Below, one piece after another: positions 1-64,000 of a DNA stretch of 64,000 bases. The position numbers were made by a program, and so were the translations under genes. The notes below the pieces were generated by a model. It did no database searches, had not been told where the DNA came from, and saw nothing but the letters and a program-made list of their open reading frames with translations. Source of the DNA: Pseudofrankia sp. DC12 (GTDB lineage Bacteria; Actinomycetota; Actinomycetes; Frankiales; Frankiaceae); NCBI RefSeq assembly GCF_000966285.1, contig NZ_KQ031391.1, forward strand, positions 3,569,208-3,633,207, written 5' to 3'. How positions within the stretch are numbered: position 1 is the first letter of the stretch; each line of letters opens with the position of its first letter.

Positions 1-247
1 GGTCTCGCCTGACGCCGTCCGTGGCCGGGGACACGTCAGGCCGTGATCGCCGTCTTGTTGCGCCACGAACTCGAAGGGAGACGCCGATCTGAGGTAGACG
101 GTGATCTTTTGGAGGGGTGCTGCACGGGAGATGGAGGTTGGCCCTCCGTGATCGCCATGCGGGTGGTGGTCACAAACCGCCGTCAGCGGCGTCAGCCGAA
201 CAGCTGGGGTCGTGAGCGTGACGGAAAAGGCGCGGCGGTGATCGTGT
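1..247. other. Left flank, no gene recognised
   Basis: Only short arginine- and glycine-rich open frames occur here, none with a recognisable domain or good ribosome binding site. The stretch lies directly before the presumed 5' end of the group II intron and may be the interrupted 5' exon context. Confidence 0.4.
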
Positions 248-613
248 CAGGTGTGGGCCGGGAAGGCGAGCGCGAGCGAACCACCGTTGAAGTGTCGAAA
301 AGATGTGGATGGCGTCAGAACCGGGGCAGTGAAACGGCTTCGGGATGAGTCTGGGGGTTACCCGTCTACTGCCCAGACGGCGTCCGGCATGCAGGTGGCG
401 CGAGCCCGGTCCGGGCTTCCGTGTGGAACGTGGGAACTTTCCGTATGCCACGTCTCGCGTCGAGTATGGCGTGGGTGAGGGAGAACTCCAAGCGGCGGAA
501 TCCGTGAGGACAGAGTACCGAAGGTGGAAACGGAAGGGGCGGACCGCCTCGTAGTAGCGCGGAGACTCCTGTAATGGGGGTGGAGCGAAGGGGGCGGGCT
601 GTCCGGTGACAAT

Positions 614-1921
614 GTGTCGGTCAACCGTTGGATGCGGGAGGAGCCGGTCGGCGTGTCACAGCCGAAACCGTTTGACATTGACAAGCGGCTGTTCGTGGAG
701 GCTTTTGGGAGAGTCCGGGCCAACAAGGGTGCGGCGGGAGTCGACGGGACGTCGATCGCCACGTTCGAGAGCAGGCTTAAAGACAACCTGTACAAGACGT
801 GGAATCGGATGTCGTCGGGTACCTACTTCCCGTCGCCGTTGCGTGAGGTGGTGATACCGAAGCCGGAGGGTGGCTCGCGCGTGTTGGCGGTGCCGACCGT
901 GGCGGATCGGGTCGCGCAGACGGTGGCCGTGCTGGTCCTGGACCCGCGAGTGGAGCCGATGTTCCATCGGGACTCCTACGGGTACCGGCCAGGGCGCTCG
1001 CCGCTGGACGCGGTCGCGGCCGCACGTACGCGGTGCTGGAAGAACGACTGGGTCATCGACCTGGATATTCGGGCGTTCTTCGACAGCGTGCCGTGGGATA
1101 AGCTGATGGCGGCGGTGCACCGGCACCTCGACTGGGATACCCGATGGGTCGGGCTGTATGTGGAGCGCTGGCTGAGGGCTCCCCTGGTCCGAGCGGACGG
1201 GACCCGGGAAGAACGGACACGGGGATGCCCGCAGGGGTCGCCTGTGTCACCATTGCTGGCTAACATCTATCTTCACTATGCGTTCGACACCTGGATGATC
1301 CGGGAATTTCCGGGTGTCCTGTTCGAGCGGTTCAGTGACGATGTGGTCGTGCACTGCACCAGCGAGCAGCAGGCTCGCAGGGTGCTGGCGGATATACGCG
1401 GCCGGCTGGCGGAATGTGGCTTGGAACTGAACGAGTCCAAGACCCAGGTCGTTTACTGCGCGGACGACGGACGGAGGAAACCCTGGGACGGGCCGACGGG
1501 CTTCGACTTCCTTGGGTACACGTTCCATGCCCGGACGGTTCGCCGCCGGGACGGGGCACTGTTCGTCGGTTTCACTCCCGCGATCAGCGACAGGAATGCC
1601 AAACGGCTACGCCGCCAGATACGCCGGTGGAGGTTGCATCGGCGCACGGCCGGGACTCTCCAGGACCTGGCAGCGAGAATCAATCCGCTGATCAGGGGTT
1701 GGATCAACTACTACGGTGCGTTTACACCGTCTCGGTTGGCTCCGACCCTCCGCCTGATCGACGCCTACCTGGCGCGATGGCTGCAACGCAAATACAGGCG
1801 GTTCCGACGGCGGTGGCGCCGGTCGCTACGGTTCCTCGCGGAGGTACGTCGCCGCGACCCGGGACTGTTCGCGCACTGGCAGCAACCGCTGGCGGTCGGT
1901 AGGACAGCACGAGCCGGATGA
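614..1921 (+). CDS. Group II intron reverse transcriptase/maturase
   Basis: This 435-residue protein starts at GTG and supplies reverse transcriptase and maturase activity for splicing and retrohoming of its host intron. The fingers-palm motifs are clear: VIDLDIRAFFDSVP at about 147-160, GCPQGSPVSPLLANIYL at about 204-220 and the catalytic FSDD at 240-243. FSDD replaces the usual YADD but keeps both metal-binding aspartates. A maturase (X) segment with RGWINYYG lies near 350-360, followed by an arginine-rich tail that could bind RNA. No HNH endonuclease domain follows, as is common for bacterial introns that target DNA hairpins or replication forks. The stop codon falls inside domain V, a normal arrangement. 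No frameshift is visible, so the element may be active. Confidence 0.93.
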   Translation: MSVNRWMREEPVGVSQPKPFDIDKRLFVEAFGRVRANKGAAGVDGTSIATFESRLKDNLYKTWNRMSSGTYFPSPLREVVIPKPEGGSRVLAVPTVADRVAQTVAVLVLDPRVEPMFHRDSYGYRPGRSPLDAVAAARTRCWKNDWVIDLDIRAFFDSVPWDKLMAAVHRHLDWDTRWVGLYVERWLRAPLVRADGTREERTRGCPQGSPVSPLLANIYLHYAFDTWMIREFPGVLFERFSDDVVVHCTSEQQARRVLADIRGRLAECGLELNESKTQVVYCADDGRRKPWDGPTGFDFLGYTFHARTVRRRDGALFVGFTPAISDRNAKRLRRQIRRWRLHRRTAGTLQDLAARINPLIRGWINYYGAFTPSRLAPTLRLIDAYLARWLQRKYRRFRRRWRRSLRFLAEVRRRDPGLFAHWQQPLAVGRTARAG

Positions 1922-1944
1922 GTCGAGAGGCTCACGTCCGGATC
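1911..1944 (+). ncRNA. Group II intron domain V
   Basis: The 34-base hairpin begins GAGCCGGATG, turns through a GAGA-type loop (agtcGAGAggct) and closes with CACGTCCGGATC. It matches the size and layout of the catalytic domain V, including the AGC-like triad position near its 5' end (here GAGCC). It overlaps the last codons of the reverse transcriptase. Confidence 0.85.
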
Positions 1945-1986
1945 TGTGGGGGCCGGCGGGTGAGACTCCCGCCGGCTACCCGGCAC

Positions 1987-2300
1987 TCTCGACCGGTCAC
2001 GGAATCGCCCCGGTTACGGCCGCGCGAGGGTCAAATGGCGATCACGGCGGGGTTTCGCGACCTGCGCGACCGGGTCAGCGGGCTGGCCGGGCGGCGTCGA
2101 CCGGCTGGGGAGGTGGGGCCGGCGAACGTCGGCCACACGTGGTTCGAGGGGTGGGCGAGTGGCCCTCCTGGACTGTCTCGCGGTCCTGTATGCTTCTCCA
2201 CGGAGCACAGAGCGGTCTAAGGATCTAGATCTGAACGAGGATCTAGGCCGGCTGACCAGCAGGTGGTTCGTACGGTAAGGTCGCAAAACTGAACGCCCTT
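1987..2300. other. Spacer between intron and tRNA-Asp
   Basis: There is an open frame (ATG at 2035) reading MAITAGFRDLRDRVSG and ending at 2220, but it has no recognisable family. A run of GATCTAG-type repeats (2222-2248) precedes the tRNAs. It could include the tRNA promoter, but no confident -35/-10 pair was identified. Confidence 0.35.
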
Positions 2301-2375
2301 GGTCCCGTGGTGAAGCCTGGAGTTCACGCCGCCCTGTCAAGGCGGAGGTCGCGGGTTCGAATCCCGTCGGGACCG
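2301..2375 (+). tRNA. tRNA-Asp (anticodon GTC)
   Basis: The acceptor stem ggtcccg (2301-2307) pairs with cgggacc (2368-2374), with G75 as discriminator. The anticodon stem ccgcc/ggcgg encloses the loop ctgtcaa, giving anticodon GTC at 2336-2338. The T loop ttcgaat is canonical. CCA is not encoded, as usual in many actinobacterial tRNA genes. Confidence 0.96.
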
Positions 2376-2427
2376 CGCACAACGTCCGAAGCGGCCAGCC
2401 TGCTGGCCGCTCGGATGTGTCGTCTGG

Positions 2428-2501
2428 GGGCAGGTAGCTCAGTCGGTACGAGCGTCCGCCTGAAAAGCGGAAGGTCGGCGGTTCGACCCCGCCCCTGCCC
2501 A
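2428..2501 (+). tRNA. tRNA-Phe (anticodon GAA), attachment site
   Basis: Acceptor gggcagg (2428-2434) pairs with cctgccc (2494-2500). The anticodon stem tccgc/gcgga holds the loop ctgaaaa with anticodon GAA at 2462-2464. The T stem ggcgg/ccgcc has loop ttcgacc. The gene lies 52 bases after tRNA-Asp. Its 3' half is repeated 7.2 kb away at 9622-9665, so this tRNA is the integration target of the downstream element and remains complete after insertion. Confidence 0.96.
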
Positions 2502-2503
2502 CC
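2460..2503. repeat. Left attachment core (attL-like) in tRNA-Phe
   Basis: This 44-base block runs from the anticodon loop to just past the acceptor stem. It recurs at 9622-9665 with one mismatch (A at 2466, G at 9628), and the last 37 bases are identical. A direct repeat of a tRNA 3' end flanking integrase genes is the standard mark of site-specific integration. Confidence 0.88.
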
Positions 2504-3039
2504 CATTTGACCTGCGGAAATACCCGAAATTTCGATCAACGCCTGATCGATATATGGCAACGCGTGTGGCAACGGGACCGTCCAATCCCAGCGGCCGACC
2601 GGCTCGGACCCTGGCTGACCTGCGAAGACAGCGAGGCTGACCGTCCGCTTTTCGGGTGGAAGGTCACGAAGATCCTTTTCTAGGGGTGGCCGGCCGACGG
2701 TGTTCCGGCACTGTTTGTGCTGGTAGGAGGCCCCAACGACCGTCCGGGCGCGGGGGCATTCGTTCGCTGACGTCCATGGACGTTGCCACACAACATGGCC
2801 CTGTATGGCAGAGGAGCTCGCCCGGTGCCCTGCTGGCGAGCGACCCACCTGCGACGATGAAGAGGATCGAGGAGAGCGCACGTCCGCTTATTGGGCGGAC
2901 GGTCCCGGATCGCGGAGGCGATCAAAAACCGATCAGCGCAGCGCGCAGGTGATGACCGTCCGGGCGACGCCCAGCACGAGGGCGGCTACAGCACCTCACG
3001 AGCCTTCTTCCGCGAACCCGTCGGAACTGCGAGCTGTGG
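2504..3039. other. Element left end, arm sites and no clear gene
   Basis: After the tRNA-Phe core come paired TGGCAACG repeats (2555-2574), then copies of the motif GACCGTCCGC (for example 2639-2648) and its inverse CGGACGGTC (2896-2904). Open frames here show no family resemblance. In the frame of the next gene the bases before 3040 read RRNCELW without a start codon, so that gene could begin earlier or be 5'-truncated. Confidence 0.4.
2555..2574 (+). promoter_or_regulatory. Paired arm-type repeats TGGCAACG, left
   Basis: TGGCAACG occurs at 2555-2562 and 2567-2574, a 12-base period, starting 52 bases after the tRNA-Phe core. The same layout (TAGCAACG twice, 12-base period) lies 64 bases after the second core at 9729-9748. 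Direct repeats at a fixed distance from a core site resemble integrase arm-binding sites; the role is inferred. Confidence 0.5.
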
Positions 3040-5040
3040 ATGGACTTCACCGCGATCACCGCCCCGGCCTGGCGGCGCTTCGCCAAGGAGTACCTGCTCG
3101 CCCGGCTGGCACCCACCCTCGACGAGGTGGCCGTGCTCGCGCACGCCTACCGGACACCGCTGGCGCTGACCAGCTGCCACCAGCGGCTGCGCGCGCTGAC
3201 CGGCTGGCTGAACTGGCTGACCAGCCACGGCGTGTCCAGCCTGGATCAGGTCAGCCAGCAGCACTGCGACCGGTATCTGAACCAGCGGCGGGCCCGGCAC
3301 GATCCCGACGGGAACCCGGTCGGCCCGCTCGGGGACTACAGCGTCCGCCTGATCGCCGCGGTCATCATCGAGCTCGCCTACTACACCGAGCTGTTCACCG
3401 CCGACCGCTACCCGCCCGGCTTCCTGCCCTGGTCGGGACGATCAGCCTGGGCGGTAACAGGGGCCAACCCGCCCGGGTCCAACACCACCCCGGTGGTGCG
3501 CCAGCAGGTGCTGGCGCCGATGCTCGCCGCCACGCTCTACCTCGTCGGCACGCTCGCCGAGCCCATCACCCTGCTGCGCCGCGGGCTGGCCGCCCACCAG
3601 GACCAGGTACGGGCGCTACCCGGCTCGCACGCCACACCCGCCGCCCTGCGGGTCGTCCTGCGCCGCCACGAGTCCACCGGCATTCCGTTGGAGCAGGTCG
3701 CCGACCACATCGTGCACGGTCGGCTGGCCCGGGGCTGGGCCGACGACGACCCGCTGCTGGCGGTCAACCTGCACGCCCTGGCCCGCCGCACCGGCCGCGC
3801 CAAGATCAGCAACACGACCGTGCAGGCGCTGCGGCCGGCGATCGAACACACCCTCCGCCTGGTCGGCGTCGAACGGCCCTGGGGCCGCGACGCCCCGCAC
3901 GTCGAGCGGGCCGACGGCGCGGGCCCCATCCGGTGGACACTGCCGATCGACGAAGCCGACGTGCGCTACCTGGCCGACCACCTGTTCACCGCCTGCCTGC
4001 TGGTGACCGCCACCGTCACCGGGATGCGCGAGTGCGAGCTGATGGAACTGCGCACCGGCTGCCGCCGCCCACCCGCCGAGGACACCCTCGACCGGCACCG
4101 GCTGACCGGCACCCTCGTCAAAGGCCAGCCCCTCGGCGGCACCCGCGACGAATGGGTCGTCATCGGCGAGGTCGACCACGCCATCGCCGTCGCCGAACGG
4201 CTCCACAGAACGGAGCGCCGCGACGGTGACCTGCTGTTCGGCCGGTTTGCCTTCGCGTCCCGCTACCAGCACCTACGCTCCTGGGTGAACGGGCCGGCCG
4301 GCCGGCGGCTCGGCCTGGACCCCATCCCCGACGACCCGGTCAACCCGCGGATGCTGCGCCGCACCCTCGCCCAAGAACTCGCCTACCGGCCCGGCGGCCT
4401 GCTCGCCACGAAAATCCATTTGAAGCATGTGTCGGTGGCGACGACCGAGGGCTACGCCGCCCGGCCCGGCGGCGCCCAAGCGAAACTGCTCGCCGAGATC
4501 AGCGAACACGAAACCGAACGCAACCAGCAGCTGATCCTCGCCGAATACCGCAACCACCAGCAGCAGATCATGCCCGCTGGGCCTGGCGCCCGGGACCTGA
4601 CCGCCTTGTTCGCGCACATCGACGCCGAGCTCTCCGCCCACGCCCCCATCGCGCCCGGGGTCCTCGACAGCGACAAACATGTGATCAACCTGCTGTCCAA
4701 ACGGGCCGGGACGCTGCACCTCGGCGCCGCGAACTACTGCTGGTTCATCGACCCGGCCCGCGCGCTCTGCCTGACACTCGCCGGCACCCCGACCGCGGAC
4801 AAGCCCCTGGCCGGGATGTGCGACTCCGCCCGCTGCCCGCAGGCCACCCACCACCCCTGCCACCGCGACGTCTGGGCCGACACGGTCACCCAGGCCACCG
4901 CCTTCCTTGGCAACCTCGGCCGCACCCACACCGCCGAACGCGCCCGGCTACGCGGTGAACTCGCCCGCGCCCAACGTGTCCTGGACGCGATCGACACCGC
5001 GTCTGGATCATCCACGGCTTCCGACGCCGAAAGCGAGTAG
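3040..5040 (+). CDS. TnpB-like tyrosine recombinase (large site-specific integrase)
   Basis: A 666-residue DNA breaking-rejoining enzyme of the large integrase class that works with partner recombinases in Tn554-like elements. An N-terminal SAM-like region (about 1-110; ARLAPTLDEVAVLA, LTGWLNWLTSHG) precedes a long insert and the catalytic domain. Catalytic candidates are Arg330 in TGMREC, the RMLRRTLA box near 435, His463 in LKHVSV and the nucleophile Tyr472 in TTEGYAA. The tail has a cysteine/histidine cluster (MCDSARCPQATHHPCH, about 587-603) that may bind zinc, then a helical end. It is followed four bases later by a DUF6262-like gene, the usual TnpB-TnpC pair. The start at 3040 is uncertain because in-frame coding resemblance seems to continue a little upstream. 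Confidence 0.85.
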   Translation: MDFTAITAPAWRRFAKEYLLARLAPTLDEVAVLAHAYRTPLALTSCHQRLRALTGWLNWLTSHGVSSLDQVSQQHCDRYLNQRRARHDPDGNPVGPLGDYSVRLIAAVIIELAYYTELFTADRYPPGFLPWSGRSAWAVTGANPPGSNTTPVVRQQVLAPMLAATLYLVGTLAEPITLLRRGLAAHQDQVRALPGSHATPAALRVVLRRHESTGIPLEQVADHIVHGRLARGWADDDPLLAVNLHALARRTGRAKISNTTVQALRPAIEHTLRLVGVERPWGRDAPHVERADGAGPIRWTLPIDEADVRYLADHLFTACLLVTATVTGMRECELMELRTGCRRPPAEDTLDRHRLTGTLVKGQPLGGTRDEWVVIGEVDHAIAVAERLHRTERRDGDLLFGRFAFASRYQHLRSWVNGPAGRRLGLDPIPDDPVNPRMLRRTLAQELAYRPGGLLATKIHLKHVSVATTEGYAARPGGAQAKLLAEISEHETERNQQLILAEYRNHQQQIMPAGPGARDLTALFAHIDAELSAHAPIAPGVLDSDKHVINLLSKRAGTLHLGAANYCWFIDPARALCLTLAGTPTADKPLAGMCDSARCPQATHHPCHRDVWADTVTQATAFLGNLGRTHTAERARLRGELARAQRVLDAIDTASGSSTASDAESE

Positions 5041-5044
5041 CCCC

Positions 5045-5506
5045 ATGCGCGTCAGCGACGCCCAGCGCCGCGACACCGAAGACCGCATCCGCGCCACCGC
5101 CCGCGCACTGCTACGCGGCGAACTACCACCCGGCGGCAAGTGCGACACCACCACCCTGGCCCGCCTCGCCGGGATCTCCCGGGCCACCCTCTACCGCAGC
5201 TACCCGCACCTCAAGGCCGAGTTCGAAAAGCAGTTCGCCGACCTTCACGCCACCGGCGGCACCGTCGTCGACTCCCGAGACGCCCAGATCACCCGCCTCA
5301 AACGGGACAACGCCGACCTGCACCGCCGGCTCGCCGAACGCGACAGCCAACTCGCCGAGCACGAAGCGTTCAGAACCCTCGCGATCTCCCGGCTCGCCGC
5401 CCAACACGACGAGATCCACCGCCTCCGCACCGCCGCGGCGGCCCCCGCCGGCACACTGCGCGCCCTACCTACCCGACGATCCACCGGCCAGATCGGACCA
5501 TGCTGA
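5045..5506 (+). CDS. TnpC/DUF6262-like recombinase accessory protein
   Basis: This 153-residue protein has a predicted helix-turn-helix (TTTLARLAGISRATLYRSYP, about 37-56) followed by a long coiled coil (about 78-135; RLKRDNADLHRRLAERDSQL). That is the architecture of the small third protein of Tn554-type modules. There it is thought to assist or orient recombination rather than cut DNA; that role is known only from the family. The gene starts four bases after the stop of the large recombinase and must be co-transcribed with it. No disruption is seen. Confidence 0.8.
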   Translation: MRVSDAQRRDTEDRIRATARALLRGELPPGGKCDTTTLARLAGISRATLYRSYPHLKAEFEKQFADLHATGGTVVDSRDAQITRLKRDNADLHRRLAERDSQLAEHEAFRTLAISRLAAQHDEIHRLRTAAAAPAGTLRALPTRRSTGQIGPC

Positions 5507-5573
5507 CCGCGCCAGACCGGGGACAGCCACGAGCCATGACCTGCCTCACACCCAAGCGCTCCGACACGGCTCG

Positions 5574-5698
5574 AAACGAGACACGACCGCTCGCCGCCGA
5601 ATTAAACGAGACACGCAGACTGCGGACAAAAAGCCGATTCTCTCTGCTTTGTGACAGCGTCTCGTTTTCTCCTTTCGGTGGGGCTGGCTGTCTCGTTT
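5574..5698. repeat. Symmetric AAACGAGACA site array between recombinase operons
   Basis: AAACGAGACA occurs at 5574-5583 and 5604-5613. The reverse complement occurs as CGTCTCGTTT (one mismatch) at 5658-5667 and TGTCTCGTTT at 5689-5698. The direct pair is spaced by 30 bases and the inverted pair by 31, so the layout is mirror-like around about 5635. The array fills the 235-base gap between the DUF6262-like gene and the TnpA-like gene. It could be recombinase binding sites at an element end or junction, or an operator. Both are inferences. Confidence 0.6.
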
Positions 5699-5741
5699 GC
5701 CGGTTGCGGGGTGGTGTGCGGCGTTCGTAGGGTCGCGCCTC

Positions 5742-7229
5742 GTGTATCTGACCTTCTTCTCCGGTGCGGGCTGGCAGGGCTGGGATGTGGCGGCGGCGCC
5801 GGCGATCCCTGAGCGGATGCCGGTGCTGGTCGATGACGATCTGCGGTTCGACGGCGACGGTGGTGTGCCGCGGCCGGCGGTCGTGGTGAACCGGTGGCTG
5901 TGGGAGCTGCCCACGAGGGGTGCGCCGGCGAGCGCGACGTGGGCGGCCTACGCGCGGGTGCTGCGGGACTGGATCGAGTTCCTCACGGGCCTCGGGGTCG
6001 GTCTGTTCGACGGCCGGGAGGCGTTGAAGCGGGCGCTGGGGGCGTATGCGGCGCACCGGGCGGACGGGCCGGTGGCGGCGCGGTTCGCGGCGACGACCTG
6101 GAACCGGCACGTGAGCGTGTTGTCGTGCTTCTACCAGTGGGCGGTGGCCGAGGGGTATGCGGTGGCGGTGCCGTTCAGCTATGCCCAGGGCCGCGCCGGT
6201 TTCGCCGGTCCGGCCGGGCCGGTGCGGGTGAATCTGGCCCGGCGGCGGACACCGAAGGCGCACGTGACCATCAAGTATCTGGAGGCCGAGTTCGCGGAGA
6301 TGTTCGTGCGCGCGCTGGCGGGGCTGCGGCCCGATGGCGTGGCGGACGAGGGCTATCGGGGCCGGGAGTTGGAACGCAACGCCGCGATGGCCCGGTTGGC
6401 GTTGGCGAGCGGGCTGCGCCGGGCGGAGTTCACCTACCTGCTGGTCTACGAGGTCCCGGCGCTGCCCCGAGCGGCGAGGGACCTGCCGGTGCCGCTGGCG
6501 GTGCCGGCGGGAGTGGCCAAGGGCCGCAAACCCCGGACCACCTGGGTTGATCACGCCGCGTTGGAGGCGGTGCACCGCTATGTGGGGCTGGACCGGGCGG
6601 CGAGCACGGCCGGGTCGTCGTGGCGTCCCCCGCCCCGGTGGGGAACGCCACTGCACGTCAGCGACCCCGACCCGATCGGCGGGCGGGTCAACGGGGTCCG
6701 GGTGCGCTGGGCGAGCCTGCGTCCCGCGGACCGGCGGCGCCTCGTCGACCCGGACGGTGGGTCGTGCCTGCTGGCGCTGCGCGGTGACGGCGGGCCGTTC
6801 ACCGCGTGGGACAGCGTGTTCACCCGCGCCTCAGAGCGCATCCGCGAGGCTTTCGAGCCCCGCTTCCCGCATGTCCACCCGCACCGGCTGCGGCACTCGT
6901 TCGCCCTCGCCACGTTGGAGAAGCTGGTCGGCGGCTACTACCGGCAGGCCGCGGCGCTCACGGCGGCGACCGGCGGCGAGGGCGGCCCGGACGTGGCGTT
7001 GGCGTTGTATCTGTCCAAGGCCGACCCGCTGATGGTGCTGCGTGACCTACTCGGCCACTCCTCCGTGATGGTCACCGAAACCTACCTGCGCCGGTTGGAC
7101 ACCACCCGCATCTACCGGGACGCCTACCAGCACGCCGGCGCCGCCCACGGCCTGACGGCCGACCCTGCTGCGCAGCGTGAGGCGGACGCGGAGTTCACCG
7201 GCACCTACGTGGAGGGGGACGAGTTCTGA
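5742..7229 (+). CDS. TnpA-like tyrosine recombinase/integrase
   Basis: This is a complete phage-integrase-fold recombinase of about 495 residues with the full catalytic set: Arg226 (SGLRRAEF), His381-X-X-Arg384 (HPHRLRHSF), His439 (LLGHSSVM) and nucleophile Tyr448 (VTETYLRR). The N-terminal core-binding region (about 45-160) contains WAAYARVLRDWIEFL and FYQWAVAEGY. GTG at 5742 is chosen as start; an in-frame TTG at 5697 would overlap the last AAACGAGACA-type site, so the true start is not settled. The stop codon overlaps the start of the next gene by one base, indicating an operon. It is the best candidate in the element for an active strand-transfer enzyme. Confidence 0.9.
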   Translation: MYLTFFSGAGWQGWDVAAAPAIPERMPVLVDDDLRFDGDGGVPRPAVVVNRWLWELPTRGAPASATWAAYARVLRDWIEFLTGLGVGLFDGREALKRALGAYAAHRADGPVAARFAATTWNRHVSVLSCFYQWAVAEGYAVAVPFSYAQGRAGFAGPAGPVRVNLARRRTPKAHVTIKYLEAEFAEMFVRALAGLRPDGVADEGYRGRELERNAAMARLALASGLRRAEFTYLLVYEVPALPRAARDLPVPLAVPAGVAKGRKPRTTWVDHAALEAVHRYVGLDRAASTAGSSWRPPPRWGTPLHVSDPDPIGGRVNGVRVRWASLRPADRRRLVDPDGGSCLLALRGDGGPFTAWDSVFTRASERIREAFEPRFPHVHPHRLRHSFALATLEKLVGGYYRQAAALTAATGGEGGPDVALALYLSKADPLMVLRDLLGHSSVMVTETYLRRLDTTRIYRDAYQHAGAAHGLTADPAAQREADAEFTGTYVEGDEF

Positions 7230-8575
7230 TGCCCGCCCAGCTGCGAGAGGACGGGCTCGGGATCGCCTGCGTGTTCAGCGACGGCCGCCGCCGAGCGTTC
7301 ACGGTCGCGGGCGTGGCGCCAGCGCCGCTGGCCGCTGATCTGCTGGTCGGGCTGGCCGGGCTGGTCCACCCGCACGGCAGCGTCGACGCGCCGGCCACCG
7401 TCGGCTGCTACCTGACCGGCCTGAAGGACCTGGCCGCCTTCGCCCACGGCCGTGGGCTGGCTGGTGGGGCGGCGACGCTGACCCGCGCCGTGCTCGCCGA
7501 GTACTGGCTGCAAGCGGGCTGGCTGGCGGAGCTGACGACCCGGCGGATGCTGACCAGCTACGACACGACGACCGGTGCCTTGCCGCCGCCAGTGCGGGAG
7601 CTGGCCGGCGGGCGGCTGTTCAACTCCGCGCCGGCGTCGACGCCGCTGGTCCCCTACCCGGTGCAGGAGTGGGAACGGCTGCACAAAGCCTGCCGGACGG
7701 CGGTCGATGAGGCGTTCGCCAGCCACCGGGTCATGCAGGCGGCGGCACGGCGTGGCGGCGACCCGCGCGAGCTCGGCTTCAGCCAGGACAATGTTGCCTG
7801 GCTGCTGGCCGAACACGGTCCGGCCACCGCCACCGACGTCGCCGCGTATCTGGGCCGGACCAACCGGTGGATCGAGCTACGCGGCGGGGTCCGCCCCGTC
7901 TGCCAGGCTCTCTACCCCGACGTCCACACGGTGATCGCCTACCGGCTGCTGCTGGGCATCTACACCGGGATCGTGCCCGACGGCATCGCCGACCTCGGCG
8001 TGAGCGACCTCGACTGGGCCGGGGACGCCACCGTGCTGCTCGCCTACGTCAAGGGCCGGCGGGCAGCCGAATCGGTCACCCTGCCCGCCAAGGCGGTCCG
8101 GCTGCTCGAGCAGTGGCTGGCCCACAGCGCGCCCGCCCGGGCCTTCGCTCCCGCCGGACTACGCGGCCATCTGTGGGCGCACTTCCACTACTACGCGGCC
8201 CGCACGGGCAGCCGGCAGCAGTGGTGGACGACGCAGGTTCCCGCGCCGACCCAGCGGGCGTGGGCGCAGCGCCGGGGCCTGACGGTCGACCGGCGCCGCA
8301 TCCGCACGACCTACCTGTCGTTGCGGGACCGGCGGTCCTGGCACGGCAGCTCCCGGACGCTGATCGACCCGAACCACAGCCCGGCCGTGGAAGGCGACAG
8401 TTACCTCACCGCCACCACCCCCGCCCAGCGTGAGGCGGTCGAGGCGGTCATCGCCGACGCGCAGCACGACATGCTGCGCCGCGCCCACCCGCCGGTCGTG
8501 CTCGGCGACGCCGACACGGCCGCCGCGGTGGCTGGCTTCCCGCGGCTGGCCGCCGACCTCGGTGGTTGCCCGCTG
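7229..8575 (+). pseudogene. Third recombinase-module protein, 3' truncated
   Basis: Coding resemblance runs for about 449 residues from the ATG at 7229, then stops. After LAADLG the frame continues into sequence that is antisense to a TIR gene remnant, reaching a stop at 8896. The region reads as a degenerate tyrosine recombinase: an N-terminal core-binding part (VGCYLTGLKDLAAFAHGRG), a helical middle, RRRIRTTYLSLR near 355 and NHSPAVEGDSYL near 381, which resembles a His...Tyr box II. It overlaps the TnpA-like stop by one base. Loss of the C terminus by an insertion or rearrangement at about 8575 probably makes the module defective. Confidence 0.7.
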
Positions 8576-8579
8576 TGTC

Positions 8580-9112
8580 CGGTTCCTGTGAGCCGCGGAG
8601 CGGGTGCTGGCCTGGGTGCGCGAGGAAAGGCGGGCTTGCTGATAGGTGGGGCGCTGCGGGGGCGCGCAGGGAATGCGGGTGCCGAGGTGGGTTTGGCTCG
8701 GCCGTTCAGGGAGTTACGCACTTGGTCGAGCAGGTCACGCTGCGCGTCATCGGCGGCTAGGCCGAATAGGTCGATGGACACCACTCCGTGGAGCAGTCCG
8801 GGCCGGTCGCAGTCCTCGACACGGATCGGCAGGAGTTTGCGGCCGAAGCCTGTGGGATCAGCGGCTTGGGCTGCTTGCCACTCCTGTTGGCCGTAGACGG
8901 AATCGAGGTAGGCGGCAGACAGGATCGCGATCGTCCGAGTCGCTCGCTGCACCCCATCGTTCATGCGAAACTGCCAGTTCGAGCCGGCGACGAAGTCCCA
9001 AGCCTGGATCAAGACGCTGTAGCGAGAGTCCTCCAACTGCCAAGCCACCCACTCAGCCCACGCGCGGTCTGTGTGGGTGTAGGAGACAAAGAAGTCTCAC
9101 CCGTCGGCGCGC
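8580..9112 (-). pseudogene. TIR-domain protein fragment 1
   Basis: The reverse strand encodes a good TIR domain: DFFVSYTHTDRAWAEW (betaA and following helix, from about 9112), then WQLEDSRYSVLIQAWDF, SAAYLDSVYGQQEW, LLPIRVEDCDRPGLL and VSIDLFG, with a proline/alanine-rich linker after about 8700. A TGA stands directly before DFFVSY in the same frame and no start codon leads into it, so the 5' end is broken. The linker then runs into the truncated recombinase at about 8580. In actinobacteria such TIR domains head multidomain NB-ARC/TPR or effector proteins; none of the later domains survives. Confidence 0.8.
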
Positions 9113-9203
9113 GGCAAATCCCCCGAAGCCGTCACATGACCGATCCTCGCACGAGAACAGGACCCACGGCCCGGGATGGTCGACAAGATGGAGTCCCCAC
9201 CCG

Positions 9204-9242
9204 GCCTAGGCCGAACACATCGATGGACATCACTCCCCACAG
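9204..9242 (-). pseudogene. TIR micro-fragment 2
   Basis: The reverse strand reads LWGVMSIDVFGLGRV, close to GVVSIDLFGLA of fragment 1. The DNA cgatggacatcactcc here matches cgatggacaccactcc at about 8773-8788. Nothing recognisable flanks it, so it is a scrap of another TIR gene copy or a partial duplication. Confidence 0.55.
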
Positions 9243-9621
9243 TCAGGGTTCCGCAGCCGAGGCGTAACGGCGGGCAGCCACCGTGGCGGCCAAGCCGACG
9301 GACGACTGTGGACGAGCGTGGATGTCTTGAAATCCAAAACGCCCGCGACCTGCACTAGCGGGCGTCTGCGGACATCCATGGACAAATCACCAAGATCTCT
9401 TAAGCTGCGGGTCGAGGACCGCCCGCACGATGGTGCCGTCCCGCGCTGTCTGCGCTTCCGCTACTCGACGCTCGTGCCTGCGTTGCCAGCGGGCAGGAAC
9501 GTGCGTGGTCTCAGTCTTGGTCTCGTTCAGGGCCGTTCGGCAGCGGTCGAGACAACGTCGTGGCATCGCCCCGCCTGCATCGCGGACCGCTATGAAGGCC
9601 GGCGTACGAGCCACCGTGGCA

Positions 9622-9665
9622 CTGAAAGGCGGAAGGTCGGCGGTTCGACCCCGCCCCTGCCCACC
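9622..9665. repeat. Right attachment core (attR-like), partial tRNA-Phe copy
   Basis: This is the 44-base copy of the tRNA-Phe 3' half (see 2460-2503), without the 5' half needed for a functional tRNA: no acceptor 5' strand or D arm precedes it. It marks the right border of element 1. Confidence 0.88.
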
Positions 9666-9728
9666 ACCTCTGACCAGCGGTTTTACACCGCAACAGAGAT
9701 CAAATCGGCCGTTTTGAAGATCGTTATG

Positions 9729-9748
9729 TAGCAACGGGTGTAGCAACG
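9729..9748 (+). promoter_or_regulatory. Paired arm-type repeats TAGCAACG, right
   Basis: TAGCAACG occurs at 9729-9736 and 9741-9748, 64 bases beyond the second core. Period and orientation match the TGGCAACG pair beyond the first core. Presence of this pair outside element 1 suggests that a second element begins at this core. Confidence 0.5.
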
Positions 9749-10242
9749 CCGACCGAGACCTGGCGGCGGACGGTCACCCGCACACCAGCGCTGACCTGCA
9801 CAGACACCTCCGGCAGACCGTCCGCTTCGGGACAAAACAGTCGAGCCGGATCTCGCCGGCCGCGGTCGTCGCACCGCCCGTGCCCGAGGTAGCGCAAACA
9901 CCCTGGTCAAGCCTCTGCCGCAGGACGCCGATCCTGCCCCGTCTCCAGGCGAAGCGACCGATCAGACCTCTGGACCTGCGGTTCCGCATTGACGGCCCAG
10001 CGCGCCACACGCCTCGTCGGCGATCGCAGGCTGTTGCTACACCGGTAGCTACAGAACAGACGCCGACATCAGCGGAACGCGCCGGCGCAGCTGTCTGACC
10101 TGCCTCGATCCGCGGAGCGAACCAGCGGACCGTCCGTTTCGGCAGCGGACGATCGGGGACACCCGTCCACCTCGGGACGCCACACCGCAAAGGTCAGAGA
10201 CGGACTACACCCGGCACACACCACCAAGATGCACAACAGGCA
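9749..10242. other. Gene-free stretch after second att core
   Basis: No coding region is recognised. Motifs shared with the left end of element 1 recur: GACCGTCCGC at about 9818 and GACCGTCCG at about 10129. TGTTGCTA (10032-10039) and GGTAGCTA (10044-10051) form an inverted, weaker arm-type pair with the same 12-base period. The stretch looks like the attachment end of a related element. Confidence 0.4.
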
Positions 10243-10480
10243 CTAAGCGGCTGCCACGGATCTGGTCGAGCAGGTGACGTGGGCGTCGTCGACAGCCCGG
10301 TCGAACAGGTCGATGGAGACAACAGCGCCGAGGAGGCCTGGGCGGGAACAGTCCTCGATGCGAACGGGAAGCAGCTTGCGGGCGAAGCCGTGCGGGTCGG
10401 CTGGTTGGGCGGCTAGCCATTCGACCTGGCCGTAGACCGAGTCCAGGTACGCGCCGGACAGGACCAGGGCTGCGGCAAGA
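10243..10480 (-). pseudogene. TIR-domain protein fragment 3
   Basis: The reverse strand encodes SGAYLDSVYGQVEWLAAQ, KLLPVRIEDCSRPGLL and VVSIDLFDRAVDDA, closely similar to the middle of TIR fragment 1. Both the betaA strand and the domain C terminus are missing, and the frame runs into unrelated residues (CSTRSVAAA) before its stop. It is a separate, diverged copy, so TIR genes have been duplicated and lost here. Confidence 0.75.
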
Positions 10481-10631
10481 TAACAGTCCGGATTGATCAA
10501 ACTACGCCTCCAGTCTGGTCGGGCCTGGAGAAGTACTTTGAGTTGATCCGGAAACCCAGTAACCACAGGCGGTTCAATCGCTGCCGGCCTATCCGTGCCG
10601 ACCGAATCCGACTACCTTGAGTTGCCACACG

Positions 10632-10748
10632 CTACCGAGAGCGATCTCGCCGCAGCCCTGGGTCAGGCCAGTCCCGCGACGGGCATCCGTCGCCAACCCA
10701 GCGGAGAACCGCGCGCTGGCGCTCGTTGAGCTGGGTTGGACGCGGCAT
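10632..10748 (-). CDS. Short hypothetical protein, possible gene remnant
   Basis: A 38-residue frame starts with ATG at 10748 and contains LNERQRAVLRWVGDGCP, a helix-rich motif that resembles the start of larger actinobacterial proteins of unknown function. It ends after an arginine-rich tail. It is probably the N-terminal remnant of a longer gene and has no clear ribosome binding site. Confidence 0.3.
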   Translation of the reverse strand: MPRPTQLNERQRAVLRWVGDGCPSRDWPDPGLRRDRSR

Positions 10749-11068
10749 AGGACCACCTCACGGTGTCCGGCAACTCGGGCGGAATCAGTTAAATGAGTAA
10801 CTCAGAGCAACGTCGTTGATGCGCAAACTACTCGACCCATCAGGATAGCCGGACAGCGGGGCCGCCGAATGCACGAAAGAACTGAAGCGGCAGACACTGG
10901 AATCGCCGCGTGCGGCGACCGTTACCCATGCGCCCGGTGAACCCGCAAATTCTTGAACACTTCGAATAGCACCTTCCGGGTAGGAGACGACTGCAGGCTC
11001 ACGGCGGGACAGTGAAGCCAGCAGTCAACATCGCCTGGCCAGACTCTCGGTCTTCGCGGCGGCACGGT

Positions 11069-11085
11069 GTAGCACCTGGTGCTAC
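11069..11085. promoter_or_regulatory. Palindromic operator before the toxin-antitoxin pair
   Basis: The sequence gtagcacctggtgctac is a perfect 17-base palindrome ending 9 bases before the antitoxin GTG. Antitoxins of this class repress their own operon by binding palindromes that overlap the promoter, so this is the likely autoregulatory site. Confidence 0.65.
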
Positions 11086-11094
11086 CCTGGCTGG

Positions 11095-11361
11095 GTGAGT
11101 ACTCCTGAGATCACGCAGCGGGACCTGCGGTCGAAGTCGCGGGAAATCATGGACGCCGTCGAGCATGGGCAGTCGTTCACGGTCACTCGGGATGGTCACC
11201 GGATCGGACAGCTCGTCCCGATCCGACGTCGGCGCCGGTTCGTCTCGCGGCAGGAGTTCGCCGCGATGTCGCGCAACGTGCCTGACGCCGGTCTGGAGGC
11301 GTTCCGCGCCGACCAGGACGCGGCAGCCGACCACGAGGCCACGAGCGCCTATGACCAGTGA
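11095..11361 (+). CDS. Phd/YefM-type antitoxin
   Basis: The 88-residue antitoxin has the Phd/YefM N-terminal DNA-binding fold (ITQRDLRSKSREIMDAVEHG, then FTVTRDGHRIGQLVPI) and an acidic, flexible C-terminal tail (about 55-88) that should wrap the toxin. It starts at GTG. Its last codons overlap the toxin gene by 11 bases, so translation is coupled. It should neutralise the PIN toxin and repress the operon through the palindrome at 11069-11085. Confidence 0.88.
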   Translation: MSTPEITQRDLRSKSREIMDAVEHGQSFTVTRDGHRIGQLVPIRRRRRFVSRQEFAAMSRNVPDAGLEAFRADQDAAADHEATSAYDQ

Positions 11362-11818
11362 GCCCGTCCGGCAGGGCCTGCTGGACACCAACATCCTGAT
11401 CCTGCGCCGCTGGGTCGATGTCGCCGAGCTTCCGGACGAGATGGCGATCAGCGTGGTGACGCTGGCGGAGCTGTCCGCCGGGCCGCACCAGGTCCGGCGC
11501 AACGACGAGCAGGACCTGTACGACGAGCACGAGGAACGGGCCCGGCGGATGGAGATACTCCAACGCGCAGAGAACGAGTTCGACCCGATCCCGTTCGACA
11601 CCGAGGCCGCGCGAGTCTACGGCCGACTGACCGCAGCCGTCGTCGCCGCAGGTCGCAAACCGCGCCGCCGCACCGCGGACCTCATGATTGCCGCTACTGC
11701 GGTCGCCGAGGACCTCCCGCTGTTCACCACCAATCCCGGCGACTACACCGGCTTGGAAAAGCTCCTACGCACGGTTCCAGTCACGAGGCCGCCCTTGCCC
11801 CACGAGAAGAAGCCCTGA
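11351..11818 (+). CDS. PIN-domain toxin (VapC-like ribonuclease)
   Basis: This 155-residue PIN nuclease is predicted to cut RNA, commonly tRNA in this family. Acidic active-site residues are Asp12 (GLLDTNILIL), Glu40 (VVTLAELSAG) and Asp110 (RTADLMIAATA), with a terminal aspartate/asparagine region at TTNPGDY (about 126-132). The ATG at 11351 lies inside the antitoxin gene. Pairing with a Phd-type antitoxin is common in actinobacteria. The pair sits in the presumed second mobile element and could stabilise it. Confidence 0.9.
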   Translation: MTSEPVRQGLLDTNILILRRWVDVAELPDEMAISVVTLAELSAGPHQVRRNDEQDLYDEHEERARRMEILQRAENEFDPIPFDTEAARVYGRLTAAVVAAGRKPRRRTADLMIAATAVAEDLPLFTTNPGDYTGLEKLLRTVPVTRPPLPHEKKP

Positions 11819-12049
11819 CCAAGCCGGCGGGGTGACAACAGGGGCCCCTTCTCTGGCACGCGGCTCTGAGTCCGCCAAGGATCGGGGAAGCTACATAGCC
11901 CCGCATCAGCCCGGACCCGTTACTAGCCGTCTCTTCCGTGGGCGATGTGTCCGTAGTTCACACCGACCGCGACCCCTCCGCCCGGAGCCGACACATCGCC
12001 GATCCGGATCGCTCATGCTGGTGAGGTGCCAGGCATGCTCGGCGCTGCC

Positions 12050-12158
12050 GCGCCGGGGAAGGTCGGTGCGTCCGCGGCGGCGGGTCGGGCGGCGCCAGGG
12101 AAGGTCGGTGCGTCCGCGGCGGCGGGTCGGGCGGCGCCAGGGAAGGTCGGTGCGTCCG
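12050..12158 (+). repeat. 42-base tandem repeat
   Basis: Copies start at 12050, 12092 and 12134 (the last partial). The unit begins gcgccRgggaaggtcggtgc. The 42-base period equals 14 codons, so any frame would read a 14-residue repeat, but no convincing gene covers it. It lies just before the broken helical-repeat gene. Confidence 0.75.
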
Positions 12159-12173
12159 TGGCTCGCCGTCGGG

Positions 12174-13858
12174 GTGAACTACGGCAACATCTTGCGGCAT
12201 TCCGTGGAAGCTCCTGGTGAGCAGCTCCGGGGTCGGTGGCTGGTGCGGGAAGCGCAGCTTCCGGACCGGCTTAAGGAACTTTCCAGATCGTCTGAGCCGC
12301 TGATACTGGCGGCGTGGCGCGACGAACCGGATCTGACCTGGTCCCTGGTTACGGCGTTGACCAGCAGCGAGCATCGACCTTCCGACGTCGTCGCTGGCTG
12401 GGCGCGGCACACGCCGTCCTGGCTACGCGACGCCCCATCGCAGGTCCAGATCGCTGCGGGCGACCTCGCCGACGCCTACGGCGCGCCGATCTTGGCGGCG
12501 GATCTGTTCCTGGCTGCCAGCGAAAAGGGAGTGGGACGCCGCGATTTCTGGCTCGCGCGCGCCGCGCTCCTCTTCCGCGATCACGCTCGGCCGGCGAAGG
12601 AGGGGGAAGCACTTGCAGCCCTTGGCGCGCCTGCGGGGGTGTCCGAGCCCTACGCCCGCATCGTTGTGGCGCTGCTTTCTGGGGACACGCGAACGGCGGA
12701 CCGGGACCTCGACCGCTGGTCACCCAGTCCCGCCGATCGCGCGCTGCATACCGCCCTTCGACTGCGCGTCCTTGATGCGGAGTTGAACGGGGCGATGCCG
12801 AGCAGGGAGGCGCTCGACCACGCGATCAATCTCCTCGCCGCGTCGCTGCGGGAGCAATGGACCGCCGGGTTCGCCGTCGGCCGCGCCCGGTTCCTGATCT
12901 GGCGAGTAAGTCGAGGACACTCGCCGAACGCGCCAGCCGATCTTCGGGACGCCTACGATCTCGCCGTGCGCGCCCGCGACGACCGGCGCCGCTACCGCGG
13001 TGACAGCGCCGAAGCAGTGGCACTCGCCTGCCAGGCGGCCCTCATCGCGGACGACTTCCGCAGTGTGCTCGCAGTCGGCACCGTGGCCCGCGACGGTGCG
13101 ACCGAACATGAGGCAGCGGCTCCCGCCATCCGCAGCTACGTCGCTGCGGCTGCGATGCAACTCGGTGATCTTGACCTTGCGCGCGACAGCGCGAGCCGTG
13201 TCGACGACCAAGCCCTGCGGGCCCGCCTTCACGCGCTCGCGGCCGAAGCCAGGGGCGAGAACGCCCGATCACACTGGCTACGCGCCGTCGAACTGGCCCG
13301 GGACGACGACCAGCAACTCGCCATTGCCCTAGCTGGCCTGGCGGACGCCGGCGGCCTCGACCCGGCGCAGATCGAGGACTTCGCGGCCCGTCATCCTGAC
13401 GAGGCGGCCGAGATCCTCGCCATGTCCGATCTTGCAACCGGCAATACGGACGCGGCAATCAGCCAGCTTCGTCCACGGCGGCGGCACTCAGTGACCGCCG
13501 CGCTAGCGCTAGCGAAGGCGTACCAGGTCGCAGGCCAGGTAGACAACCAGATACGCACCCTCCCTGAGCGGACGATTTCCACGACCCATCGCTGCACCTC
13601 ACCGCCGTAGAAGTCTTGGTGCACCACGACCGTCGTTCCGACGCCGAGAACGAGGTAGGCAGCCTCCTCGCGTCAGCATCCGCCGAGTGGACACGTCGAC
13701 CAGCTGCACTGCGCCTCGCAGCACAGCTTGCCTACCTGGACAACAGGTTCGATAAGGCGCAGGAACTCCTCGACGCGGCGTTGCGGCTTCGGCCGGACGA
13801 CGCCCCCACCCGCTGGGCACTTATCCATGTCCTCCTATACGGGCGCGGTGACCTAAAG
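12174..13858 (+). pseudogene. Helical-repeat (TPR-like) protein, frameshifted and truncated
   Basis: A long alpha-helical, alanine-rich protein with TPR-like pairs (APILAADLFLAASEKG; AAAMQLGDLDLARDSASR; LRLAAQLAYLDNRFDKAQEL). Frame 1 runs from about GTG 12174 to about 13567 (NQIRTLPE). The continuation then lies one frame over from about 13568 (ADDFHDPSLHLTAVEVL) to LLYGRGDLKG at about 13858, where it meets transposase debris. The N-terminal domain that would name the function is missing. Similar solenoids form the C-terminal part of nuclease or NTPase defence proteins, but nothing here proves that. Confidence 0.65.
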
Positions 13859-14481
13859 GGAAAACAGGTGACCGATCAGCGCGAGGCGAGTCCGCGGGTC
13901 CGGCGACGGCGCTGGGGCAGGCGGTGTGGTCGTGCTGGGTCAGGCGGCGGTGGCCTGGTCGGGTCGTCTGGTGATGACGGTGTCGTAGCCGAGGGCGTCG
14001 AGCTGGGCGGCCAGTCGCTGGGCGTGGCGGGCGGGGTCGCGGCGGCGGGTGAAGTAGTCGGCGCCGAGGTCCCGGTAGGGCTCGCCGCGGTCGAGCATGT
14101 GGAAGAGGGCGACGAGGCCCGGCCCGGGGCTCGCGTCCCAGGCCGCGAGGCCGGCTGAGCTCGGAATCGTCGCGAGACCTGGTCGCCGCCGCGTCGACCG
14201 CGGCGACCAGATCGCGGACGATCTCGCAGGCCGCGCCGAGCGCGGGGGTGTCCGTGACACCCAACCCGCCGAAACTCCGTGCCGGTCAATGCCCGCGGTG
14301 GCCACATTCCACGAAGACGAGCAGCTGAGCCCCAGAGGCCCGCGACGTCCCATCTCGTCCAGCGCGTCGTGGAGCTGGCCCGTCGCAGGCGCACGATGCG
14401 CCGGGCTGCTCTTTGGGCGAGATCGTCGTGCTCGCGGGGCGTCGTGGGGCCAACATGAGATGCCGGGCTGCGGCCGTCGGG
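13859..14481 (-). pseudogene. Transposase debris
   Basis: The clearest piece, on the reverse strand at about 13940-14110, reads ALFHMLDRGEPYRDLGADYF and ends LGYDTVITRRPDQ. It resembles C-terminal tails of actinobacterial insertion-sequence transposases; the IS110-like label is from memory and unsure. Farther upstream the pieces change frame (VRDLVAAVDAAATRS in another frame), so no intact gene is left. It caps the truncated helical-repeat gene. Confidence 0.4.
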
Positions 14482-16827
14482 TCATCCGACCGGCGCGACC
14501 GACTCGATGTTGGCCACGGTGAAGTCCCGTTGATCGTCCCGCAGGTGGCACCACGCGTCGAGCCACCGGCCATACAGCTGGCGCGGCTGGATTTCCCGCA
14601 CGGTCCGGTTTCCGGTCTTGTTCCGATAGCTGATCAGTACATCGCGCTGGGACTCGACCGCGTCGGCCAACAGGATGATCTCGGCATCGCTCAGGCCCGG
14701 GTTCAGCTGCGCCAACCGCGCGAACATCTCCGAGGTGTCCGCCCCGCTGCTGTCACCGCCGGCCGGGTCCGCGAGCAGCCGCGCGGCCAGCTTCTCCGCC
14801 TCCAGCCGGCCCCGGGACGCGGACCGCTTCGGCGACCGGGGCGCGGACGCCTGGTGCTCCCGCCGCTGCTCGACGATCACTGTGCCCGTCGCATCCTCGG
14901 CGACTGGGGACAACCCGGCCGCGCGCAGCCGTTCCAGCACGTCCTGCAGCTCGTACGGGCTGGACAGCACCGTCGGCGCCACCCGCGCCAAGGACAGTTT
15001 CGCCAACGACCGGGTGTGCAGAAGCTCGTTGATCGTGGCCTCTTCGGCTACGACGCACGAGCGCATCCCCCGCACCCGGATCTTTCCGTGTAGACGGCCC
15101 ACATCCTTGACAAGAAATTCCAGCGGCTGCGGCACCGGCCGATTCGATATCGCCGTCAGATCGGCTAGCAACTGCTCGGCGGTCCAGCCGGCGTCGAACG
15201 CCGCCCGGACGCTGGCCGGACTGAACCGCCAGACTCCTGCCGTGCTACGGGACTCGCTCACCGCGGCTGTTCCCAGCAGGCGCGAGACCACCGTTGTCGG
15301 CTGTCCGGACACCACCGCGGTCAGGTCCGACTGGAGTATCACCTCGCACGGCCTCTCCACCAGCACTCCGGCCACCCGTTCGGTCAACGCGTCCACCGGC
15401 TCGGCGTCCGCCGGCTCCGCGCCGGCGAGCTCGGCGTCGAGAAGGGCCACGAGCTGTTCGCCGCATTCGGTCAGCACGTCCGCGGCGGCCACACCCAGCA
15501 GCTCCGCCTCCCGTCCTGCGGCGGCCACCTTGTCCCGCAGCTGGTCGGGCTCGTACCCATGCAGCGGAAAGAACCAGTCGGCGTGTTCGCCGGCCGCCCG
15601 CAGCGACAGCCCGCCACGGGCCGCGCTCATCACGGCGCGTCGCAGCCCACCGGCAGCCGAGACCAGGGGCAGCGGCGGGGGCAGCTCCTTGCCCCCTTCG
15701 ATCTCCCGGCTGGTCGGCGCATGTCCCAACATCAACCACGCGGTCGCCAGCGCGGACCACTGACGGGCCGGAGGTGCCTCCCGCCACGGCGCGTACCGAT
15801 CGGTCGGCGCATAGCCCGTGTCCGCGCGACCGAGCAGCCCGGCCGCGTATGTCAGGTCGATCACCAGCACCAGCACCTCGGCTGGCAGCGCCAGCCGCGC
15901 AGCCAGCCGAGACTGTTCCCGCGGTCCGACGCCGCCCTTCTTCAGCGCGACGATCGCATGTGAGCGCGCCTCGTCCAACAGCGCCGTGACCCCACGGAGC
16001 AGATCCGCGGCGGCGGCCTGCGCGGCGGCCCGCGTCGACCCGCTCCTGACCGCGGCCGAAGGGATCCGCGGCCGGCCGGTCGCCACCAGGTCCCGGCGCG
16101 CCAACCAGGCCGCGGCCTCGATCTCCCAAGGCACCTCCCACCGCCCGTTGACCCGTATCACCAGGCCGGCGGCGGCCAACGCACGATCGGCACTTGTGGC
16201 TGCCTGCGCGGGAGAGCCGAAGTAGATCTGGCCGTAGCGATGGCAGAGCTGCGACAGGCGGCCTCGCGCGGGCTCAGGCAGCTGTCGCACCACGTCGGCC
16301 ATCGCGCGGACGTCGGACACGGCGTCCACCAGCCGGGCGATCAACTCAGGCTTGCGCAGGCCAGCCACCTCGACACCCAGCGCCTCGGCCGCCGAACGCA
16401 CGTCCTCGACCGGCGCCGACCGCGCGATCGTGGCCAACGGCCGACCGTCGCCGATCTCGGCTGACCAGTGCTCGGCCAATCGCTCCGGTAGGCGGATCGT
16501 CCCGGACTCCAGCCAGGCCAGCCCACGGCCGCGCAGCTCGTCGAGGGCGTCCCGCACGGCCTGTTCCGGCGCGGCGGCCAGGCGCGTAACAGCCTCCACC
16601 GTGGCCAGCGATCCCAGGGCGGCCACCGCCTGGCCGACGACCACCGCGTCCCGATCGGCCGAGCGCAGCGCCGCGACCAGCGAGTCCGGGCCGCACAGTC
16701 GCTGCGCCAGCTGCTCGAACCCGCGCGGGACCGGCTCGACCAGCACGTCCGGGCGCGCCCGCAGCAACCCCGTGAGCGCCGACTCGTCCAACCCGGCCAG
16801 ATACTCGGCAAACGATCCGGAAGCCAT
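14482..16827 (-). CDS. Helicase-associated domain protein with WYL-like C terminus
   Basis: A 781-residue protein of the actinobacterial family annotated as helicase-associated or XPB/Ssl2-like, related to Rv0862c. It has helical winged-helix-like repeats over the first 450 residues, then the Helicase_C_3-type segment (EVILQSDLTAVVSGQPT, near 490-505; WRFSPASVRAAFDAG; LEFLVKDVGRLHGKIRVRG), and a C-terminal WYL-like part (VLISYRNKTGNRTVREIQPRQL, GRWLDAWCHLRDDQRDF). No Walker motifs are seen, so it is not itself a helicase; a regulatory or DNA-repair role is inferred. ATG 16827 (MASGSF) is preferred over a start 30 bases upstream because family members begin similarly. Confidence 0.8.
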   Translation of the reverse strand: MASGSFAEYLAGLDESALTGLLRARPDVLVEPVPRGFEQLAQRLCGPDSLVAALRSADRDAVVVGQAVAALGSLATVEAVTRLAAAPEQAVRDALDELRGRGLAWLESGTIRLPERLAEHWSAEIGDGRPLATIARSAPVEDVRSAAEALGVEVAGLRKPELIARLVDAVSDVRAMADVVRQLPEPARGRLSQLCHRYGQIYFGSPAQAATSADRALAAAGLVIRVNGRWEVPWEIEAAAWLARRDLVATGRPRIPSAAVRSGSTRAAAQAAAADLLRGVTALLDEARSHAIVALKKGGVGPREQSRLAARLALPAEVLVLVIDLTYAAGLLGRADTGYAPTDRYAPWREAPPARQWSALATAWLMLGHAPTSREIEGGKELPPPLPLVSAAGGLRRAVMSAARGGLSLRAAGEHADWFFPLHGYEPDQLRDKVAAAGREAELLGVAAADVLTECGEQLVALLDAELAGAEPADAEPVDALTERVAGVLVERPCEVILQSDLTAVVSGQPTTVVSRLLGTAAVSESRSTAGVWRFSPASVRAAFDAGWTAEQLLADLTAISNRPVPQPLEFLVKDVGRLHGKIRVRGMRSCVVAEEATINELLHTRSLAKLSLARVAPTVLSSPYELQDVLERLRAAGLSPVAEDATGTVIVEQRREHQASAPRSPKRSASRGRLEAEKLAARLLADPAGGDSSGADTSEMFARLAQLNPGLSDAEIILLADAVESQRDVLISYRNKTGNRTVREIQPRQLYGRWLDAWCHLRDDQRDFTVANIESVAPVG

Positions 16828-16905
16828 GCCAGCATTCTCCCGAACACCCATCGCCACGCCGTCAGGCTATCCGCACCAGGTGCCTCGGGTCTCCCGGAAG
16901 AACTC

Positions 16906-17394
16906 TCAGCCGAGCGCGTCGAGGGCACTCCCATCCGGGTCGACGGCGTGTGCGATGCGGCGCCCGATGTCGCCCAGCTGCCGCTGCTGCGCGCGGGTGA
17001 GGGGATCGAAGACGAGGGCACGGACCGCCGCGACGTGCCCGGGGGCGGCCGCGATGACCTTCGCCCAGCCCGCGTCGGTGAGGATCGCCAGGGTGTAGCG
17101 ACCGTCGCCGGGGTCCGGCGTGCGGCGCACCCAGCCGGCCCTGTCCAGCCGTCCGACCACGTGGGAGAGCCGGGAGAGCGACCCGTTGGCGAACACGGCC
17201 AGGGTGCTCATCCGCAGGGTGCGCTCGGGGGCCTCGGACAGCATGGCCAGCACCTGGTACTCGAAGTGGCTGATCCCGGCATCGCGCTGGAGCTGGTCGT
17301 CGAGTGCTGCCGGAAGCCTGATCAGCACCCTCGCCAGGGTCAGCCAGACCTGCATCTCATCGTTGGCCAGCCAGCGCGGCTCCTGCGCGTCCAC
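16906..17394 (-). CDS. MarR-family transcriptional regulator
   Basis: This 162-residue winged-helix repressor has the MarR layout: helix 1-2 (WLTLARVLIRLPAALDDQL), the recognition part (RMSTLAVFANGSLSRLSHVVGRL, about 80-102) and a wing (GWVRRTPDPGDGRYTLAILT). It is divergent from the oxidoreductase gene at 17578. The two palindromes between them are its likely operators, so it probably controls both genes in response to a small aromatic or electrophile ligand. Confidence 0.9.
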   Translation of the reverse strand: MDAQEPRWLANDEMQVWLTLARVLIRLPAALDDQLQRDAGISHFEYQVLAMLSEAPERTLRMSTLAVFANGSLSRLSHVVGRLDRAGWVRRTPDPGDGRYTLAILTDAGWAKVIAAAPGHVAAVRALVFDPLTRAQQRQLGDIGRRIAHAVDPDGSALDALG

Positions 17395-17433
17395 GCCATC
17401 AGCCTAGCTTGAAGCATCAACCGAAAATCTGTT

Positions 17434-17457
17434 GATCACTTGACATGTCAAGTGATC
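17434..17457. promoter_or_regulatory. 24-base perfect palindrome, MarR operator candidate
   Basis: The half-site gatcacttgaca is followed directly by its reverse complement tgtcaagtgatc, giving a perfect 24-base palindrome between the divergent regulator and oxidoreductase genes. Length and symmetry suit a MarR dimer. Confidence 0.75.
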
Positions 17458-17469
17458 TCGCCGTAGATT

Positions 17470-17487
17470 GAGTTGAAACTTCAACTC
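17470..17487. promoter_or_regulatory. Second palindrome, MarR operator candidate
   Basis: gagttgaa and ttcaactc are separated by two bases, starting 12 bases after the end of the first palindrome. A shorter ttga/tcaa pair (17409-17420) lies by the regulator start. Together they suggest cooperative binding across both promoters. Confidence 0.65.
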
Positions 17488-17577
17488 ATAGACGGGCGTC
17501 CGCCGCGGCCAGACCGGGCCGCGGCGCGCACCCACCCTCCGGGCTCGTCTTCGACCCCGATCTCCTTGGGAGCACAC

Positions 17578-18528
17578 ATGCGCGCACTGAATGTCCCGGC
17601 CGCCGGCGAGCAGCCCCGCCTGTCGGACCTGCCCGTCCCCGAAGCGACCGAGGACACCGTTCTGGTCCGGGTGAAGGCGGCCGGGCTCAATGCCCTCGAC
17701 AACGCCCTGGCCGCCGGGGTGATGGCCGAGATGCTGCCGCACCTGTACCCGCTGGTCCTCGGCCGTGATGCCGCCGGCATCGTCGAGGCGGTTGGAGCTG
17801 GCGTCGACCACGTCGCCGTCGGCGACGAGGTGATCGGCCACATGCTGCTGGCCCCGCCGATTCAGGCCGGCACGCTCGCCGAGTACGCGCTGCTGCCCGC
17901 CGCCGCCGTCACCCGCAAGCCCGCCGGTCTCAGCTTCACCACGGCCGCGGCCCTTCCCCTCGCGGCGGCCGCGGCCAAGGCGGCCGTCGATGCCGTCGAG
18001 CCCGAGCAGGGACAGACCGTCCTCGTCGTGGGGGCCGGTGGTGGCGTGGGCTCCTACGCCGTCCAGCTGCTCGCGGCCAGCGGCGTCACGGTCGTGGCCA
18101 CCGGCACCGCCGCCGACGCCGGCCGGCTGATCACGCTCGGCGCGGCCACTGTGGTCGACTACACCGCCGGCCCGATCGCCGAGCAGGTGCACGCCGCGTA
18201 CCCTGACGGTGTCGACGCCCTGATCGACCTCGTCGCCTACACCGCCGAAGGCGCACCGCTCGGGGCGGTTCGCAAGGGCGGCAAGGTGGCCAGCACCCTG
18301 GGCGCCGCCGCCGACGAACAGGCCCTCGCCGCCGGCGGCCTGACCGGCACCAGCGTCATGGCCGCCCCACTTCGTGAAGTCGTCGCGGAGCTTGCCGAGC
18401 GGGCCGCCGCCGGCACGCTGAAGGTTGACGTCACCACCGTCCTGCCCCTTGAGAAGGCCACCGACGGGCTCGCCACCCTCGCCAGCGGAACCGCCCGAGG
18501 AAAGATCGTCGTCGAGATCGGCGTCTGA
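17578..18528 (+). CDS. Zinc-independent MDR oxidoreductase (quinone-reductase-like)
   Basis: A 316-residue medium-chain dehydrogenase/reductase that probably reduces quinones or enals with NADPH in the cytoplasm. The GroES-like N domain (MRALNVPAAGEQPRLSDLPV; LVLGRDAAGIVEAVGAGVDHVAVGDEV) lacks the structural-zinc cysteines. The nucleotide-binding motif VLVVGAGGGVGSYAVQLLA lies near 145-163. The start at ATG 17578 gives the typical MRAL N terminus. It is expressed divergently from a MarR repressor, a common arrangement for redox-stress reductases. The substrate cannot be told from sequence. Confidence 0.9.
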   Translation: MRALNVPAAGEQPRLSDLPVPEATEDTVLVRVKAAGLNALDNALAAGVMAEMLPHLYPLVLGRDAAGIVEAVGAGVDHVAVGDEVIGHMLLAPPIQAGTLAEYALLPAAAVTRKPAGLSFTTAAALPLAAAAAKAAVDAVEPEQGQTVLVVGAGGGVGSYAVQLLAASGVTVVATGTAADAGRLITLGAATVVDYTAGPIAEQVHAAYPDGVDALIDLVAYTAEGAPLGAVRKGGKVASTLGAAADEQALAAGGLTGTSVMAAPLREVVAELAERAAAGTLKVDVTTVLPLEKATDGLATLASGTARGKIVVEIGV

Positions 18529-18573
18529 CAGAGGGCAGCCAGGGCGACGGCTACCGGCTGGCCGAGTTGACGG

Positions 18574-20925
18574 TCACGGGCGGGTTGGCCGCGGCGCCGC
18601 CTCGTCGGGCGGCAGGAAGCGGATCGGTACTGTCGTCTTCTCGGTGCCGTCCGTGGCCGTGGGCTCTCGGTCGGGTGGTCCGCCGACCAGCGACTGGGTC
18701 CATCCGAGGTCCTGCACGTCGCGGCCCTGATCGGACTGGCCGCTGGGCTTGTGGTGGGTGCTCGGGGCTGGCCGGTGGGGGCTGAGCAGGTGCAGGAGCG
18801 CGGGCAGCAGTGTCGCTCGCAGCACGAACGCGTCGATGGCGACTCCGGCGGCGAGGCCGCAGCCGATCACTTTCATCATGCGGGCCGGCTGGGCGGCGAC
18901 GGCGGCGAACAGGAACAGCATCACCAGGTTCATGGTGACCATGACGTGGCCGACGTCGGCGTGGCCGAGCCGGACCGGCCCGGTGGCGCCACGGCGCCGT
19001 TCCCGTCGGCGCAGGCCGGCATCGGCGGGCTGCGTGAGCCGGGCGACCAGGCTGAAGTTCAGCCCCGGGAGCAGGCCGAACACGGCGACCAGGACGATGA
19101 CCAGTAGCGACGGTTCGACCGGCCCGGTCGCTAGTCCCAGTGTTCGGGTGACCGGGCCGGTCTGGAACAGCAGCGCCAGGACACCGGCCGCGGCGAGAAT
19201 CGCCAGCACGCTCGTCAACGCCACAGTGGCCGCGATCATCGAGGACCGCAGCATCAGCAGCCCGCAGCACAGCACCGTCAGCAGGACCACCGCGAGGAAC
19301 CCGGTGGTCGCGCCGCGGAAGCTCGCCGCCATGTCGGCGAACAGGGCGGTGGAACCGCCGACGTAGGCCCGTGAGCCGGTGCCGCCCAGTACTCGTGGGA
19401 GCACCTGGCCGCGTAGCCGGTGCAGCAGGGCGGTGGCCTCTGGCGAGCGTGGGCCGGCCGCCGGGAACACCCGGATCACGGCGACGCCCGCCTGCGCGTT
19501 GTTCACGCTCACCGCCGCCCGGGCGACCCCGGGAGTCCGGGCCAACGCGGTCACCACGGCATCCGGAGACACCGCCGACGGCGCGGGGCCGAGCTCGACG
19601 GCGACGAGCATCGGCCCGTTCAGCCCAGGAAAGAAGTCAGCGCTAAGCAGGTCGTAGGCCCGCCGGGTCGTCGACGATGTCGACTCGGCGCCGTCGTCGG
19701 CACCGCCGAGCTTGAGAGTCAGCGCCGGTGCGGCGAGCGCCAGCAACAGGAGGCCCGCCGCGCAGGCAGCGGCCAACGGGTGGCGGTGCACCCAGCCGGC
19801 CCACCTCGCCCGCAGCCCCGGCGGCTGGCTCAGCCCACGGCCGCTGGTCGTCAGATGCTGGCGTTCCGTCCAGCCCAGCAGCCGTGGCCCGCAGATCGCC
19901 AGCAGCGCCGGGAGCAGGGTAAGGACCACCAGACCGGTCGCCGTCCCGGCGGCGGCGGAGCCGAGCGCGACACCGCTGAAGAAGGGCAGCCCCAACGCCA
20001 CAACGCCGTCCATCGCCAGTGTCACGCAGAAGCCGCCGCATGCGATCGCGAAGCCCGTCCGCGCGGCAGCCCGCGTCACCGCCTCGGACGAAGCGGCCCC
20101 CTCCCGCAGGCCGGACTGAGCCTGGTGCACGACGACGACCGCGCCGCCCAGGCTGCTCCCAGCCGCGACGACCGCCGCGAGCAGCGGCGCGTACAACGTC
20201 ATCGCCGTCGTGTGCGACGCCAGCTCCACAATCGCCACCGCGGTCACAGTCGCCACCGCTGTCGTCATGGCACAGACGACCACCGCGCCCCGGGAACGCA
20301 ACGTGGCACCGAGCAGCAACAGGGCTGCCGCGAGCGCGATGAGGATTGGCCACCAGGAGATGGCGGTGGCGTTGACCGCGGCCGCGTCCGGGCCCGCGAC
20401 CTCGACCTCCAGACTCGGCCCGTCATAGGAGCGCGCCGCTGTAACGAGGCGCCGCGCTGCTGCCAGGTCAGGATGCAGCGCCGAGCCCTTCACGATCACC
20501 GTGGCCACCGCGGTGCGCCGATCGGCACTGACCGGGTCGACACCGAGAACGACCGCGCCAGCCGCCGAGAACGGACTGACCACACCGGCGACCTTCGGCA
20601 CCTTCCCCAGCTGTGCCACCACCGCGGCGATCTGCGCCCGTACCAGCGGATCATCGACCGTCCCCTGGCGGGCACGCAGCACCACCGTCTCGGTGTCCGG
20701 GACACCCGACCCGCCCAGCCCCCGGCTGACGAGGTCGAGAGCACGCCCGGAATCGCTGCCTGGAACGGCGACCTCGGTGTCGAACCGGAATCCCTGCCCC
20801 CGCGCCAGGACAACAAGCGTCACCAGGCAGAGAGCCCACAAACCGACGACCACCCAGCGGTGCCCGACACACAACCCGGCGAGACGCGTCCGTCCGGCCG
20901 AACCGAAACTGCTGTCTCGCCTCAT
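18574..20925 (-). CDS. MMPL-family RND transporter
   Basis: A 783-residue inner-membrane exporter of the MMPL/RND superfamily, proton driven, with typical lipid or glycolipid cargo in actinobacteria. It shows the duplicated plan: one N-terminal helix (VVVGLWALCLVTLVVLARG), a periplasmic domain (about 45-190), five helices including LIALAAALLLLGA and LYAPLLAAVVAAGSSLGGAV, a second single helix near 400 (AAACAAGLLLLALAAPAL), a second periplasmic domain, and five more helices to about 735. The C-terminal tail is proline-rich and hydrophilic. It stands alone on the reverse strand, facing the oxidoreductase convergently, so cargo cannot be inferred from neighbours. Confidence 0.9.
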   Translation of the reverse strand: MRRDSSFGSAGRTRLAGLCVGHRWVVVGLWALCLVTLVVLARGQGFRFDTEVAVPGSDSGRALDLVSRGLGGSGVPDTETVVLRARQGTVDDPLVRAQIAAVVAQLGKVPKVAGVVSPFSAAGAVVLGVDPVSADRRTAVATVIVKGSALHPDLAAARRLVTAARSYDGPSLEVEVAGPDAAAVNATAISWWPILIALAAALLLLGATLRSRGAVVVCAMTTAVATVTAVAIVELASHTTAMTLYAPLLAAVVAAGSSLGGAVVVVHQAQSGLREGAASSEAVTRAAARTGFAIACGGFCVTLAMDGVVALGLPFFSGVALGSAAAGTATGLVVLTLLPALLAICGPRLLGWTERQHLTTSGRGLSQPPGLRARWAGWVHRHPLAAACAAGLLLLALAAPALTLKLGGADDGAESTSSTTRRAYDLLSADFFPGLNGPMLVAVELGPAPSAVSPDAVVTALARTPGVARAAVSVNNAQAGVAVIRVFPAAGPRSPEATALLHRLRGQVLPRVLGGTGSRAYVGGSTALFADMAASFRGATTGFLAVVLLTVLCCGLLMLRSSMIAATVALTSVLAILAAAGVLALLFQTGPVTRTLGLATGPVEPSLLVIVLVAVFGLLPGLNFSLVARLTQPADAGLRRRERRRGATGPVRLGHADVGHVMVTMNLVMLFLFAAVAAQPARMMKVIGCGLAAGVAIDAFVLRATLLPALLHLLSPHRPAPSTHHKPSGQSDQGRDVQDLGWTQSLVGGPPDREPTATDGTEKTTVPIRFLPPDEAAPRPTRP

Positions 20926-21042
20926 TCACGACAAATTAACCCCAATCGTCGGCTCGAACCAGGTTTCGGAACCTGACCGTGACTATCTGCACACGTCTTG
21001 TCGGACCGTGCCAGCCAAACGCGCGGTGGGTGCGGCCCGCTC

Positions 21043-22524
21043 TCAGGGGCTGATGATCGGAGCGAGGGCGTCGCGTACGGCCGCGCTGACATCGGTGTCC
21101 GGCGCGTCCACGTACTCGTCCGGGGACGGCCCGGTGTCGAAGGAGCCGTAGGTCGTGTACGAGATGACGGCGGGGCAGATGGTGCCGTCTACCTGGACGA
21201 ACAGGTTGGCCACGACGTGCCCGGTCAGAACCTCGATGACGCGGATCGGAACCGCGATTTTGTGGAACGACACGGTGTTCGTGCCGTAGAGGCTGGTCAG
21301 GACCGAGCCGGACTGGTACTCGCAGCTCTGGACGATGTCGCCCTGCTCCTTCGGGCTGACGCAGATGACGAGTGGCGCCTTGGCCACGTCGTCGACCACC
21401 CAGTCGGCCGGCAGCTGGTTCGTGTAGGCGCTGTCGCCACGGAGCACCGCCCGGTTCGGGGAGGCGGCGCGGTACGGGGTGGCACCGCTCCAGGTTGCCG
21501 GGTTGGAGCAGTAAGACGTGTCCGATCCGGCGCCTAGCCCGGTGCGCACGTGGTCCAGTTCGATCGCCTGGTTGGCGGCGATGAGCCCGATGAAAGCCTT
21601 CGGGGCCAGCGGGCTCTGCGGGTAGTCGTCGAGTAGGCGCTGGTAGGAGGACTTCGCGCCGTTCCAGTCCTTGGACTGGAATTCGCGATCGCCGCAGCCG
21701 ACGAGCGCTGCGGGTGCGAGGCGGGGGACGACGGCCTTCGCCCGATCCCGGACGGCATCACGGGTGCTGTAGGAGCCGAGGGTGTCGAGGACCGTTGTGG
21801 TGTCGCAGGGGTTCGACAAGGGCAGCCGGCCGAGGAAGTCGTCCAGGGTGCGAAGGACCAGCTTGTCGTCGTCGGGGTGCGTGGCGAGGACAGCGGAGAG
21901 GTTCTTCAACTCTGGCGGCAGCGAGTTCGGGTCGCTGTTCGTGACGACCGCGGCGAGGCGGGCGGCGGTTTCTCCCAGCTCGCCGCACACCCGGCCGGTG
22001 CCCGCGCCCTGGACGGCGCCGGGGGCGTTCGCCAGATAGTCCCCCGCCCATCGATCGTCCAACGCGGCGGCGACGCGACGGCAGTCGCCGGTCCGGACCG
22101 CGGCGGCGACTCGGCTGTTGATCGAGGCGACGTGGACCCGCAGCAGCGAGAAGGCCAGCAGCACCGGTAGGAAGAAGGCCGCGCCGAGGATGAGGCGGCT
22201 CCTGCTCCCGCCTCGGTGGCGACCTCGCGGCCATCCCTGCGCGAGGTACCAGCCATGCCCCACGAGCGCGGTCCACCACAGCAGGACGACGATCTCGAAC
22301 CACAGGGTCCTTGCCGCGGTGCCGAGGATGATCAGCAGGATCAGCGTGACCAGCCCGGTGACCGCCGCGAGCCCCCGGCGGCCCAGCATGAGGTAGCCGA
22401 CGTTGAAAAAGGACGCGTTTCCGAGTATTACGGCCAGCGGGTCGCGGTTGACGGGCGGTTCCGGATCAGTGGTGCCTTCGGGGCCGTACTCCGGGGTGTC
22501 GTCCGGAGCCTGCGCCGTACTCAC
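21043..22524 (-). CDS. Multi-pass membrane protein with extracellular TPR-like region
   Basis: A protein of 493 residues from GTG 22524. Residues about 40-150 hold several membrane helices (AAVTGLVTLILLIILGTAA; IVVLLWWTALVGHGWYLA; ILGAAFFLPVLLAFSLL). The rest is extracytoplasmic, with tetratricopeptide-like helices (SYQRLLDDYPQSPLAPKAFIGLI) and a C-terminal beta domain. The layout recalls YfgM/YbgF-like periplasmic helpers but no specific family is recognised. An open frame extends further upstream, but coding character begins at this GTG and the N terminus STAQAPDDTPEYGPEG is typical of an actinobacterial membrane protein. Confidence 0.7.
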   Translation of the reverse strand: MSTAQAPDDTPEYGPEGTTDPEPPVNRDPLAVILGNASFFNVGYLMLGRRGLAAVTGLVTLILLIILGTAARTLWFEIVVLLWWTALVGHGWYLAQGWPRGRHRGGSRSRLILGAAFFLPVLLAFSLLRVHVASINSRVAAAVRTGDCRRVAAALDDRWAGDYLANAPGAVQGAGTGRVCGELGETAARLAAVVTNSDPNSLPPELKNLSAVLATHPDDDKLVLRTLDDFLGRLPLSNPCDTTTVLDTLGSYSTRDAVRDRAKAVVPRLAPAALVGCGDREFQSKDWNGAKSSYQRLLDDYPQSPLAPKAFIGLIAANQAIELDHVRTGLGAGSDTSYCSNPATWSGATPYRAASPNRAVLRGDSAYTNQLPADWVVDDVAKAPLVICVSPKEQGDIVQSCEYQSGSVLTSLYGTNTVSFHKIAVPIRVIEVLTGHVVANLFVQVDGTICPAVISYTTYGSFDTGPSPDEYVDAPDTDVSAAVRDALAPIISP

Positions 22525-22739
22525 GAGAGTGGTCCCTTGCGTCCGCTGCGCGCATCGTGAGCTGGCATCCCGAAACCCCTCAGCCGTGCCGGGGCCGGCC
22601 CGGCGGATCCGCTGCAATGTAAGGGTTCGGCGCGCCACGCCGGGCCGGTTTTGCGCCAGTCGTCCGCCGTCATCCACCCGACAGCGGGAGTTCCCGCCAA
22701 CGCGGGACAGCGCGCAGCCGACGCGGCTCTCCGAGGAAC

Positions 22740-22849
22740 ACCACGGCCCGGCCGGCGACTGGCGGTTCCGGTACGAGCCGACCTGGGTGCTGCGCGGCCT
22801 GACCGAGCTGCACCTGGAGTTCACGGCCGTCGAAGGCGGGGCCCGATGA
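22740..22849 (+). pseudogene. Cytochrome P450 C-terminal remnant
   Basis: The frame reads DWRFRYEPTWVLRGLTELHL and stops at 22849, as the last strands of actinobacterial cytochromes P450 do. No heme-binding cysteine loop or other P450 motif lies upstream, so only the 3' tail survives. The stop overlaps the start of the next remnant (ATGA), as in a former P450-dehydrogenase operon. Confidence 0.5.
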
Positions 22850-22899
22850 GCAGGGCCGCCGTCGTGACGGGTGGCGCCTCGGGCATCGGCCGCACGTGA
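22846..22899 (+). pseudogene. Short-chain dehydrogenase N-terminal remnant
   Basis: A 17-residue frame, MSRAAVVTGGASGIGRT, carries the Rossmann TGGASGIG motif that opens classical short-chain dehydrogenases, then hits TGA. Nothing of the family follows. With the P450 tail it marks a deleted catabolic operon beside the TetR gene. Confidence 0.6.
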
Positions 22900-23023
22900 C
22901 GGTGTGCACCGAACTGGTTTCGCGCCGTCTCGTGGGCGCGAAGTTCGCGCGGACCTCGACCTGCCGGGCACGGCAGCTGGCAGGTCCGGTGTGCCTGCTG
23001 CCGCGCTGCGATATGAAGGGCAG

Positions 23024-23617
23024 ATGGTCAGCCAGCATCGGACGGCTCCGGCGGAGTCAGGTCGCCGGGAGCAGCTTCTCGACGCCGCGGAGCAGCTGCT
23101 GCTGGAGGAAGGCTACGCCGCCGTCACCTCGCGCCGGGTGGGTGCGCGGGCCGGCCTGACGCCGCAGCTGGTGCACTACTACTTCCACACCATGGACGAG
23201 CTTTTCCTGCAGATATTCCGGCGTCGCGCCGACGCGGGCCTGGAAATGCTCCGGGAGGTCGTGGGTGCCCGCCCGACGCTGCGGCAGCTCTGGGACCTGC
23301 GGGAGACCGGCCTCACCACCACGCGACTCAGCCTCGAGTTCATGGCGCTGGCGAACCACCGCAAGGTCATCCGGTCCGCGCTCGTCGACTACTACCAGCG
23401 TTGTCGCCAGCTCCAGCTCGACGCGTTCACGGCGGCGCTCACCGACCGCGGCGTCCCGCCGGAACGGTGCCCACCGCTGTTCGCCCAGCTGGCGATGATC
23501 GGGATAACCCAGATCATGACGATCGACGCCGACCTCGGCGTCGCCTACGACTTTGAGCCCGTGAACGCCTACATCACCCGTCTGATCGACGAGATCGACG
23601 AAATCGACGAGCCTTAG
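23024..23617 (+). CDS. TetR-family transcriptional regulator
   Basis: This 197-residue repressor has a TetR_N helix-turn-helix at about 15-60 (RREQLLDAAEQLLLEEGYAA, VTSRRVGARAGLTPQLVHYYF) and a helical ligand domain. ATG 23024 is preceded by a purine-rich gaagggcag. The acidic tail ends IDEIDEIDEP. The neighbouring P450/SDR remnants suggest that it once controlled a lipid or steroid catabolic operon now lost, so its present target is unknown. Confidence 0.87.
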   Translation: MVSQHRTAPAESGRREQLLDAAEQLLLEEGYAAVTSRRVGARAGLTPQLVHYYFHTMDELFLQIFRRRADAGLEMLREVVGARPTLRQLWDLRETGLTTTRLSLEFMALANHRKVIRSALVDYYQRCRQLQLDAFTAALTDRGVPPERCPPLFAQLAMIGITQIMTIDADLGVAYDFEPVNAYITRLIDEIDEIDEP

Positions 23618-23672
23618 CGAACCGGCCGGCCAGGCCTGGGACGATCCGGCCCCGGGACAGGCCGCGAGCTGG

Positions 23673-24830
23673 TCAGCCCTCCTGGGCCGGGTAGACGGCA
23701 AGGTCGGTCGCCTTGATCGTGGCCCAGACCGGAGTACCCGGAGCGAGCCGAAGATCGGCGAGCGCCGCAGCCGTGATGTCGGCGTGGATCGGTGGGTCGG
23801 AGGCGATGGTGACCCGGACCCGGTCACCAAACGGTTCGAGCGTCTCCACCAGCCCTGGCAGCACGTTGCGGGGGCTGCCCTGCGCGGGCCGGCCCGTGTG
23901 CAGGGCCACCGCCGTCGGGCGGATCGCGACGAGCACCGCGGCACCGGCCCCCGGCGGCGAGCTGTCAGCGGGGATGTGGAGCTGACCGCCACCGTCCAGG
24001 GTGACCAGATCTCCACGAGCCGTCCCCGAACAGAGGTTGAGGCCGACCAGGCGCGCCACGTAACGAGTGCGGGGGCGGCGGGCGACCTCCGCGGCCGGCC
24101 CTTCCTGGACGATGCGGCCGGTTTCGAGGATGACGATCCGGTCGGCCAGGATCATCGCGTCGAGTGGGTCGTGCGTGACCAGCAGCACCGGCGTCGGCGC
24201 GGCGGCGAGCGCGCGGGCCAGGTGGGCGCGCACGTCGGAGCGGGTGGCGACGTCGAGGGCGGCCAGCGGCTCGTCGAGCAGCAGCAGCCGGGGCGCGGGC
24301 GCCAGCGCACGGGCGAGGGCGACGCGTTGCGCCTGCCCGCCGGACAGCTGGCCGGGCCGGCGGTCGGCATGGTCGGCGAGGCCCAGCCGGTCCAGCCAGC
24401 CGTCCGCGACCTGGCGGGCCTCCCGCCGGCCGGTGCGCTCCCGGGCGCGCAGGCCGAAGGCGACGTTGTCGCGGGCGGACAGGTGCGGGAACAGCAGGTA
24501 GTCCTGGAAGACGACGCCGACCGGGCGGCGGTGCGCCGGCCTGAACACGCCGGCGGCCGGGTCGTCGAGGGTGTCACCGTCGAGGACGATGCGCCCGGAG
24601 CTGATCGGGGTGAGCCCGGCCAGGGCGCGCAGCAGGGTCGTCTTGCCTGCGCCGTTCGGCCCGAGCACGCAGGTGACCTCGCCGGGGGGCACCGCGAGCG
24701 CCACCTGGACGGTGAAGGCACCGAGGTCGACGACGACGTCCGCGACCAGCCCGGCCGGCGTGACCTGGGAGTCCGGACCGGTCGCGGGCGGGAGGCCGGC
24801 TGCCAGGGCGGTCTGGTCGGGGGTGGTCAT
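23673..24830 (-). CDS. Molybdate ABC transporter ATP-binding protein
   Basis: A 385-residue ATPase that powers molybdate uptake at the inner membrane face. Walker A is GPNGAGKTT (about 54-62), the signature is LSGGQAQRVALARAL (about 152-166) and Walker B is RLLLLDEPLAALD, followed by the H-loop LLVTHD. The C-terminal third (about 270-385) is a TOBE/MOP-like oxyanion-binding domain (VLVAIRPTAVAL; GTPVWATIKATDLAVYP). It overlaps modB by four bases (ATGA) and is the last gene of the operon. Confidence 0.92.
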   Translation of the reverse strand: MTTPDQTALAAGLPPATGPDSQVTPAGLVADVVVDLGAFTVQVALAVPPGEVTCVLGPNGAGKTTLLRALAGLTPISSGRIVLDGDTLDDPAAGVFRPAHRRPVGVVFQDYLLFPHLSARDNVAFGLRARERTGRREARQVADGWLDRLGLADHADRRPGQLSGGQAQRVALARALAPAPRLLLLDEPLAALDVATRSDVRAHLARALAAAPTPVLLVTHDPLDAMILADRIVILETGRIVQEGPAAEVARRPRTRYVARLVGLNLCSGTARGDLVTLDGGGQLHIPADSSPPGAGAAVLVAIRPTAVALHTGRPAQGSPRNVLPGLVETLEPFGDRVRVTIASDPPIHADITAAALADLRLAPGTPVWATIKATDLAVYPAQEG

Positions 24831-25726
24831 GCGGCGGCGGCCACGCCGCGCGCGCCGGACAGCCAGCGGCGCCGCAGCACGATCAGGACGGTCACACAGA
24901 CCACGAGTAACAACAGGGAAAGGGCGATCGCGGCGTCCGGGTCGTTCTCCAACGCCAGGTAGACGGCCAACGGCATGGTCTGGGTGGTGCCCGGGAAGTT
25001 GCCGGCGAAGGTGATGGTCGCGCCGAACTCGCCGAGCGCCCGGGCCCAGCACAGCACGGCTCCCGCGCCGACCGATGGGGCGATCATCGGGAGGGTGACC
25101 CGCCGGAAGGTCAGCCAGCGGTTGGCGCCGAGAGTCGCGGCGGCGTCCTCGAAGCGGCGGTCGGCTGCGGCCAGCGCGCCCTCGACGGACACGACCAGGA
25201 ACGGCATGGCGACGAACGTCTCCGCGATCACCACGCCGGTGGTCGTGAACGGCAGCGTGATCCCGAAGATGCTGTCGAGGTGGCGGCCGACGACGCCGTT
25301 GCGGCCGAAGGCGAGCAGCAACGCCACGCCGCCGACGACCGGCGGCAGCACCAGCGGCAGCGTGACCAGCGCCTGGAGCACAGACCGTCCGGGCAGCCTG
25401 GTCCGGGCGAGCACCCATGCCAGCGGAACCCCGGTCACGATCGAGACGCCGGTCGCCAGGGTCGCCGTCTCCAGCGACAGGACGAGGGCCTGGCGGACCT
25501 CGGCCTGCCCGAGGAGGCTCGGCAGCCGCCGCCACGGCGCCCGGACCAGCAGCCCGACGAGCGGGAGGACCAGGAACGCGACGGCGAGGCCGGCGGGCAG
25601 GGCCAGCGGCCAGGGCGCCCGTCCCTGGCCGGTCCGCCGCGGCCGGCCCCGGCCGCGCCCACCGCCAGTCGCGGCGGGCGCGGGCGGGCCGGTCACGGGC
25701 GGGCCGGTCACGGGCGGGGCGGTCAC
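24827..25726 (-). CDS. Molybdate ABC transporter permease
   Basis: This 299-residue inner-membrane subunit of the molybdate importer has about six helices after a proline/glycine-rich cytoplasmic N terminus. The conserved EAA-type loop that contacts the ATPase is visible (ALAAADRRFEDAAATLGANRWLTF..., about 185-210). It starts with ATG overlapping the modA stop and its own stop overlaps modC, indicating strict translational coupling. Confidence 0.92.
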   Translation of the reverse strand: MTAPPVTGPPVTGPPAPAATGGGRGRGRPRRTGQGRAPWPLALPAGLAVAFLVLPLVGLLVRAPWRRLPSLLGQAEVRQALVLSLETATLATGVSIVTGVPLAWVLARTRLPGRSVLQALVTLPLVLPPVVGGVALLLAFGRNGVVGRHLDSIFGITLPFTTTGVVIAETFVAMPFLVVSVEGALAAADRRFEDAAATLGANRWLTFRRVTLPMIAPSVGAGAVLCWARALGEFGATITFAGNFPGTTQTMPLAVYLALENDPDAAIALSLLLLVVCVTVLIVLRRRWLSGARGVAAAA

Positions 25727-26529
25727 GGCTGGCTGAAGCCAGCCTGGGTCAGGACCGAGCGGCCGGTCGCGGACAGCACATAGGCAACGAACGCGTCGGC
25801 TGTCGCCTTGTTCTTCGTCGCGGTGAGGGTCGCGATCGGGTAGGCGGTGGAGGCGTTCTCGTTCTCCGGAATGGCGATGCCCGTGACCTTGCCGCCGGCG
25901 GCCAGCACGTCGGTCTTGTAGACGATGCCTGCGTCAACCTCGCCGAGCTCGACCGTGGTCAGCACACTCTTGACGTCGGGGCCCTCGGTCACCGGCTTAA
26001 CCGTGATCTTGGCCTTGGCGAAGGCGGCCTGGGCCACGACGCCACACGGCACCGCAGCCTGGCAGAGCGCGACCTTGACGCCCGGCCTCGCCAGGTCCTC
26101 GATCGCGGCGATGTGCTGCGGGTTCGCGGGCGGAACCGCGATCTCCGCCTCGTTCGTCGCGAACGTCGTCGGGTTGGCGGCGTTCTTCTGGTCGGTCACC
26201 TGGGTCATGTTCTTGGTGCTGGCCGACGCGAACACGTCCGCGGGGGCACCCGAGTTGATCTGGGTGGCCAGGGCGGAGCTGGCGCCGAAGCTGAACTTCA
26301 CGGTCACGCCCGGGTGCGCGGCCTCGAAGCTCTTGCCCAGGTCGGTGAAGGTCCCGGTCAGCGAGGACGCCGCGAGCACCGTGATGGTCCCGGACAGCGC
26401 CGGCGTGCTCGACGCCCTCGGGGTGGCTCCAGCTCCGGTGGAACCACCGGAGCTGGAGCCGCAGCCGGCCAGCACGACGACGGTGACCACACCGGCGAGG
26501 GCTGCCGCCGCGGGGCGGGGTATGCGCAC
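25723..26529 (-). CDS. Molybdate-binding lipoprotein
   Basis: A 268-residue periplasmic-type binding protein anchored by a lipobox (VVVLAGCGSS, Cys at about 23). Features of ModA are clear: ITVLAASSLTGTFTDLGKSF, VTVKFSFGASSALATQI, GAPADVFASAS and a late YPIATLTATKNKATADAFVAYV. It captures molybdate or tungstate outside the membrane and hands it to the permease. It is first of the three transporter genes and lies 76 bases downstream of the MerR-TOBE gene, so all four may form one operon. Confidence 0.93.
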   Translation of the reverse strand: MRIPRPAAAALAGVVTVVVLAGCGSSSGGSTGAGATPRASSTPALSGTITVLAASSLTGTFTDLGKSFEAAHPGVTVKFSFGASSALATQINSGAPADVFASASTKNMTQVTDQKNAANPTTFATNEAEIAVPPANPQHIAAIEDLARPGVKVALCQAAVPCGVVAQAAFAKAKITVKPVTEGPDVKSVLTTVELGEVDAGIVYKTDVLAAGGKVTGIAIPENENASTAYPIATLTATKNKATADAFVAYVLSATGRSVLTQAGFSQP

Positions 26530-26605
26530 GGGGATTCTCCACAGCGACGTGACACGACTCGGGAACGGCGGGTGATGACGGCGTCGCGTCGGTGCGACCG
26601 GGCGT

Positions 26606-27022
26606 TCAGCGATGCTGCTGGGGGACCTCGACCACGACGTTCGTCGCCTTGACCGAGCCGATCGCCAGTACCCCCGGCTCCAGGCCGAGCTCGTCGGCGG
26701 CCTCCCGGCTCATCAGCGAGACGATTCGATGCGGCCCGGCCTGGATCTCCACCTGGGCCATCACGCCGTCTCGCTGGACTCGGGTCACGATCCCGGGGAA
26801 GCGGTTGCGAGCCGATTCGCCGACGATGACCGCCCGTCCGGCAGGGGATTCGACGCCCTCGGCGAGTTCGGTGGCGAACTGGGCCAGCACGGCCCCCTCG
26901 ACCGCCTGACGGCCCGAGTCGTCGCGGACGGTCGGCAGCCGGCCGATGTCCGCCCAACGGCGGACGGTGTCGTCACTGACACCGAGCAGCCCCGCCGCCT
27001 CGCTGATCCGAAACCTCGGCAT
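26606..27022 (-). CDS. MerR-like HTH plus TOBE molybdate-sensing regulator
   Basis: A 138-residue protein with a MerR/excisionase-type helix-turn-helix (FRISEAAGLLGVSDDTVRRWADIGRLPTV, first 32 residues) joined to a single TOBE/Mop domain (about 67-132; SARNRFPGIVTRV, MAQVEIQAGPHRIVSLMSREAADELGLEPG). This pairing serves as a small molybdate-responsive regulator or storage protein in place of full-length ModE. ATG 27022 (MPRFRIS) is chosen; an upstream start would add 47 residues unrelated to the fold. It lies just before modA and probably represses the transporter when molybdate is ample. Confidence 0.85.
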   Translation of the reverse strand: MPRFRISEAAGLLGVSDDTVRRWADIGRLPTVRDDSGRQAVEGAVLAQFATELAEGVESPAGRAVIVGESARNRFPGIVTRVQRDGVMAQVEIQAGPHRIVSLMSREAADELGLEPGVLAIGSVKATNVVVEVPQQHR

Positions 27023-27134
27023 GGCGGAACAGTACCACCCGTACTTACGGACACATCGACCGAACCGTTCCGGGATTACGGACATCGGGCCGCAAAGACA
27101 ACGTGATTGCGGAAGCCGGCGCCTGTCCCGTGGG

Positions 27135-27929
27135 TCAGGGGTTGGCTTGCGTCGCGGGACCATCCGGGGCTGTCGAGATGACCGCGGGGTCGGACCAGCG
27201 GTAGGCGGTGTGGAAGAACCCGCGGACAGGCCGGCCGCCGACGCGGAGGTTGTGCGTGATGGGCACCGGTCCGGCCGGGTTCGCGAGGTCGAACGACAGA
27301 GTGACGTCGTCGGCGCCGGCGAGCGGGGTGTTCGGGTCGTAGACGCGCAGGGTGACCGTCGTGCCGACCAGGTCGTAGCCGTAGGCCAGGACCTGGTGGT
27401 TCAGGCCGAGCTTCAGCGGGTCGAGCGAGTGCACGGTGACGATCCCGAGGGCGGGCAGCCGGCCGGAGTCGAGGTCGGTGCGGACGCGAGGCCACTCGTC
27501 GACGACCGTGATCCGGCCGAGCCCGGGCCGCCGGCCGAGCGCCCAGGTCACGTCGGCGTCCCCGGTCGCCTGCAGCTGGTAGTAGCGCAGCCCGCCGCGC
27601 GGCAGGTCCCAGCTGTCGAACAGCCGCCGGACGATGTACCGGTAGAGGGGAGAGCCTGGCCCGGGCGGGGCCGCGTCGGGCGGGGGCTTACGGCCGGCCT
27701 CGAACAGGTCGCGAACCGTGAAGATCATGCCGCCGCACAGGCCGCGGCTTGCGTCGCCGATCGGGATCCGCTTGCCGAGGCCCGGTATCGCGACCGTGAG
27801 AACCGGCTGATGCGGGAAGTCGTTCGTGAACTGGAGCGCCGAGGCGCGGGGCCGGAACCCGTTCGCCCCCGCCGCCGTGCCGCCGACCATGCCGCCGCCT
27901 CCCCGTGGCCCTGGCGCGTCGCAGCTCAC
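27135..27929 (-). CDS. Possible papain-fold (C39-like) cysteine hydrolase
   Basis: This 264-residue protein has no recognised name. A cysteine-protease-like triad can be drawn: Cys65 in SRGLCGGMIF, His178 in LGLNHQVLAYGYD and Asp198/Asn200 in VYDPN, in the order and spacing seen in C39/BtrH-type papain-fold proteins. An Arg-Gly-Leu-Cys-Gly-Gly-Met motif at a helix start also fits. There is no signal peptide and the N terminus is glycine-rich. It lies between the molybdate operon and a secreted esterase, with gaps too large to prove an operon. Function is inferred from motif order alone. Confidence 0.55.
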   Translation of the reverse strand: MSCDAPGPRGGGGMVGGTAAGANGFRPRASALQFTNDFPHQPVLTVAIPGLGKRIPIGDASRGLCGGMIFTVRDLFEAGRKPPPDAAPPGPGSPLYRYIVRRLFDSWDLPRGGLRYYQLQATGDADVTWALGRRPGLGRITVVDEWPRVRTDLDSGRLPALGIVTVHSLDPLKLGLNHQVLAYGYDLVGTTVTLRVYDPNTPLAGADDVTLSFDLANPAGPVPITHNLRVGGRPVRGFFHTAYRWSDPAVISTAPDGPATQANP

Positions 27930-27991
27930 GGTGACCGATCAACCGAGCCGGCGCAAGAGCCCGGCCGGCCCAGGGCGGCGAGGTCGCGGTC

Positions 27992-29632
27992 CTAGCTCCA
28001 GACGTCGCAGTGGTGGGCGGACCAGGTGCCGGCCACCGCCCCGACCTTCGCCGGGGTCAGCAGCATTCGGTCCTGGCCGCCCCGGACGGTGCGGACGTCG
28101 AAGCGTGGCCAGGCCGGCAGCGATCCGGCGGTCGTCACGGCGCCGCTCGGGTCGCCGGTGGCGGCGAACCGGGTCCAGTACCCGACCATCGCCTTGGACA
28201 GTGAGGCCCGTCCTGGGCTGGTGAGCTGGGACGAGGTCGCAGCGGGGAACAGATAGTCGAGATCCCAGCCGTGGGTGGCGCCCGGGCCGAACTCGGGCGA
28301 GCTGGCCGGCGCGTCGGGCACGTCGAACTCGTAGAGGTAGGCCGGCTGCTGGGCGATTCCGGTGGCCAGCTGCGCGAACGTGGTTGTCTGGCAGGTGAAC
28401 ATGTCGTCGGTGATGATGCGCGCCAGCCGCTCGCGCGGTGGGGCCTGGCCGGCTGGGTAGGCGGCCAGCACGCGGTCGTCCCGGTCCGGGAAATGCGTCC
28501 GGATCAGGGCGTCCACGCCCCAGTCGGTGATCGGGCCCTCGGCGGCCCAGTGGTTCGTGAACGGCCGTCCCTCGTCGGTGACGGTGCCCATCAGCAGCGG
28601 GACCCGGGCCAGCCGGCCGTCCCAGAGCGCCTGGGATGGGCTGAGCGGCAGCGTCGTCCCGCCCACCGTCGGCGCGAACGCGAAGGCGCTGAAGATCTCG
28701 GTGTCGTCGGCCGCGGCGGTGACCAGCTGGTTCGCCGAGCGGGTCCGCAGGCAGGCCGCCGCGGTCAGCGGGCCGGGGCAGCCCAGCTTGGCCGCGAGGG
28801 CCAGCCCGGTCTGGGCGGCCTGGGCCATGGTCGGCAGCTCCCAGCTGCACGGGCCGCTTTCCATGATTGCCCGCTGGAACAGCCCGTCAGCCGCCGGCGC
28901 GGCCAGCAGCGCGCAGACGTTCACCGAGCCAGCCGACTCGCCCATGATCGTGACGTTGTTCGGGTCGCCGCCGAACCCGGCCGCGTTGGCACGCACCCAG
29001 CGCAGCGCCGCGATGAGGTCCTCGGTGGCGAAGTTTCCGGCGTCACCGGCGCCCAGCGACGGAACGACCAGGTATCCGAGCGGCCCGAGCCGGTAGTTCG
29101 TCGTCACGACGATCGCCGGGCCACCGGCCACCAGTGCGGACGGGTCGAAGGTCTCCCCGGTGCCGCCGACGAAGGCGCCGCCGTGAATCCAGAGAATCAC
29201 CGGCAGGCGTCCGGTCAGCGGAGCCCCGGCCGGCCGGCCCAACGACAGGTAGAGACAGTCCTCGCTGGAGATCGCGAATAAGGGTCCGTCCTGCTTGCAG
29301 GGCGGCCCCCCGCGCGTGCCGTCCCGGACCCCGGACCACGGCGCCGGCTGCTGCGGCGCGGTCCAGCGCAGCGCCCCGACGGGGGGCGCGGCGAACGGAA
29401 TGCCGTGGTAGCGGTCCATCTTCCCGGTGCGCACGCCGCTGACTCGCCCGTCGGTCGTGGCGACCAGTGGTGGCGGCGCGTCCGGGTTCGCGGTGTAGCT
29501 GGTCGGTGTGGCGGCCACTGCCGGCCGGCCGCGGGTTGGCTGGGAGCCTCCCGTCCCGGCCGTGCAGCCGCCGAGCCCGGCGGCGAGGAGCAACAGGCCC
29601 GCCAGCAGGGCCGTCAGCCGCGCGCGCCCCAT
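27992..29632 (-). CDS. Secreted type-B carboxylesterase (lipoprotein)
   Basis: A 546-residue alpha/beta-hydrolase. The N terminus is a lipoprotein signal (ALLAGLLLLAAGLGGCTAG, Cys at about 23), so it should be attached outside the membrane. Family motifs are complete: EDCLYLSL, LWIHGGAFVGGTGE (oxyanion hole) and the nucleophile elbow IMGESAGSVNV, with a catalytic His expected near GATHGWDLDYLF. It hydrolyses carboxylic esters of unknown origin. ATG 29632 is chosen because it starts the signal peptide; the open frame upstream reads as non-coding. Confidence 0.92.
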   Translation of the reverse strand: MGRARLTALLAGLLLLAAGLGGCTAGTGGSQPTRGRPAVAATPTSYTANPDAPPPLVATTDGRVSGVRTGKMDRYHGIPFAAPPVGALRWTAPQQPAPWSGVRDGTRGGPPCKQDGPLFAISSEDCLYLSLGRPAGAPLTGRLPVILWIHGGAFVGGTGETFDPSALVAGGPAIVVTTNYRLGPLGYLVVPSLGAGDAGNFATEDLIAALRWVRANAAGFGGDPNNVTIMGESAGSVNVCALLAAPAADGLFQRAIMESGPCSWELPTMAQAAQTGLALAAKLGCPGPLTAAACLRTRSANQLVTAAADDTEIFSAFAFAPTVGGTTLPLSPSQALWDGRLARVPLLMGTVTDEGRPFTNHWAAEGPITDWGVDALIRTHFPDRDDRVLAAYPAGQAPPRERLARIITDDMFTCQTTTFAQLATGIAQQPAYLYEFDVPDAPASSPEFGPGATHGWDLDYLFPAATSSQLTSPGRASLSKAMVGYWTRFAATGDPSGAVTTAGSLPAWPRFDVRTVRGGQDRMLLTPAKVGAVAGTWSAHHCDVWS

Positions 29633-29820
29633 CCTCGGCCCCTCCCCGGTCAGACAGACCCACACACGCCGGGCCTGTCGCCCGGCTGGCGGCCGACGGC
29701 GCCGCTCGCGCGACAACGGATCTTTAGCCGTCGAGCGTAGTCGGGCCGCTGCCGGTCCACCTCGGCGGTGTGGCATGGTTCGTGCACCGGTGAGGATTCG
29801 GTGAGTTTGGTGGTCGTGCG

Positions 29821-29976
29821 GTGCTCAGTCCCTTCCAGTCCAACGGCGACGGCAGCGGCGTCAAGCAGGTCCGCTTCGTGCTCGGCCGCATCGACTGGAG
29901 CCTGTGGTCGAAGGACGGCTGGAGCAGCCAGTCCACCATCGACCTGCCCGGCCCGGTCGACTACCGGAACAACTAG
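29821..29976 (+). pseudogene. 3' remnant of an unidentified gene
   Basis: A 51-codon frame from GTG 29821 ends with TAG at 29976 and reads VRFVLGRIDWSLWSKDGWSS, then LPGPVDYRNN. Its amino-acid use is unlike the low-complexity shadow frames around it, so it is probably the tail of a deleted gene. The family is not recognised. Confidence 0.3.
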
Positions 29977-30034
29977 GCCGGCGCCGGGCCCGGGCAGCCT
30001 CGGGCCGTGGCGCCGGTTGGGGGCGGGGCCGCCG

Positions 30035-31357
30035 TCAGCCCCGGTGGGCGCGGCCGACGCGCCGCCGCCGCCAGCCGGATCCGGCCGACCCGGCCACCTC
30101 GACCGCGGGTACCTCGTCGGCCGTGGCCACCGGCTGGTCGTCGTCGGGCTCGACGTCGTAGGGGTCGTCGTCGGGCGGCGGCTCCTCGTCCCGGACGGAG
30201 CGCGGCTGCTCGCCGTGGTTCGCGGACGGCTGGCGCGGGACCGTGGGCTCCGGCTCGGTGGCGAGCGGCCGGCGCTCGATGAGCAGCATGGCGAGGTCGT
30301 CCCGCAGGTGCCCGCCGGCGTGTTCGGTGACCCGTTGGGTCAGCCGGTCGAGCGCCTGCTCCGGAGTGCCCTCGAGCAGCCGCTCGAGATGGTCCTCCAG
30401 CGGGAAGAACTCGCCATCCGGCGAACGCGCCTCGATCAGCCCGTCGGTGAACAGCAGGAGGCGGTCGCCGATGCTCCAGCGGGCGGACGACGGGGTGAAC
30501 CGTTCGGCGAGCCCCAGCGGGGGGCTCGGCGACTTCAACAGCACCTGACCGAGCCCGGTGGCCGGCTCGCCGCCGGTGCCGTCGGCCTGCCCCACGGTCT
30601 TCGCGGAAGACCGTGCCAGCAGCATGGGCGGATGATGCCCGGCCGAGCAGAGGCTGAGCCGGCCGTCGGGATGGATGTCCACCAGCAGTGCGGTGACGAA
30701 GTCCTCCGGGCCCGCCTCCCGGTTGACGGCCCCGGCGCAGGCCGCGGCCACCTGCTCCGGCTCCAGCCAGGTCACCGCCGCCTCCCGGAAGGCGCCGAGG
30801 ACGACGGAGGCAAGCCTGACGGCGGGCAGGCCCTTGCCGCGGACGTCGCCGATGATGACCCGGATCGTGTGCCGGGTGGCGACGACCTCGTACAGGTCGC
30901 CGCCGACGGTGGCCTCCTCGGCCGCCGAAAGGTAGCGGGCCGCGAAGCAGGCGCCGTCGATCGTCGTGGGCACCTCGGGCAGCAGCGCCCGCTGCGCGAC
31001 GTCGGCGACGGCGCGCACCCGGACGAGCTCCGTCTCCCGGTGGCGCAGCTCCGACTCCCGGCGGGACCGATGGATCGCGATCCAGACGGCCACCGCCGAC
31101 TGCGCTGCGACCAGCCCGATCGCGGCCAGATGCTGCGAGTTGAGAAACCGGTGGTCCCACAGGCCGGACACCACGGCCACCAGGACCGCCAGCGAGCCCA
31201 TCGCGGCCGTGCGGCGCGGGCCGCGTGCGCCCGAGACGAGCAGCGCGGCCAGCCCGAAGTACCCGGCCATGGCCACGTTGGTGAGCAGACTGATGCCGAC
31301 CGCGCAGCACAGCACGGCCAGCCCGAGCGCCAGCGCCCGGTCCAGCTTCCAGGGCAT
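30035..31357 (-). CDS. Membrane-anchored PP2C/SpoIIE-type serine phosphatase
   Basis: This 440-residue protein has four to five membrane helices over residues 8-100 (ALALGLAVLCCAVGISLLT; YFGLAALLVSGA; LAAIGLVAAQSAVAVWIAI), a short linker and a PP2C-type phosphatase domain (about 125-355). Metal-binding aspartates lie in GGDLYEVV, IGDVRGKG, LLLFTDGLIEA and RDDLAMLL. The highly acidic tail (EEPPPDDDPYDVEPDDDQ) is unusual. Such proteins dephosphorylate anti-sigma-factor antagonists in actinobacterial stress switches; no partner kinase is adjacent. ATG 31357 opens the first membrane helix. Confidence 0.9.
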   Translation of the reverse strand: MPWKLDRALALGLAVLCCAVGISLLTNVAMAGYFGLAALLVSGARGPRRTAAMGSLAVLVAVVSGLWDHRFLNSQHLAAIGLVAAQSAVAVWIAIHRSRRESELRHRETELVRVRAVADVAQRALLPEVPTTIDGACFAARYLSAAEEATVGGDLYEVVATRHTIRVIIGDVRGKGLPAVRLASVVLGAFREAAVTWLEPEQVAAACAGAVNREAGPEDFVTALLVDIHPDGRLSLCSAGHHPPMLLARSSAKTVGQADGTGGEPATGLGQVLLKSPSPPLGLAERFTPSSARWSIGDRLLLFTDGLIEARSPDGEFFPLEDHLERLLEGTPEQALDRLTQRVTEHAGGHLRDDLAMLLIERRPLATEPEPTVPRQPSANHGEQPRSVRDEEPPPDDDPYDVEPDDDQPVATADEVPAVEVAGSAGSGWRRRRVGRAHRG

Positions 31358-31476
31358 GAGGCATTGTCGCTGTCCACCTGCCGGCACTGGGCAGGTACCG
31401 CCGGATTCATCGGGGCGATATACGCCGGGTGGCCTCTTCGACCGGAAAATCGCACCCAGATCCGGGCTTCGACCGG

Positions 31477-32901
31477 TCAGGCTGCCGACGGGGCAGCGCC
31501 CGTCCGCTGGCCCGGACGCCTTTCGTACCAGCGCTGCGACCGCTCCAACTGGGCGGCGAGCGAGATCAGCAGGCTCTCGCTGTTCGCCGGGCCCATCAGC
31601 TGGGCGCCCAGCGGCAGACCGGTGGGGGCCAGCCCGGCCGGCACGTTGACCGCGGGCCAGCCGAGCACGTTCCACGGCCAGGTGAACGGACAGGCGGCGA
31701 CGATCGCGTGGTCGGTCTCCCAGTTCGTCGGCCGGTTGAGCTCGCCCACCAGCGGTGGCGGCACCGCCGTCGTCGGCGCGAGCAGCACGTCGACCGACCG
31801 GAACACCTGGCCGATCCGCCAGCGTGACATCGGTTCCGCCCCGCGCGCGGCGAGCAGCAGCGGGCGCAGCACCCGGCCGGTGCGGGCATTGGCGACCGTA
31901 CGACCGTCGAGCAGTCGCGGGTCGGGCACCCGGTGGGCCCAGTCGTCGATCGCCTCCAACGAGCGCGGCAGGAAGGTCACGCCCAGCAGCCCGTACGCCG
32001 GATCCGCGAGGACGACCTCGTGGCCGAGCTCCGTCAGCGTCACGCCGACCTTCTCGACCGCGTCGCGCACCGACGGGTCGAGACTGGCCGCCATGCCGCT
32101 GTACGGAATCTTCAGGGACAGGCCGATCCGCAGCCGGCGCGGCTCCCGGCTGGCGGCGGCCTCGAACGGCTCGTCCGGAGCCGGCGGGCGGGCCCGGTCG
32201 ACGGGCGCGCTGCCGGACAGCACGTCCAGCAGCAGGGCCGCGTCGCCGACGGTCAGCGCCAGCGGGCCGAACGTCGTCAGGCCGTTGAACTGCTCGGAGA
32301 CCGGGGCACTGGAGATCCGGCCGCGCTGTGGCTTGATGCCGACGAGGTTCGTCCAGGCCGCCGGGATCCGCACCGAGCCGGCGCCGTCCGACCCGACCGC
32401 CGCCGCGACGAGGCCGGCCGCCACGGCCGCCGCCGCCCCGCCCGAGGACCCGCCCGGCGTGTGGTCGAGGTTCCAGGGGTTGCGGGTGACCCCGAACGCC
32501 GGGCCCTCCGTGAACGGCCACTGCCCGAACTCCGGGGTGTTCGTCTTGCCGACGATCACCGCCCCGGCCGCCTTCAGCTTGCGCACCATCTCGCTGTCCG
32601 CCTGCTGCGGCGGGAACTCACCGCGCGCGCCGAAGGCCGTCGGCTCGCCGGCCAGGTCGGTGTCGTCCTTGATCGCGATAGGCACGCCCAGCAGGGGCAG
32701 CCGTTCTCCCGCGCCGAGCCGCCGGTCGGCCGCGTCGGCCTCGGCGAGCGCGGCCTGCGGCCGCAACCGCCGGAACGCGTTGAGCGTCGACTGGGTCGCC
32801 TGGATGCGATCGAGAGCGGCGCCGACGAGCTCGCGTGCCGACACCGCGCCGGCGGCGAGTGCCGTGGCCTGGTCGCGCAGGCCCACCAGGTCGTCCCGCA
32901 C
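31477..32901 (-). CDS. Amidase-signature family hydrolase
   Basis: A 474-residue amidase that hydrolyses amides in the cytoplasm. The Ser-cisSer-Lys triad is visible: Lys78 in PIAIKDD, Ser153 in PGGSSGGAAAAV and nucleophile Ser176 in GSDGAGSVRIPA. GTG 32901 is chosen because gaggggaggtcggg directly upstream gives a strong ribosome binding site; frames further upstream are low-complexity. Substrate is unknown. GatA is unlikely because GatB and GatC are not nearby. Confidence 0.92.
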   Translation of the reverse strand: MRDDLVGLRDQATALAAGAVSARELVGAALDRIQATQSTLNAFRRLRPQAALAEADAADRRLGAGERLPLLGVPIAIKDDTDLAGEPTAFGARGEFPPQQADSEMVRKLKAAGAVIVGKTNTPEFGQWPFTEGPAFGVTRNPWNLDHTPGGSSGGAAAAVAAGLVAAAVGSDGAGSVRIPAAWTNLVGIKPQRGRISSAPVSEQFNGLTTFGPLALTVGDAALLLDVLSGSAPVDRARPPAPDEPFEAAASREPRRLRIGLSLKIPYSGMAASLDPSVRDAVEKVGVTLTELGHEVVLADPAYGLLGVTFLPRSLEAIDDWAHRVPDPRLLDGRTVANARTGRVLRPLLLAARGAEPMSRWRIGQVFRSVDVLLAPTTAVPPPLVGELNRPTNWETDHAIVAACPFTWPWNVLGWPAVNVPAGLAPTGLPLGAQLMGPANSESLLISLAAQLERSQRWYERRPGQRTGAAPSAA

Positions 32902-33437
32902 CCCGACCTCCCCTCCGGCCCGACGAGGCCGCCGTGCCGTTGCCGCCGGGCCTGGCCCGGCCGCCGCTGTGGCGCGGGCCCCGCGCCACCGGTGCGCCGT
33001 CGGGTCCGCACCGGAGCGGAGTTCGCCGGTCTGCGCCCGAGGGCCGAGTCCGCCGCCCAGGAAACCGTAGCCGAACGCGGCCCCTCGGCCCCTCCCGTCG
33101 CCCGAAACGCGCTGGTCAGCGGATTCGCCCCGATCGGCGGCCGGCTTGAGGGGCCTGCCGTTCGGCGCGCGTCGAGGTGGGGTGCGTCGAGATGTCGTGT
33201 CGTGGTCCACGCGGTCTTTCGGTCACGCCGCCCCTGTTGGGGTGTCCTTGCGGTGAAGAACGACGGACTATCTCCATAGCACCACGGGTAGCTCAAGTAA
33301 TGCGCATTCTGCCGACCATGTCCCGTCCTGCGGGGTGTGGCCGGTGTTGTGGGGCGGTCCGTTCGTGGCAGCACCCCGCGGGCACCCGCCCGCTGGCGAT
33401 CATTCACCACCGACCGGAGCACCAAGAAGGGAACGAG
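32902..33437. other. Intergenic region between divergent genes
   Basis: There is no convincing gene. The first 230 bases are extremely GC-rich. The second half (33230-33310) is less GC-rich, as expected for promoters of the amidase and of the repeat-protein gene. No clear operator was seen. Confidence 0.4.
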
Positions 33438-34211
33438 GTGACCGAAGCAGACAACTCGTCGGAGTCCACCGGGACCCCGCCGGAGGGCGCCACCAAGCCC
33501 CCGGCTCCCCACTCCGCGTTGTCCGATATCGCGCCCGGCAACGACGACACCACCCCCAGCCGGGAGCCACTCGGCAGCCTGGTCGCCGGGCTCAACGGCG
33601 CGTCCACCGCCAACGGGCACCACCCGGCGGACGGCGAGCCGGCGGCGGCGCTGGGTCCGGCCGTCCAGCCGGGCGACGAGGCACCGGCCGACGGCGAGCC
33701 GGACACTCCCGGGGTGGTCGCGGGCGCGCGCCAGCGGGTCGGCCCGGCCGTGGCCACGGTTCTGGACAAGGTGGGCCCCGCCGTCGCGAAGGTGGGCCCC
33801 GCCGTCGCGACGGCCCGCGAGAAGATCGCCCCTGCCGTCGCCAGGATAGGCCCGGCGGTCTCGACGGCGAAGGGCATGGTCGGGCCCGCGGTCTCGACGG
33901 CGAAGGACAAGGTTGCCCCGGCCGTCGCGAGCGCTCGCGAGAAGGTGACTCCCCAGGTGGCCGCCGCGACGGAGCGCACCAGGTCCGCCGCTGGCAGGGT
34001 CCGCTCCCAGGCGGGCGAGCACCCGTGGGTGGCGACCGCGGCGGAACGTGCCGCGGCGGTCGCGTCGAGCGGGAAGACCGCGCGTGAGCTCGGCCAGGAG
34101 GTCCGGCGGCACCCCGCCGTCGCCGGGGGTGCCGGTGCCGCGCTCGCCGCGGCCGTCGGGACCGTCTGGCTGCGGCTGCGGCTGCGGTCCCGCCGGCGGC
34201 CGGACGCCTGA
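33438..34211 (+). CDS. 11-/7-residue repeat protein, LEA-like
   Basis: This 257-residue protein has a disordered acidic N terminus (about 1-95) and then eight tandem repeats: VGPAVATVLDK, VGPAVAK, VGPAVATAREK, IAPAVAR, IGPAVSTAKGM, VGPAVSTAKDK, VAPAVASAREK and VTPQVAAATER. These mix 11- and 7-residue units. A possible short membrane segment follows near the end (AVAGGAGAALAAAVGTVWL) with a basic RLRLRSRRRPDA tail. Such amphipathic repeats resemble LEA or apolipoprotein-like membrane- or stress-binding proteins. The GTG start follows a gaacgag stretch. Function is inferred from the repeat type only. Confidence 0.75.
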   Translation: MTEADNSSESTGTPPEGATKPPAPHSALSDIAPGNDDTTPSREPLGSLVAGLNGASTANGHHPADGEPAAALGPAVQPGDEAPADGEPDTPGVVAGARQRVGPAVATVLDKVGPAVAKVGPAVATAREKIAPAVARIGPAVSTAKGMVGPAVSTAKDKVAPAVASAREKVTPQVAAATERTRSAAGRVRSQAGEHPWVATAAERAAAVASSGKTARELGQEVRRHPAVAGGAGAALAAAVGTVWLRLRLRSRRRPDA

Positions 34212-34496
34212 GACCTCGCCCCGCTGGCGGGAACCACGACCCGTCCTTGACGTGACGGGGTTCCCACCGGTCCGCGTCCCGACCGTCCCCCGGCCGTCCA
34301 CGGCCATCGGGACGCGGACCGGGGCTCGCGCGCTCCGGAGGTTGACCGTGGGTCCCGGCGCGCGGCGGCGGCCGTGGTTCGCCGCCGGCTCCGTCGGTGT
34401 GCCCGTGAGCCCTGGTGATCCCGCCTGAGCGTGCGTCCGCCGCCTGGCGATGTCTCCTGCCGGACACCCCTTGCCCTCGGGTGATCTGTCGCATAG

Positions 34497-34535
34497 GTTC
34501 TTCTCAATCTCAGATTTACTCAATTCGAGAAGAAC
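34497..34535. promoter_or_regulatory. Inverted repeat operator before the Nudix gene
   Basis: gttcttctc (34497-34505) and gagaagaac (34527-34535) are perfect 9-base inverted arms with an A/T-rich 21-base centre that includes two ctcaat copies. It ends 22 bases before ATG 34558. Position and symmetry suggest a promoter-operator, perhaps bound by the Nudix protein's own winged-helix domain. Confidence 0.6.
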
Positions 34536-34557
34536 TGTCGACGGAGTGGAGAGCTCG

Positions 34558-35418
34558 ATGACGGACGAGGCCTCAGCCGGTAGCGGCGCGGCGGCGGAGG
34601 TCGCGTTCCTCGCGTCCTACGACCCGCGCGACTACGAACCGGTCGCGGTCACCGTCGACGTCGTCGCGCTCACCATCCGGCCGGTGGGCAGCCCGGCCGG
34701 GGAGCCGGTCCCCACGCTGCACGTGCTGCTGGTGCAACGGGGCCAGGCGCCCTTCGAGGGCCGGTGGGCCCTGCCGGGTGGCTTCATCCGGACGACGGTC
34801 GGGCCGGACGGCTCCCGGGCCGAGGAGGACCTCGGCGAGGCCGCCGTCCGGGAGCTCGCCGAGGAGACCGGCCTGGCCGCGTCGCCCGACCGGCGGGCGG
34901 CCGACCGCCGGCTCGGCCGGATCCACCTGGAACAGCTCGGGACGTACGGCACTCCGGGGCGTGATCCGAGGATGCGGGTCATCTCGGTCGCGTACCTGGC
35001 GTTCGCCCCTGATCTGCCCGATCCGACCGCCGGTGGCGACGCGGCCTCGGCCGCCTGGCTTCCGGTCACGTCGGTCAGGCGGGACGAGATGGCCTTCGAT
35101 CACGCGCGAATCCTGGCGCACGGCCTGGAACGGGCCAGGTCGAAGCTTGAGTACACGCCGCTGGCCACCGCGTTCGTTGCCGCCGAGTTCACCGTCACCG
35201 AGCTGCGGGCCGTCTACGAGACGGTCTGGGGCCAGCCCCTGCACGCTCCCAACTTCCACCGCAAGGTGCTCTCCGCGCCGGGGTTCGTCGAGGACACCGG
35301 TGCCACCACCGCCCGCGGCGGCGCCCGCGGCGGCCGCCGGGCACGCCTCTACCGGGCCGGTCCCGCCAGGCTGCTACACCCCGCGCTGCTGCGTCCCGGG
35401 CACGAGGAGTCCCGATGA
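34558..35418 (+). CDS. Nudix hydrolase with NrtR-like winged-helix domain
   Basis: A 286-residue two-domain protein. The Nudix fold (about 25-165) has the box spread over GGFIRTT...EAAVRELAEETGL with a longer insert than the 23-residue consensus; the REXXEE glutamates are present. The C-terminal part (about 190-250; YTPLATAFVAAEFTVTELRAVYETVWG, then NFHRKVLS) is the winged helix seen in NrtR-type regulators, which sense ADP-ribose derivatives and control NAD metabolism genes. The last 35 residues are an arginine/glycine-rich tail. It overlaps the next gene by four bases, so it belongs to the J-domain/vWA/AdSS cluster. Confidence 0.88.
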   Translation: MTDEASAGSGAAAEVAFLASYDPRDYEPVAVTVDVVALTIRPVGSPAGEPVPTLHVLLVQRGQAPFEGRWALPGGFIRTTVGPDGSRAEEDLGEAAVRELAEETGLAASPDRRAADRRLGRIHLEQLGTYGTPGRDPRMRVISVAYLAFAPDLPDPTAGGDAASAAWLPVTSVRRDEMAFDHARILAHGLERARSKLEYTPLATAFVAAEFTVTELRAVYETVWGQPLHAPNFHRKVLSAPGFVEDTGATTARGGARGGRRARLYRAGPARLLHPALLRPGHEESR

Positions 35419-36040
35419 CCACACCCGCCTTCACGGCCGCACCCCCCAGGACCGGCTCGACGGCTCACCCGCCGGTCACGTTCGACGAGATCGTGGACCT
35501 GGTACTGCGGCGGAGCCCGCCCGCGCCGGTGCTGTTCGGCCCGCTCGGCCCTGCCGGCACGCAGGCCCGGGAGGCGTCGCGCGCGGCGCGCCGTGCCTAC
35601 CGCGCCATGGCCCGCCAGGTCCACCCGGATGTCGCCCCGCCGGGTCGGCGGGCCGAGGCCGCGGCGGCGTTCGCCCGGCTCACCGAGCTGTGGTTCGCCT
35701 ACCAGGACGGCGCCGCCGGGGTGCCGACCGGTCCGAGTGCCGACGGGCCGGCTGGCGTGGTCGTCGTCGGCCGCGCCCGGCACGCCTACACCGTCGGTGG
35801 CCCCTACGCCGAGGGCGACCTGGCCACGCTGTACCGGGCCGGCGGCGTCGAGCCGGCCGACGGCCGTCCCGCGCCAGGCGAACTGCTGGTGAAGATGGCC
35901 CGTTCGGCGGACGACGACGACCTCGTAGCCCGGGAGGCGACGGCCCTGCGGCGGCTGGCCCGGCTCGGCGACCCGAGGCACGCCGCCTACGCGCCGACCC
36001 TGGTCGACACGGCTCGGCTGGCGCGGACCGGCTCGGCGTC
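35415..36040 (+). pseudogene. J-domain/protein-kinase gene, truncated by deletion
   Basis: A frame of about 207 codons with coding character. A J-like domain carries the HPD motif at 70-72 (AYRAMARQVHPDVAPP). Residues from about 118 form a kinase N-lobe with the beta3 lysine Lys160 (GELLVKMARS) and a helix-C-like glutamate (AREATALRRLARL). After VDTARLARTGS at about 36035 the similarity stops and a different gene continues in another frame. The catalytic loop and the rest of the kinase are gone. Start ATG 35415 overlaps the Nudix stop. A junction deletion is the simplest explanation. Confidence 0.7.
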
Positions 36041-36562
36041 ATGGCCCGGCACACATCCCTGGACTGCTTCGAGAAGCGCGCCAAGAAGGGCTACCTGTTC
36101 GTCATCGGCGACGAGAAGCCCTACCGGAAGGTCGACGCCCGCCAGGTCCGGGACCTCGTCGGCGACCAGCTGCGGGTCGGCCTCCCGACCAGGGAGATCG
36201 TCGAGGAGCTGGAGCGGACGTACAACGTCTTCTTCCTCATCCCGGCCGGGACCGCGCACGCGCAGGACCAGGAGGTGCTGGCGACCTGGCGGGAGCTGCT
36301 GGGCGAGCGGGTGATCGAGCTCGACGACCTGGGTCTGGCCTGCGAGACGATCGCGCTGACGATCGGCATCCTGGAGGACTCGATCGACCTCGACGAGGGC
36401 CTCGACGACCTGCGTGACGTCGGCGCCGGCGCGGCCGTCGTCCCGGTCGGCAAGGCGCTCGCCCGGATGCGCGCCGACGGCCCGGACCGTCGCGAGATCG
36501 CCCTCGGCCCTGGCGGCCAGCCGCCGGCGCAGCGCGGCGGAACCGGCATCGCCCGGCTCTGA
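36041..36562 (+). pseudogene. C-terminal half of a probable vWA-like protein
   Basis: A 173-codon frame reads HTSLDCFEKRAKKGYLFVIG, then RQVRDLVGDQLRVGLPTREI, YNVFFLIPAGTAHAQDQEVL and LACETIALTIGILEDSIDLDEG. I recognise this as the end of the vWA-type protein that accompanies J-domain kinases and Nudix genes in actinobacterial clusters. The MIDAS metal site and the whole N-terminal half are missing. The preceding gene breaks at the same point, so one deletion probably removed the kinase C-lobe and vWA N terminus together. The family call is from memory of such clusters. Confidence 0.5.
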
Positions 36563-36657
36563 CCCACCCGCCCGGGCACCCACCCGCCCGGGCACCCAAC
36601 CGCCCGGGCACCCAACCGCCCGGGCACCCACCCGCCCGGGCATCCACCCGCCCGGGC
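36562..36657 (+). repeat. 16-base tandem repeat with gcccgggc core
   Basis: Six full copies of acccacccgcccgggc (variants acccaaccg and atccacccg) run head to tail, plus a partial seventh, directly after the vWA remnant's stop. Each copy contains the self-complementary gcccgggc, so transcripts could form alternative hairpins. It lies 71 bases before the AdSS start. Confidence 0.85.
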
Positions 36658-36728
36658 ACCCACCCTCGCGGCAGGGCCGTACCGGCCCACCAGCAGACCC
36701 GACGTCCAGCGGACCAGGAGGAGCTCTC

Positions 36729-38165
36729 ATGCGGCACACGATCGTCGTCGACCTCGGGTTCGGCGACGCAGGCAAGGGGACGGTCGTCGACCATCTCTGC
36801 CGGGTCGCGGCGGCGGGCGGCGAGCCGGCGGCGGCCGTGGTCCGGTTCAACGGCGGCGCGCAGGCGGCGCACAACGTCGTCACCGACGACGGCCGGCACC
36901 ACACGTTCGCCCAGTTCGGGTCGGGCACGCTCACCGGCGTTCCGACGCACCTGTCCCGGTACGTCCTCGTCGACCCGCTGGCGCTCGCGGCCGAGGCCGC
37001 GCACCTCGCGGCCCTCGGCGTGCCCGACCCGTTCGCCCGGCTGACGGTGCACGGCGACGCCCTGCTCACCACGCCGTACCACGTCGTGGCGAATCGGGCC
37101 AGGGAACTGGCACGCGGCGCGGGGCGGCACGGCTCGTGCGGGATGGGCATCGGTGAGACGGCCGCCTACGGGCTCGCCCATCCGGACACCGCCCCGCGGG
37201 CGCGCGACTGCGCGCGGCCAGCCCGGCTGCGCCGGCTGCTGACCGAGCTGCGCGACCGGCTGGAGGCGGAGCTCGGCTCGTTGGAGGTACCCGCCCGGGC
37301 CGGTGTCGGGCTGCCACCGGTGGACGCCTGTGTCGAGGTGTTCGGCCAGTTCTCTCGGGCCGTCCGGCTCGTCGACGACCGGCACCTCGCCGAGCTGGCC
37401 CGGGTCGGCCCGGTGGTCCTCGAGGGGGCGCAGGGAGTGCTGCTCGACGAGTGGCACGGCTTCCACCCGTACACGACCTGGTCGACGACGACGTTCGCGA
37501 ACGCGGAGAAGCTGCTGTGCGACGCGGGGGTGCCCGCGGGCGACGCGCGCCGGCTCGGGGTGGTGCGCACCTACACCACCCGCCACGGCGCCGGCCCGCT
37601 GGTGACCGAGGACGCCGCGTTGACCGCGGCGCTGCCCGACCGGTACAACGGCACCGGCCGCTGGCAGGGCGCGTTCCGCGTCGGCCATTTCGACGCGGTC
37701 GCGCACCGTTACGCCGTCGAGGTCGCCGGCGGGGTCGACGCGGTGGCGCTCACGCATCTCGACGCGCCCGGCAGCCAGCCGCTGGGCATCTGCCGGTCCT
37801 ACGAGGTCAGCCCGGCTGGCACAGTCGTCCAGCCGACTCCCGACGGTGCCGACATTCCGGACTGTGACGACATTGGGCCGGCCGCTACGCGCAACGCTGA
37901 CCGCATGGACGCGAGTGCTGTGCGTGGCCTAGCCAGCCCGGCGGAGGCCGAGCCGGCCGGCTCGCGGCGGGTCGACCGCCTGGTGCCCGGGCCACCCGGT
38001 GACCTGGCGCGCGCGGCGGAGCTGACCGGGCTGCTGTGGCGGGCCCGGCCCGTCCTCGACCCGCGCCCACCGGGCGCGGCGGACTGGCCGGACGTCGTCG
38101 CGGACGTGTGCGGTGCGCCGGTGGCCATCCGCTCCCACGGACCCAGGAGCGGTGACAAGCACTGA
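36729..38165 (+). CDS. Divergent adenylosuccinate synthetase-like enzyme
   Basis: This 478-residue protein of the PurA fold should join aspartate to a purine nucleotide with GTP. Core motifs are present: GDAGKG with catalytic Asp13 (canonical GDEGKG), VVLEGAQGVLLDEWHG, VRTYTTRHGAGP and GTGRWQGAFRVGHFD. The histidine motif is changed, GGAQAAHN (His48) instead of GGHNAGHT, and the C-terminal 90 residues have no close counterpart in PurA. ATG 36729 follows a strong aggagg. In a cluster with Nudix, J-kinase and vWA genes it is probably a specialised paralogue rather than the housekeeping purine gene. Confidence 0.78.
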   Translation: MRHTIVVDLGFGDAGKGTVVDHLCRVAAAGGEPAAAVVRFNGGAQAAHNVVTDDGRHHTFAQFGSGTLTGVPTHLSRYVLVDPLALAAEAAHLAALGVPDPFARLTVHGDALLTTPYHVVANRARELARGAGRHGSCGMGIGETAAYGLAHPDTAPRARDCARPARLRRLLTELRDRLEAELGSLEVPARAGVGLPPVDACVEVFGQFSRAVRLVDDRHLAELARVGPVVLEGAQGVLLDEWHGFHPYTTWSTTTFANAEKLLCDAGVPAGDARRLGVVRTYTTRHGAGPLVTEDAALTAALPDRYNGTGRWQGAFRVGHFDAVAHRYAVEVAGGVDAVALTHLDAPGSQPLGICRSYEVSPAGTVVQPTPDGADIPDCDDIGPAATRNADRMDASAVRGLASPAEAEPAGSRRVDRLVPGPPGDLARAAELTGLLWRARPVLDPRPPGAADWPDVVADVCGAPVAIRSHGPRSGDKH

Positions 38166-38254
38166 TCGGAACAGGTCCACGGCCACTGGTCGCCCCTGCC
38201 CCAGGTGGCCAGCCAGCGTGGACAGCGCAAGAACCGAACCCATGGAGGTTCGCC

Positions 38255-38416
38255 GTGCTGGAGTTCTACGTCTTCACACTGATCCTGGCGCTGGTCTTCG
38301 CGTCAGGGACCGTCTTCCTGCTGGTCCTGCTCCGGGTGCTGGAAGAGCGGCGCGACGTCGCTGACACCCGGATGGCCGACGCGATCCGGGCCCTGCGGGA
38401 GGACCGGCACGCGTAG
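38255..38416 (+). CDS. Small single-pass membrane protein
   Basis: A 53-residue peptide from GTG 38255, preceded by a well-placed ggaggtt. One strong membrane helix (YVFTLILALVFASGTVFLLV, about 5-24) is followed by a charged cytoplasmic helix (VLEERRDVADTRMADAIRAL). It sits between the AdSS and the MFS gene with a 12-base gap to the latter, so it may be co-expressed with and regulate the transporter. No family is recognised. Confidence 0.6.
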   Translation: MLEFYVFTLILALVFASGTVFLLVLLRVLEERRDVADTRMADAIRALREDRHA

Positions 38417-38427
38417 CGTCTCCGACC

Positions 38428-40005
38428 ATGTCGACCCCACCACTCCCGGACGGGCCGGACACGTCGCCCGCGCTCGTGTTCTCGTCCGCGCCGGGCAGAT
38501 GGGTGCTGGTCGCGACCGTGCTCGGCTCTGGGCTCGCCGCGATCGACGCGACCGCGGTCGGGGTCGCGCTGCCCGCGATCGGGCGCGACTTCGGCACCGG
38601 GCTCGCGTCGCTGCAGTGGGTCGTGACGGCTTACACGCTGACCCTCGCCGGGCTGCTGCTGGTCGGCGGGTCGCTCGGGGACCGGTACGGCCGCCGCAGG
38701 GTCTTCGTGGTCGGCGTCGTCTGGTTCGCCACGGCCTCACTGCTGTGCGGGCTCGCGCCGAGCGCGTCGGCGCTGATCGGCGCCCGGGCGCTGCAGGGGG
38801 TCGGTGCCGCGCTGCTCACCCCGGGCAGCCTCGCGATCCTCCAGTCCTCCTTCGGCGCTGAGGACCGGTCCCGGGCGATCGGCGCCTGGTCCGGCCTGTC
38901 CGGCGTCGCGACGGCGGTGGGGCCGTTCCTCGGCGGCTGGCTGGTGGCGGCCGTGTCGTGGCGGCTGATCTTCTTCGTAAACCTGCCCCTCGCCGTCGCC
39001 GTGATCCTCATCGCCGCCCGGCACGTTCCCGAGTCGACGGACCCGGCCGCGCCGCGGCGCATCGACCTGACCGGAGCGGCCCTGGGAACGCTCGGCCTGG
39101 TCGGGCTCTGCTACGGGCTGATCGAGGGCCCGTCCCGGGGCTGGACGTCGATTCCGGTGATCGTGCCGCTGGCGGCGGGAACCGGGATTCTGGTGGCCTT
39201 CGTGGCCGCCGAACGACGGACCCACGAGCCGATGCTCCCGCCGAGCCTGTTCGCGTCGCGCCAGTTCTCGGCGGCCAACCTGGTCACCTTCGTGGTCTAT
39301 GCGGGGCTCGGCGGGGCGCTGTTCCTGCTTCCGATCGAGCTACAGCAGGTCGGCCATTACTCGCCGGTCGAGGCGGGCACCGCCCTGCTGCCCGTCACGA
39401 TCATCATGTTGACGCTGTCGGCACGGTCCGGGGCGCTGGCCGCCCGGATCGGGCCCCGGCTGCAGATGAGTGTCGGCCCGCTGGTGGTCGGGGCCGGGCT
39501 CGCGCTGCTGTCCCGCGCCGGCCACGGTGACGGCTACTGGCGTGACGTGCTGCCCGCGGTGATCGTGCTCGGCCTGGGACTGGCGACGACCGTCGCGCCG
39601 TTGACGTCGACCGCGCTCGCAGCGGCGCCGGTCGAGAAGGCGGGCGTCGCCTCCGCGGTGAACAACGACGTCGCGCGCACCGCCCAGCTGCTCGCGGTCG
39701 CCGTCCTGCCCGCCGGCGCCGGCCTCGCCGGCGCGTCCTACCTGCGGGCCGGAGCGTTCGACCACGGATTCCGGATCGCGATGCTGCTGGCCGCCGCGAT
39801 CGCCGCCGTCGGTGGTCTCACCGCCGCCGCCAGCATCCGCGACCGGCCGGACCAGCGCGCGGCGCATCGCAGGCGCCCGCGGCTGCGGCCCGCGCCCTTC
39901 ACCCACTGCGCCCTGGACGCGACGCCCGTCGCCACCACCGCGGACAACTGCCCGCTGAGCGCCGGGGGCCGTTACCCCAGATACTCCGCCACGACACCGA
40001 GGTAG
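38428..40005 (+). CDS. MFS exporter, DHA2/EmrB-QacA type
   Basis: This 525-residue proton-coupled drug exporter is predicted to have 14 helices. It carries motif A GGSLGDRYGRRRVF (about 79-92), the motif C-like region VATAVGPFLGGWLVA and an acidic residue in helix 1 (AAIDATAVGVALP), all typical of QacA/EmrB. The C-terminal 50 residues are basic and disordered. Its 3' end overlaps the end of the convergent glycosyltransferase by 34 bases. Substrate unknown. Confidence 0.9.
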   Translation: MSTPPLPDGPDTSPALVFSSAPGRWVLVATVLGSGLAAIDATAVGVALPAIGRDFGTGLASLQWVVTAYTLTLAGLLLVGGSLGDRYGRRRVFVVGVVWFATASLLCGLAPSASALIGARALQGVGAALLTPGSLAILQSSFGAEDRSRAIGAWSGLSGVATAVGPFLGGWLVAAVSWRLIFFVNLPLAVAVILIAARHVPESTDPAAPRRIDLTGAALGTLGLVGLCYGLIEGPSRGWTSIPVIVPLAAGTGILVAFVAAERRTHEPMLPPSLFASRQFSAANLVTFVVYAGLGGALFLLPIELQQVGHYSPVEAGTALLPVTIIMLTLSARSGALAARIGPRLQMSVGPLVVGAGLALLSRAGHGDGYWRDVLPAVIVLGLGLATTVAPLTSTALAAAPVEKAGVASAVNNDVARTAQLLAVAVLPAGAGLAGASYLRAGAFDHGFRIAMLLAAAIAAVGGLTAAASIRDRPDQRAAHRRRPRLRPAPFTHCALDATPVATTADNCPLSAGGRYPRYSATTPR

Positions 40006-41651
40006 GCGTCGTTGAGCAGGGCGCGCTGACGGGACAGGAAGTGCAGGATGCGGACGCCGGCGCCGCGGGCCTCGTCGACGGAGGCGAACGCCTTGGGCCG
40101 GCGGTTCCAGGTCGAGTCGAGAGTGGCGACCTTCGTCCCGGTGGCGGCGATCGCGCGGACGAGCGCGAGCTGGTCCTCGCCGCCGAAGCGGTTCCATTCC
40201 TGGTGCCACCGGTTGAACATTCGGGACATGCGGCCGTTCTGGTCCCAGAGCATGACGCCGCTGTTGTAGTAGCGGCGGCCGGCCAGACCCAGCTCCTGCA
40301 TCAGCTGGTACTCGGGGGCGCGGCGGCTCGGGTCGTTGACGCTCCTGGCGATGACGTCGGCGACGGACGAGTGCATGTCGGGCGCCATCGCCATGTCGCG
40401 GCCGGCCAGCAGCTCCCAGACCTCGTCGATCGAAGAGATGACGATGGTGTCGGCGTCGAGGAAGAGCGTGCGCTCGAACGACCAGCGATACAGCTGGGTC
40501 TTGTGGAAACGGGACGCGAAGCCGCCAGGGAGGCTGCCGACGACGAGGGTCTCGCATTCCAGGTCGACCAGCTCGTGGCTCGGCGCGTCGGTGATGACCC
40601 GCACCGGGCCGTCGTAGCCGTGCAGCCGCAGCGTGCGCGCGCTGTCCGTGACGAGGTTGGCGTAGCTCTCGCCGAGGGCGAGGTAGACGACGCCGCGGTT
40701 GGCTCCCGGCCTGCCGGGCCGCGCCGCCGGCCTGGCAGGCCTCCCGTTCTGGCCGGGCCCATGACCGTTCAGTTGGCGGACCGGCGCATGGCCGTTCGGG
40801 GAAACGCCGAGCGGCGCCACCGAGAACTCCGTGGCCAGCGTCTCGTCCGGCTCGCGGACCGTGCCGCCGTTTACCCGGTCCCGGTCGGCCGCGGTGAGCT
40901 GCTTGGGGACGGCGGGCGGCGGGCTGACCGAGAGCCAGCCGATCGCCCTGGCGGCGAGCATGAAGTCGATCCGGCGCTGGATGTGGTCCGGTCGCCGGTG
41001 CAGCGCGTGCGGGTCCGGCAGCTCGGCCCGGTTCATCAGTGTCTCGGGGTCCGGGTCGCTCGGCGCCAGGTAGTTGCGCAGCCCGGCACACAGCCGCATC
41101 GCGACGCAGAGCAGCATGTCGTCCTCGGGGACCTGCTCGGCCATGTAGTTCATCAGCCAGCGGAGCTGGGCGATGTGATGCAGGTTCCGGGTCCGGACGA
41201 AGAAGCCACGGACCAGGATGTCGATCTCCCGTGCCCTGGGCAGCCGGCCGACGTTGCGGGCCGTGTAGACCCCGTCGGCCGGGACGATCCGGCCCATCTG
41301 CCCGATCGAGCCGAAGCCGGGGAGTGACTCCGCGGTCTCGACGAAGTGCTCGACGCAGCGGGTCCCGGGCAGCATGTCGTCGTCGACGAAGAACGTGTAC
41401 TCGTGGTCGTAGGCGGCCAGCGGCACGAACCTGGAGTACGGCCCGGTGTTGTGGCCCCAGCGGTAGACCCGGTCGGCGCTGGACAGCGTCGCCTCGGACA
41501 GCGTGTATTGGTCGTCGAGATGGGTGTCACATACCGTCACCGTGCACGGGGTGGATTGTGCGCGTAGCGCATCCACGATCCGCTCTACATTGCCTGGACG
41601 TTTCCAGTTAATGACGACAGCCTCAACCTTGTTCATGCCACCCGTCGACAT
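39972..41651 (-). CDS. Two-domain glycosyltransferase (two GT-A folds)
   Basis: A protein of about 559 residues with two nucleotide-sugar domains. The N-terminal one (MNKVEAVVINWKRPGNVERI, about 6-25) has YTFFVDDDMLPG, a DXD-like metal motif near 100. After a disordered linker (about 280-350) the C-terminal domain has RTLFLDADTIV, a second DXD near 425, and YYNSGVMLWDQNG, resembling GT8-like enzymes. Either ATG 41651 or 41636 may start it. A single enzyme adding two different sugars, or polymerising, is inferred. No carbohydrate cluster surrounds it. Confidence 0.75.
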   Translation of the reverse strand: MSTGGMNKVEAVVINWKRPGNVERIVDALRAQSTPCTVTVCDTHLDDQYTLSEATLSSADRVYRWGHNTGPYSRFVPLAAYDHEYTFFVDDDMLPGTRCVEHFVETAESLPGFGSIGQMGRIVPADGVYTARNVGRLPRAREIDILVRGFFVRTRNLHHIAQLRWLMNYMAEQVPEDDMLLCVAMRLCAGLRNYLAPSDPDPETLMNRAELPDPHALHRRPDHIQRRIDFMLAARAIGWLSVSPPPAVPKQLTAADRDRVNGGTVREPDETLATEFSVAPLGVSPNGHAPVRQLNGHGPGQNGRPARPAARPGRPGANRGVVYLALGESYANLVTDSARTLRLHGYDGPVRVITDAPSHELVDLECETLVVGSLPGGFASRFHKTQLYRWSFERTLFLDADTIVISSIDEVWELLAGRDMAMAPDMHSSVADVIARSVNDPSRRAPEYQLMQELGLAGRRYYNSGVMLWDQNGRMSRMFNRWHQEWNRFGGEDQLALVRAIAATGTKVATLDSTWNRRPKAFASVDEARGAGVRILHFLSRQRALLNDAYLGVVAEYLG

Positions 41652-42290
41652 CCGCCCATGACGAATACAGCGTTTAACGCACGCCTGCCGGCGCGCGAAG
41701 AATGGGTGACCCGTGACCGGTCGCCGGCACACCGCGTCGGCGCGGGCACCTTGGAGCGGGGGGTTGACCGAAATGTTCGCACGTCAGCGGGCGGATTCTC
41801 AAGGGATCCGAAACCTCGACCGAAGTGTGAGCTGTGGCACATTCAGTCTGGTTGGGCTTCCGTGCGGAGTCCGGCCGGCGTGCGTCGTGGCGGCGTGCGC
41901 GCGGGGCGGCGATGTTTTTCGGTGGCGTTGAGAGATGACGTACATGTTTCGCGCGGCTGAATCCTGCGTGCTGTTTCGGAAACATGACGCGCGAGCCCCG
42001 GGGAGCCGCCCGTACGAAGATGCGTACCCGGACTACTACTGGTTGTAGTTCCGTGGCGCGGTCTCGCCGGCGCGCGGCGCCCGAGGCGGCGGGCACGCGC
42101 GGCTCGCGGGCGAGGCGCTGGAAGAACCGGCCCTACAGGCTGCTCGCGGGCGAGGCCGCGGACGAAGCCTGCCGTCCGGGCGGCTCGCGGCGAGGCCGAT
42201 CGTGCGGGTGGCTCGCGGGCGAGGCGGCGGGAGAAGCCGGCTGCGCGGGCGGCTCCCGGCTCACGCGGAGCGCCCCGGGAGAGAGGGCCG
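41652..42290. other. 640-base gene-free region
   Basis: No gene is recognised. catgtttc (41943-41950) and gaaacatg (41979-41986) form an 8-base inverted repeat. From about 42090 to 42260 imperfect copies of ggctcgcgggcgaggc recur four times at irregular spacing. This region ends at the terminator-like hairpin of the Rieske gene. Confidence 0.45.
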
Positions 42291-42328
42291 GACGCGGCCT
42301 CGGCCGTCGAGGTGGCCGAGGCCGCGTC
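42291..42328 (-). terminator. Terminator-like hairpin after the first Rieske gene
   Basis: gacgcggcctcggcc (42291-42305) is followed after eight bases by its exact reverse complement at 42314-42328, a 15-base perfect stem. It lies 25 bases beyond the Rieske stop in its direction of transcription. No U-tract follows, as often in very GC-rich actinobacteria. Confidence 0.65.
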
Positions 42329-42353
42329 GGGAGGATCCAGAAGCTGCGAGCGG

Positions 42354-42893
42354 TCAGGCCTGGTAGATGTTGTCGCCCTTGACGGTGACGTTGACCGCGG
42401 ACAGGGGGCGGGGCGCCGGGCCGCCGATGTTCTTGCCGGTGCTGGCGTCGAACATGCTGCCGTGACAGGGGCACTTGATGGCACCGTCGGAGACCGAACC
42501 GACGGTGCAGCCCATGTGGGTGCAGACGGCGGAGAAGGCGTGGACCGTGCCGCCGGAGTCACGGGTGATGACGATCTTCTTGTCGGCGAGGATCAGCCCG
42601 CCGCCGACGGGCACCTTGCTGAGGCTGGCGAGCTCCTTGGCGTCGCTGGCCGAGCCGCTCGTCTGCGCGGCGGTGCTGGGGGTCTTGTCCGCGCCGCCGC
42701 CGCTGTCCGTCGAGGCGGGCGCGTTCGTACTGGCATTGGTGGTCGAGTCCGACGAGCTGCCGCACGCCGCGACCAGGAAGCCGCCGGCGCCAGCGGCAAG
42801 GGCGAACAGGGGAACCGTCACTCGCCGGGTCAGCCCGGGGTGCGGCGTCGGCAGTTCCGTCGGCTCCACCTCGGTCGTGGCGTCCAGCGTCAT
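42354..42893 (-). CDS. Rieske iron-sulfur lipoprotein, Tat-type
   Basis: A 179-residue exported electron carrier with a [2Fe-2S] cluster. A twin-arginine start (LTRRVTVPLFAL) and lipobox (LVAACGSS, Cys44) indicate Tat export and lipidation. Rieske box 1 is CTHMGC (Cys124, His126, Cys129) and box 2 CPCHGS (Cys141, Cys143, His144), with the extra cysteines for the stabilising disulfide. A long serine/threonine-rich linker (45-85) separates anchor and domain. It is last in a cluster with FHA, a second Rieske and a heme-b-like membrane protein and is closed by the hairpin at 42291. Confidence 0.93.
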   Translation of the reverse strand: MTLDATTEVEPTELPTPHPGLTRRVTVPLFALAAGAGGFLVAACGSSSDSTTNASTNAPASTDSGGGADKTPSTAAQTSGSASDAKELASLSKVPVGGGLILADKKIVITRDSGGTVHAFSAVCTHMGCTVGSVSDGAIKCPCHGSMFDASTGKNIGGPAPRPLSAVNVTVKGDNIYQA

Positions 42894-43104
42894 GGCATTC
42901 CTTCCTGCAAGTGGGTATCGCCTGGCAGTCCGACGGTAGGTGTGCGGAAGGGCCTCCCGAGTCGTGGCATGCCGTGAACTTCTAAAGAACTGGTGAGAGC
43001 ACGCGGAGTGGCCCCGGATATCCGGGCGCACGAAGCTGGCGAAATGGCCGCTCGACGGGCGTAGTTACCGCCCGTCGGCGCCAGCGGTCGTCAGTGCCTG
43101 TTGC

Positions 43105-43650
43105 TCAGGAGAGCGCGACCAGGGCGCCGAGGGCGAACGCGGCCGCGAAAAGCCAGACTAGCGTGGGCACGGTGCTCAGCCAGCGCGGCGGCCGTCGCCG
43201 GGCCGCGACGGGCGTGTTGGGAATGGGCGCCGGAGCCGCGGCCGGCGCGGTCGCGCGGCCGGGGCGCGCCAGCGGGCCGCTGGCGGGGGCGAGCCGGGTC
43301 TCGGCCTCGTCGACGTCCGGCTCGGCCGGGGCCGCCGGAGCGACGTCGACGGGGACGATGGCCGCCACCGTCAGCTCCGGGCCGTCCAGGGCACCGAGCC
43401 GCAGCCGGACCGGCTGCTGACCGACCGGGACGGAGCTGACCCGCTGGCCGTCATGCCACATCCCGTTGGCGCTGAGATCACTGGCGGTCCAGCCGTCCGC
43501 GCCCGGCTCGAGCGAGACGTGCCGGCGGGACACCTTGGGGTGGCTGACCACGATGTCCGAGTCCGAGGCCCGGCCGACCACGACCTTGCGGTCGCCGGGC
43601 AGCGTGAGCTGCGTGGTCGAGGTCTGCACGCGCAGCGCGACGAGAGGCAC
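43105..43650 (-). CDS. FHA-domain protein with C-terminal membrane anchor
   Basis: This 181-residue protein has an N-terminal forkhead-associated domain (about 10-85; VVVGRASDSDIVVSHPKVSRRHVSL, phosphothreonine-binding Arg and Ser-Arg-Arg-His motif), a proline/alanine-rich linker and one terminal helix (TLVWLFAAAFALGALVAL). GTG 43650 is preceded by ggagagg. It should bind a phosphothreonine on a partner protein at the membrane, linking Ser/Thr kinase signalling to the neighbouring Rieske genes. The family mode is known; the link is inference. Confidence 0.86.
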   Translation of the reverse strand: MPLVALRVQTSTTQLTLPGDRKVVVGRASDSDIVVSHPKVSRRHVSLEPGADGWTASDLSANGMWHDGQRVSSVPVGQQPVRLRLGALDGPELTVAAIVPVDVAPAAPAEPDVDEAETRLAPASGPLARPGRATAPAAAPAPIPNTPVAARRRPPRWLSTVPTLVWLFAAAFALGALVALS

Positions 43651-43761
43651 GCTGATCCTCTCTCCTGCCGGGCTTCCGGCGGTCGTGGAGCCGAATTGGT
43701 CGCTACTCAGGCCGCACCCGACGGGCACGGCGCCGCTGCTGGCCGCGGACTGCCGGCCGGC

Positions 43762-44229
43762 TCAGGCAGGGAAGACGGCGTTGTCGTGGACGCTGACCTG
43801 GACCGGGGGCAACGGGGTCGACGCCGGGCCCGCCACCGGGGCGCCGGTCGACACGTCGAACTTGCTGCCGTGGCACGGGCAGTTGATCGTGCCGCCGGTC
43901 ACCTCGCTGACGGTGCAGCCCTGGTGTGTGCAGACCGCCGAGAAGGCGTGCACGTCGCCGGCCTGGTCCTTGGTCAGCACGACCCCGGCCTTCTCCAGGA
44001 TCAGGCCGCCGCCGGCCGGGACCTGGTCGAGCGTCGCCAGCGGCGTGTCGCCGGCTGCCGCCCCGCCGGCGGGGCTGCCCCCGGCCGCGTTGGCGCCGGG
44101 CCCAGCGCCGTCGCGGTGGTTCCACGCGACGCCGAAACCGGCCGCCGCGCCGACGACGACGACCGCCGCGGGAATGGCCCGCCGGGTGAGCGAGCCGGCC
44201 CCGTCCGAGGTGGAGATGTCCTGCGTCAT
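43762..44229 (-). CDS. Second Rieske iron-sulfur protein, Tat-anchored
   Basis: A 155-residue paralogue of the Rieske protein at 42354. It has an N-terminal twin-arginine signal anchor (LTRRAIPAAVVVVGAA, Arg16-Arg17) with no lipobox. Box 1 is CTHQGC (Cys100, His102, Cys105) and box 2 CPCHGS (Cys117, Cys119, His120). The shorter linker places the cluster nearer the membrane than in the other copy. It follows the heme-b-like gene by 84 bases. Confidence 0.93.
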   Translation of the reverse strand: MTQDISTSDGAGSLTRRAIPAAVVVVGAAAGFGVAWNHRDGAGPGANAAGGSPAGGAAAGDTPLATLDQVPAGGGLILEKAGVVLTKDQAGDVHAFSAVCTHQGCTVSEVTGGTINCPCHGSKFDVSTGAPVAGPASTPLPPVQVSVHDNAVFPA

Positions 44230-44313
44230 CTGAGCGCCTTCCTCGGAGCGGGGCCGCGGTGAACCGTGGGCAGCAGGGATGCCGCGGGCGGGCGGCGCGC
44301 GGCCGGGCGGGGA

Positions 44314-44907
44314 TCAGACATGGGGAATGCCGGTACGGGTGAAGAACCACAACGCGGCCGTCAGCCACAGCAGCACGAGCAGCGAGAAAACGAGCCCGCC
44401 GAGCACCGGCAGCGCCCAGCCGGGCAGGGATTTCACTCGCAGCCCGAGCATCTTCGCCGCGTACGCGCCATAGAACGTGCACCCTGCGACGCTGTGTACG
44501 ACGACCCTCGTGTCTGCCGTCGAAAATCCAAGGGCCCAGAGGCAGTGGAAGGCGACCGGAAGGGAGATGGCGAAGGCCGCCGTCCCGCTCCAGCGATGCG
44601 CGATCGAAACCACTGGCCCGCCGGCTTTGACGCCGGGCAGGCGCCCCCACATCCACAGCGCCGTCAGCAACTGCACGACAACGAGGGCGAGGACGATTGT
44701 CGTCAGCCATGCCTTCATCGGCAGTGGGCTGGAGAAACCGAGGGTGTACAGCGGGCGACGGGCGGGCGTGTGCTCCCGGCCGTACACACCGAGGACGACC
44801 GCGATGACGGCGCCTACGAGTACTGCGCCGGCGAGCCCGGTGGACCCGCTCAGGGCCGACCGGCGCTGTGGCGCGGCGGTGCCCGCGGTCGGCTCGGGTA
44901 TCGACAT
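44314..44907 (-). CDS. Heme-b-like membrane protein (DUF6529/b561-like)
   Basis: A 197-residue membrane protein with about five helices. Three histidines sit inside or at the edge of helices: His104 (SIAHRWSG), His121 (VAFHCLW) and His138 (VVVHSVAG), suitable as axial heme-b ligands as in b561-type proteins. It is the first gene of the reverse-strand cluster and could pass electrons across the membrane to the two Rieske proteins. ATG 44907 is chosen because the upstream frame is low-complexity. The family label is from general recognition. Confidence 0.72.
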   Translation of the reverse strand: MSIPEPTAGTAAPQRRSALSGSTGLAGAVLVGAVIAVVLGVYGREHTPARRPLYTLGFSSPLPMKAWLTTIVLALVVVQLLTALWMWGRLPGVKAGGPVVSIAHRWSGTAAFAISLPVAFHCLWALGFSTADTRVVVHSVAGCTFYGAYAAKMLGLRVKSLPGWALPVLGGLVFSLLVLLWLTAALWFFTRTGIPHV

Positions 44908-45306
44908 ATCGCCTCCGTCCCGGCCCCCCGGCCGGCTCAGGCAGTTTCCGCGCGGTCGGATGGCCCGCCGCTGGAATGCCTGACGATTTGTCTCGTAACC
45001 GGAGGTCGGTGTCAAGGCACGCAGGCTGACGGATTTGCGGCGTCGGGTCTGCGTCATCGCAGCCAAACGGCGCGCGCCTTAGAGCTGTATGTCGCGAGCT
45101 GGATTTCCGACGAAGCATTCCGTCGGTTTCCGGCAACCGCCCAGCATAGAGGCGCAGGCGCGGCGAGGATGCACCAGTCGCCGAAAAGGATGCCCGTGCT
45201 GTCGAGGGGAACCGCTCGGTGTCCGGACCGAGGCCAGAAGGCGGAGAGCCGGCTCCTACTTAGGGCTGATCACGGCGCGGGGCCGGCTCCCGTACCGTGA
45301 GGATTC

Positions 45307-46548
45307 ATGGAGGCGGCTCTCGGTCGGCGCGCGGGCGGCCGCGACCACCCGGACCGGCCGCGGCCGCCGGCCCGGGTCTGGCGGGACTGGGCTCTGGTCG
45401 CCGTGTTCACGCCCATGGCCCTGCTCGAAGGGCTGCTGCGGCCGGATCTGCCCTGGCGGCCGGTGGCGCTCGTCATCGGCGTCGGGCTGGTGCCGACGCT
45501 GCTGTGGCGCCGGACAAGGCCGTTCCTGATGACGGCCATCGCGTTCGGCGTCGGCATCGTCGCCTCGCTCGCGACCAGCGGGCCGCCGCCCGAGCTGAAC
45601 TCGATGTTCTACCTGCTGCTCTTCCCATACGCGCTGGCCCGTTGGGGCGAGGGCCGGGCGGTCCCGGCGGGCCTTTCGATCGCGGTGCTGGCCGACGTCG
45701 TGTCGTTCGTCGCCGACCCCGAGTCGCTGGGCAGCGCGGCTGGTGGGCTGGCGGTCCTGACCACCTCCGCCGCGCTCGGCGCCGCGTTCCGCTACCGGGC
45801 CTGGGCCCGGTTCCGAGAGTTCGAGCAGGTGAAGCTCGTCGAACGGGAGCGGCTCGCCCGCGACCTGCACGACACCGTCGCCCACCACGTCTCGGCTATC
45901 GCGATCCGCGCGCAGGCCGGCCTCGCGACGGCGCCGGCCCGCCAGGAGGCCGCCACCGAGGCGTTGCGCCTGATCGAGACCGAGGCGAGACGGACGCTGG
46001 CCGAGATGCGGACGATGGTCCGTGTCCTGCGCCGTGACCAGCCGCTCACCGCCACGGGCTCTTCGCTGCCCGTCGCCCCGCCCCTGGGCGGGCCGGGACC
46101 GCTGGCCGGGCCGACGCCGCCGCGGCCCGAGGATCTCGCGCCAACGCCGGGCATCACGGACCTGGGCCGGCTGGCGGACGACCGGGCCGGGCTTCCCGTC
46201 GCGGTCAGCCTCGCCGGACCGGTGGACGACGTCGCGGCTCCGGTGGCCACCGCCGTCTACCGGCTCGCGCAGGAGGCGGTGACGAACGCCCGCCGACACG
46301 CGCGCGGTGCGACCGGCATCGAGGTGGAGGTGACCGCGGACGACGGCGCGGTCCGGCTGCGGGTACGGGACGACGGCGACACCAGCGGGGCGGCGCCGAG
46401 CCCGACGCCCGGGTACGGCCTGCTCGGGATGCGCGAGCGCGTACACCTGCTGGGTGGCACCTTCGAGGCCGGCCCCGAGCAGCGGCCTGGAGCGCGCGGC
46501 GGCTGGACGGTGCACGCGGTCCTTCCTCGCGCCGGGGCGCCAGCGTGA
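45307..46548 (+). CDS. Two-component sensor histidine kinase (NarL-partner type)
   Basis: This 413-residue membrane kinase has four to five helices (about 28-165), a HisKA_3 dimerisation domain with the phosphoacceptor His188 (ERLARDLHDTVAHHVS), and a HATPase domain with N box (LAQEAVTNARRHA) and G boxes (LRVRDDGD; GYGLLGMRERV). It should autophosphorylate and hand phosphate to the response regulator that overlaps it by four bases. The input signal is not evident. Confidence 0.93.
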   Translation: MEAALGRRAGGRDHPDRPRPPARVWRDWALVAVFTPMALLEGLLRPDLPWRPVALVIGVGLVPTLLWRRTRPFLMTAIAFGVGIVASLATSGPPPELNSMFYLLLFPYALARWGEGRAVPAGLSIAVLADVVSFVADPESLGSAAGGLAVLTTSAALGAAFRYRAWARFREFEQVKLVERERLARDLHDTVAHHVSAIAIRAQAGLATAPARQEAATEALRLIETEARRTLAEMRTMVRVLRRDQPLTATGSSLPVAPPLGGPGPLAGPTPPRPEDLAPTPGITDLGRLADDRAGLPVAVSLAGPVDDVAAPVATAVYRLAQEAVTNARRHARGATGIEVEVTADDGAVRLRVRDDGDTSGAAPSPTPGYGLLGMRERVHLLGGTFEAGPEQRPGARGGWTVHAVLPRAGAPA

Positions 46549-47222
46549 CCGGTCCCGCTGGCCGGGTCGTCCGGGTGCTGGTCGCCGACGACCAGGAGAT
46601 CGTCCGAACCGGCCTGCGCATGATCCTCGACGCCCAGCCGGGCATTGAGGTCGTCGGCGAGGCCGCCGACGGGCTGGCCGCCGTCGAGCTGGCCGGCCAG
46701 CTGCGCCCCGACGTGTGCCTGCTCGACATCCGGATGCCGGCCATGGACGGGATCGAGGCCACCGCCCGGCTCGCGGGCCCCGGCGTGGCCGACCCGATCG
46801 CGGTCGTCGTGATCACCACGTTCGACCTGGACGAGTATGTGTACGCCGCGCTGCGGGCCGGCGCTCGGGGCTTTCTGCTGAAGGACGCCGGTCCGGACCT
46901 GCTCGCCCAGGCCGTCCACGCCGCGGCCGCCGGCGACGCGCTCATCGCTCCGGCCGTCACGGCCCGGCTGCTGGCCGCCTTCGCCGAGTCGGGCTCGGGC
47001 CGGCCGCCGCGCCAGCCCGTCGAGCCGCTCACCGACCGCGAGGAGCAGGTGCTCGCCGCGGTGGCCCGCGGCCGGACCAACAACGAGGTCGCGGCCGAGC
47101 TCTACATCACGCTGAGCACGGTCAAGACCCACGTTGCCAGCCTGATGGCCAAGCTCGCCGCGCGAAACCGCGTCGAGATCGCCATCTGGGCCTACGAGAC
47201 CCGGCGGGTCCGCCCCGGCTGA
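46545..47222 (+). CDS. NarL/LuxR-type response regulator
   Basis: A 225-residue regulator whose receiver domain has Asp15-Asp16, the phosphorylation site Asp61 (CLLDIRMPAMDG), Thr and Lys (FLLKDAG), and whose C-terminal LuxR helix-turn-helix (about 157-215) reads LTDREEQVLAAVARGRTNNE, then LSTVKTHVASLMAKL. GTG 46545 overlaps the kinase stop, so the pair is translationally coupled. Targets are unknown. Confidence 0.94.
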   Translation: MTGPAGRVVRVLVADDQEIVRTGLRMILDAQPGIEVVGEAADGLAAVELAGQLRPDVCLLDIRMPAMDGIEATARLAGPGVADPIAVVVITTFDLDEYVYAALRAGARGFLLKDAGPDLLAQAVHAAAAGDALIAPAVTARLLAAFAESGSGRPPRQPVEPLTDREEQVLAAVARGRTNNEVAAELYITLSTVKTHVASLMAKLAARNRVEIAIWAYETRRVRPG

Positions 47223-47245
47223 GCCGGTCAGGGCGGCGGCCGGGT

Positions 47246-47347
47246 CAGGTCCGGCGGGCGTTCAGGTCCGGCGGGCGTTCAGGGCCGCCTGGTGCTCAGG
47301 GCCGCCTGGTGCTCAGGGCCGCCTGGTAGTCAGGGCCGCCTGGTAGT
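47246..47347 (+). repeat. 17-base tandem repeat in three doublets
   Basis: Six units of 17 bases run head to tail: caggtccggcgggcgtt twice, cagggccgcctggtgct twice, cagggccgcctggtagt twice. The array lies between the response regulator stop and the stop of the convergent gene. The doublet pattern suggests stepwise duplication. Confidence 0.85.
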
Positions 47348-47786
47348 CAGGACCGCTCGATCTTCGTGAGGGCGAGCTCGCCGTCGAGGTCGACGTGGGC
47401 GGCGCCGTACCGCTCGGTGAGCGCGAGCGAGCTCTCCCTGCGCGGGAAGCCGTCGGTGCCCAGCGTCGACAGCCAGATCGCCAGGCCGTAGGCGGCCGAG
47501 GCCCGGTAGTGCGTCCAGGCGTCCTCGAAGGACGGGCGGGTCTCGTCCGGCACGTCGAGCGCGGCCGAATACTCCGTCAGCAGGTCGGCCTCGGCGCGGC
47601 GGCGGTCGGCGATGGTGAGCGAGCCGACCAGGAAGGAGCCGACGTCCCGTCCCGGGCGACCAGCGTGGCCGTGTCGACCACCGCGCCGGGGTGCTGCTGC
47701 GCGAGGGCCGCGGTCATCCATTCCGGCGTCACGTCGGCCCAGTCCGCGGGTACCTGTAACAGCGCGGGCGACGTCGGCTCAGTCAT
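47347..47786 (-). pseudogene. EcKinase/APH-like phosphotransferase, internal deletion
   Basis: Two pieces of one gene lie in different frames. The N terminus from ATG 47786 (MTEPTSPALLQVPADWADVT, then MTAALAQQHPGAVVD) breaks at about 47645, where the C-terminal piece begins (SFEDAWTHYRASAAYGLAIW, then SLALTERYGAAHVDLD). The roughly 250 residues that would carry the ATP-binding and catalytic motifs of this phosphotransferase family are missing. It is non-functional. Confidence 0.65.
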
Positions 47787-47850
47787 CCGCTAAGTATGTG
47801 ATCGCTCACTTCCGGGGTCAACCGTCCGCTCGGCCGGCGAGCTGCCTGAC

Positions 47851-47891
47851 CAGGTCCGTCACCTGCAGGTCCGTCACCTGCAGGTCCGTCA
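47851..47891. repeat. 15-base tandem repeat
   Basis: caggtccgtcacctg occurs at 47851-47865 and 47866-47880, with a partial third copy to 47891 that enters the 3' end of the glycosyltransferase gene. Confidence 0.8.
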
Positions 47892-50051
47892 GCGGTTGTC
47901 CGATCCGGTCAGGGCCACGTCGAGGGTGGGCTCGATGCGGGCGGCGAGCCACTGCGACTCGGTGCCGGTCAGGGTGCGCGCCAGGTTTCCAGGCAGCCGC
48001 CGCCAGCCGAGGCCTGGCGCGAGCAGCGTGAGGTCACCGGTCGCGCGCCGCATCAGTGGGAACCGGTCTTCCCAGCTCGCGGCGCCGGGGCCGTCGCCGG
48101 TCGTGAAGCCCACGACGAGCTCGGCGGGTGCGGTGAGCGTGGCGGCGCTGATCTCGCCCGGCCCACCGGGCGCCGCGCCGTCGAGCACGAAGGTGCCGTC
48201 GCCGCCCGAAGCCACCTTCAGCTGCTGGGACTGGGTCTGCCCACCCAGCCGCACATAGAGCCGGGCGCCCGCCCCGAGGCCACCGGCGGAGACGCCGGCG
48301 GTGCCGGGGGCCGGCGGCCGGACGGTCACCCGGATCTGGATGCTGGTGCCCTGAACCTGGTGCAGCTGCACGAACGAGCCTCGGTAGCTGCCGGGGACGT
48401 CCGCGTCGACGAGCTCGTTCGGCCGTACCCGGTAGATCGTCCGGTCGGGCATCCGGTCGGGCAGGGCGGCGATGCCGGGGCCGATGTCGGCCGCGTAGAC
48501 GATCCGTCCGTCCAGTCCGGGCGCGTTGCGCAGCGTGTGGTACGGGATCTGGGTGTAGCGGGTGGGGGTCGCGGGCGTCACCACTACCAGTGCCGGGCCC
48601 GGGAGCTGGTCCGGTATCAGCGCGTCGAGGAACGCGTTGCCGGAGTTCACGCCGCGCTGGACGTGGATCCTGGCCGGGATGGTGGGCACGGTCAGCGCCA
48701 CGAATCCGGCCACGGTGAGCACCAGGGCGGTGATCCGGACCAGCGGCTTCGGACGGGATCGGCGCGCCCGCCGCCCGCTGCGCCGCTCCTGGGGAAGCAG
48801 CGTCCACAGCCAGCGGGCGCCGGCGGCCCCGAGGATGGCGACCGGAGTGAAGCCGGCGAGGTGGTAGTGGGGGCCGAGCCCGTCACGCAGCCCCGGCATG
48901 GCGAAGGCCGAGCCCCACCAGAAGAAGTAGCCGACCAGCACCGCCCCGGTCGTCACGGCGAGCAGCAGGCGCTCCGCGCGGTGTCGAGGAGCCAGCAGGC
49001 CGATGACGGCGAGCGCGATCAGGCCCAGGCCGCCGAAATACCAACTTGGCGCCGCCTTCAGCGTCGCCGAGAGGGCCTGCTCGGCGAGGTGACGGCTGAA
49101 GGTGAAGGCCGGCTCGGACGGCAGGATGCGCCGCGGGCCGAACCCGAACGTGTCCAACGGGTCCGACGCCGTCTGCGGGAGCCGGGTCGGCGACCCCGTC
49201 ACGTGTGCGCAGTAGGCCAACAGCAGGCCGACGAACGGGGCCGCGCCGAGGACGCCCCAGCCCGATCGGGCCAGGAAGATCCCTGGAGTCCGCCACATCC
49301 GGGCGAATGCGAACACGATGAGGGGCCCTACGACGAGAACCACGTCGAACGGCCTGATCAGCACCGCGAACCCGACCAGTGCGCCACCGGCGACCAGCGT
49401 GCGCCGTGTCCCGGTCCGCACCCCGCGTAGCAGCAGGGCGCTGGCCAGCGTGAGTACTGCCGCGCAGGGGGCGTAGGCCAGGGGAAGCGCGGTGTGCAGC
49501 AGCACGAGCGGGGAGAGCGCGACCATCCCGGCCGCGATCACGGCGGTCCAGGCGTCCTCGAACAGCTCGCGGGTAAACAGGTAGGTACCGATGACCCAGC
49601 AGGCCGCGACCGCCGCGGGAGCGACGGCCATCGTGCCGAAGATGGCCTGCGACGTGGCGAGCAGCGCGGGCCAGCCGGGCAGGTACTTGGTGAACACCTC
49701 GGTGCCGCGCACGCCGGTCAGCCACGGCTGGAAGAACGGCTCCACCACCCGGGCGTCGAGAGTGAGCCGCCCGTCCAGCAGCATCCGCGCCTGCAGGACG
49801 TAGGCAGCCTCGTCGGCGTCCCCGGAGCCCTGCCGGTAGAGGCCGGCCTGCAACAGGAGGCTCACGGCGAACGAGCAGGCCGCGAGGAGCAGGACGGCCC
49901 GGCTCTGCACGTCGATCCGGGCCAGCCGAACCCGCCAGGCTGGCTCCTGGAAGCCGGGTTCGACTACGGCCGGCCGCCAGCCGACACCGGTCGGCCGCCG
50001 TCGTCGCACCCGAAGGGGAACCGTCTCGGGAGCGGAGACGTCGACGGTCAT
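47889..50051 (-). CDS. GT39/ArnT-like polyprenyl-sugar glycosyltransferase
   Basis: A 720-residue membrane enzyme of the GT-C type, expected to move a sugar from a polyprenyl carrier to an acceptor outside the membrane. The first extracytoplasmic loop has the DADE motif (GSGDADEAAYVLQARMLLDG, about 75-94), with about ten further helices to residue 460 and a C-terminal beta-rich domain (about 480-720) that may bind the acceptor. A charged pair follows later (VFTKYLPGWPALLA). It stands alone; the acceptor cannot be inferred. Confidence 0.78.
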   Translation of the reverse strand: MTVDVSAPETVPLRVRRRRPTGVGWRPAVVEPGFQEPAWRVRLARIDVQSRAVLLLAACSFAVSLLLQAGLYRQGSGDADEAAYVLQARMLLDGRLTLDARVVEPFFQPWLTGVRGTEVFTKYLPGWPALLATSQAIFGTMAVAPAAVAACWVIGTYLFTRELFEDAWTAVIAAGMVALSPLVLLHTALPLAYAPCAAVLTLASALLLRGVRTGTRRTLVAGGALVGFAVLIRPFDVVLVVGPLIVFAFARMWRTPGIFLARSGWGVLGAAPFVGLLLAYCAHVTGSPTRLPQTASDPLDTFGFGPRRILPSEPAFTFSRHLAEQALSATLKAAPSWYFGGLGLIALAVIGLLAPRHRAERLLLAVTTGAVLVGYFFWWGSAFAMPGLRDGLGPHYHLAGFTPVAILGAAGARWLWTLLPQERRSGRRARRSRPKPLVRITALVLTVAGFVALTVPTIPARIHVQRGVNSGNAFLDALIPDQLPGPALVVVTPATPTRYTQIPYHTLRNAPGLDGRIVYAADIGPGIAALPDRMPDRTIYRVRPNELVDADVPGSYRGSFVQLHQVQGTSIQIRVTVRPPAPGTAGVSAGGLGAGARLYVRLGGQTQSQQLKVASGGDGTFVLDGAAPGGPGEISAATLTAPAELVVGFTTGDGPGAASWEDRFPLMRRATGDLTLLAPGLGWRRLPGNLARTLTGTESQWLAARIEPTLDVALTGSDNR

Positions 50052-50473
50052 CGGGGCTCGCGGTGTGCGACGTCGGCCATCATGACTGCGTCACGGCACG
50101 CTGCCGCCCGTCTCCGGTCACGCGTGGGCACCATCCGTCGCATCGCTGTCGCTAATCGCGCTTATCTGCACGGAGCAGCCGCATTCTGCGGCTTCGCGCC
50201 ATTAGCACGATAGACGACCCATAAGCGATCACTGGCGGCCGTACCCGGTCGTCTCGGTGCCTTCTCGCAGCCGTCCTGGTGCCGGGTCCGATCGGCCAGG
50301 TGGCGCTTCCGGTCGGCCCGCGGTCGGTCGGCCGAGCTCCGGTCGCGGTGGAGAGGTGGCCGTCGCCGCGTCGGTCAGGACCGCCAAGACCCCGCCGGAT
50401 CCGTAGAGTCCTCGATGACCACAGCAGAAACCCGGCAGAAACCGCGCCGGACCTCTCGTTGACGGAGACAGCG
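50052..50473. other. Intergenic region between divergent genes
   Basis: There is no gene over about 420 bases. The A/T-richer stretch at 50140-50240 should hold the glycosyltransferase promoter. The peroxiredoxin is preceded by ggagac at 50464-50469, a good ribosome binding site. Confidence 0.4.
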
Positions 50474-51133
50474 ATGACTCTGACGATCGGCGACACCGCG
50501 CCTGACTTCGTGGCCGCGACCACGGAGGGCACCATCAAGTTCCATGACTGGATCGGTGACTCCTGGGCGGTGCTCTTCTCGCACCCCAAGAACTTCACGC
50601 CGATCTGCACCACCGAGCTCGGCTACGTCGCGTCGATCAAGCCCGAGTTCGACCGCCGCGGCGTGAAGATCATCGGATTGTCCGTGGACCCGGTCGAGCT
50701 GCACGAGGACTGGTCCAAGGACATCGCCGAGACGCAGGGCACCGCGCCGAACTACCCGCTGATCGGTGACTCCGACTTCACGATCTCCAAGGCCTACGGC
50801 ATGCTCGGCGCGGACGTCAGCGGCGACCCGTCGGACCGGACCGCGGCGGACAACCAGACCGTCCGCAACGTGTTCGTGATCGGCCCGGACAAGAAGATCA
50901 AGCTGATCCTGGTCTACCCGATGACGACCGGCCGCAACTTCGACGAGGTCCTGCGGGTCATCGACTCGCTGCAGCTGACCACGAAGCACAAGGTCGCCAC
51001 CCCGGTGAACTGGAAGCAGGGCGAGGACGTCGTCATCGCCGGCTCGGTCAGTAACGACCAGGCCAAGGAGCTGTTCGGCACCTGGCAGGCCCCGAAGCCC
51101 TACCTGCGCATTGTCCCGCAGCCCAGCGCCTGA
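50474..51133 (+). CDS. 1-Cys peroxiredoxin (Prx6 type)
   Basis: A 219-residue thiol peroxidase that reduces hydrogen peroxide and organic or lipid hydroperoxides. The peroxidatic Cys45 lies in HPKNFTPICTTELGYVA. The Prx6-type C-terminal domain (VATPVNWKQGEDVVIAGSV) is present, and no resolving cysteine follows in the expected place. ATG 50474 is chosen from the canonical TLTIGDTAPDF start and the ggagaca site. Reductant in actinobacteria is probably mycothiol or ascorbate-like; this is inferred. Confidence 0.94.
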   Translation: MTLTIGDTAPDFVAATTEGTIKFHDWIGDSWAVLFSHPKNFTPICTTELGYVASIKPEFDRRGVKIIGLSVDPVELHEDWSKDIAETQGTAPNYPLIGDSDFTISKAYGMLGADVSGDPSDRTAADNQTVRNVFVIGPDKKIKLILVYPMTTGRNFDEVLRVIDSLQLTTKHKVATPVNWKQGEDVVIAGSVSNDQAKELFGTWQAPKPYLRIVPQPSA

Positions 51134-51216
51134 CCAGCCAGGCCCCCGGCCCCTTCCCGGCCGCCGCGTGAGTCATACGTGGTGGCTGGGAAGGGACTCG
51201 GAGGCACGACCGTAGG

Positions 51217-51817
51217 TCATGACTCGGCCTGGCCCCCGGCCCTGTCCGCGTTCGTGGGCTCGTCGCCCGGCTCGCCGCGGACGGCGCGTAGCCAGAGGAT
51301 CGGGTCGCCGTCGTCGACCTGCTGGCCGGCGGCTCGCAGCAGTTCCCGGGTCAGCTGCCGGCGGTGCGCGGCGAACGTGAGCACGTGCGCGATCACGGAG
51401 CTGAGCACGAAGCTCACCGGCGGGTCGCAGAGCGCGTCGATCAGGCGGTCGCCCCAGGCCCCGCGGCGGTCGATGTCGCGGACGGCCGCGAGCCAGCGCG
51501 GGGCGGTGGCGTCATGACGCGCCAGCAGGGCGGCCGCGTCGCCATCCTCGTCGCGGGCCGGCAGGTCGAGGCCCTCGATGGCAGCGAGCCATACCTCCTT
51601 GGTCCAGATGTGATGTTCCAGGACCGCGGCGATCGACCCCTCCAGGCCCTCCCAGGACGTCACCGTCGCACCGGGTCGCCGGACGGCCCGGAACTCGGCG
51701 TCGGTCAGGCCTTTTCGCGAGTTCCAGCAGGTCGCGGGTGTCGTCCAGGTCGTGGCTGACCAGTTGGTCGGTAAGCGGGTTCATCGCATGCTCCGTCGAG
51801 TGCACCCACAGCGACAT
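51217..51817 (-). pseudogene. DinB-like protein with a one-base frameshift
   Basis: The N terminus from ATG 51817 (MSLWVHSTEHAMNPLTDQLV, then DDTRDLLELAK) and the rest (GLTDAEFRAVRRPGATVTSW onward to 51217) form one DinB-family four-helix protein, but they lie in different frames. The switch falls in the AAAA run of gcgaaaaggcctg at about 51713-51718: removing one A restores ELAKGLTDAEF. HHIWTKEVWLAAI and IAHVLTFAAHRRQ keep family-like histidines. Such proteins are often thiol- or metal-dependent transferases. A sequencing error in the homopolymer is quite possible, in which case the gene is intact. Confidence 0.75.
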
Positions 51818-51974
51818 CGGTGGGTGGTAACGGCTGGCGCTGGGAACCGGCGTAAGACGGCGGCCTGCCCCGGCCACCTCGGCGGGCGACTGTCGACGGG
51901 GACGCCGAGCCCGGCGGAGACGATTCGGGCGAGCGCGGTGAGCAGGGCCGCGCGCGAGCGTCGCGTCGTGGTGG

Positions 51975-52823
51975 TCAGACGCGGTGCAGCCTGATGTCGC
52001 CGAAGGGCGTCCGCGCGTGGATCTCGACCTTGTTCTCGGCCTCACTCGGCTCGCCGGTGACGGCGTCGAGCTCGTTTCGCATGTGGCCGTGTCCGGTCTG
52101 GACGTCGAGCCACGCCGCGGTGCCCGTGGCGATGCCGACCTCGAGGTCGCCCGCGGCCGTGCGCAGCGCGACCGCGCCGCTGACCACCCCGCCCACCCGG
52201 ATGCTGCCGTTGGCCGTGCGTGCGTCGACCCCGGTGGCCGCCCGGTCGATGACGATCTCGCCGTTGGCGTTGCGAACCCGGGCCTCCCCGGACACCGCGC
52301 CGATCCGGGTGGCGCCGTTGGAGTTGCGGACCACCACGTCGCCCTTGACCGTGCCGATCCGCACGGCGCCGGTCCCGGTCTTGGCCTCGGCATCGCCGGC
52401 CACGCCGTCGACCGCGATGTCGCCGGCCCCGGTGCTCAGCCGCGCCGGCCCGCAGTGCTCCAGCCGGATGGCGCCCATGGTCGTCTTGATCCGGCATTCA
52501 CCCAGCTCGCCGGAGCTGGTCACGTCGGCGACCGATGCCTCGCAGTCCACCTGCGACGCGGCCGGGAGCTCGACCGTCACGTCGACGGACCTGGTCTTGC
52601 GGGAAAAGGCCAGGGCCCGGGTCCGGGGCGCCCGCACGAGCAGCGCACCGTCGGAGTACTCGACCCGGGTCTGCCGGGCTGCCTCGACGTCCGACTCGTC
52701 GTCCGGGTCGGTCGGTCGGACCTCGACGACCGTGTCCACGCGGTCGGTCGCGATGATTCTCGCGTTTCCGCAGAACAGCTCGAGAGTGGCCGCAATCGGT
52801 GACGGTGTGTCGAAAATGGGCAT
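51975..52823 (-). CDS. DUF4097-type beta-strand repeat protein
   Basis: This 282-residue protein is built from short repeats with the GD/ANG turn pattern (SGELGECRIKTTMGAIRLEH; DIAVDGVAGDAEAKTGTGAV; GEARVRNANGEIVIDRAA), the parallel beta-helix/roll called DUF4097. There is no signal peptide, so it should be cytoplasmic, perhaps an adhesive or scaffold. Start MPIF at 52823 follows four residues of a longer alternative. It lies 73 bases downstream of the helix-rich regulator at 52897 on the same strand and is probably in its operon. Confidence 0.85.
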   Translation of the reverse strand: MPIFDTPSPIAATLELFCGNARIIATDRVDTVVEVRPTDPDDESDVEAARQTRVEYSDGALLVRAPRTRALAFSRKTRSVDVTVELPAASQVDCEASVADVTSSGELGECRIKTTMGAIRLEHCGPARLSTGAGDIAVDGVAGDAEAKTGTGAVRIGTVKGDVVVRNSNGATRIGAVSGEARVRNANGEIVIDRAATGVDARTANGSIRVGGVVSGAVALRTAAGDLEVGIATGTAAWLDVQTGHGHMRNELDAVTGEPSEAENKVEIHARTPFGDIRLHRV

Positions 52824-52896
52824 GGCTGTCCTCACTTAGGTACTGATTCTGGTTTTTGGCCGCTCGAAGTCGTCGAGCAGCGCCGAAGAATGGTGT

Positions 52897-53400
52897 TTAG
52901 TGCACCCAGCCGGTGACGTGCTGCGAGCCGCGCTTACCTCCGGTCGGCCGGGCGGCCCCGTCCTGCGGCGAACGCAGGGCGGCGGTGGCGGCCCGGACGA
53001 GCCAGGCGTTGACCGACCGGCCCTCCTGGGCCGCCGCCGCCTCCACGGCGACCTTGAGCTGTTCGGGCAGCCGCACGTTGATCCGTGCCGTGGCACCGTC
53101 CTCCGACACCGGGTCCAGCGTCATCGCCGCCGGCTGCGTCTCGGCCGGCTGGTCCGCCTGTGGCATGGCCACGACGAACTCGGGCTCCCGTCCACGTAGC
53201 CGGACCTCCACCGATCCCGGCGCGAGCTCCTGCGTGATCTCGTTCGCGGCCGCGGACAACGTCTCGAGCAACGTGAGCCGGATCGCCGACTCCAGCCCGC
53301 CCGTCAGCCGCTCGACCAGCTCGCGTACGTCGTCGCCGCCGGCCTCCAGCAACGTGACGAGCTCTTGTCCGAGCCTGTCCACCTGCTTGCTCAACTCCAT
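52897..53400 (-). CDS. Ribbon-helix-helix (HicB/Arc-like) regulator
   Basis: A 167-residue protein with an N-terminal helical region (about 1-60; QVDRLGQELVTLLEAGG) and a C-terminal ribbon-helix-helix motif (ATARINVRLPEQLKVAVEAAAAQEGRSVNAWLVRAA, about 108-143). It lacks a HicA-type partner; its companion is the DUF4097 gene. ATG 53400 is followed upstream by the TGGCRCCA operator array, so autoregulation of this two-gene operon is likely. Confidence 0.8.
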   Translation of the reverse strand: MELSKQVDRLGQELVTLLEAGGDDVRELVERLTGGLESAIRLTLLETLSAAANEITQELAPGSVEVRLRGREPEFVVAMPQADQPAETQPAAMTLDPVSEDGATARINVRLPEQLKVAVEAAAAQEGRSVNAWLVRAATAALRSPQDGAARPTGGKRGSQHVTGWVH

Positions 53401-53410
53401 GACGCCATAT

Positions 53411-53471
53411 TGGCACCAGTTTGGCTCATATGCAAGAGGATTGGCGCCAGGATGGCACCGAAATGGCGCCA
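53411..53471. promoter_or_regulatory. Four TGGCRCCA-type operator copies
   Basis: TGGCACCA (53411-53418), TGGCGCCA (53442-53449), TGGCACC (53453-53459) and TGGCGCCA (53464-53471) lie just upstream of the ribbon-helix-helix gene. Two are perfect palindromes. The last three are spaced 11 bases apart, one helical turn, as expected for cooperative binding of such dimers. Confidence 0.7.
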
Positions 53472-53505
53472 CGCCCTCTCGAGAGGGCTACGCGAGGGGA
53501 CGCGG

Positions 53506-54165
53506 CTACCGCGGGAGGGCCGTCAGGATCGCGTCGCGGACCGCCGCTGGTCGTTCGGCCCACGGCGCGTGCCCGGCGGCGTCGAACACGATCCGAGATC
53601 CCTGGGTGGCCCACAGCGCGGCGGAGTGGTCACGCGCGGCGGGACCAGGCGAGAAGTCGGGCCGCCACTGCAGCAGGCACCACTCCCGTTCCTCGGCCGG
53701 GCTGCGGCGGCGTTGGGAGAGCTCCGTCCACCGGGGCAGGTCGGTGCCCAGTCGGCGCTGCCGCTCGGCGAGGTACCTGGCGCGGAATCCGTCGCCCGCG
53801 CCGACGCCGGCGACGTAGACGACGCCTGTCACGCTGTCTGGTGAGTGCGCGGCATAACGCAGGCCCAGCTCGGCCACCCCCCACGAGTGCCCCACCACGC
53901 CCCAGCGGTCCACCAGCGGTGGTGGGCGGTTCACCATGGCGCAGGCCCTCGACGACCTGGATCAGGTCCGGGCCGCCCACGGAGTGGACCGCGAACGTCC
54001 GCAGCCCCGCTGATCGAACCGGATCACCGTGAACACGTCGTCCAGCAGCGCGGCCACCGGTGCCAGGTAGTCCCACAGGCCTGGTCCGCCATGGCCCAGC
54101 ACGACGGGTGGACCGCCACCGCTGACCTCGGTCCACAGTCGCGTGCCGTCGGCCAGCCTGATCAC
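53506..54165 (-). pseudogene. Alpha/beta hydrolase with two frameshifts
   Basis: The pieces read as one proline-iminopeptidase-like enzyme. ATG 54165 opens MIRLADGTRLWTEVSGGGPP and VVLGHGGPGLWDYLAP (oxyanion HGGPG) to FDQRGCGRS. The next frame gives HSVGGPDLIQVVEGLRHGE, and a third frame gives VDRWGVVGHSWGVAELGLRY (nucleophile GHSWG) to AGHAPWAERPAAV with the catalytic His at 53506-53600. Frame switches lie at about 53998 and 53945. Both motifs survive intact, so either recent inactivation or indel errors explain it. Confidence 0.78.
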
Positions 54166-54288
54166 ACCACTTTCCTAGCATCGGCGATCCGGGCTGGTGT
54201 CGTGATTGCCCGGCGTAGGCGCCGCGGGCGCCGTGCCGTGCCGGACTGTGTCGCTTGGGCGCGGCATTGAGGCCGCTAATGTGGGCCA

Positions 54289-54657
54289 ATGGAGAAGGTC
54301 ACGGGCATTGGCGGTGTATTCCAGCGAGCGGGCGGTTCCGAGAGCCTCCGGGACTGGTACGCAAAGCACCTGGGTATCGACCTGGCTGAGTACGGTGGCG
54401 CCCAGTTTCACTGGGAACCTGGGGGCTCGACGACCTGGGCGATCTTCGATCGGGATACCGACCGTTTCGGCCGGCCCGAGTAGGCTTTTATGATCAACTT
54501 CCGGGTGGCCAACCTGGACGCGATGCTCGCCCAGTTGCGTGCCGCCGGGGTCGAGGTGATCGACCCGGGCGAGGATTCCGAGTACGGCCGGTACGCCTGG
54601 GCCGTGGATCCGGAGGGGACCCGGTTCGAGCTCTGGGAACCCGCGTCCGACCAGTAG
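54289..54657 (+). pseudogene. VOC/glyoxalase-like protein with in-frame TAG
   Basis: A 122-codon VOC-fold gene is interrupted by TAG at 54481-54483 in an otherwise unbroken frame: FDRDTDRFGRPE, stop, AFMINFRVANLDAMLAQLRA. Both sides fit one fold (GIGGVFQRAGGSESLRDWYA at the start; YAWAVDPEGTRFELWEP at the end, with a metal-like Glu). CAG to TAG is the likely single change, since Q fits the family here. The second half has its own ATG at 54490 but no good ribosome binding site. It may be a pseudogene or an amber read-through case. Confidence 0.85.
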
Positions 54658-55144
54658 CAGGCGCGTCCCGCGGCCAGCGGCCCCGCGGGTCACGGTCGGC
54701 CCTCGTCCTGCGCGGCCACGGACTCGTAAAGCAAGCCCGGCCGACCTGCCGATCTCGTCCGCGCGGGACACGCGACTCGGCGCACCGCCGTAGCTCGGTG
54801 ACTCTGTGTAACCATTGCCGTGGTTCCTCGCCTGGTTGGCCAGGGACGACGGGCGCTGCTCGCCGCCGCAGGCGGACGGACCGGGCCCGCACGGCTGGGC
54901 GCGCAGACGGGCGGGGGCCCGAGCGCCCGCTGGTAAGCGCGAGGAGCGGCGCGATGTCGACATGCACCAACACAGGCCTGGCCGAGCACGGGGCGGCGGG
55001 GGTGCAGGTCCACCCGTGCTGAGGCGGGACCTGGACTCCGCGCGGTCGGGCGCGGCGTGCCCGCCTGACCAGCCCGCTCAGGCGGCGGTGCCGGTCGTTC
55101 GGGGTATGGCATTGGCACGTGGCGAGCCGGTCCGTCGCGCAGGA
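54658..55144. other. Gene-free region of about 490 bases
   Basis: Only arginine/proline-rich shadow frames are seen. No repeats, hairpins or family resemblance stand out. The sequence is extremely GC-rich throughout. Confidence 0.4.
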
Positions 55145-55716
55145 CTACGTCTCGTCCTCCGCCTCGGCGGCGAGGATCAGCGCGATGTGTTCCAGGCTCG
55201 GCCGCCCTTCGCCGTTCAGCGTCGCGGCAAGATAGGCGACCGCGGCGATCCGCATCGCCGCTTCCTCAATGATCTTTCCTGTGGCTTCGGCAAGCGCGCC
55301 GGGGTTGCTCTCGGCCAGGTCGTGCAGCAACTGTCTGGCCGACCGGCCATCATCCGACTCGCCACCATCCGCGTCGGTCGACTCTTCGGGAAGGCCGGCG
55401 CTGAGGCCGATGGCCCGGCGGATTTCGGCGGTCAACTGGGCCAGGTCATGCGACGCGGCGGCGGTGATGACGGCGATGCCCTCGACCAGCCGATCGTGCG
55501 CCTCGGTCACGCCGCCGCCGCTCGTGACGACCGCCTCGTCGCCGGGTCGCGCGGGGATCGCTGAGAGTCCGGCGACGAGTTCCTGACGAGGTTGGCCGAC
55601 CCGGCCCAGTCGAGAGTCCAGATGCGCTGGATGCCATTGGCAGCCAGGGGTTCCTCGGCGGAGATCCGGGGGTGCCGCGGTGGGTGCATCGGGCACTCGG
55701 CTCCTGGAGTGCTCAT
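55145..55716 (-). pseudogene. Hypothetical helical protein, probable one-base frameshift
   Basis: ATG 55716 has a strong ggaggg eight bases upstream and opens MSTPGAECPMHPPRHPRISA to WTLDWAGSANL. The coding pattern then continues one frame over from about 55585 (RQELVAGLSAIPARPG) with helices EAHDRLVEGIAVITAAASHD and ALAEATGKIIEEAAMRIAAV to 55145. Inserting one C at about 55588 would join them as ANLRQELVAGL. No family is recognised. The C-terminal helical part also has its own ATG (55732 frame), so a shorter intact protein cannot be excluded. Confidence 0.5.
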
Positions 55717-55946
55717 GACTTGGGCCCTCCAAGCTGGTCTCTCCGGTGTGCTGCGACAGGGCCGATCATAGGCGGTCAACTGCCCGCCACCGCGTGCCGT
55801 GTTTGATGCCGTCCTCGCTGCCCGTGATGAGGCGCGGCGACTCGACCGCGAGGTCGGCGGCTGACCAGCCCCGAAAGACCGACAGCTTGCGAGACCTGGC
55901 GCCCTCGCTCGCGGCGGCCGACGCCCGTTACAGAGGGCGGGGTCTG

Positions 55947-56378
55947 TCAGCCGAGGTTGGCTCCGTACACGTGGTCGACCGTCATGCGCATGAGGACCCT
56001 GCGGTCGGCCACCATCACTGACCGGTACTCGTCCCAGTCCGGGTGCTCGCCCGCCGCGGCACGGTAGTAGTCGACGAGCGCCTGAACCTCGGAACCGTGC
56101 GGGTCGGCAGCCGGCCCGACGAGCGTCACCGCGCCTTCCGCGGTGGCCCAGGCTCGACCGTCGGGACTGGTGACCTCCAAAGCGGCTCGTGGGTCCCGCC
56201 GCAGGTTCGCCGTCTTGGCGCGTCCCTCGGTCATCGAGACGTAGAGGACGCCGGCCCCCCGGTCGTAGAAAGGCAGGACGGGAGAAAGCTGCGGGCGGCC
56301 GTCCGACCTGATCGTCGCGAGGACACCGAGCCGGCTTTCGGCGAGCAGCGCGTGCGGGTCGAACGGCGTACCAGTCAT
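55947..56378 (-). CDS. PPOX-class F420/flavin-dependent oxidoreductase
   Basis: This 143-residue split-barrel protein of the pyridoxamine-phosphate-oxidase-like class binds FMN or, in actinobacteria, often coenzyme F420. Typical segments: LLAESRLGVLATIRSDGRPQ (start), VLYVSMTEGRAKTANLRRDP, AALEVTSPDGRAWATAEG and WDEYRSVMVADRRVLMRMTV near the end. Length is that of the family. Substrate is unknown. It faces the remnant-rich region at 56.4 kb. Confidence 0.9.
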   Translation of the reverse strand: MTGTPFDPHALLAESRLGVLATIRSDGRPQLSPVLPFYDRGAGVLYVSMTEGRAKTANLRRDPRAALEVTSPDGRAWATAEGAVTLVGPAADPHGSEVQALVDYYRAAAGEHPDWDEYRSVMVADRRVLMRMTVDHVYGANLG

Positions 56379-56856
56379 GTCCGTAGCAAGACCTCCGTTA
56401 CGCCGCGCATTCCGGCGGGCGCCGGCGGCGTAGGAGACGGACCGGGTCTACGCCATGAACCTTGCGGTGATCCGCAAGGCGGCGCGGATAACCCGGTCCG
56501 AGGTCGCCAAGAAGCTCGGGGCCGGTCGCGGCGGCCGGCGGCGACGAGCCAGTCGCGGGCCTCGCTGTCGGCGTGGTCGGTGTGGGGCGCGCCGCGCCAG
56601 CGGCCAATCTTGATTTGAACAGGACCCGCACCGCCGCCGTCACCGTCGTCGAGAGTGGCTGGGCTGCCGGCCACCTCGATCCCGCCATCGCGTTCCAGGC
56701 CGTCGCCGTATTGTAGTAGCGGGTAGTAGTTAGGGGTGGGAGATGATCGTCTATCCGCGGACGGCCGCGTCCGCGGCGGTCGCGCTGGGATGCGGTGCCC
56801 GCCGGCGGCACCGGGGCATCTGAGCGAGGCTGTCGCGCCGGTCTGTGGGAGGTCGT
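56379..56856. other. Remnant-rich intergenic region
   Basis: A 52-codon frame at 56455-56613 starts MNLAVIRKAARITRSEVAKK, like a helix-turn-helix N terminus, then turns arginine-rich, so it is probably a broken regulator. A 56847-56851 ggagg is the ribosome binding site of the next gene. Nothing else is recognised. Confidence 0.4.
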
Positions 56857-57633
56857 GTGACTACTGGGTCGCTGTTTCTGGCTGTCTTTCTCGCGTGCGC
56901 GGTCGAGGCCGTGGAGGCGACGACGATCGTGCTCGCCGCCGGCACCGCCCGTGACTGGCGCTCGGCAATACAGGGCCTGATCTCCGCCCTGGTGGTGCTC
57001 ACCGCGGTCGTCGCAGTGCTTGGACCCGCGCTGACGGTGATCCCGCTGACCGGGTTGCGGGTCGTGGTCGGCACCCTACTTTTGATCTTCGGGTTGCAGT
57101 GGCTGCGCAAGGCCATCCTTCGTGCCAGCGGCCACAAGGCGTTGCACGACGAGGACGCGCTCTACCAGCGGGAACTGGCCGCCGCCCAGGGCGCGCTCGT
57201 CACCGGCCGCGGCGTGGTCCGTGACTGGTATGCGTTCACCCTGTCGTTCAAGGGTGTGTTGCTCGAAGGGCTGGAGGTCGCGTTCATCGCGGTCACGTTC
57301 GGCTCCAACCAGCGTGACATCCCGACCGCCGCGATCGCCGCCGTCGCGGCGGTCGTCGTCGTGGCCGGCGCCGGGCTCGCGGTGCGGGCGCCGCTGGCCC
57401 GGGTGCCGGAGAACACGATGAAGTTCGTCGTCGGGGTCATGCTGACCGCGTTCGGCACCTACTGGGCCGCCGAGGGTGCCGGCGGAGCCTGGCCCGGGCA
57501 CGACGCCGCGCTGCTGGTCATCGTGCCGGCGATCGCGCTGTTCTCGCTCGCCCTCGTCGTCCTGCTGCGCCGCGCGGCGACGGGTGGGGCGCCGCTGCCT
57601 GGCGCCCCCGCTCAGGCGACGAACGGGGGCTGA
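56857..57633 (+). CDS. COG4280-like membrane protein (GDT1/TerC-like)
   Basis: A 258-residue membrane protein with about seven helices and two similar halves, each opening with a glutamate-containing motif: ACAVEAVEATTIVLAAG (about 10-26) and KGVLLEGLEVAFIAVTFG (about 130-147). The arrangement resembles GDT1/TerC-type cation transporters, which move Ca, Mn or metalloid ions with protons. The actual ion is not known. GTG 57857 minus 1000, that is 56857, is preferred because ggagg lies five bases before it. A small membrane protein follows after three bases. Confidence 0.7.
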   Translation: MTTGSLFLAVFLACAVEAVEATTIVLAAGTARDWRSAIQGLISALVVLTAVVAVLGPALTVIPLTGLRVVVGTLLLIFGLQWLRKAILRASGHKALHDEDALYQRELAAAQGALVTGRGVVRDWYAFTLSFKGVLLEGLEVAFIAVTFGSNQRDIPTAAIAAVAAVVVVAGAGLAVRAPLARVPENTMKFVVGVMLTAFGTYWAAEGAGGAWPGHDAALLVIVPAIALFSLALVVLLRRAATGGAPLPGAPAQATNGG

Positions 57634-57636
57634 CCG

Positions 57637-57837
57637 ATGACCGCGAAGATCCGCGCGTTCCTTGTGTTCTGGTACGACTTCCTCGTCGGCGACGACTGGC
57701 GGGTCGCCCTCGGCGTCGTGCTCGCCGTCGCCGTGACCGCGGCCATCCACATACTGATGCCAGCGTGGTGGCTGCTGCCGCTGACGGTGGCCATCCTGCT
57801 CCCGTTCACCCTCTGGAGAACGGCCCGGCACCGCTGA
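57637..57837 (+). CDS. Small two-helix membrane protein
   Basis: This 66-residue protein has two membrane helices (VALGVVLAVAVTAAIHILMP and WWLLPLTVAILLPFTLW) between a short amphipathic start (MTAKIRAFLVFWYDFLVGDD) and a basic end. It starts three bases after the COG4280-like gene, so it is an operon partner and may be its accessory subunit. Confidence 0.75.
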   Translation: MTAKIRAFLVFWYDFLVGDDWRVALGVVLAVAVTAAIHILMPAWWLLPLTVAILLPFTLWRTARHR

Positions 57838-58025
57838 TCCGGAAGCCGCAGGTAACCCTCCAGGGCCGACCCGCTCCGATGAGCAGGCGGCAGCGAGCGG
57901 GTTGACCGGTGGCCTGGTCCGTCCAGCACCTGCGCTCCAGAGCGAGTCGCCGCATCCTGGAAGGAGGGAGTGCGGAACGGGTACCGATTCGGCCGTCCGT
58001 CCGCTTGCCTCGGGAGGTGACAGTG

Positions 58026-58337
58026 ATGATGTACTGGCACTACGGCCATGGCATGGGGGGCTGGGGATGGTTCGCCATGTCTTTGGGTATGTTGCTGTTC
58101 TGGGCCGTGCTCATCGTCGGGGCGGTACTGGTGGTACGTGCGCTGACCAACGCCGGCGACCGGGGTCGTTCCGAGATGCGGCCACCCGCCGGGCCTGCAG
58201 CCACCGATGGGCCTGTCCGCCCGTCGCCCGAGCAGATACTCGCTGATCGCTTCGCCCGGGGTGAGATCGACGAAAAGGAGTACCGCGCCCGCCTCGCCGC
58301 CCTCCGTGAGACGGCCGACCAGCTTGTCAAACACTGA
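58026..58337 (+). CDS. SHOCT-domain membrane protein
   Basis: A 103-residue protein with one membrane helix (MSLGMLLFWAVLIVGAVLVV) and a C-terminal SHOCT motif (SPEQILADRFARGEIDEKEY, then RARLAALRE). SHOCT is a short oligomerisation module found on membrane proteins. Start ATG 58026 follows ggaggt at 58013 with normal spacing; GTG 58023 and ATG 58029 are also possible. The N terminus YWHYGHGMGGWGW is rich in aromatics and histidines. Confidence 0.85.
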   Translation: MMYWHYGHGMGGWGWFAMSLGMLLFWAVLIVGAVLVVRALTNAGDRGRSEMRPPAGPAATDGPVRPSPEQILADRFARGEIDEKEYRARLAALRETADQLVKH

Positions 58338-58897
58338 CGGCCAACCGAGGCGTTGACCGGTCGCGGCACGCTCACCATCCATGTGCGCGCGCGGCGTGCC
58401 AGCCGGCCAGTGGCACTGGCCTCGGACCCTCGCGACGAGCGAACCTGAGCACCGCGCCGGTGCCGTAGTCGCGGTGCGCCCCAGACGCGACACGCGTGGA
58501 CGGCCTCCGTCGGGCACTCGGGGCAGTTGCTGGTGAGAAGGTGGTCGTCGTCCGCGATGACGATCCTGGTCATGGCGCTGGCCTGGAGTGGGGCAGCCAC
58601 AATCTGATCTGGAACTCGTCGCCGCTGCGGCCGGCGGTCAGCGTGTCCTCGCAAGAGGTCGTCTGAGTGTCCGTTGACCGGACGGGACGCGTCATCGCCC
58701 GCGCGGACACGGCGCCAGCCGCACGCAGCCGCCCGGCGTCAGTCGCCAGGAACCTGGTCGTGCGGAATGTGCGCGGTGCCGGATAGAGGGCACATCAGCC
58801 GGGAGACGTCGCCAAGTCCGGACGGATCCGGCAGGTCCGGGAACCGCGCGAGGGCGACGCACCGGGGCTGGGCTTCGGCGCGGGCGTGCGCGTCGCT
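58338..58897. other. Gene-free region with a response-regulator scrap
   Basis: On the reverse strand ATG 58573 opens MTRIVIADDDHLL, the start of a LuxR/NarL receiver domain, then the similarity ends within 15 codons. The rest of the 560 bases shows no gene. Confidence 0.45.
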
Positions 58898-59389
58898 TTA
58901 CAGACGAAGCACGCAGAGCAAGGACAGTAACGACGCGTTCGGTGGCGGCGGGTGTGGCGGCGGGTTATCGCCGACGACAGGAGGTCGCCTCATCGCCTCG
59001 CCGTACCGCCTGACGGCAAGGAGCAGAAGGACCGTCAGGCCTGCGAGCAGCGCCAGGGCACGCATTACGCCAAGGCACATCTCGCCAACGTGACCGTCAC
59101 GGCCCGGAAGGGCCTTCAGCGCCGCGCGCACGCCCGGTGGGAAAGCGTCCGGAACTGGCAATCGAGCCATGCCCCGCTCCGACGTCACCGAGGGCCTGGC
59201 CATGCCCACGGCGCCACCTGAGGCCGGCACGCCCGATGCCGATTTCATCATCATGCCGGCACCGGTGTGGATGCCCAGCCCGCCGTGCATCAGCAGGATG
59301 CCGAGCAGGACGGCACTGACCAGCACCAGACCGCCCACCCCGACACGGGGAGCGGCCAGGCCGCGACGGCGGCTGGCTGGCCTGGTCAC
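58898..59389 (-). CDS. DUF6153-like membrane protein
   Basis: This 163-residue protein has two membrane helices (VGGLVLVSAVLLGILLMHGG; ALALLAGLTVLLLLAVRR) flanking a methionine/histidine-rich extracytoplasmic loop (GGLGIHTGAGMMMKSASGVP; CLGVM). The layout fits the actinobacterial DUF6153 family, often found near metal or copper genes, but the function is unknown. It lies upstream of the NlpC/P60 gene's end, transcribed in the same direction with an 86-base gap to that gene's stop. Confidence 0.65.
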   Translation of the reverse strand: MTRPASRRRGLAAPRVGVGGLVLVSAVLLGILLMHGGLGIHTGAGMMMKSASGVPASGGAVGMARPSVTSERGMARLPVPDAFPPGVRAALKALPGRDGHVGEMCLGVMRALALLAGLTVLLLLAVRRYGEAMRRPPVVGDNPPPHPPPPNASLLSLLCVLRL

Positions 59390-59475
59390 GGCGTCATCCT
59401 TCCAGATCCCCGGTCGAGCGCGGACCGTCGCGCCCGTCCCGTCTTCAGATACGCCGGGATGTCACTCATGCGGAT

Positions 59476-60519
59476 CTACAGCACTCGGCCGACGTAGTAC
59501 CTGCTGGTGTAGATCGGCTCCAGCTTGACCACGTCGCCGGTCTGGGGTGCCGCCCACATGTAGCCGTTACCGGCGTAGATACCCATGTGGTAGATGTTGT
59601 TCGGTGTCCCGAAGAAGATCAGGTCGCCGGGCTGCTTGGCGGACAGGGGCACGCGCAATGTCGCGTTGAACTGCTGCTGGGCGGTGCGGGGCAGGTAGCG
59701 GCCGAGCTGTTTGAAGATGTACTGCGAGAAGCCGGAACAGTCGAACGCGTACGGGCCGGTGGCACCCCAGACGTACGGTTTGCCCTTTTGCGGCGACGCC
59801 AGATAAACCGCTCTGGCCCCGATGGTGCTGCCCGGGATCACCGACACATTGCCGCTTACGCCGGCCGCGCCGGTGGAGCTGGTCACGGTGACGGTGGTGG
59901 CGTTGGCCACCGACGGGCGCAGCGCGGTGGTGCCGTCGAAGACGGCGGTCACCGTGGTCGTCGAGAGCAGCCGCGCGCCGATCTGCGCGGCCCCGTGCTC
60001 GTCGGTCCACAGTGTCGCACTCGTCGTCCAGCGCGTTCCGGTCACGACGACGACGTTCACGTCCTCATCCACGACCGGCCTGCCCGACAATGCGTCGCGG
60101 ACGGTAATGCTGAAGCGTGCCTCGGCGTTCGGGCTGATGGTGGACTTGGCCGCCTCGATCGTCGTGCTGGTGAAGCCGGGCGTCGGGTTGGCGAGCGCCT
60201 CGGCGAGCGACGCGGGCGGGTGGGTCGAGACCGGGGTTCCGACACCTCCGAAGATCGACGCCCGGGTGACTGAGCCTGCGTCGGCCGGGCTGCTGTCGCC
60301 CCCGGCACCGGCGGTCGAGGTCGTCGCGGCGAAGCCCGCGGTCGACACCGCGAGGCTGCTCGTGGCCAGGGCGACAACAGTGGCCACCTGCCGTCGTCCC
60401 GTGAAGCGCGGTCGCCAGCTCGTGGTCGGGCGTACGTCGTCGGCTGGCGGGCGCTGGGGCGACTGGCCCCGCCGGGGCCACGCCGTGTCGACCGGCGGAT
60501 GGTCCCTGGCGGCGTCCAT
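59476..60519 (-). CDS. NlpC/P60 peptidoglycan hydrolase (secreted)
   Basis: A 347-residue secreted cell-wall hydrolase. After a basic N terminus comes a signal segment (VATVVALATSSLAVSTAGFA, about 45-64), then a beta-rich Ig-like region (about 105-220; ARFSITVRDALSGRPVVDED) and a C40 domain: catalytic Cys in YAFDCSGFSQYIF, then LIFFGTPNNIYHMGIYAGNG with the catalytic His. It cuts between D-Glu and diamino acid in the peptide stems. Its ATG overlaps the divergent ABC gene's ATG within the same CATG, so at least one promoter lies inside the partner's reading frame. Confidence 0.88.
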   Translation of the reverse strand: MDAARDHPPVDTAWPRRGQSPQRPPADDVRPTTSWRPRFTGRRQVATVVALATSSLAVSTAGFAATTSTAGAGGDSSPADAGSVTRASIFGGVGTPVSTHPPASLAEALANPTPGFTSTTIEAAKSTISPNAEARFSITVRDALSGRPVVDEDVNVVVVTGTRWTTSATLWTDEHGAAQIGARLLSTTTVTAVFDGTTALRPSVANATTVTVTSSTGAAGVSGNVSVIPGSTIGARAVYLASPQKGKPYVWGATGPYAFDCSGFSQYIFKQLGRYLPRTAQQQFNATLRVPLSAKQPGDLIFFGTPNNIYHMGIYAGNGYMWAAPQTGDVVKLEPIYTSRYYVGRVL

Positions 60520-61238
60520 GAGCCGCCCGACACCGGTCGTCGCCGTCAAGGGGCTCACCAAGCGGTATGGCGGCCGGCCCGTCGTCGACGACCTGACGTT
60601 CGCCCTCGACCGCGGCGAGATCGCCGGGTTCCTCGGGCCCAACGGCGCCGGCAAATCGACCACCCTGCGCCTGCTCCTCGGACTCGCCGCCCCCTCCAGC
60701 GGCACCGCCCACGTCCTGGGCCGGCCCTTCGCCGAGCTCACCGACCCCGCGGGCACCGTCGGCGCCGTTCTCGAATCCGCTGACTTCCACCCGGCCCGCA
60801 ACGGCCGAGACCACCTGCGTGTGCTCGCCCTCGCCGCCGGCATCGACCGCGCCCGGGTCGAGACGGCGCTGCAGACCGTGGAACTGACCGACGCGGCTGG
60901 CCGACCGGTGCGGACCTATTCGCTCGGGATGCGTCAGCGGCTCGGGCTCGCCGCCGCCCTGCTCGGTGACCCGGCGCTTCTCGTCCTCGACGAACCCATC
61001 AACGGGCTGGACCCAGCCGGCGTGCACTGGCTGCGTGGCCTGCTGCGCACCTTCGCCGACCAGGGAGGAACCGTGCTCGTCTCCAGCCACGTCCTGGCCG
61101 AGGTCACCCAGACCGTCGACCAAGGTCCTCATCATCAACCGCGGCAGGCTCGTCGCAGACCAGCCGATCGCCGACTTCGCCCTGGACGGCTCCCTCGAAG
61201 ACGCCTACCTCACGTTCACCGCGGCGGCGACGGCATGA
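60518..61238 (+). pseudogene. ABC transporter ATPase with a frameshift
   Basis: The gene starts MSRPTPVVAVKGLTKRYGG and has Walker A GPNGAGKSTT, signature YSLGMRQRLGLAAALL and Walker B LLVLDEPINGLDPAG, all intact. After VSSHVLAEVTQTVD (about 61125) the expected continuation VLIINRGRLVADQPIADFAL lies one frame over, to a stop at 61238. Dropping one C in gtcgacCaagg would join them. Either the gene is broken late, or the consensus has an extra base. It couples by ATGA to the permease gene. Confidence 0.82.
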
Positions 61239-61975
61239 GGCGCCAGCTGCGTTCCGAACTCGCCAAGCTCACCACGACGCCGACGGCGACGGCGATCCTG
61301 GCCACCCTCGTCGGGCTCGTCGCGCTCGCCGTCGCACTGCACGCCTACGGTCTCTCGACGAGCCAGCTGACTACGAGATCCGACCAACGGGGCATCTTCA
61401 TCGACGTCGCCGTCAACCTCGGCGCACTGTTCGCTGCCCTGCTGGGCGCCTTGTCGATCACAGCCGAGGTCCGCACCGGCACCATCCGCCCGACCTTCCT
61501 GGCGACTCCGCGCCGCGCGACGGTGATCAGGGCGAAGGCGGTGTCGGTGTTCGCCGCCGGGCTGCTCGTCGGGCTGGTCGCGACCGGCACCGTCGCGGGC
61601 GTCGGCTCGGTGGCCCTGGACCTGCGCGGGCTGGGCGTCCGGCTTACCGCAGGCGACTACGCGCAGCTCCTCGGCGGTGGTGCCCTCGGCGGCGGGCTGC
61701 TCGCCGTCGTGGGACTGGCCGTAGGCGCGGTCATCCGCGCGCAGGTACCGTCCCTCGTCGCGCTGTTCGCCTGGCTGTTGTTCGTGGAGAACCTGCTGAC
61801 CGACCTGCCAGCGGTGCACCGGTTCGTTCCCGGCGGGCTCGCCCAGGCCCTCGCTGGGCAGGACCGCGCAGGCGCGCTGCGCACGCCCGGCATCGCTGGC
61901 GCACTCCTGGCGGCGCACACCGTCGCGGCGCTCGCCGCCGCCACGCTGGCGACCGGTCGACGCGATGTCGCCTGA
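61235..61975 (+). CDS. ABC-2-type membrane subunit
   Basis: A 246-residue permease with about six helices, including AILATLVGLVALAVALHAYG, LGALFAALLGALSITAEVRT and FAAGLLVGLVATGTVAGVGS, and the E-loop-like TGTIRPTFLATPRRATVIRAKA. It pairs with the preceding ATPase by an ATGA overlap to export an unknown substrate. If the ATPase frameshift is real the exporter is inactive. Its stop overlaps the next gene by 11 bases. Confidence 0.88.
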   Translation: MRRQLRSELAKLTTTPTATAILATLVGLVALAVALHAYGLSTSQLTTRSDQRGIFIDVAVNLGALFAALLGALSITAEVRTGTIRPTFLATPRRATVIRAKAVSVFAAGLLVGLVATGTVAGVGSVALDLRGLGVRLTAGDYAQLLGGGALGGGLLAVVGLAVGAVIRAQVPSLVALFAWLLFVENLLTDLPAVHRFVPGGLAQALAGQDRAGALRTPGIAGALLAAHTVAALAAATLATGRRDVA

Positions 61976-62300
61976 TTCGCCCAGGGCCGACGGGCGCGTC
62001 GCCACGGACCGGGCGGCCCGATATCTCACCCAGTTGTGCGGCCATCTCAACGCCATCCAACACCGCCACGAAGCACGACACAGCAGCGCTGGTCTGCCCC
62101 AGATCCGGACCGTGACCCTGAGCGGCAACGCTGCCCTGCTCGAGTTCGACCGCGGGACCTGCCGGCTCGAAGCCAACGACGACGCGCTCATCCTCTCGGC
62201 CGACGCCACGGACGCCGACAGCCTGCAACAGATCAAAACGGCGCTCACCCACCGGCTGGAGACGATCGGCGCCCGGGAAGGACTGAGGCTCACCTGGTAG
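61965..62300 (+). CDS. DUF2218 protein
   Basis: This 111-residue protein has the DUF2218 pattern: RAARYLTQLCGHLNAIQHRH at the start, a middle strand region (ALLEFDRGTCRLEANDDALI) and a C-terminal helix (LQQIKTALTHRLETIGAREG). Family members are small cytoplasmic proteins often placed beside siderophore or ABC-transporter genes; function is unproven. It overlaps the permease end, so the three genes form one operon. Confidence 0.85.
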   Translation: MSPDSPRADGRVATDRAARYLTQLCGHLNAIQHRHEARHSSAGLPQIRTVTLSGNAALLEFDRGTCRLEANDDALILSADATDADSLQQIKTALTHRLETIGAREGLRLTW

Positions 62301-62324
62301 GCAAACGCGGCAAGCGCCGGGCCG

Positions 62325-63608
62325 TTACGCCGGCGCCGACCGCCCGGTGCCGTCTCCCTGACCGGCATCGGGATCGTCGGCACTGGTCTCGTGCGCCGCC
62401 GGGCCGGCCTGGTGGCCACCGTGAGAAGGGCCCTCGTGCTGGGCATTGTGATCGTGGCTGGCCATGTCGTTCGGCCCGCCGCCCATCATCGCGAGCATGG
62501 CTGTCCCGCCGGTGCGCACGAAACGCACGACGAGCGCGGCGGCCAGCGCCAGGAAGGCGATATTGAGGAACGTGGTGTAGTTCCACGACAGGTGCGCCAT
62601 CTCCACCCTCGCGTGCCGTCCGGACGGGATCAGACCGGCGACGCCGAAGAGAATCTCGACAAGGTAGCCCGCGATGACCATAGAAACGTAGAAGGTGACG
62701 GCCAGGAATGCCGTCATGCGGACGCCGTAGTACCTCCGATAGATCATCAGGATCGGGAGGATCAGCAGGTCGGCGAAGATGAAGCTCGCGACCCCGCCGA
62801 AACTGATCCCGCCGTTCCACAGCACCGCGGCCAGCGGCACGTTGCCGATCGAGCAGACGAAGCTGACGACGGCGACGAGTGGGCCGACGAGCGGGCCCCA
62901 GATCTTGGCCAGCAGCGGGTGATCGGTCAGGAAGAAATGCCGCCAGAAGCTGTCGGGCACCCAGGCGCCGATGGCGCCGGCGATGAGCAGGCCGATCACG
63001 ATGTCCCGCAGCACCGCCGCCCACTCCATGACGAAGATGTGGCTGACCGCGGTGCGTCCCCGGGACGACGAGAGCCGCCGCCAGAACGAGCCGTCGGCCT
63101 GGACGCTCATGTCCATCGCGGCGTGGCCCTCCATCGACCCGGCCAGCCCGCGGTCCGCCTGCCGGCGGGCCTCCGCGACCAGCGCCGGCCGGAGGAACAG
63201 GCGGAACAGCGCCGCGAGGGCGACGATCATGATCGGGCCGCCGACGAACTCACCGAGGGTGAACTGCCAGCCGAGCAGCAGCGCCAGAATGATGCCCAGC
63301 TCGATCACCAGGTTGGTCGAGGCGATCTCGAACGCCATCGCCGCGGTGAAGTTCGCGCCTTTGCGGAACAGCGAGCGGGCCAGGGCCACCGCCGCGTACG
63401 AGCACGACGACGACGCCGCGCCCAGCCCGGCGGCGACGCCGAGGGTCCTGGGCCGGTCGTCGCCGAGCAGGCCGGTGATGGTCTGTCGACGGACCAGCGC
63501 CTGGACCGCGGCGGACAGGAAGAACCCGAGGACGAGCGCCCAGGTGATCTCCCACGTCATCGCGAACGCCAGTTCCAGGGCGTGACCGAGCGCAGCTAGA
63601 AGAGCCAT
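62325..63608 (-). CDS. COG0701/DUF318-type permease with His-rich tail
   Basis: A 427-residue membrane protein with about eight helices and two conserved cysteine motifs, GAASSSCSYAAVALARSL (first half) and SFVCSIGNVPLAAVLWNGG (second half), as in UPF0718 permeases of the ArsP class. The cytoplasmic loop (about 150-215) is long. The tail (HDHNAQHEGPSHGGHQAGPAAH) is histidine-rich and may bind metal. An arsenical or metal efflux role is inferred. It stands convergent to the DUF2218 gene with a 24-base gap. Confidence 0.82.
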   Translation of the reverse strand: MALLAALGHALELAFAMTWEITWALVLGFFLSAAVQALVRRQTITGLLGDDRPRTLGVAAGLGAASSSCSYAAVALARSLFRKGANFTAAMAFEIASTNLVIELGIILALLLGWQFTLGEFVGGPIMIVALAALFRLFLRPALVAEARRQADRGLAGSMEGHAAMDMSVQADGSFWRRLSSSRGRTAVSHIFVMEWAAVLRDIVIGLLIAGAIGAWVPDSFWRHFFLTDHPLLAKIWGPLVGPLVAVVSFVCSIGNVPLAAVLWNGGISFGGVASFIFADLLILPILMIYRRYYGVRMTAFLAVTFYVSMVIAGYLVEILFGVAGLIPSGRHARVEMAHLSWNYTTFLNIAFLALAAALVVRFVRTGGTAMLAMMGGGPNDMASHDHNAQHEGPSHGGHQAGPAAHETSADDPDAGQGDGTGRSAPA

Positions 63609-64000
63609 CAGTTGCCGCCTCCGCAGGTCGGGCTGGGCGCTGTCAGCCGCGTCGCATCAGCCGTGCGACGGAGGCCATGAGCTCGTCGGTCTTGTCGACC
63701 CGGTCGGCGCCGTTCGGCTGCAACATCGCCGCGCTGCCACTCGCCGCCGCCAGGCTACTCAATCCTCTCTTCAGGGACTCGAACCCTGAACTCGCCTGCT
63801 AGTCCTGTCTTTCGCACGTGCGTGTGATGGGCCAGTTGTGTGATGTTTTGGTTGTTCCGTGTCGGGCCCGCTGGTCGGCAGGACCGGTCTCCGCGGCTCC
63901 GGCTTCGCGGCCAGGACGCGGCCGAGAGGGACGCCGAAGACAAGCTGGCGATCGTGCGGGCCGGCCAGCGGCACGTCGGAACGCTCACCGTCAGCCAGTA
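63609..64000. other. Right end, small reverse frame only
   Basis: A 39-codon reverse frame (63643-63762, TTG start) reads MLQPNGADRVDKTDELMASV to its stop and could be a small peptide or gene tail upstream of the permease. A hairpin with arms ttcaggg and ccctgaa at 63770-63790 encloses a tRNA T-arm-like loop, but no full tRNA is there. The remaining bases show no gene. Confidence 0.4.

Follow-up and report, generated by a model that had tools for sequence, protein, structure and literature searches.

Our results suggest that positions 3038-8563 of the window (the whole 64,000-nucleotide stretch of Pseudofrankia sp. DC12 analysed here) hold a dead, circularly permuted relic of a small, cargo-less element like the strand-biased circularizing elements (SEs), and that this relic probably derives from a captured circle (probability about 0.55). 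A tandem pair is the less likely alternative source. Since the two element ends are joined head to tail, the odd gene order would be the fossil of such a circle or pair; C-D-A-B looks like the relic of a known architecture, not a new kind of module.

The four genes and their order

The four-part recombinase module described in the earlier note is present: four open reading frames lie on one strand (Table 1), A and C were matched as recombinases or integrases, and the fold of B was read from a model. A matched Phage_integrase (E 1.2e-7) and a SAM-like core-binding domain, and carries the catalytic RHRY residues (GLRRAEF, HPHRLRHSF, LGH..Y), the key ones being invariant in seven of seven aligned A sequences; its homology to the relatives begins near 5739. 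A search of PDB sequences with A gave 0 matches at E 0.01. The truncated C' keeps the motifs TGMR, RMLRR, LKH and Y, with Arg replacing His at the HxxR site. C was matched to a PHROG integrase (E 9.9e-5) and, by profile comparison, to the IntB of SEs (prob 94.4, E 9.3e-8); an NCBIfam search with C returned nothing useful.

B has GIVPDG where TGxR is expected, and this first catalytic arginine is missing in all eight B sequences. The window's B had no match in Pfam, NCBIfam or PHROG. The predicted fold of B resembles that of a tyrosine recombinase, to judge from a model of the B of one relative (L029), for which XerH and Cre were the best Foldseek matches (best E 1.5e-3, prob 1.00; none at E 0.001 or below). 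The DUF6262 label previously given to D proved weak, being reached by two of eight D members (best E 0.0016), the window's D not among them. A comparison of D with Srap by hhalign also gave a weak match (prob 7.5, E 0.0046, 39 columns in the HTH region).

Table 1. Features of the relic and its flanks in the window
Feature	Position	Strand	Basis or remark
tRNA-Phe, intact; left border of the relic-bearing stretch	2428-2503	+	flank
C', large tyrosine recombinase (IntB/TnpB-like) with a truncated N-terminus	3040-5040	+	open reading frame, homology, IntB profile
D, small HTH and coiled-coil accessory protein (GinD/Srap/TnpC position)	5045-5506	+	
Right end (RE), ending ...CTGCGGACAAAA	5507-5631	+	inner limit approximate
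Two AAACGAGAC arm repeats in RE	5574-5582, 5604-5612 (span 5574-5612)	+	
6-bp spacer AGCCGA between RE and LE (attS-like joint)	5632-5637	+	
Left end (LE), TTCTCTCTGCTTTGTGACAG...	5638-5738	+	inner limit approximate
Two arm repeats in LE, inverse orientation	5659-5667, 5690-5698 (span 5659-5698)	-	
A, ordinary-size tyrosine recombinase (IntA-like), intact	5697-7229	+	R-HxxRH-H-Y set present
B', recombinase-fold protein, C-terminal CLLCP (zinc-finger-like) part missing	7229-8563	+	open reading frame runs on past 8563
TIR-domain gene, outside the module	8595-9096	-	flank; truncated at the point where WD40 repeats follow in a relative
Right border, a 44-nt copy (98%) of the 3' end of tRNA-Phe	9622-9665	+	flank

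The gene order had been called unusual, and it is: A-B-C-D was found in 79 of the 85 related loci listed and C-D-A-B in none, the relatives surveyed being the best 80 of 153 found. The other six loci (L025, L044, L047, L065, L076 and L078) are incomplete, and L025, L065 and L078 begin at a contig end. Moreover, a hand comparison placed A upstream of C in the 27 plasmid records common to the A and C lists. The earlier note would have been refuted had the window's order proved the conserved norm, which it did not; the window has C'-D-A-B', with both outer genes cut. Two loci were flagged for a stray piece at a permuted-like position: in L035 a 30% C piece, in our reading a distant host module, precedes A, and in L054 a 53-residue A piece lies past D. 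In viral contigs, the C profile gave 38 pattern stretches, none of them a relative.

The joint between the element ends

The gap between D and A consists of RE, the hexamer AGCCGA and LE. The earlier note advised a search for element ends; the joint at 5632-5637 is absent from its account. Matching ends occur in the relatives, where 6 bp of flank could be read to either side, and both ends of one of them, L022, can be aligned with the window's RE and LE. In addition, the RE-spacer-LE geometry is that of the published SE circle joint (PMC10214605, PMC10782965). Note that the 9-bp arm quartet alone is not rare, occurring somewhere in 7 of 50 shuffled windows. The inverted repeat of the ends (C/C') has 9-10 of its first 14 positions identical in four relatives (2-9 of 5000 shuffles were as good); the window, with 8 of 14 (294 of 5000 shuffles), is poorer than these. 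The four relatives with both ends measure 6,085-6,103 bp and are cargo-less, a status that covers the relatives with both ends read, the right end not having been found in some others. Intact elements include three copies in R. koreensis (L057-L059).

Searches for the joint pattern in 393 genomes found the window only, the pattern having been drawn to include it, and among 129 loci matched only the window's own DNA; both patterns cover the ends of the window's subgroup only. The circle-joint pattern had 0 matches in viral contigs. The circle origin of the RE-AGCCGA-LE joint is itself an interpretation, and a tandem pair would carry an identical joint.

In support of a single source, the window was sister to L022 in the trees of A, B, C and D (support 0.999, 1.0, 1.0 and 0.962, respectively). 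By tblastn bits, L022 ranked first for B, C and D and fourth for A.

Truncations and genomic setting

The last gene had been reported as cut off. We confirmed this, and found in addition that the first gene is cut. The homology of B stops at 8563, 127-129 residues short of the 575-592 in L016, L017 and L019, and the DNA homology of C' to L022 starts at 3038, leaving about 60 N-terminal residues missing. The gap across B/C takes up about 568 of about 6,077 bp, and the two cuts are complementary, without overlap. When a tandem pair was cut at random, such complementarity arose in 8.9% of trials, and we consider it a weak argument for a circle. Searches of the genome for the missing B/C part gave no convincing match (best E 0.056 and 0.55), and C is present in a single copy in the complete genome.

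The captured circle would have arisen from an ancestral element with the order A-B-C-D, about 6.1 kb long and without cargo. Its recombinases would have joined RE to LE with a 6-bp spacer, giving a circular copy, and this circle may have opened near the B/C boundary. End-joining of the linearised circle into the tRNA-Phe island, with loss of about 568 bp, would leave the layout C'-D-right end-6 bp-left end-A-B'.

No empty site was found for the block, which has the end of a tRNA-Phe element as its left flank and the cut TIR gene as its right flank. The neighbouring tRNA-Phe element is similar to parts of both relic flanks. As a model of the empty site, the tRNA-Phe element from 9666 on was rejected, its middle not being homologous (z 0.2-1.2). 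In seven other genomes of the same genus, A gave nothing at E 1e-40 and C one fragment, in G111. A search of the own genome for the GmtY family returned one sub-cut-off piece, located elsewhere.

Competing explanations

The earlier note offered two partial modules in contact or an internal circular permutation. What survives of this is a permuted single copy or a head-to-tail pair; unrelated fragments do not. Chance contact of two unrelated partial modules would be allowed by the gene order alone, but it is very unlikely: at the junction RE and LE of one element type meet across a 6-bp spacer, and A, B, C and D all have L022 as their sister.

The more serious competitor, although less probable than the circle, is a tandem pair, A-B-C-D-joint-A-B-C-D, made when a second copy inserted at the end of the first, from which deletions took A, B and the 5' part of C on the left and the 3' part of B, C and D on the right. 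The same RE-6 bp-LE joint is expected from such a pair, and the right flank is also a truncated gene. Half-elements exist among the relatives, with A and the start of B in G088 and the end of C with D in G111, and same-direction copies of different subgroups are neighbours at L028 (where another A-B-C follows D at a distance of about 2.4 kb) and L018 (a second C-D). However, two independent deletions would have had to stop at adjacent element positions (0.089 with random cuts), and no abutting pair was seen among the 129 loci or the 393 genomes with patterns that cover this subgroup's ends only.

That C-D-A-B is the normal order of a functional variant agrees with the intact A and D and with the catalytic-domain motifs kept in C' and B', yet we find it hardly credible, since this order is missing from the related loci listed, B has no C-terminal part and C no N-terminus. 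An assembly artefact, in which an extrachromosomal circle was merged into the chromosome, is just as improbable: circles are expected for such elements, but the genome is a single 6.88-Mb contig, and both outer genes are eroded, whereas an intact circle joined by mistake would have kept them whole.

Comparison with known systems

SEs, reported in Gammaproteobacteria, circularize with a strand bias and have the architecture IntA-Tfp-IntB-Srap (PMC10214605, PMC10782965), these four core genes in this order being their definition (PMC10782965). Their terminal inverted repeats are imperfect and about 19 bp long, their circle joint has a 6-bp spacer, and their circles form in a strand-biased, copy-out-like way with no empty site (PMC10214605, PMC10782965). 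The architecture described here fits SEs better than GInts, RITs or Tn554. As in SEs, the order is an ordinary recombinase, a fold protein without the full RHRY, a large recombinase and a small accessory, with B in second position, like the Tfp-type fold protein without RHRY. The sizes are also similar (408-467, 581-773, 720-731 and 135-165 aa in SEs; 466-503 for A, 574-592 for B, 726-742 for C and 145-165 for D in four relatives), as is the 6-bp joint spacer; the profile match of C to IntB is a further likeness, and the imperfect inverted repeats may be another. Unlike SEs, the elements are from Actinomycetota, and the relatives with both ends read have no cargo; B has no detectable sequence similarity to Tfp, the similarity of D to Srap is weak, and A is likened to IntA by motifs. 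Moreover, the window copy is permuted and dead. Because the core order is present there only as a circular permutation, we call it SE-like, not an SE.

GInts are four-gene operons of three recombinase-type proteins and a small HLH-type protein; they form circles, make 6-7 nt staggered cuts and carry 2.5-70 kb of cargo, after ginD (PMC5385486). Their third gene product, GinC, is without the first arginine, which the first two keep (PMC5385486). Set against these descriptions only, the likeness lies in the four genes, three recombinase-type and one small accessory, and would extend to circle formation and the 6-7 nt staggered cuts. GInt was rejected as the exact label: here the second gene, B, is without the first arginine whereas the third, C, has one, and the four relatives with both ends carry no cargo after D, against at least 2.5 kb in GInts.

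Tn554-related elements are known in actinobacterial plasmids and chromosomes (PMC3414803), and Tn554, taken from its description only, shares an ordinary and an abnormally long recombinase and, in most elements, a TnpC-like protein. No B counterpart figures in its description (PMC10214605), and this label (TnpA, TnpB and TnpC only) was discarded, B sitting between A and C in the 79 ordered loci. Recombinase in trio (RIT) elements likewise have several adjacent tyrosine recombinases; their three enzymes of 315-410 aa all have the catalytic tyrosine, and their inverted repeats are of 34 bp (PMC10214605). This label was also rejected, since the proteins here are of about 500, 580 and 740 aa and there is a fourth gene. 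The system had been called under-studied, which is fair, although the architecture has been published as SEs (PMC10214605, PMC10782965) and GInts (PMC5385486).

Implications

Unexpectedly, among the 24 left ends that could be read, 15 fall on Arg-His/Arg/Lys codons similar to catalytic box II of recombinase genes. We tentatively propose, at somewhat less than even odds, that an SE-type branch of cargo-less actinobacterial elements preys on its own enzyme class, inserting its 6-bp core at the box II (HxLRH) Arg-His codons of other tyrosine recombinase genes, and that the window holds the end joint of its circle. If so, each insertion would separate the HxxR part from the H/Y part in the active site of a competitor's recombinase, and may lock the competitor in place. 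Should the box II preference hold, these would be mobile elements that inactivate their rivals at a codon pair conserved in the active site.

The value of the permuted relic itself is chiefly that of a fossil of the end-to-end joint. The SE architecture would extend to Actinomycetota as small, cargo-less elements, with ends and a 6-bp core legible in public genomes, and the unsolved movement of SEs and GInts would become testable in tractable hosts.

A recombinase block with an exceptional gene order

Positions 3040-8563, within a complete 6.88-Mb genome (G000:C1:3569208-3633207), are filled by four ORFs, named A to D after their order in relatives. The closest matches of the window C are from Actinomycetota, followed by alphaproteobacterial plasmids at <30% identity. 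Family searches matched nothing for the window B. An AlphaFold model of its homologue from the related locus L029 (mean pLDDT 75.6, pTM 0.48) had tyrosine recombinases as top PDB matches, XerH (5jk0; E 1.5e-3, prob 1.00) and then Cre, with zero matches at E 0.001.

Features of the block and its surroundings (window positions)
Feature	Position	Strand	Remark
Group II intron	133-1984		complete-looking; RNA domains 133-252 and 1909-1984; reverse transcriptase ORF 614-1921
tRNA-Phe	2428-2503		left border of the block's stretch
C	3040-5040	+	tyrosine recombinase by PHROGs and profile match to IntB
D	5045-5506	+	HTH plus coiled-coil protein
A	5697-7229	+	tyrosine recombinase by Pfam
B	7229-8563	+	
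Broken TIR-domain gene	8595-9096		
44-nt copy of tRNA-Phe 3' end	9622-9665		right border; 7.16 kb downstream of tRNA-Phe
Broken TIR-domain gene	10246-10566		
Overlapping ORFs	11095-11818		Phd-type antitoxin and PIN-type toxin in appearance (by eye only)

A C-profile scan of genome contigs yielded 153 relatives, the best 80 of which were analyzed by tblastn together with five plasmid regions. Of these 85 loci, 79 carried A-B-C-D, five B-C-D and one B-C (three of the six incomplete loci begin at a contig end), while C-D-A-B was present in none. Pieces in permuted-like positions were observed in L035 (a 30% C piece, upstream of A) and L054 (53 residues of A, downstream of D). On plasmids, A was detected in 30 records and C in 112, of which the best 60 were listed; compared by hand, all 27 records common to both lists have A preceding C in the same orientation. 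The order in the window is therefore exceptional, as the earlier note had proposed. Note that other DNA splits gene B of L081 (2.4 kb, 2762-5140) and gene A of L096 (3.5 kb, 1471-5014), and that this element kind has left other remnants within the family or genus: L130 (genome G088) holds A with the first part of B, L125 (G111) the C end with D, and L131 (G162) fragments of A.

Both halves of the block have the same sister, L022, a locus that was recovered in a metagenome bin from a bog and has the normal gene order. Trees of 53-55 sequences placed L022 as sister to each of the window A, B, C and D (support 0.999, 1.0, 1.0 and 0.962). For B, C and D, L022 had the top tblastn bit score among the 25 loci listed; for A it came fourth, though its A had the highest identity (70%) to the window A. 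Judged by sequence, both halves are of one origin.

The D-A gap joins two element ends

Read from the relatives, the left end of this subgroup is TTGTCyCyGCTTAGT, about 75-85 bp upstream of A, and the right end is CTGCGGACACAA, about 115-175 bp downstream of D. Both were recognised at 10 loci, including five near-identical mycobacterial and three R. koreensis copies; the four elements measured (L038, L051, L058, L074) span 6,085-6,103 bp and lack cargo. In the window D-A gap, the right end runs to 5631 and the left end starts at 5638, separated by AGCCGA, and the two halves of the gap can be aligned to the ends of L022. This is the geometry published for attS, the circle joint of the strand-biased circularizing elements (SE), in which 6 bp lie between inverted repeats called C and C' (PMC10214605, PMC10782965). 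The 9-bp arms AAACGAGAC surround the joint, two copies in each orientation; since 7 of 50 shuffled windows had an arm quartet of this kind, the arms alone are little proof.

Both outer genes are truncated. C is short by about 60 N-terminal residues compared to intact C (726-742 aa), and B has lost about 127 residues at its C-terminus, the CLLCP part among them, compared to intact B (574-592 aa). In L022 coordinates the missing stretch is estimated at about 2953-3520, roughly 568 bp. When the strain's genome was searched for the missing B and C parts with queries from L029 and L017, nothing convincing turned up (best E 0.056 and 0.55), and this complete genome has no second C. Lacking a complete B as well as a complete C, the relic has probably lost its mobility.

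Origin of the permuted relic

The end-to-end joint, the truncation of both outer genes and their almost complementary cuts are the observations to be explained. We consider a captured circle somewhat the better explanation (probability about 0.55): an intact copy would have circularized, and the circle would have been cut open close to where B meets C and then joined to the island DNA, about 568 bp being lost. A tandem pair which lost its outer halves is the main rival, less probable but to be taken seriously, as head-to-tail copies would show an identical joint. Neighbouring copies do exist in the relatives, where they are non-abutting; in L028, a further A-B-C belonging to another subgroup follows about 2.4 kb past D. 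Against the tandem pair, when such a pair was cut at random, what remained was complementary, free of overlap and missing no more than the block in 8.9% of trials, which favours the circle only mildly. The gene order described in the earlier note is confirmed, and the permutation that it offered as one option finds partial support.

Regarding the island, the stretches right behind each tRNA-Phe copy are homologous (2508-2741 with 9671-9902), suggesting that this site took two successive insertions, whose remains were left. The next tRNA-Phe element provided no empty site, since the intervening stretches are non-homologous. On its right the block is bordered by a TIR gene that breaks off at about 8595; a relative runs on into WD40 repeats. 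The two broken TIR-domain genes, both on the minus strand, are 72% alike across 184 nt; their kind, TIR-WD40 in one relative, has many matches in the genus.

Relationship to known elements

The relatives share the SE architecture (IntA-Tfp-IntB-Srap), with an IntA-like A that carries the catalytic set, a B lacking the first arginine, a long C (motifs TGMR/RMLRR/LKH/Y) and a small D. For comparison we used two four-gene sets of plasmid pSEA1. They are next to blaGMA-1 and bcp, where the SE papers place SE-6945 and SE-6283, and on that ground we took them for these two elements. C matched IntB (profile match, prob 94.4, E 9.3e-8) and neither of the two pSEA1 Tfp sequences; B had no detectable match to IntB of these sets or to Tfp (only two sequences), and D matched Srap weakly. 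In the GInt elements, as described in PMC5385486, a different gene lacks the arginine and cargo is present. The SE hosts tabulated in PMC10214605 are Gammaproteobacteria, and its accessible text mentions neither 'Actinobacteria' nor 'Actinomycet'. Actinobacteria are known to carry Tn554-related elements that have one long recombinase; a B-like gene is absent from their description in the accessible part of PMC3414803.

The relatives appear to target recombinase box II codons

We read the frame entering the left end at 24 loci with a motif-fitting left end and a flank. This set excludes loci lacking the left-end motif, near-identical mycobacterial copies and contigs starting at the left end; the target share therefore does not come from a fair sample. 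The upstream frame ended in [L/F/Y]-R, with H, R or K as the next residue, in 15 loci (L017, L023, L026, L028, L029, L035, L038, L048, L053, L057, L059, L067, L074, L089 and L095, with L057 and L059 near-identical); the other nine lacked this ending. The H of HxxR was present in 12 of the 15 (not L035, L038, L089), and the frame stopped inside the element in all except L029, as in TPHQL|RHIVSA*; a longer alternative frame exists in L017, L026, L029 and L053. Of ten upstream parts tested, six matched Phage_integrase at E 0.01, four of them above Pfam's cut-off, and those of L023, L035, L038 and L048 gave no match. Past the right end of L038, L057-L059 and L074, the sequence goes on with H-S/T-x-A and, judged by eye, an apparent recombinase C-terminus.

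The Arg-His codons occupy the position of the 6-bp core. The relatives at these 15 loci look like elements whose insertion sites are Arg-His, Arg-Arg or Arg-Lys codons resembling box II in the genes of other tyrosine recombinases; most such insertions would generate a truncated ...RHIVSA*-like product. Pieces of A, B and C of a distant module flank L023 (1624-13347) and L035 (1899-14116) on both sides, so some elements seem to be nested in others of their own kind. The target was not seen at the window spacer or at the flanks of L022 and L031, and is therefore not established for the window's branch. We found no report of such elements inserting into integrase genes in the open literature searched.

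The object in the window is a degraded, permuted copy; what is new is the actinobacterial variant of the SE-like architecture, with the relatives of greater interest than the relic itself.
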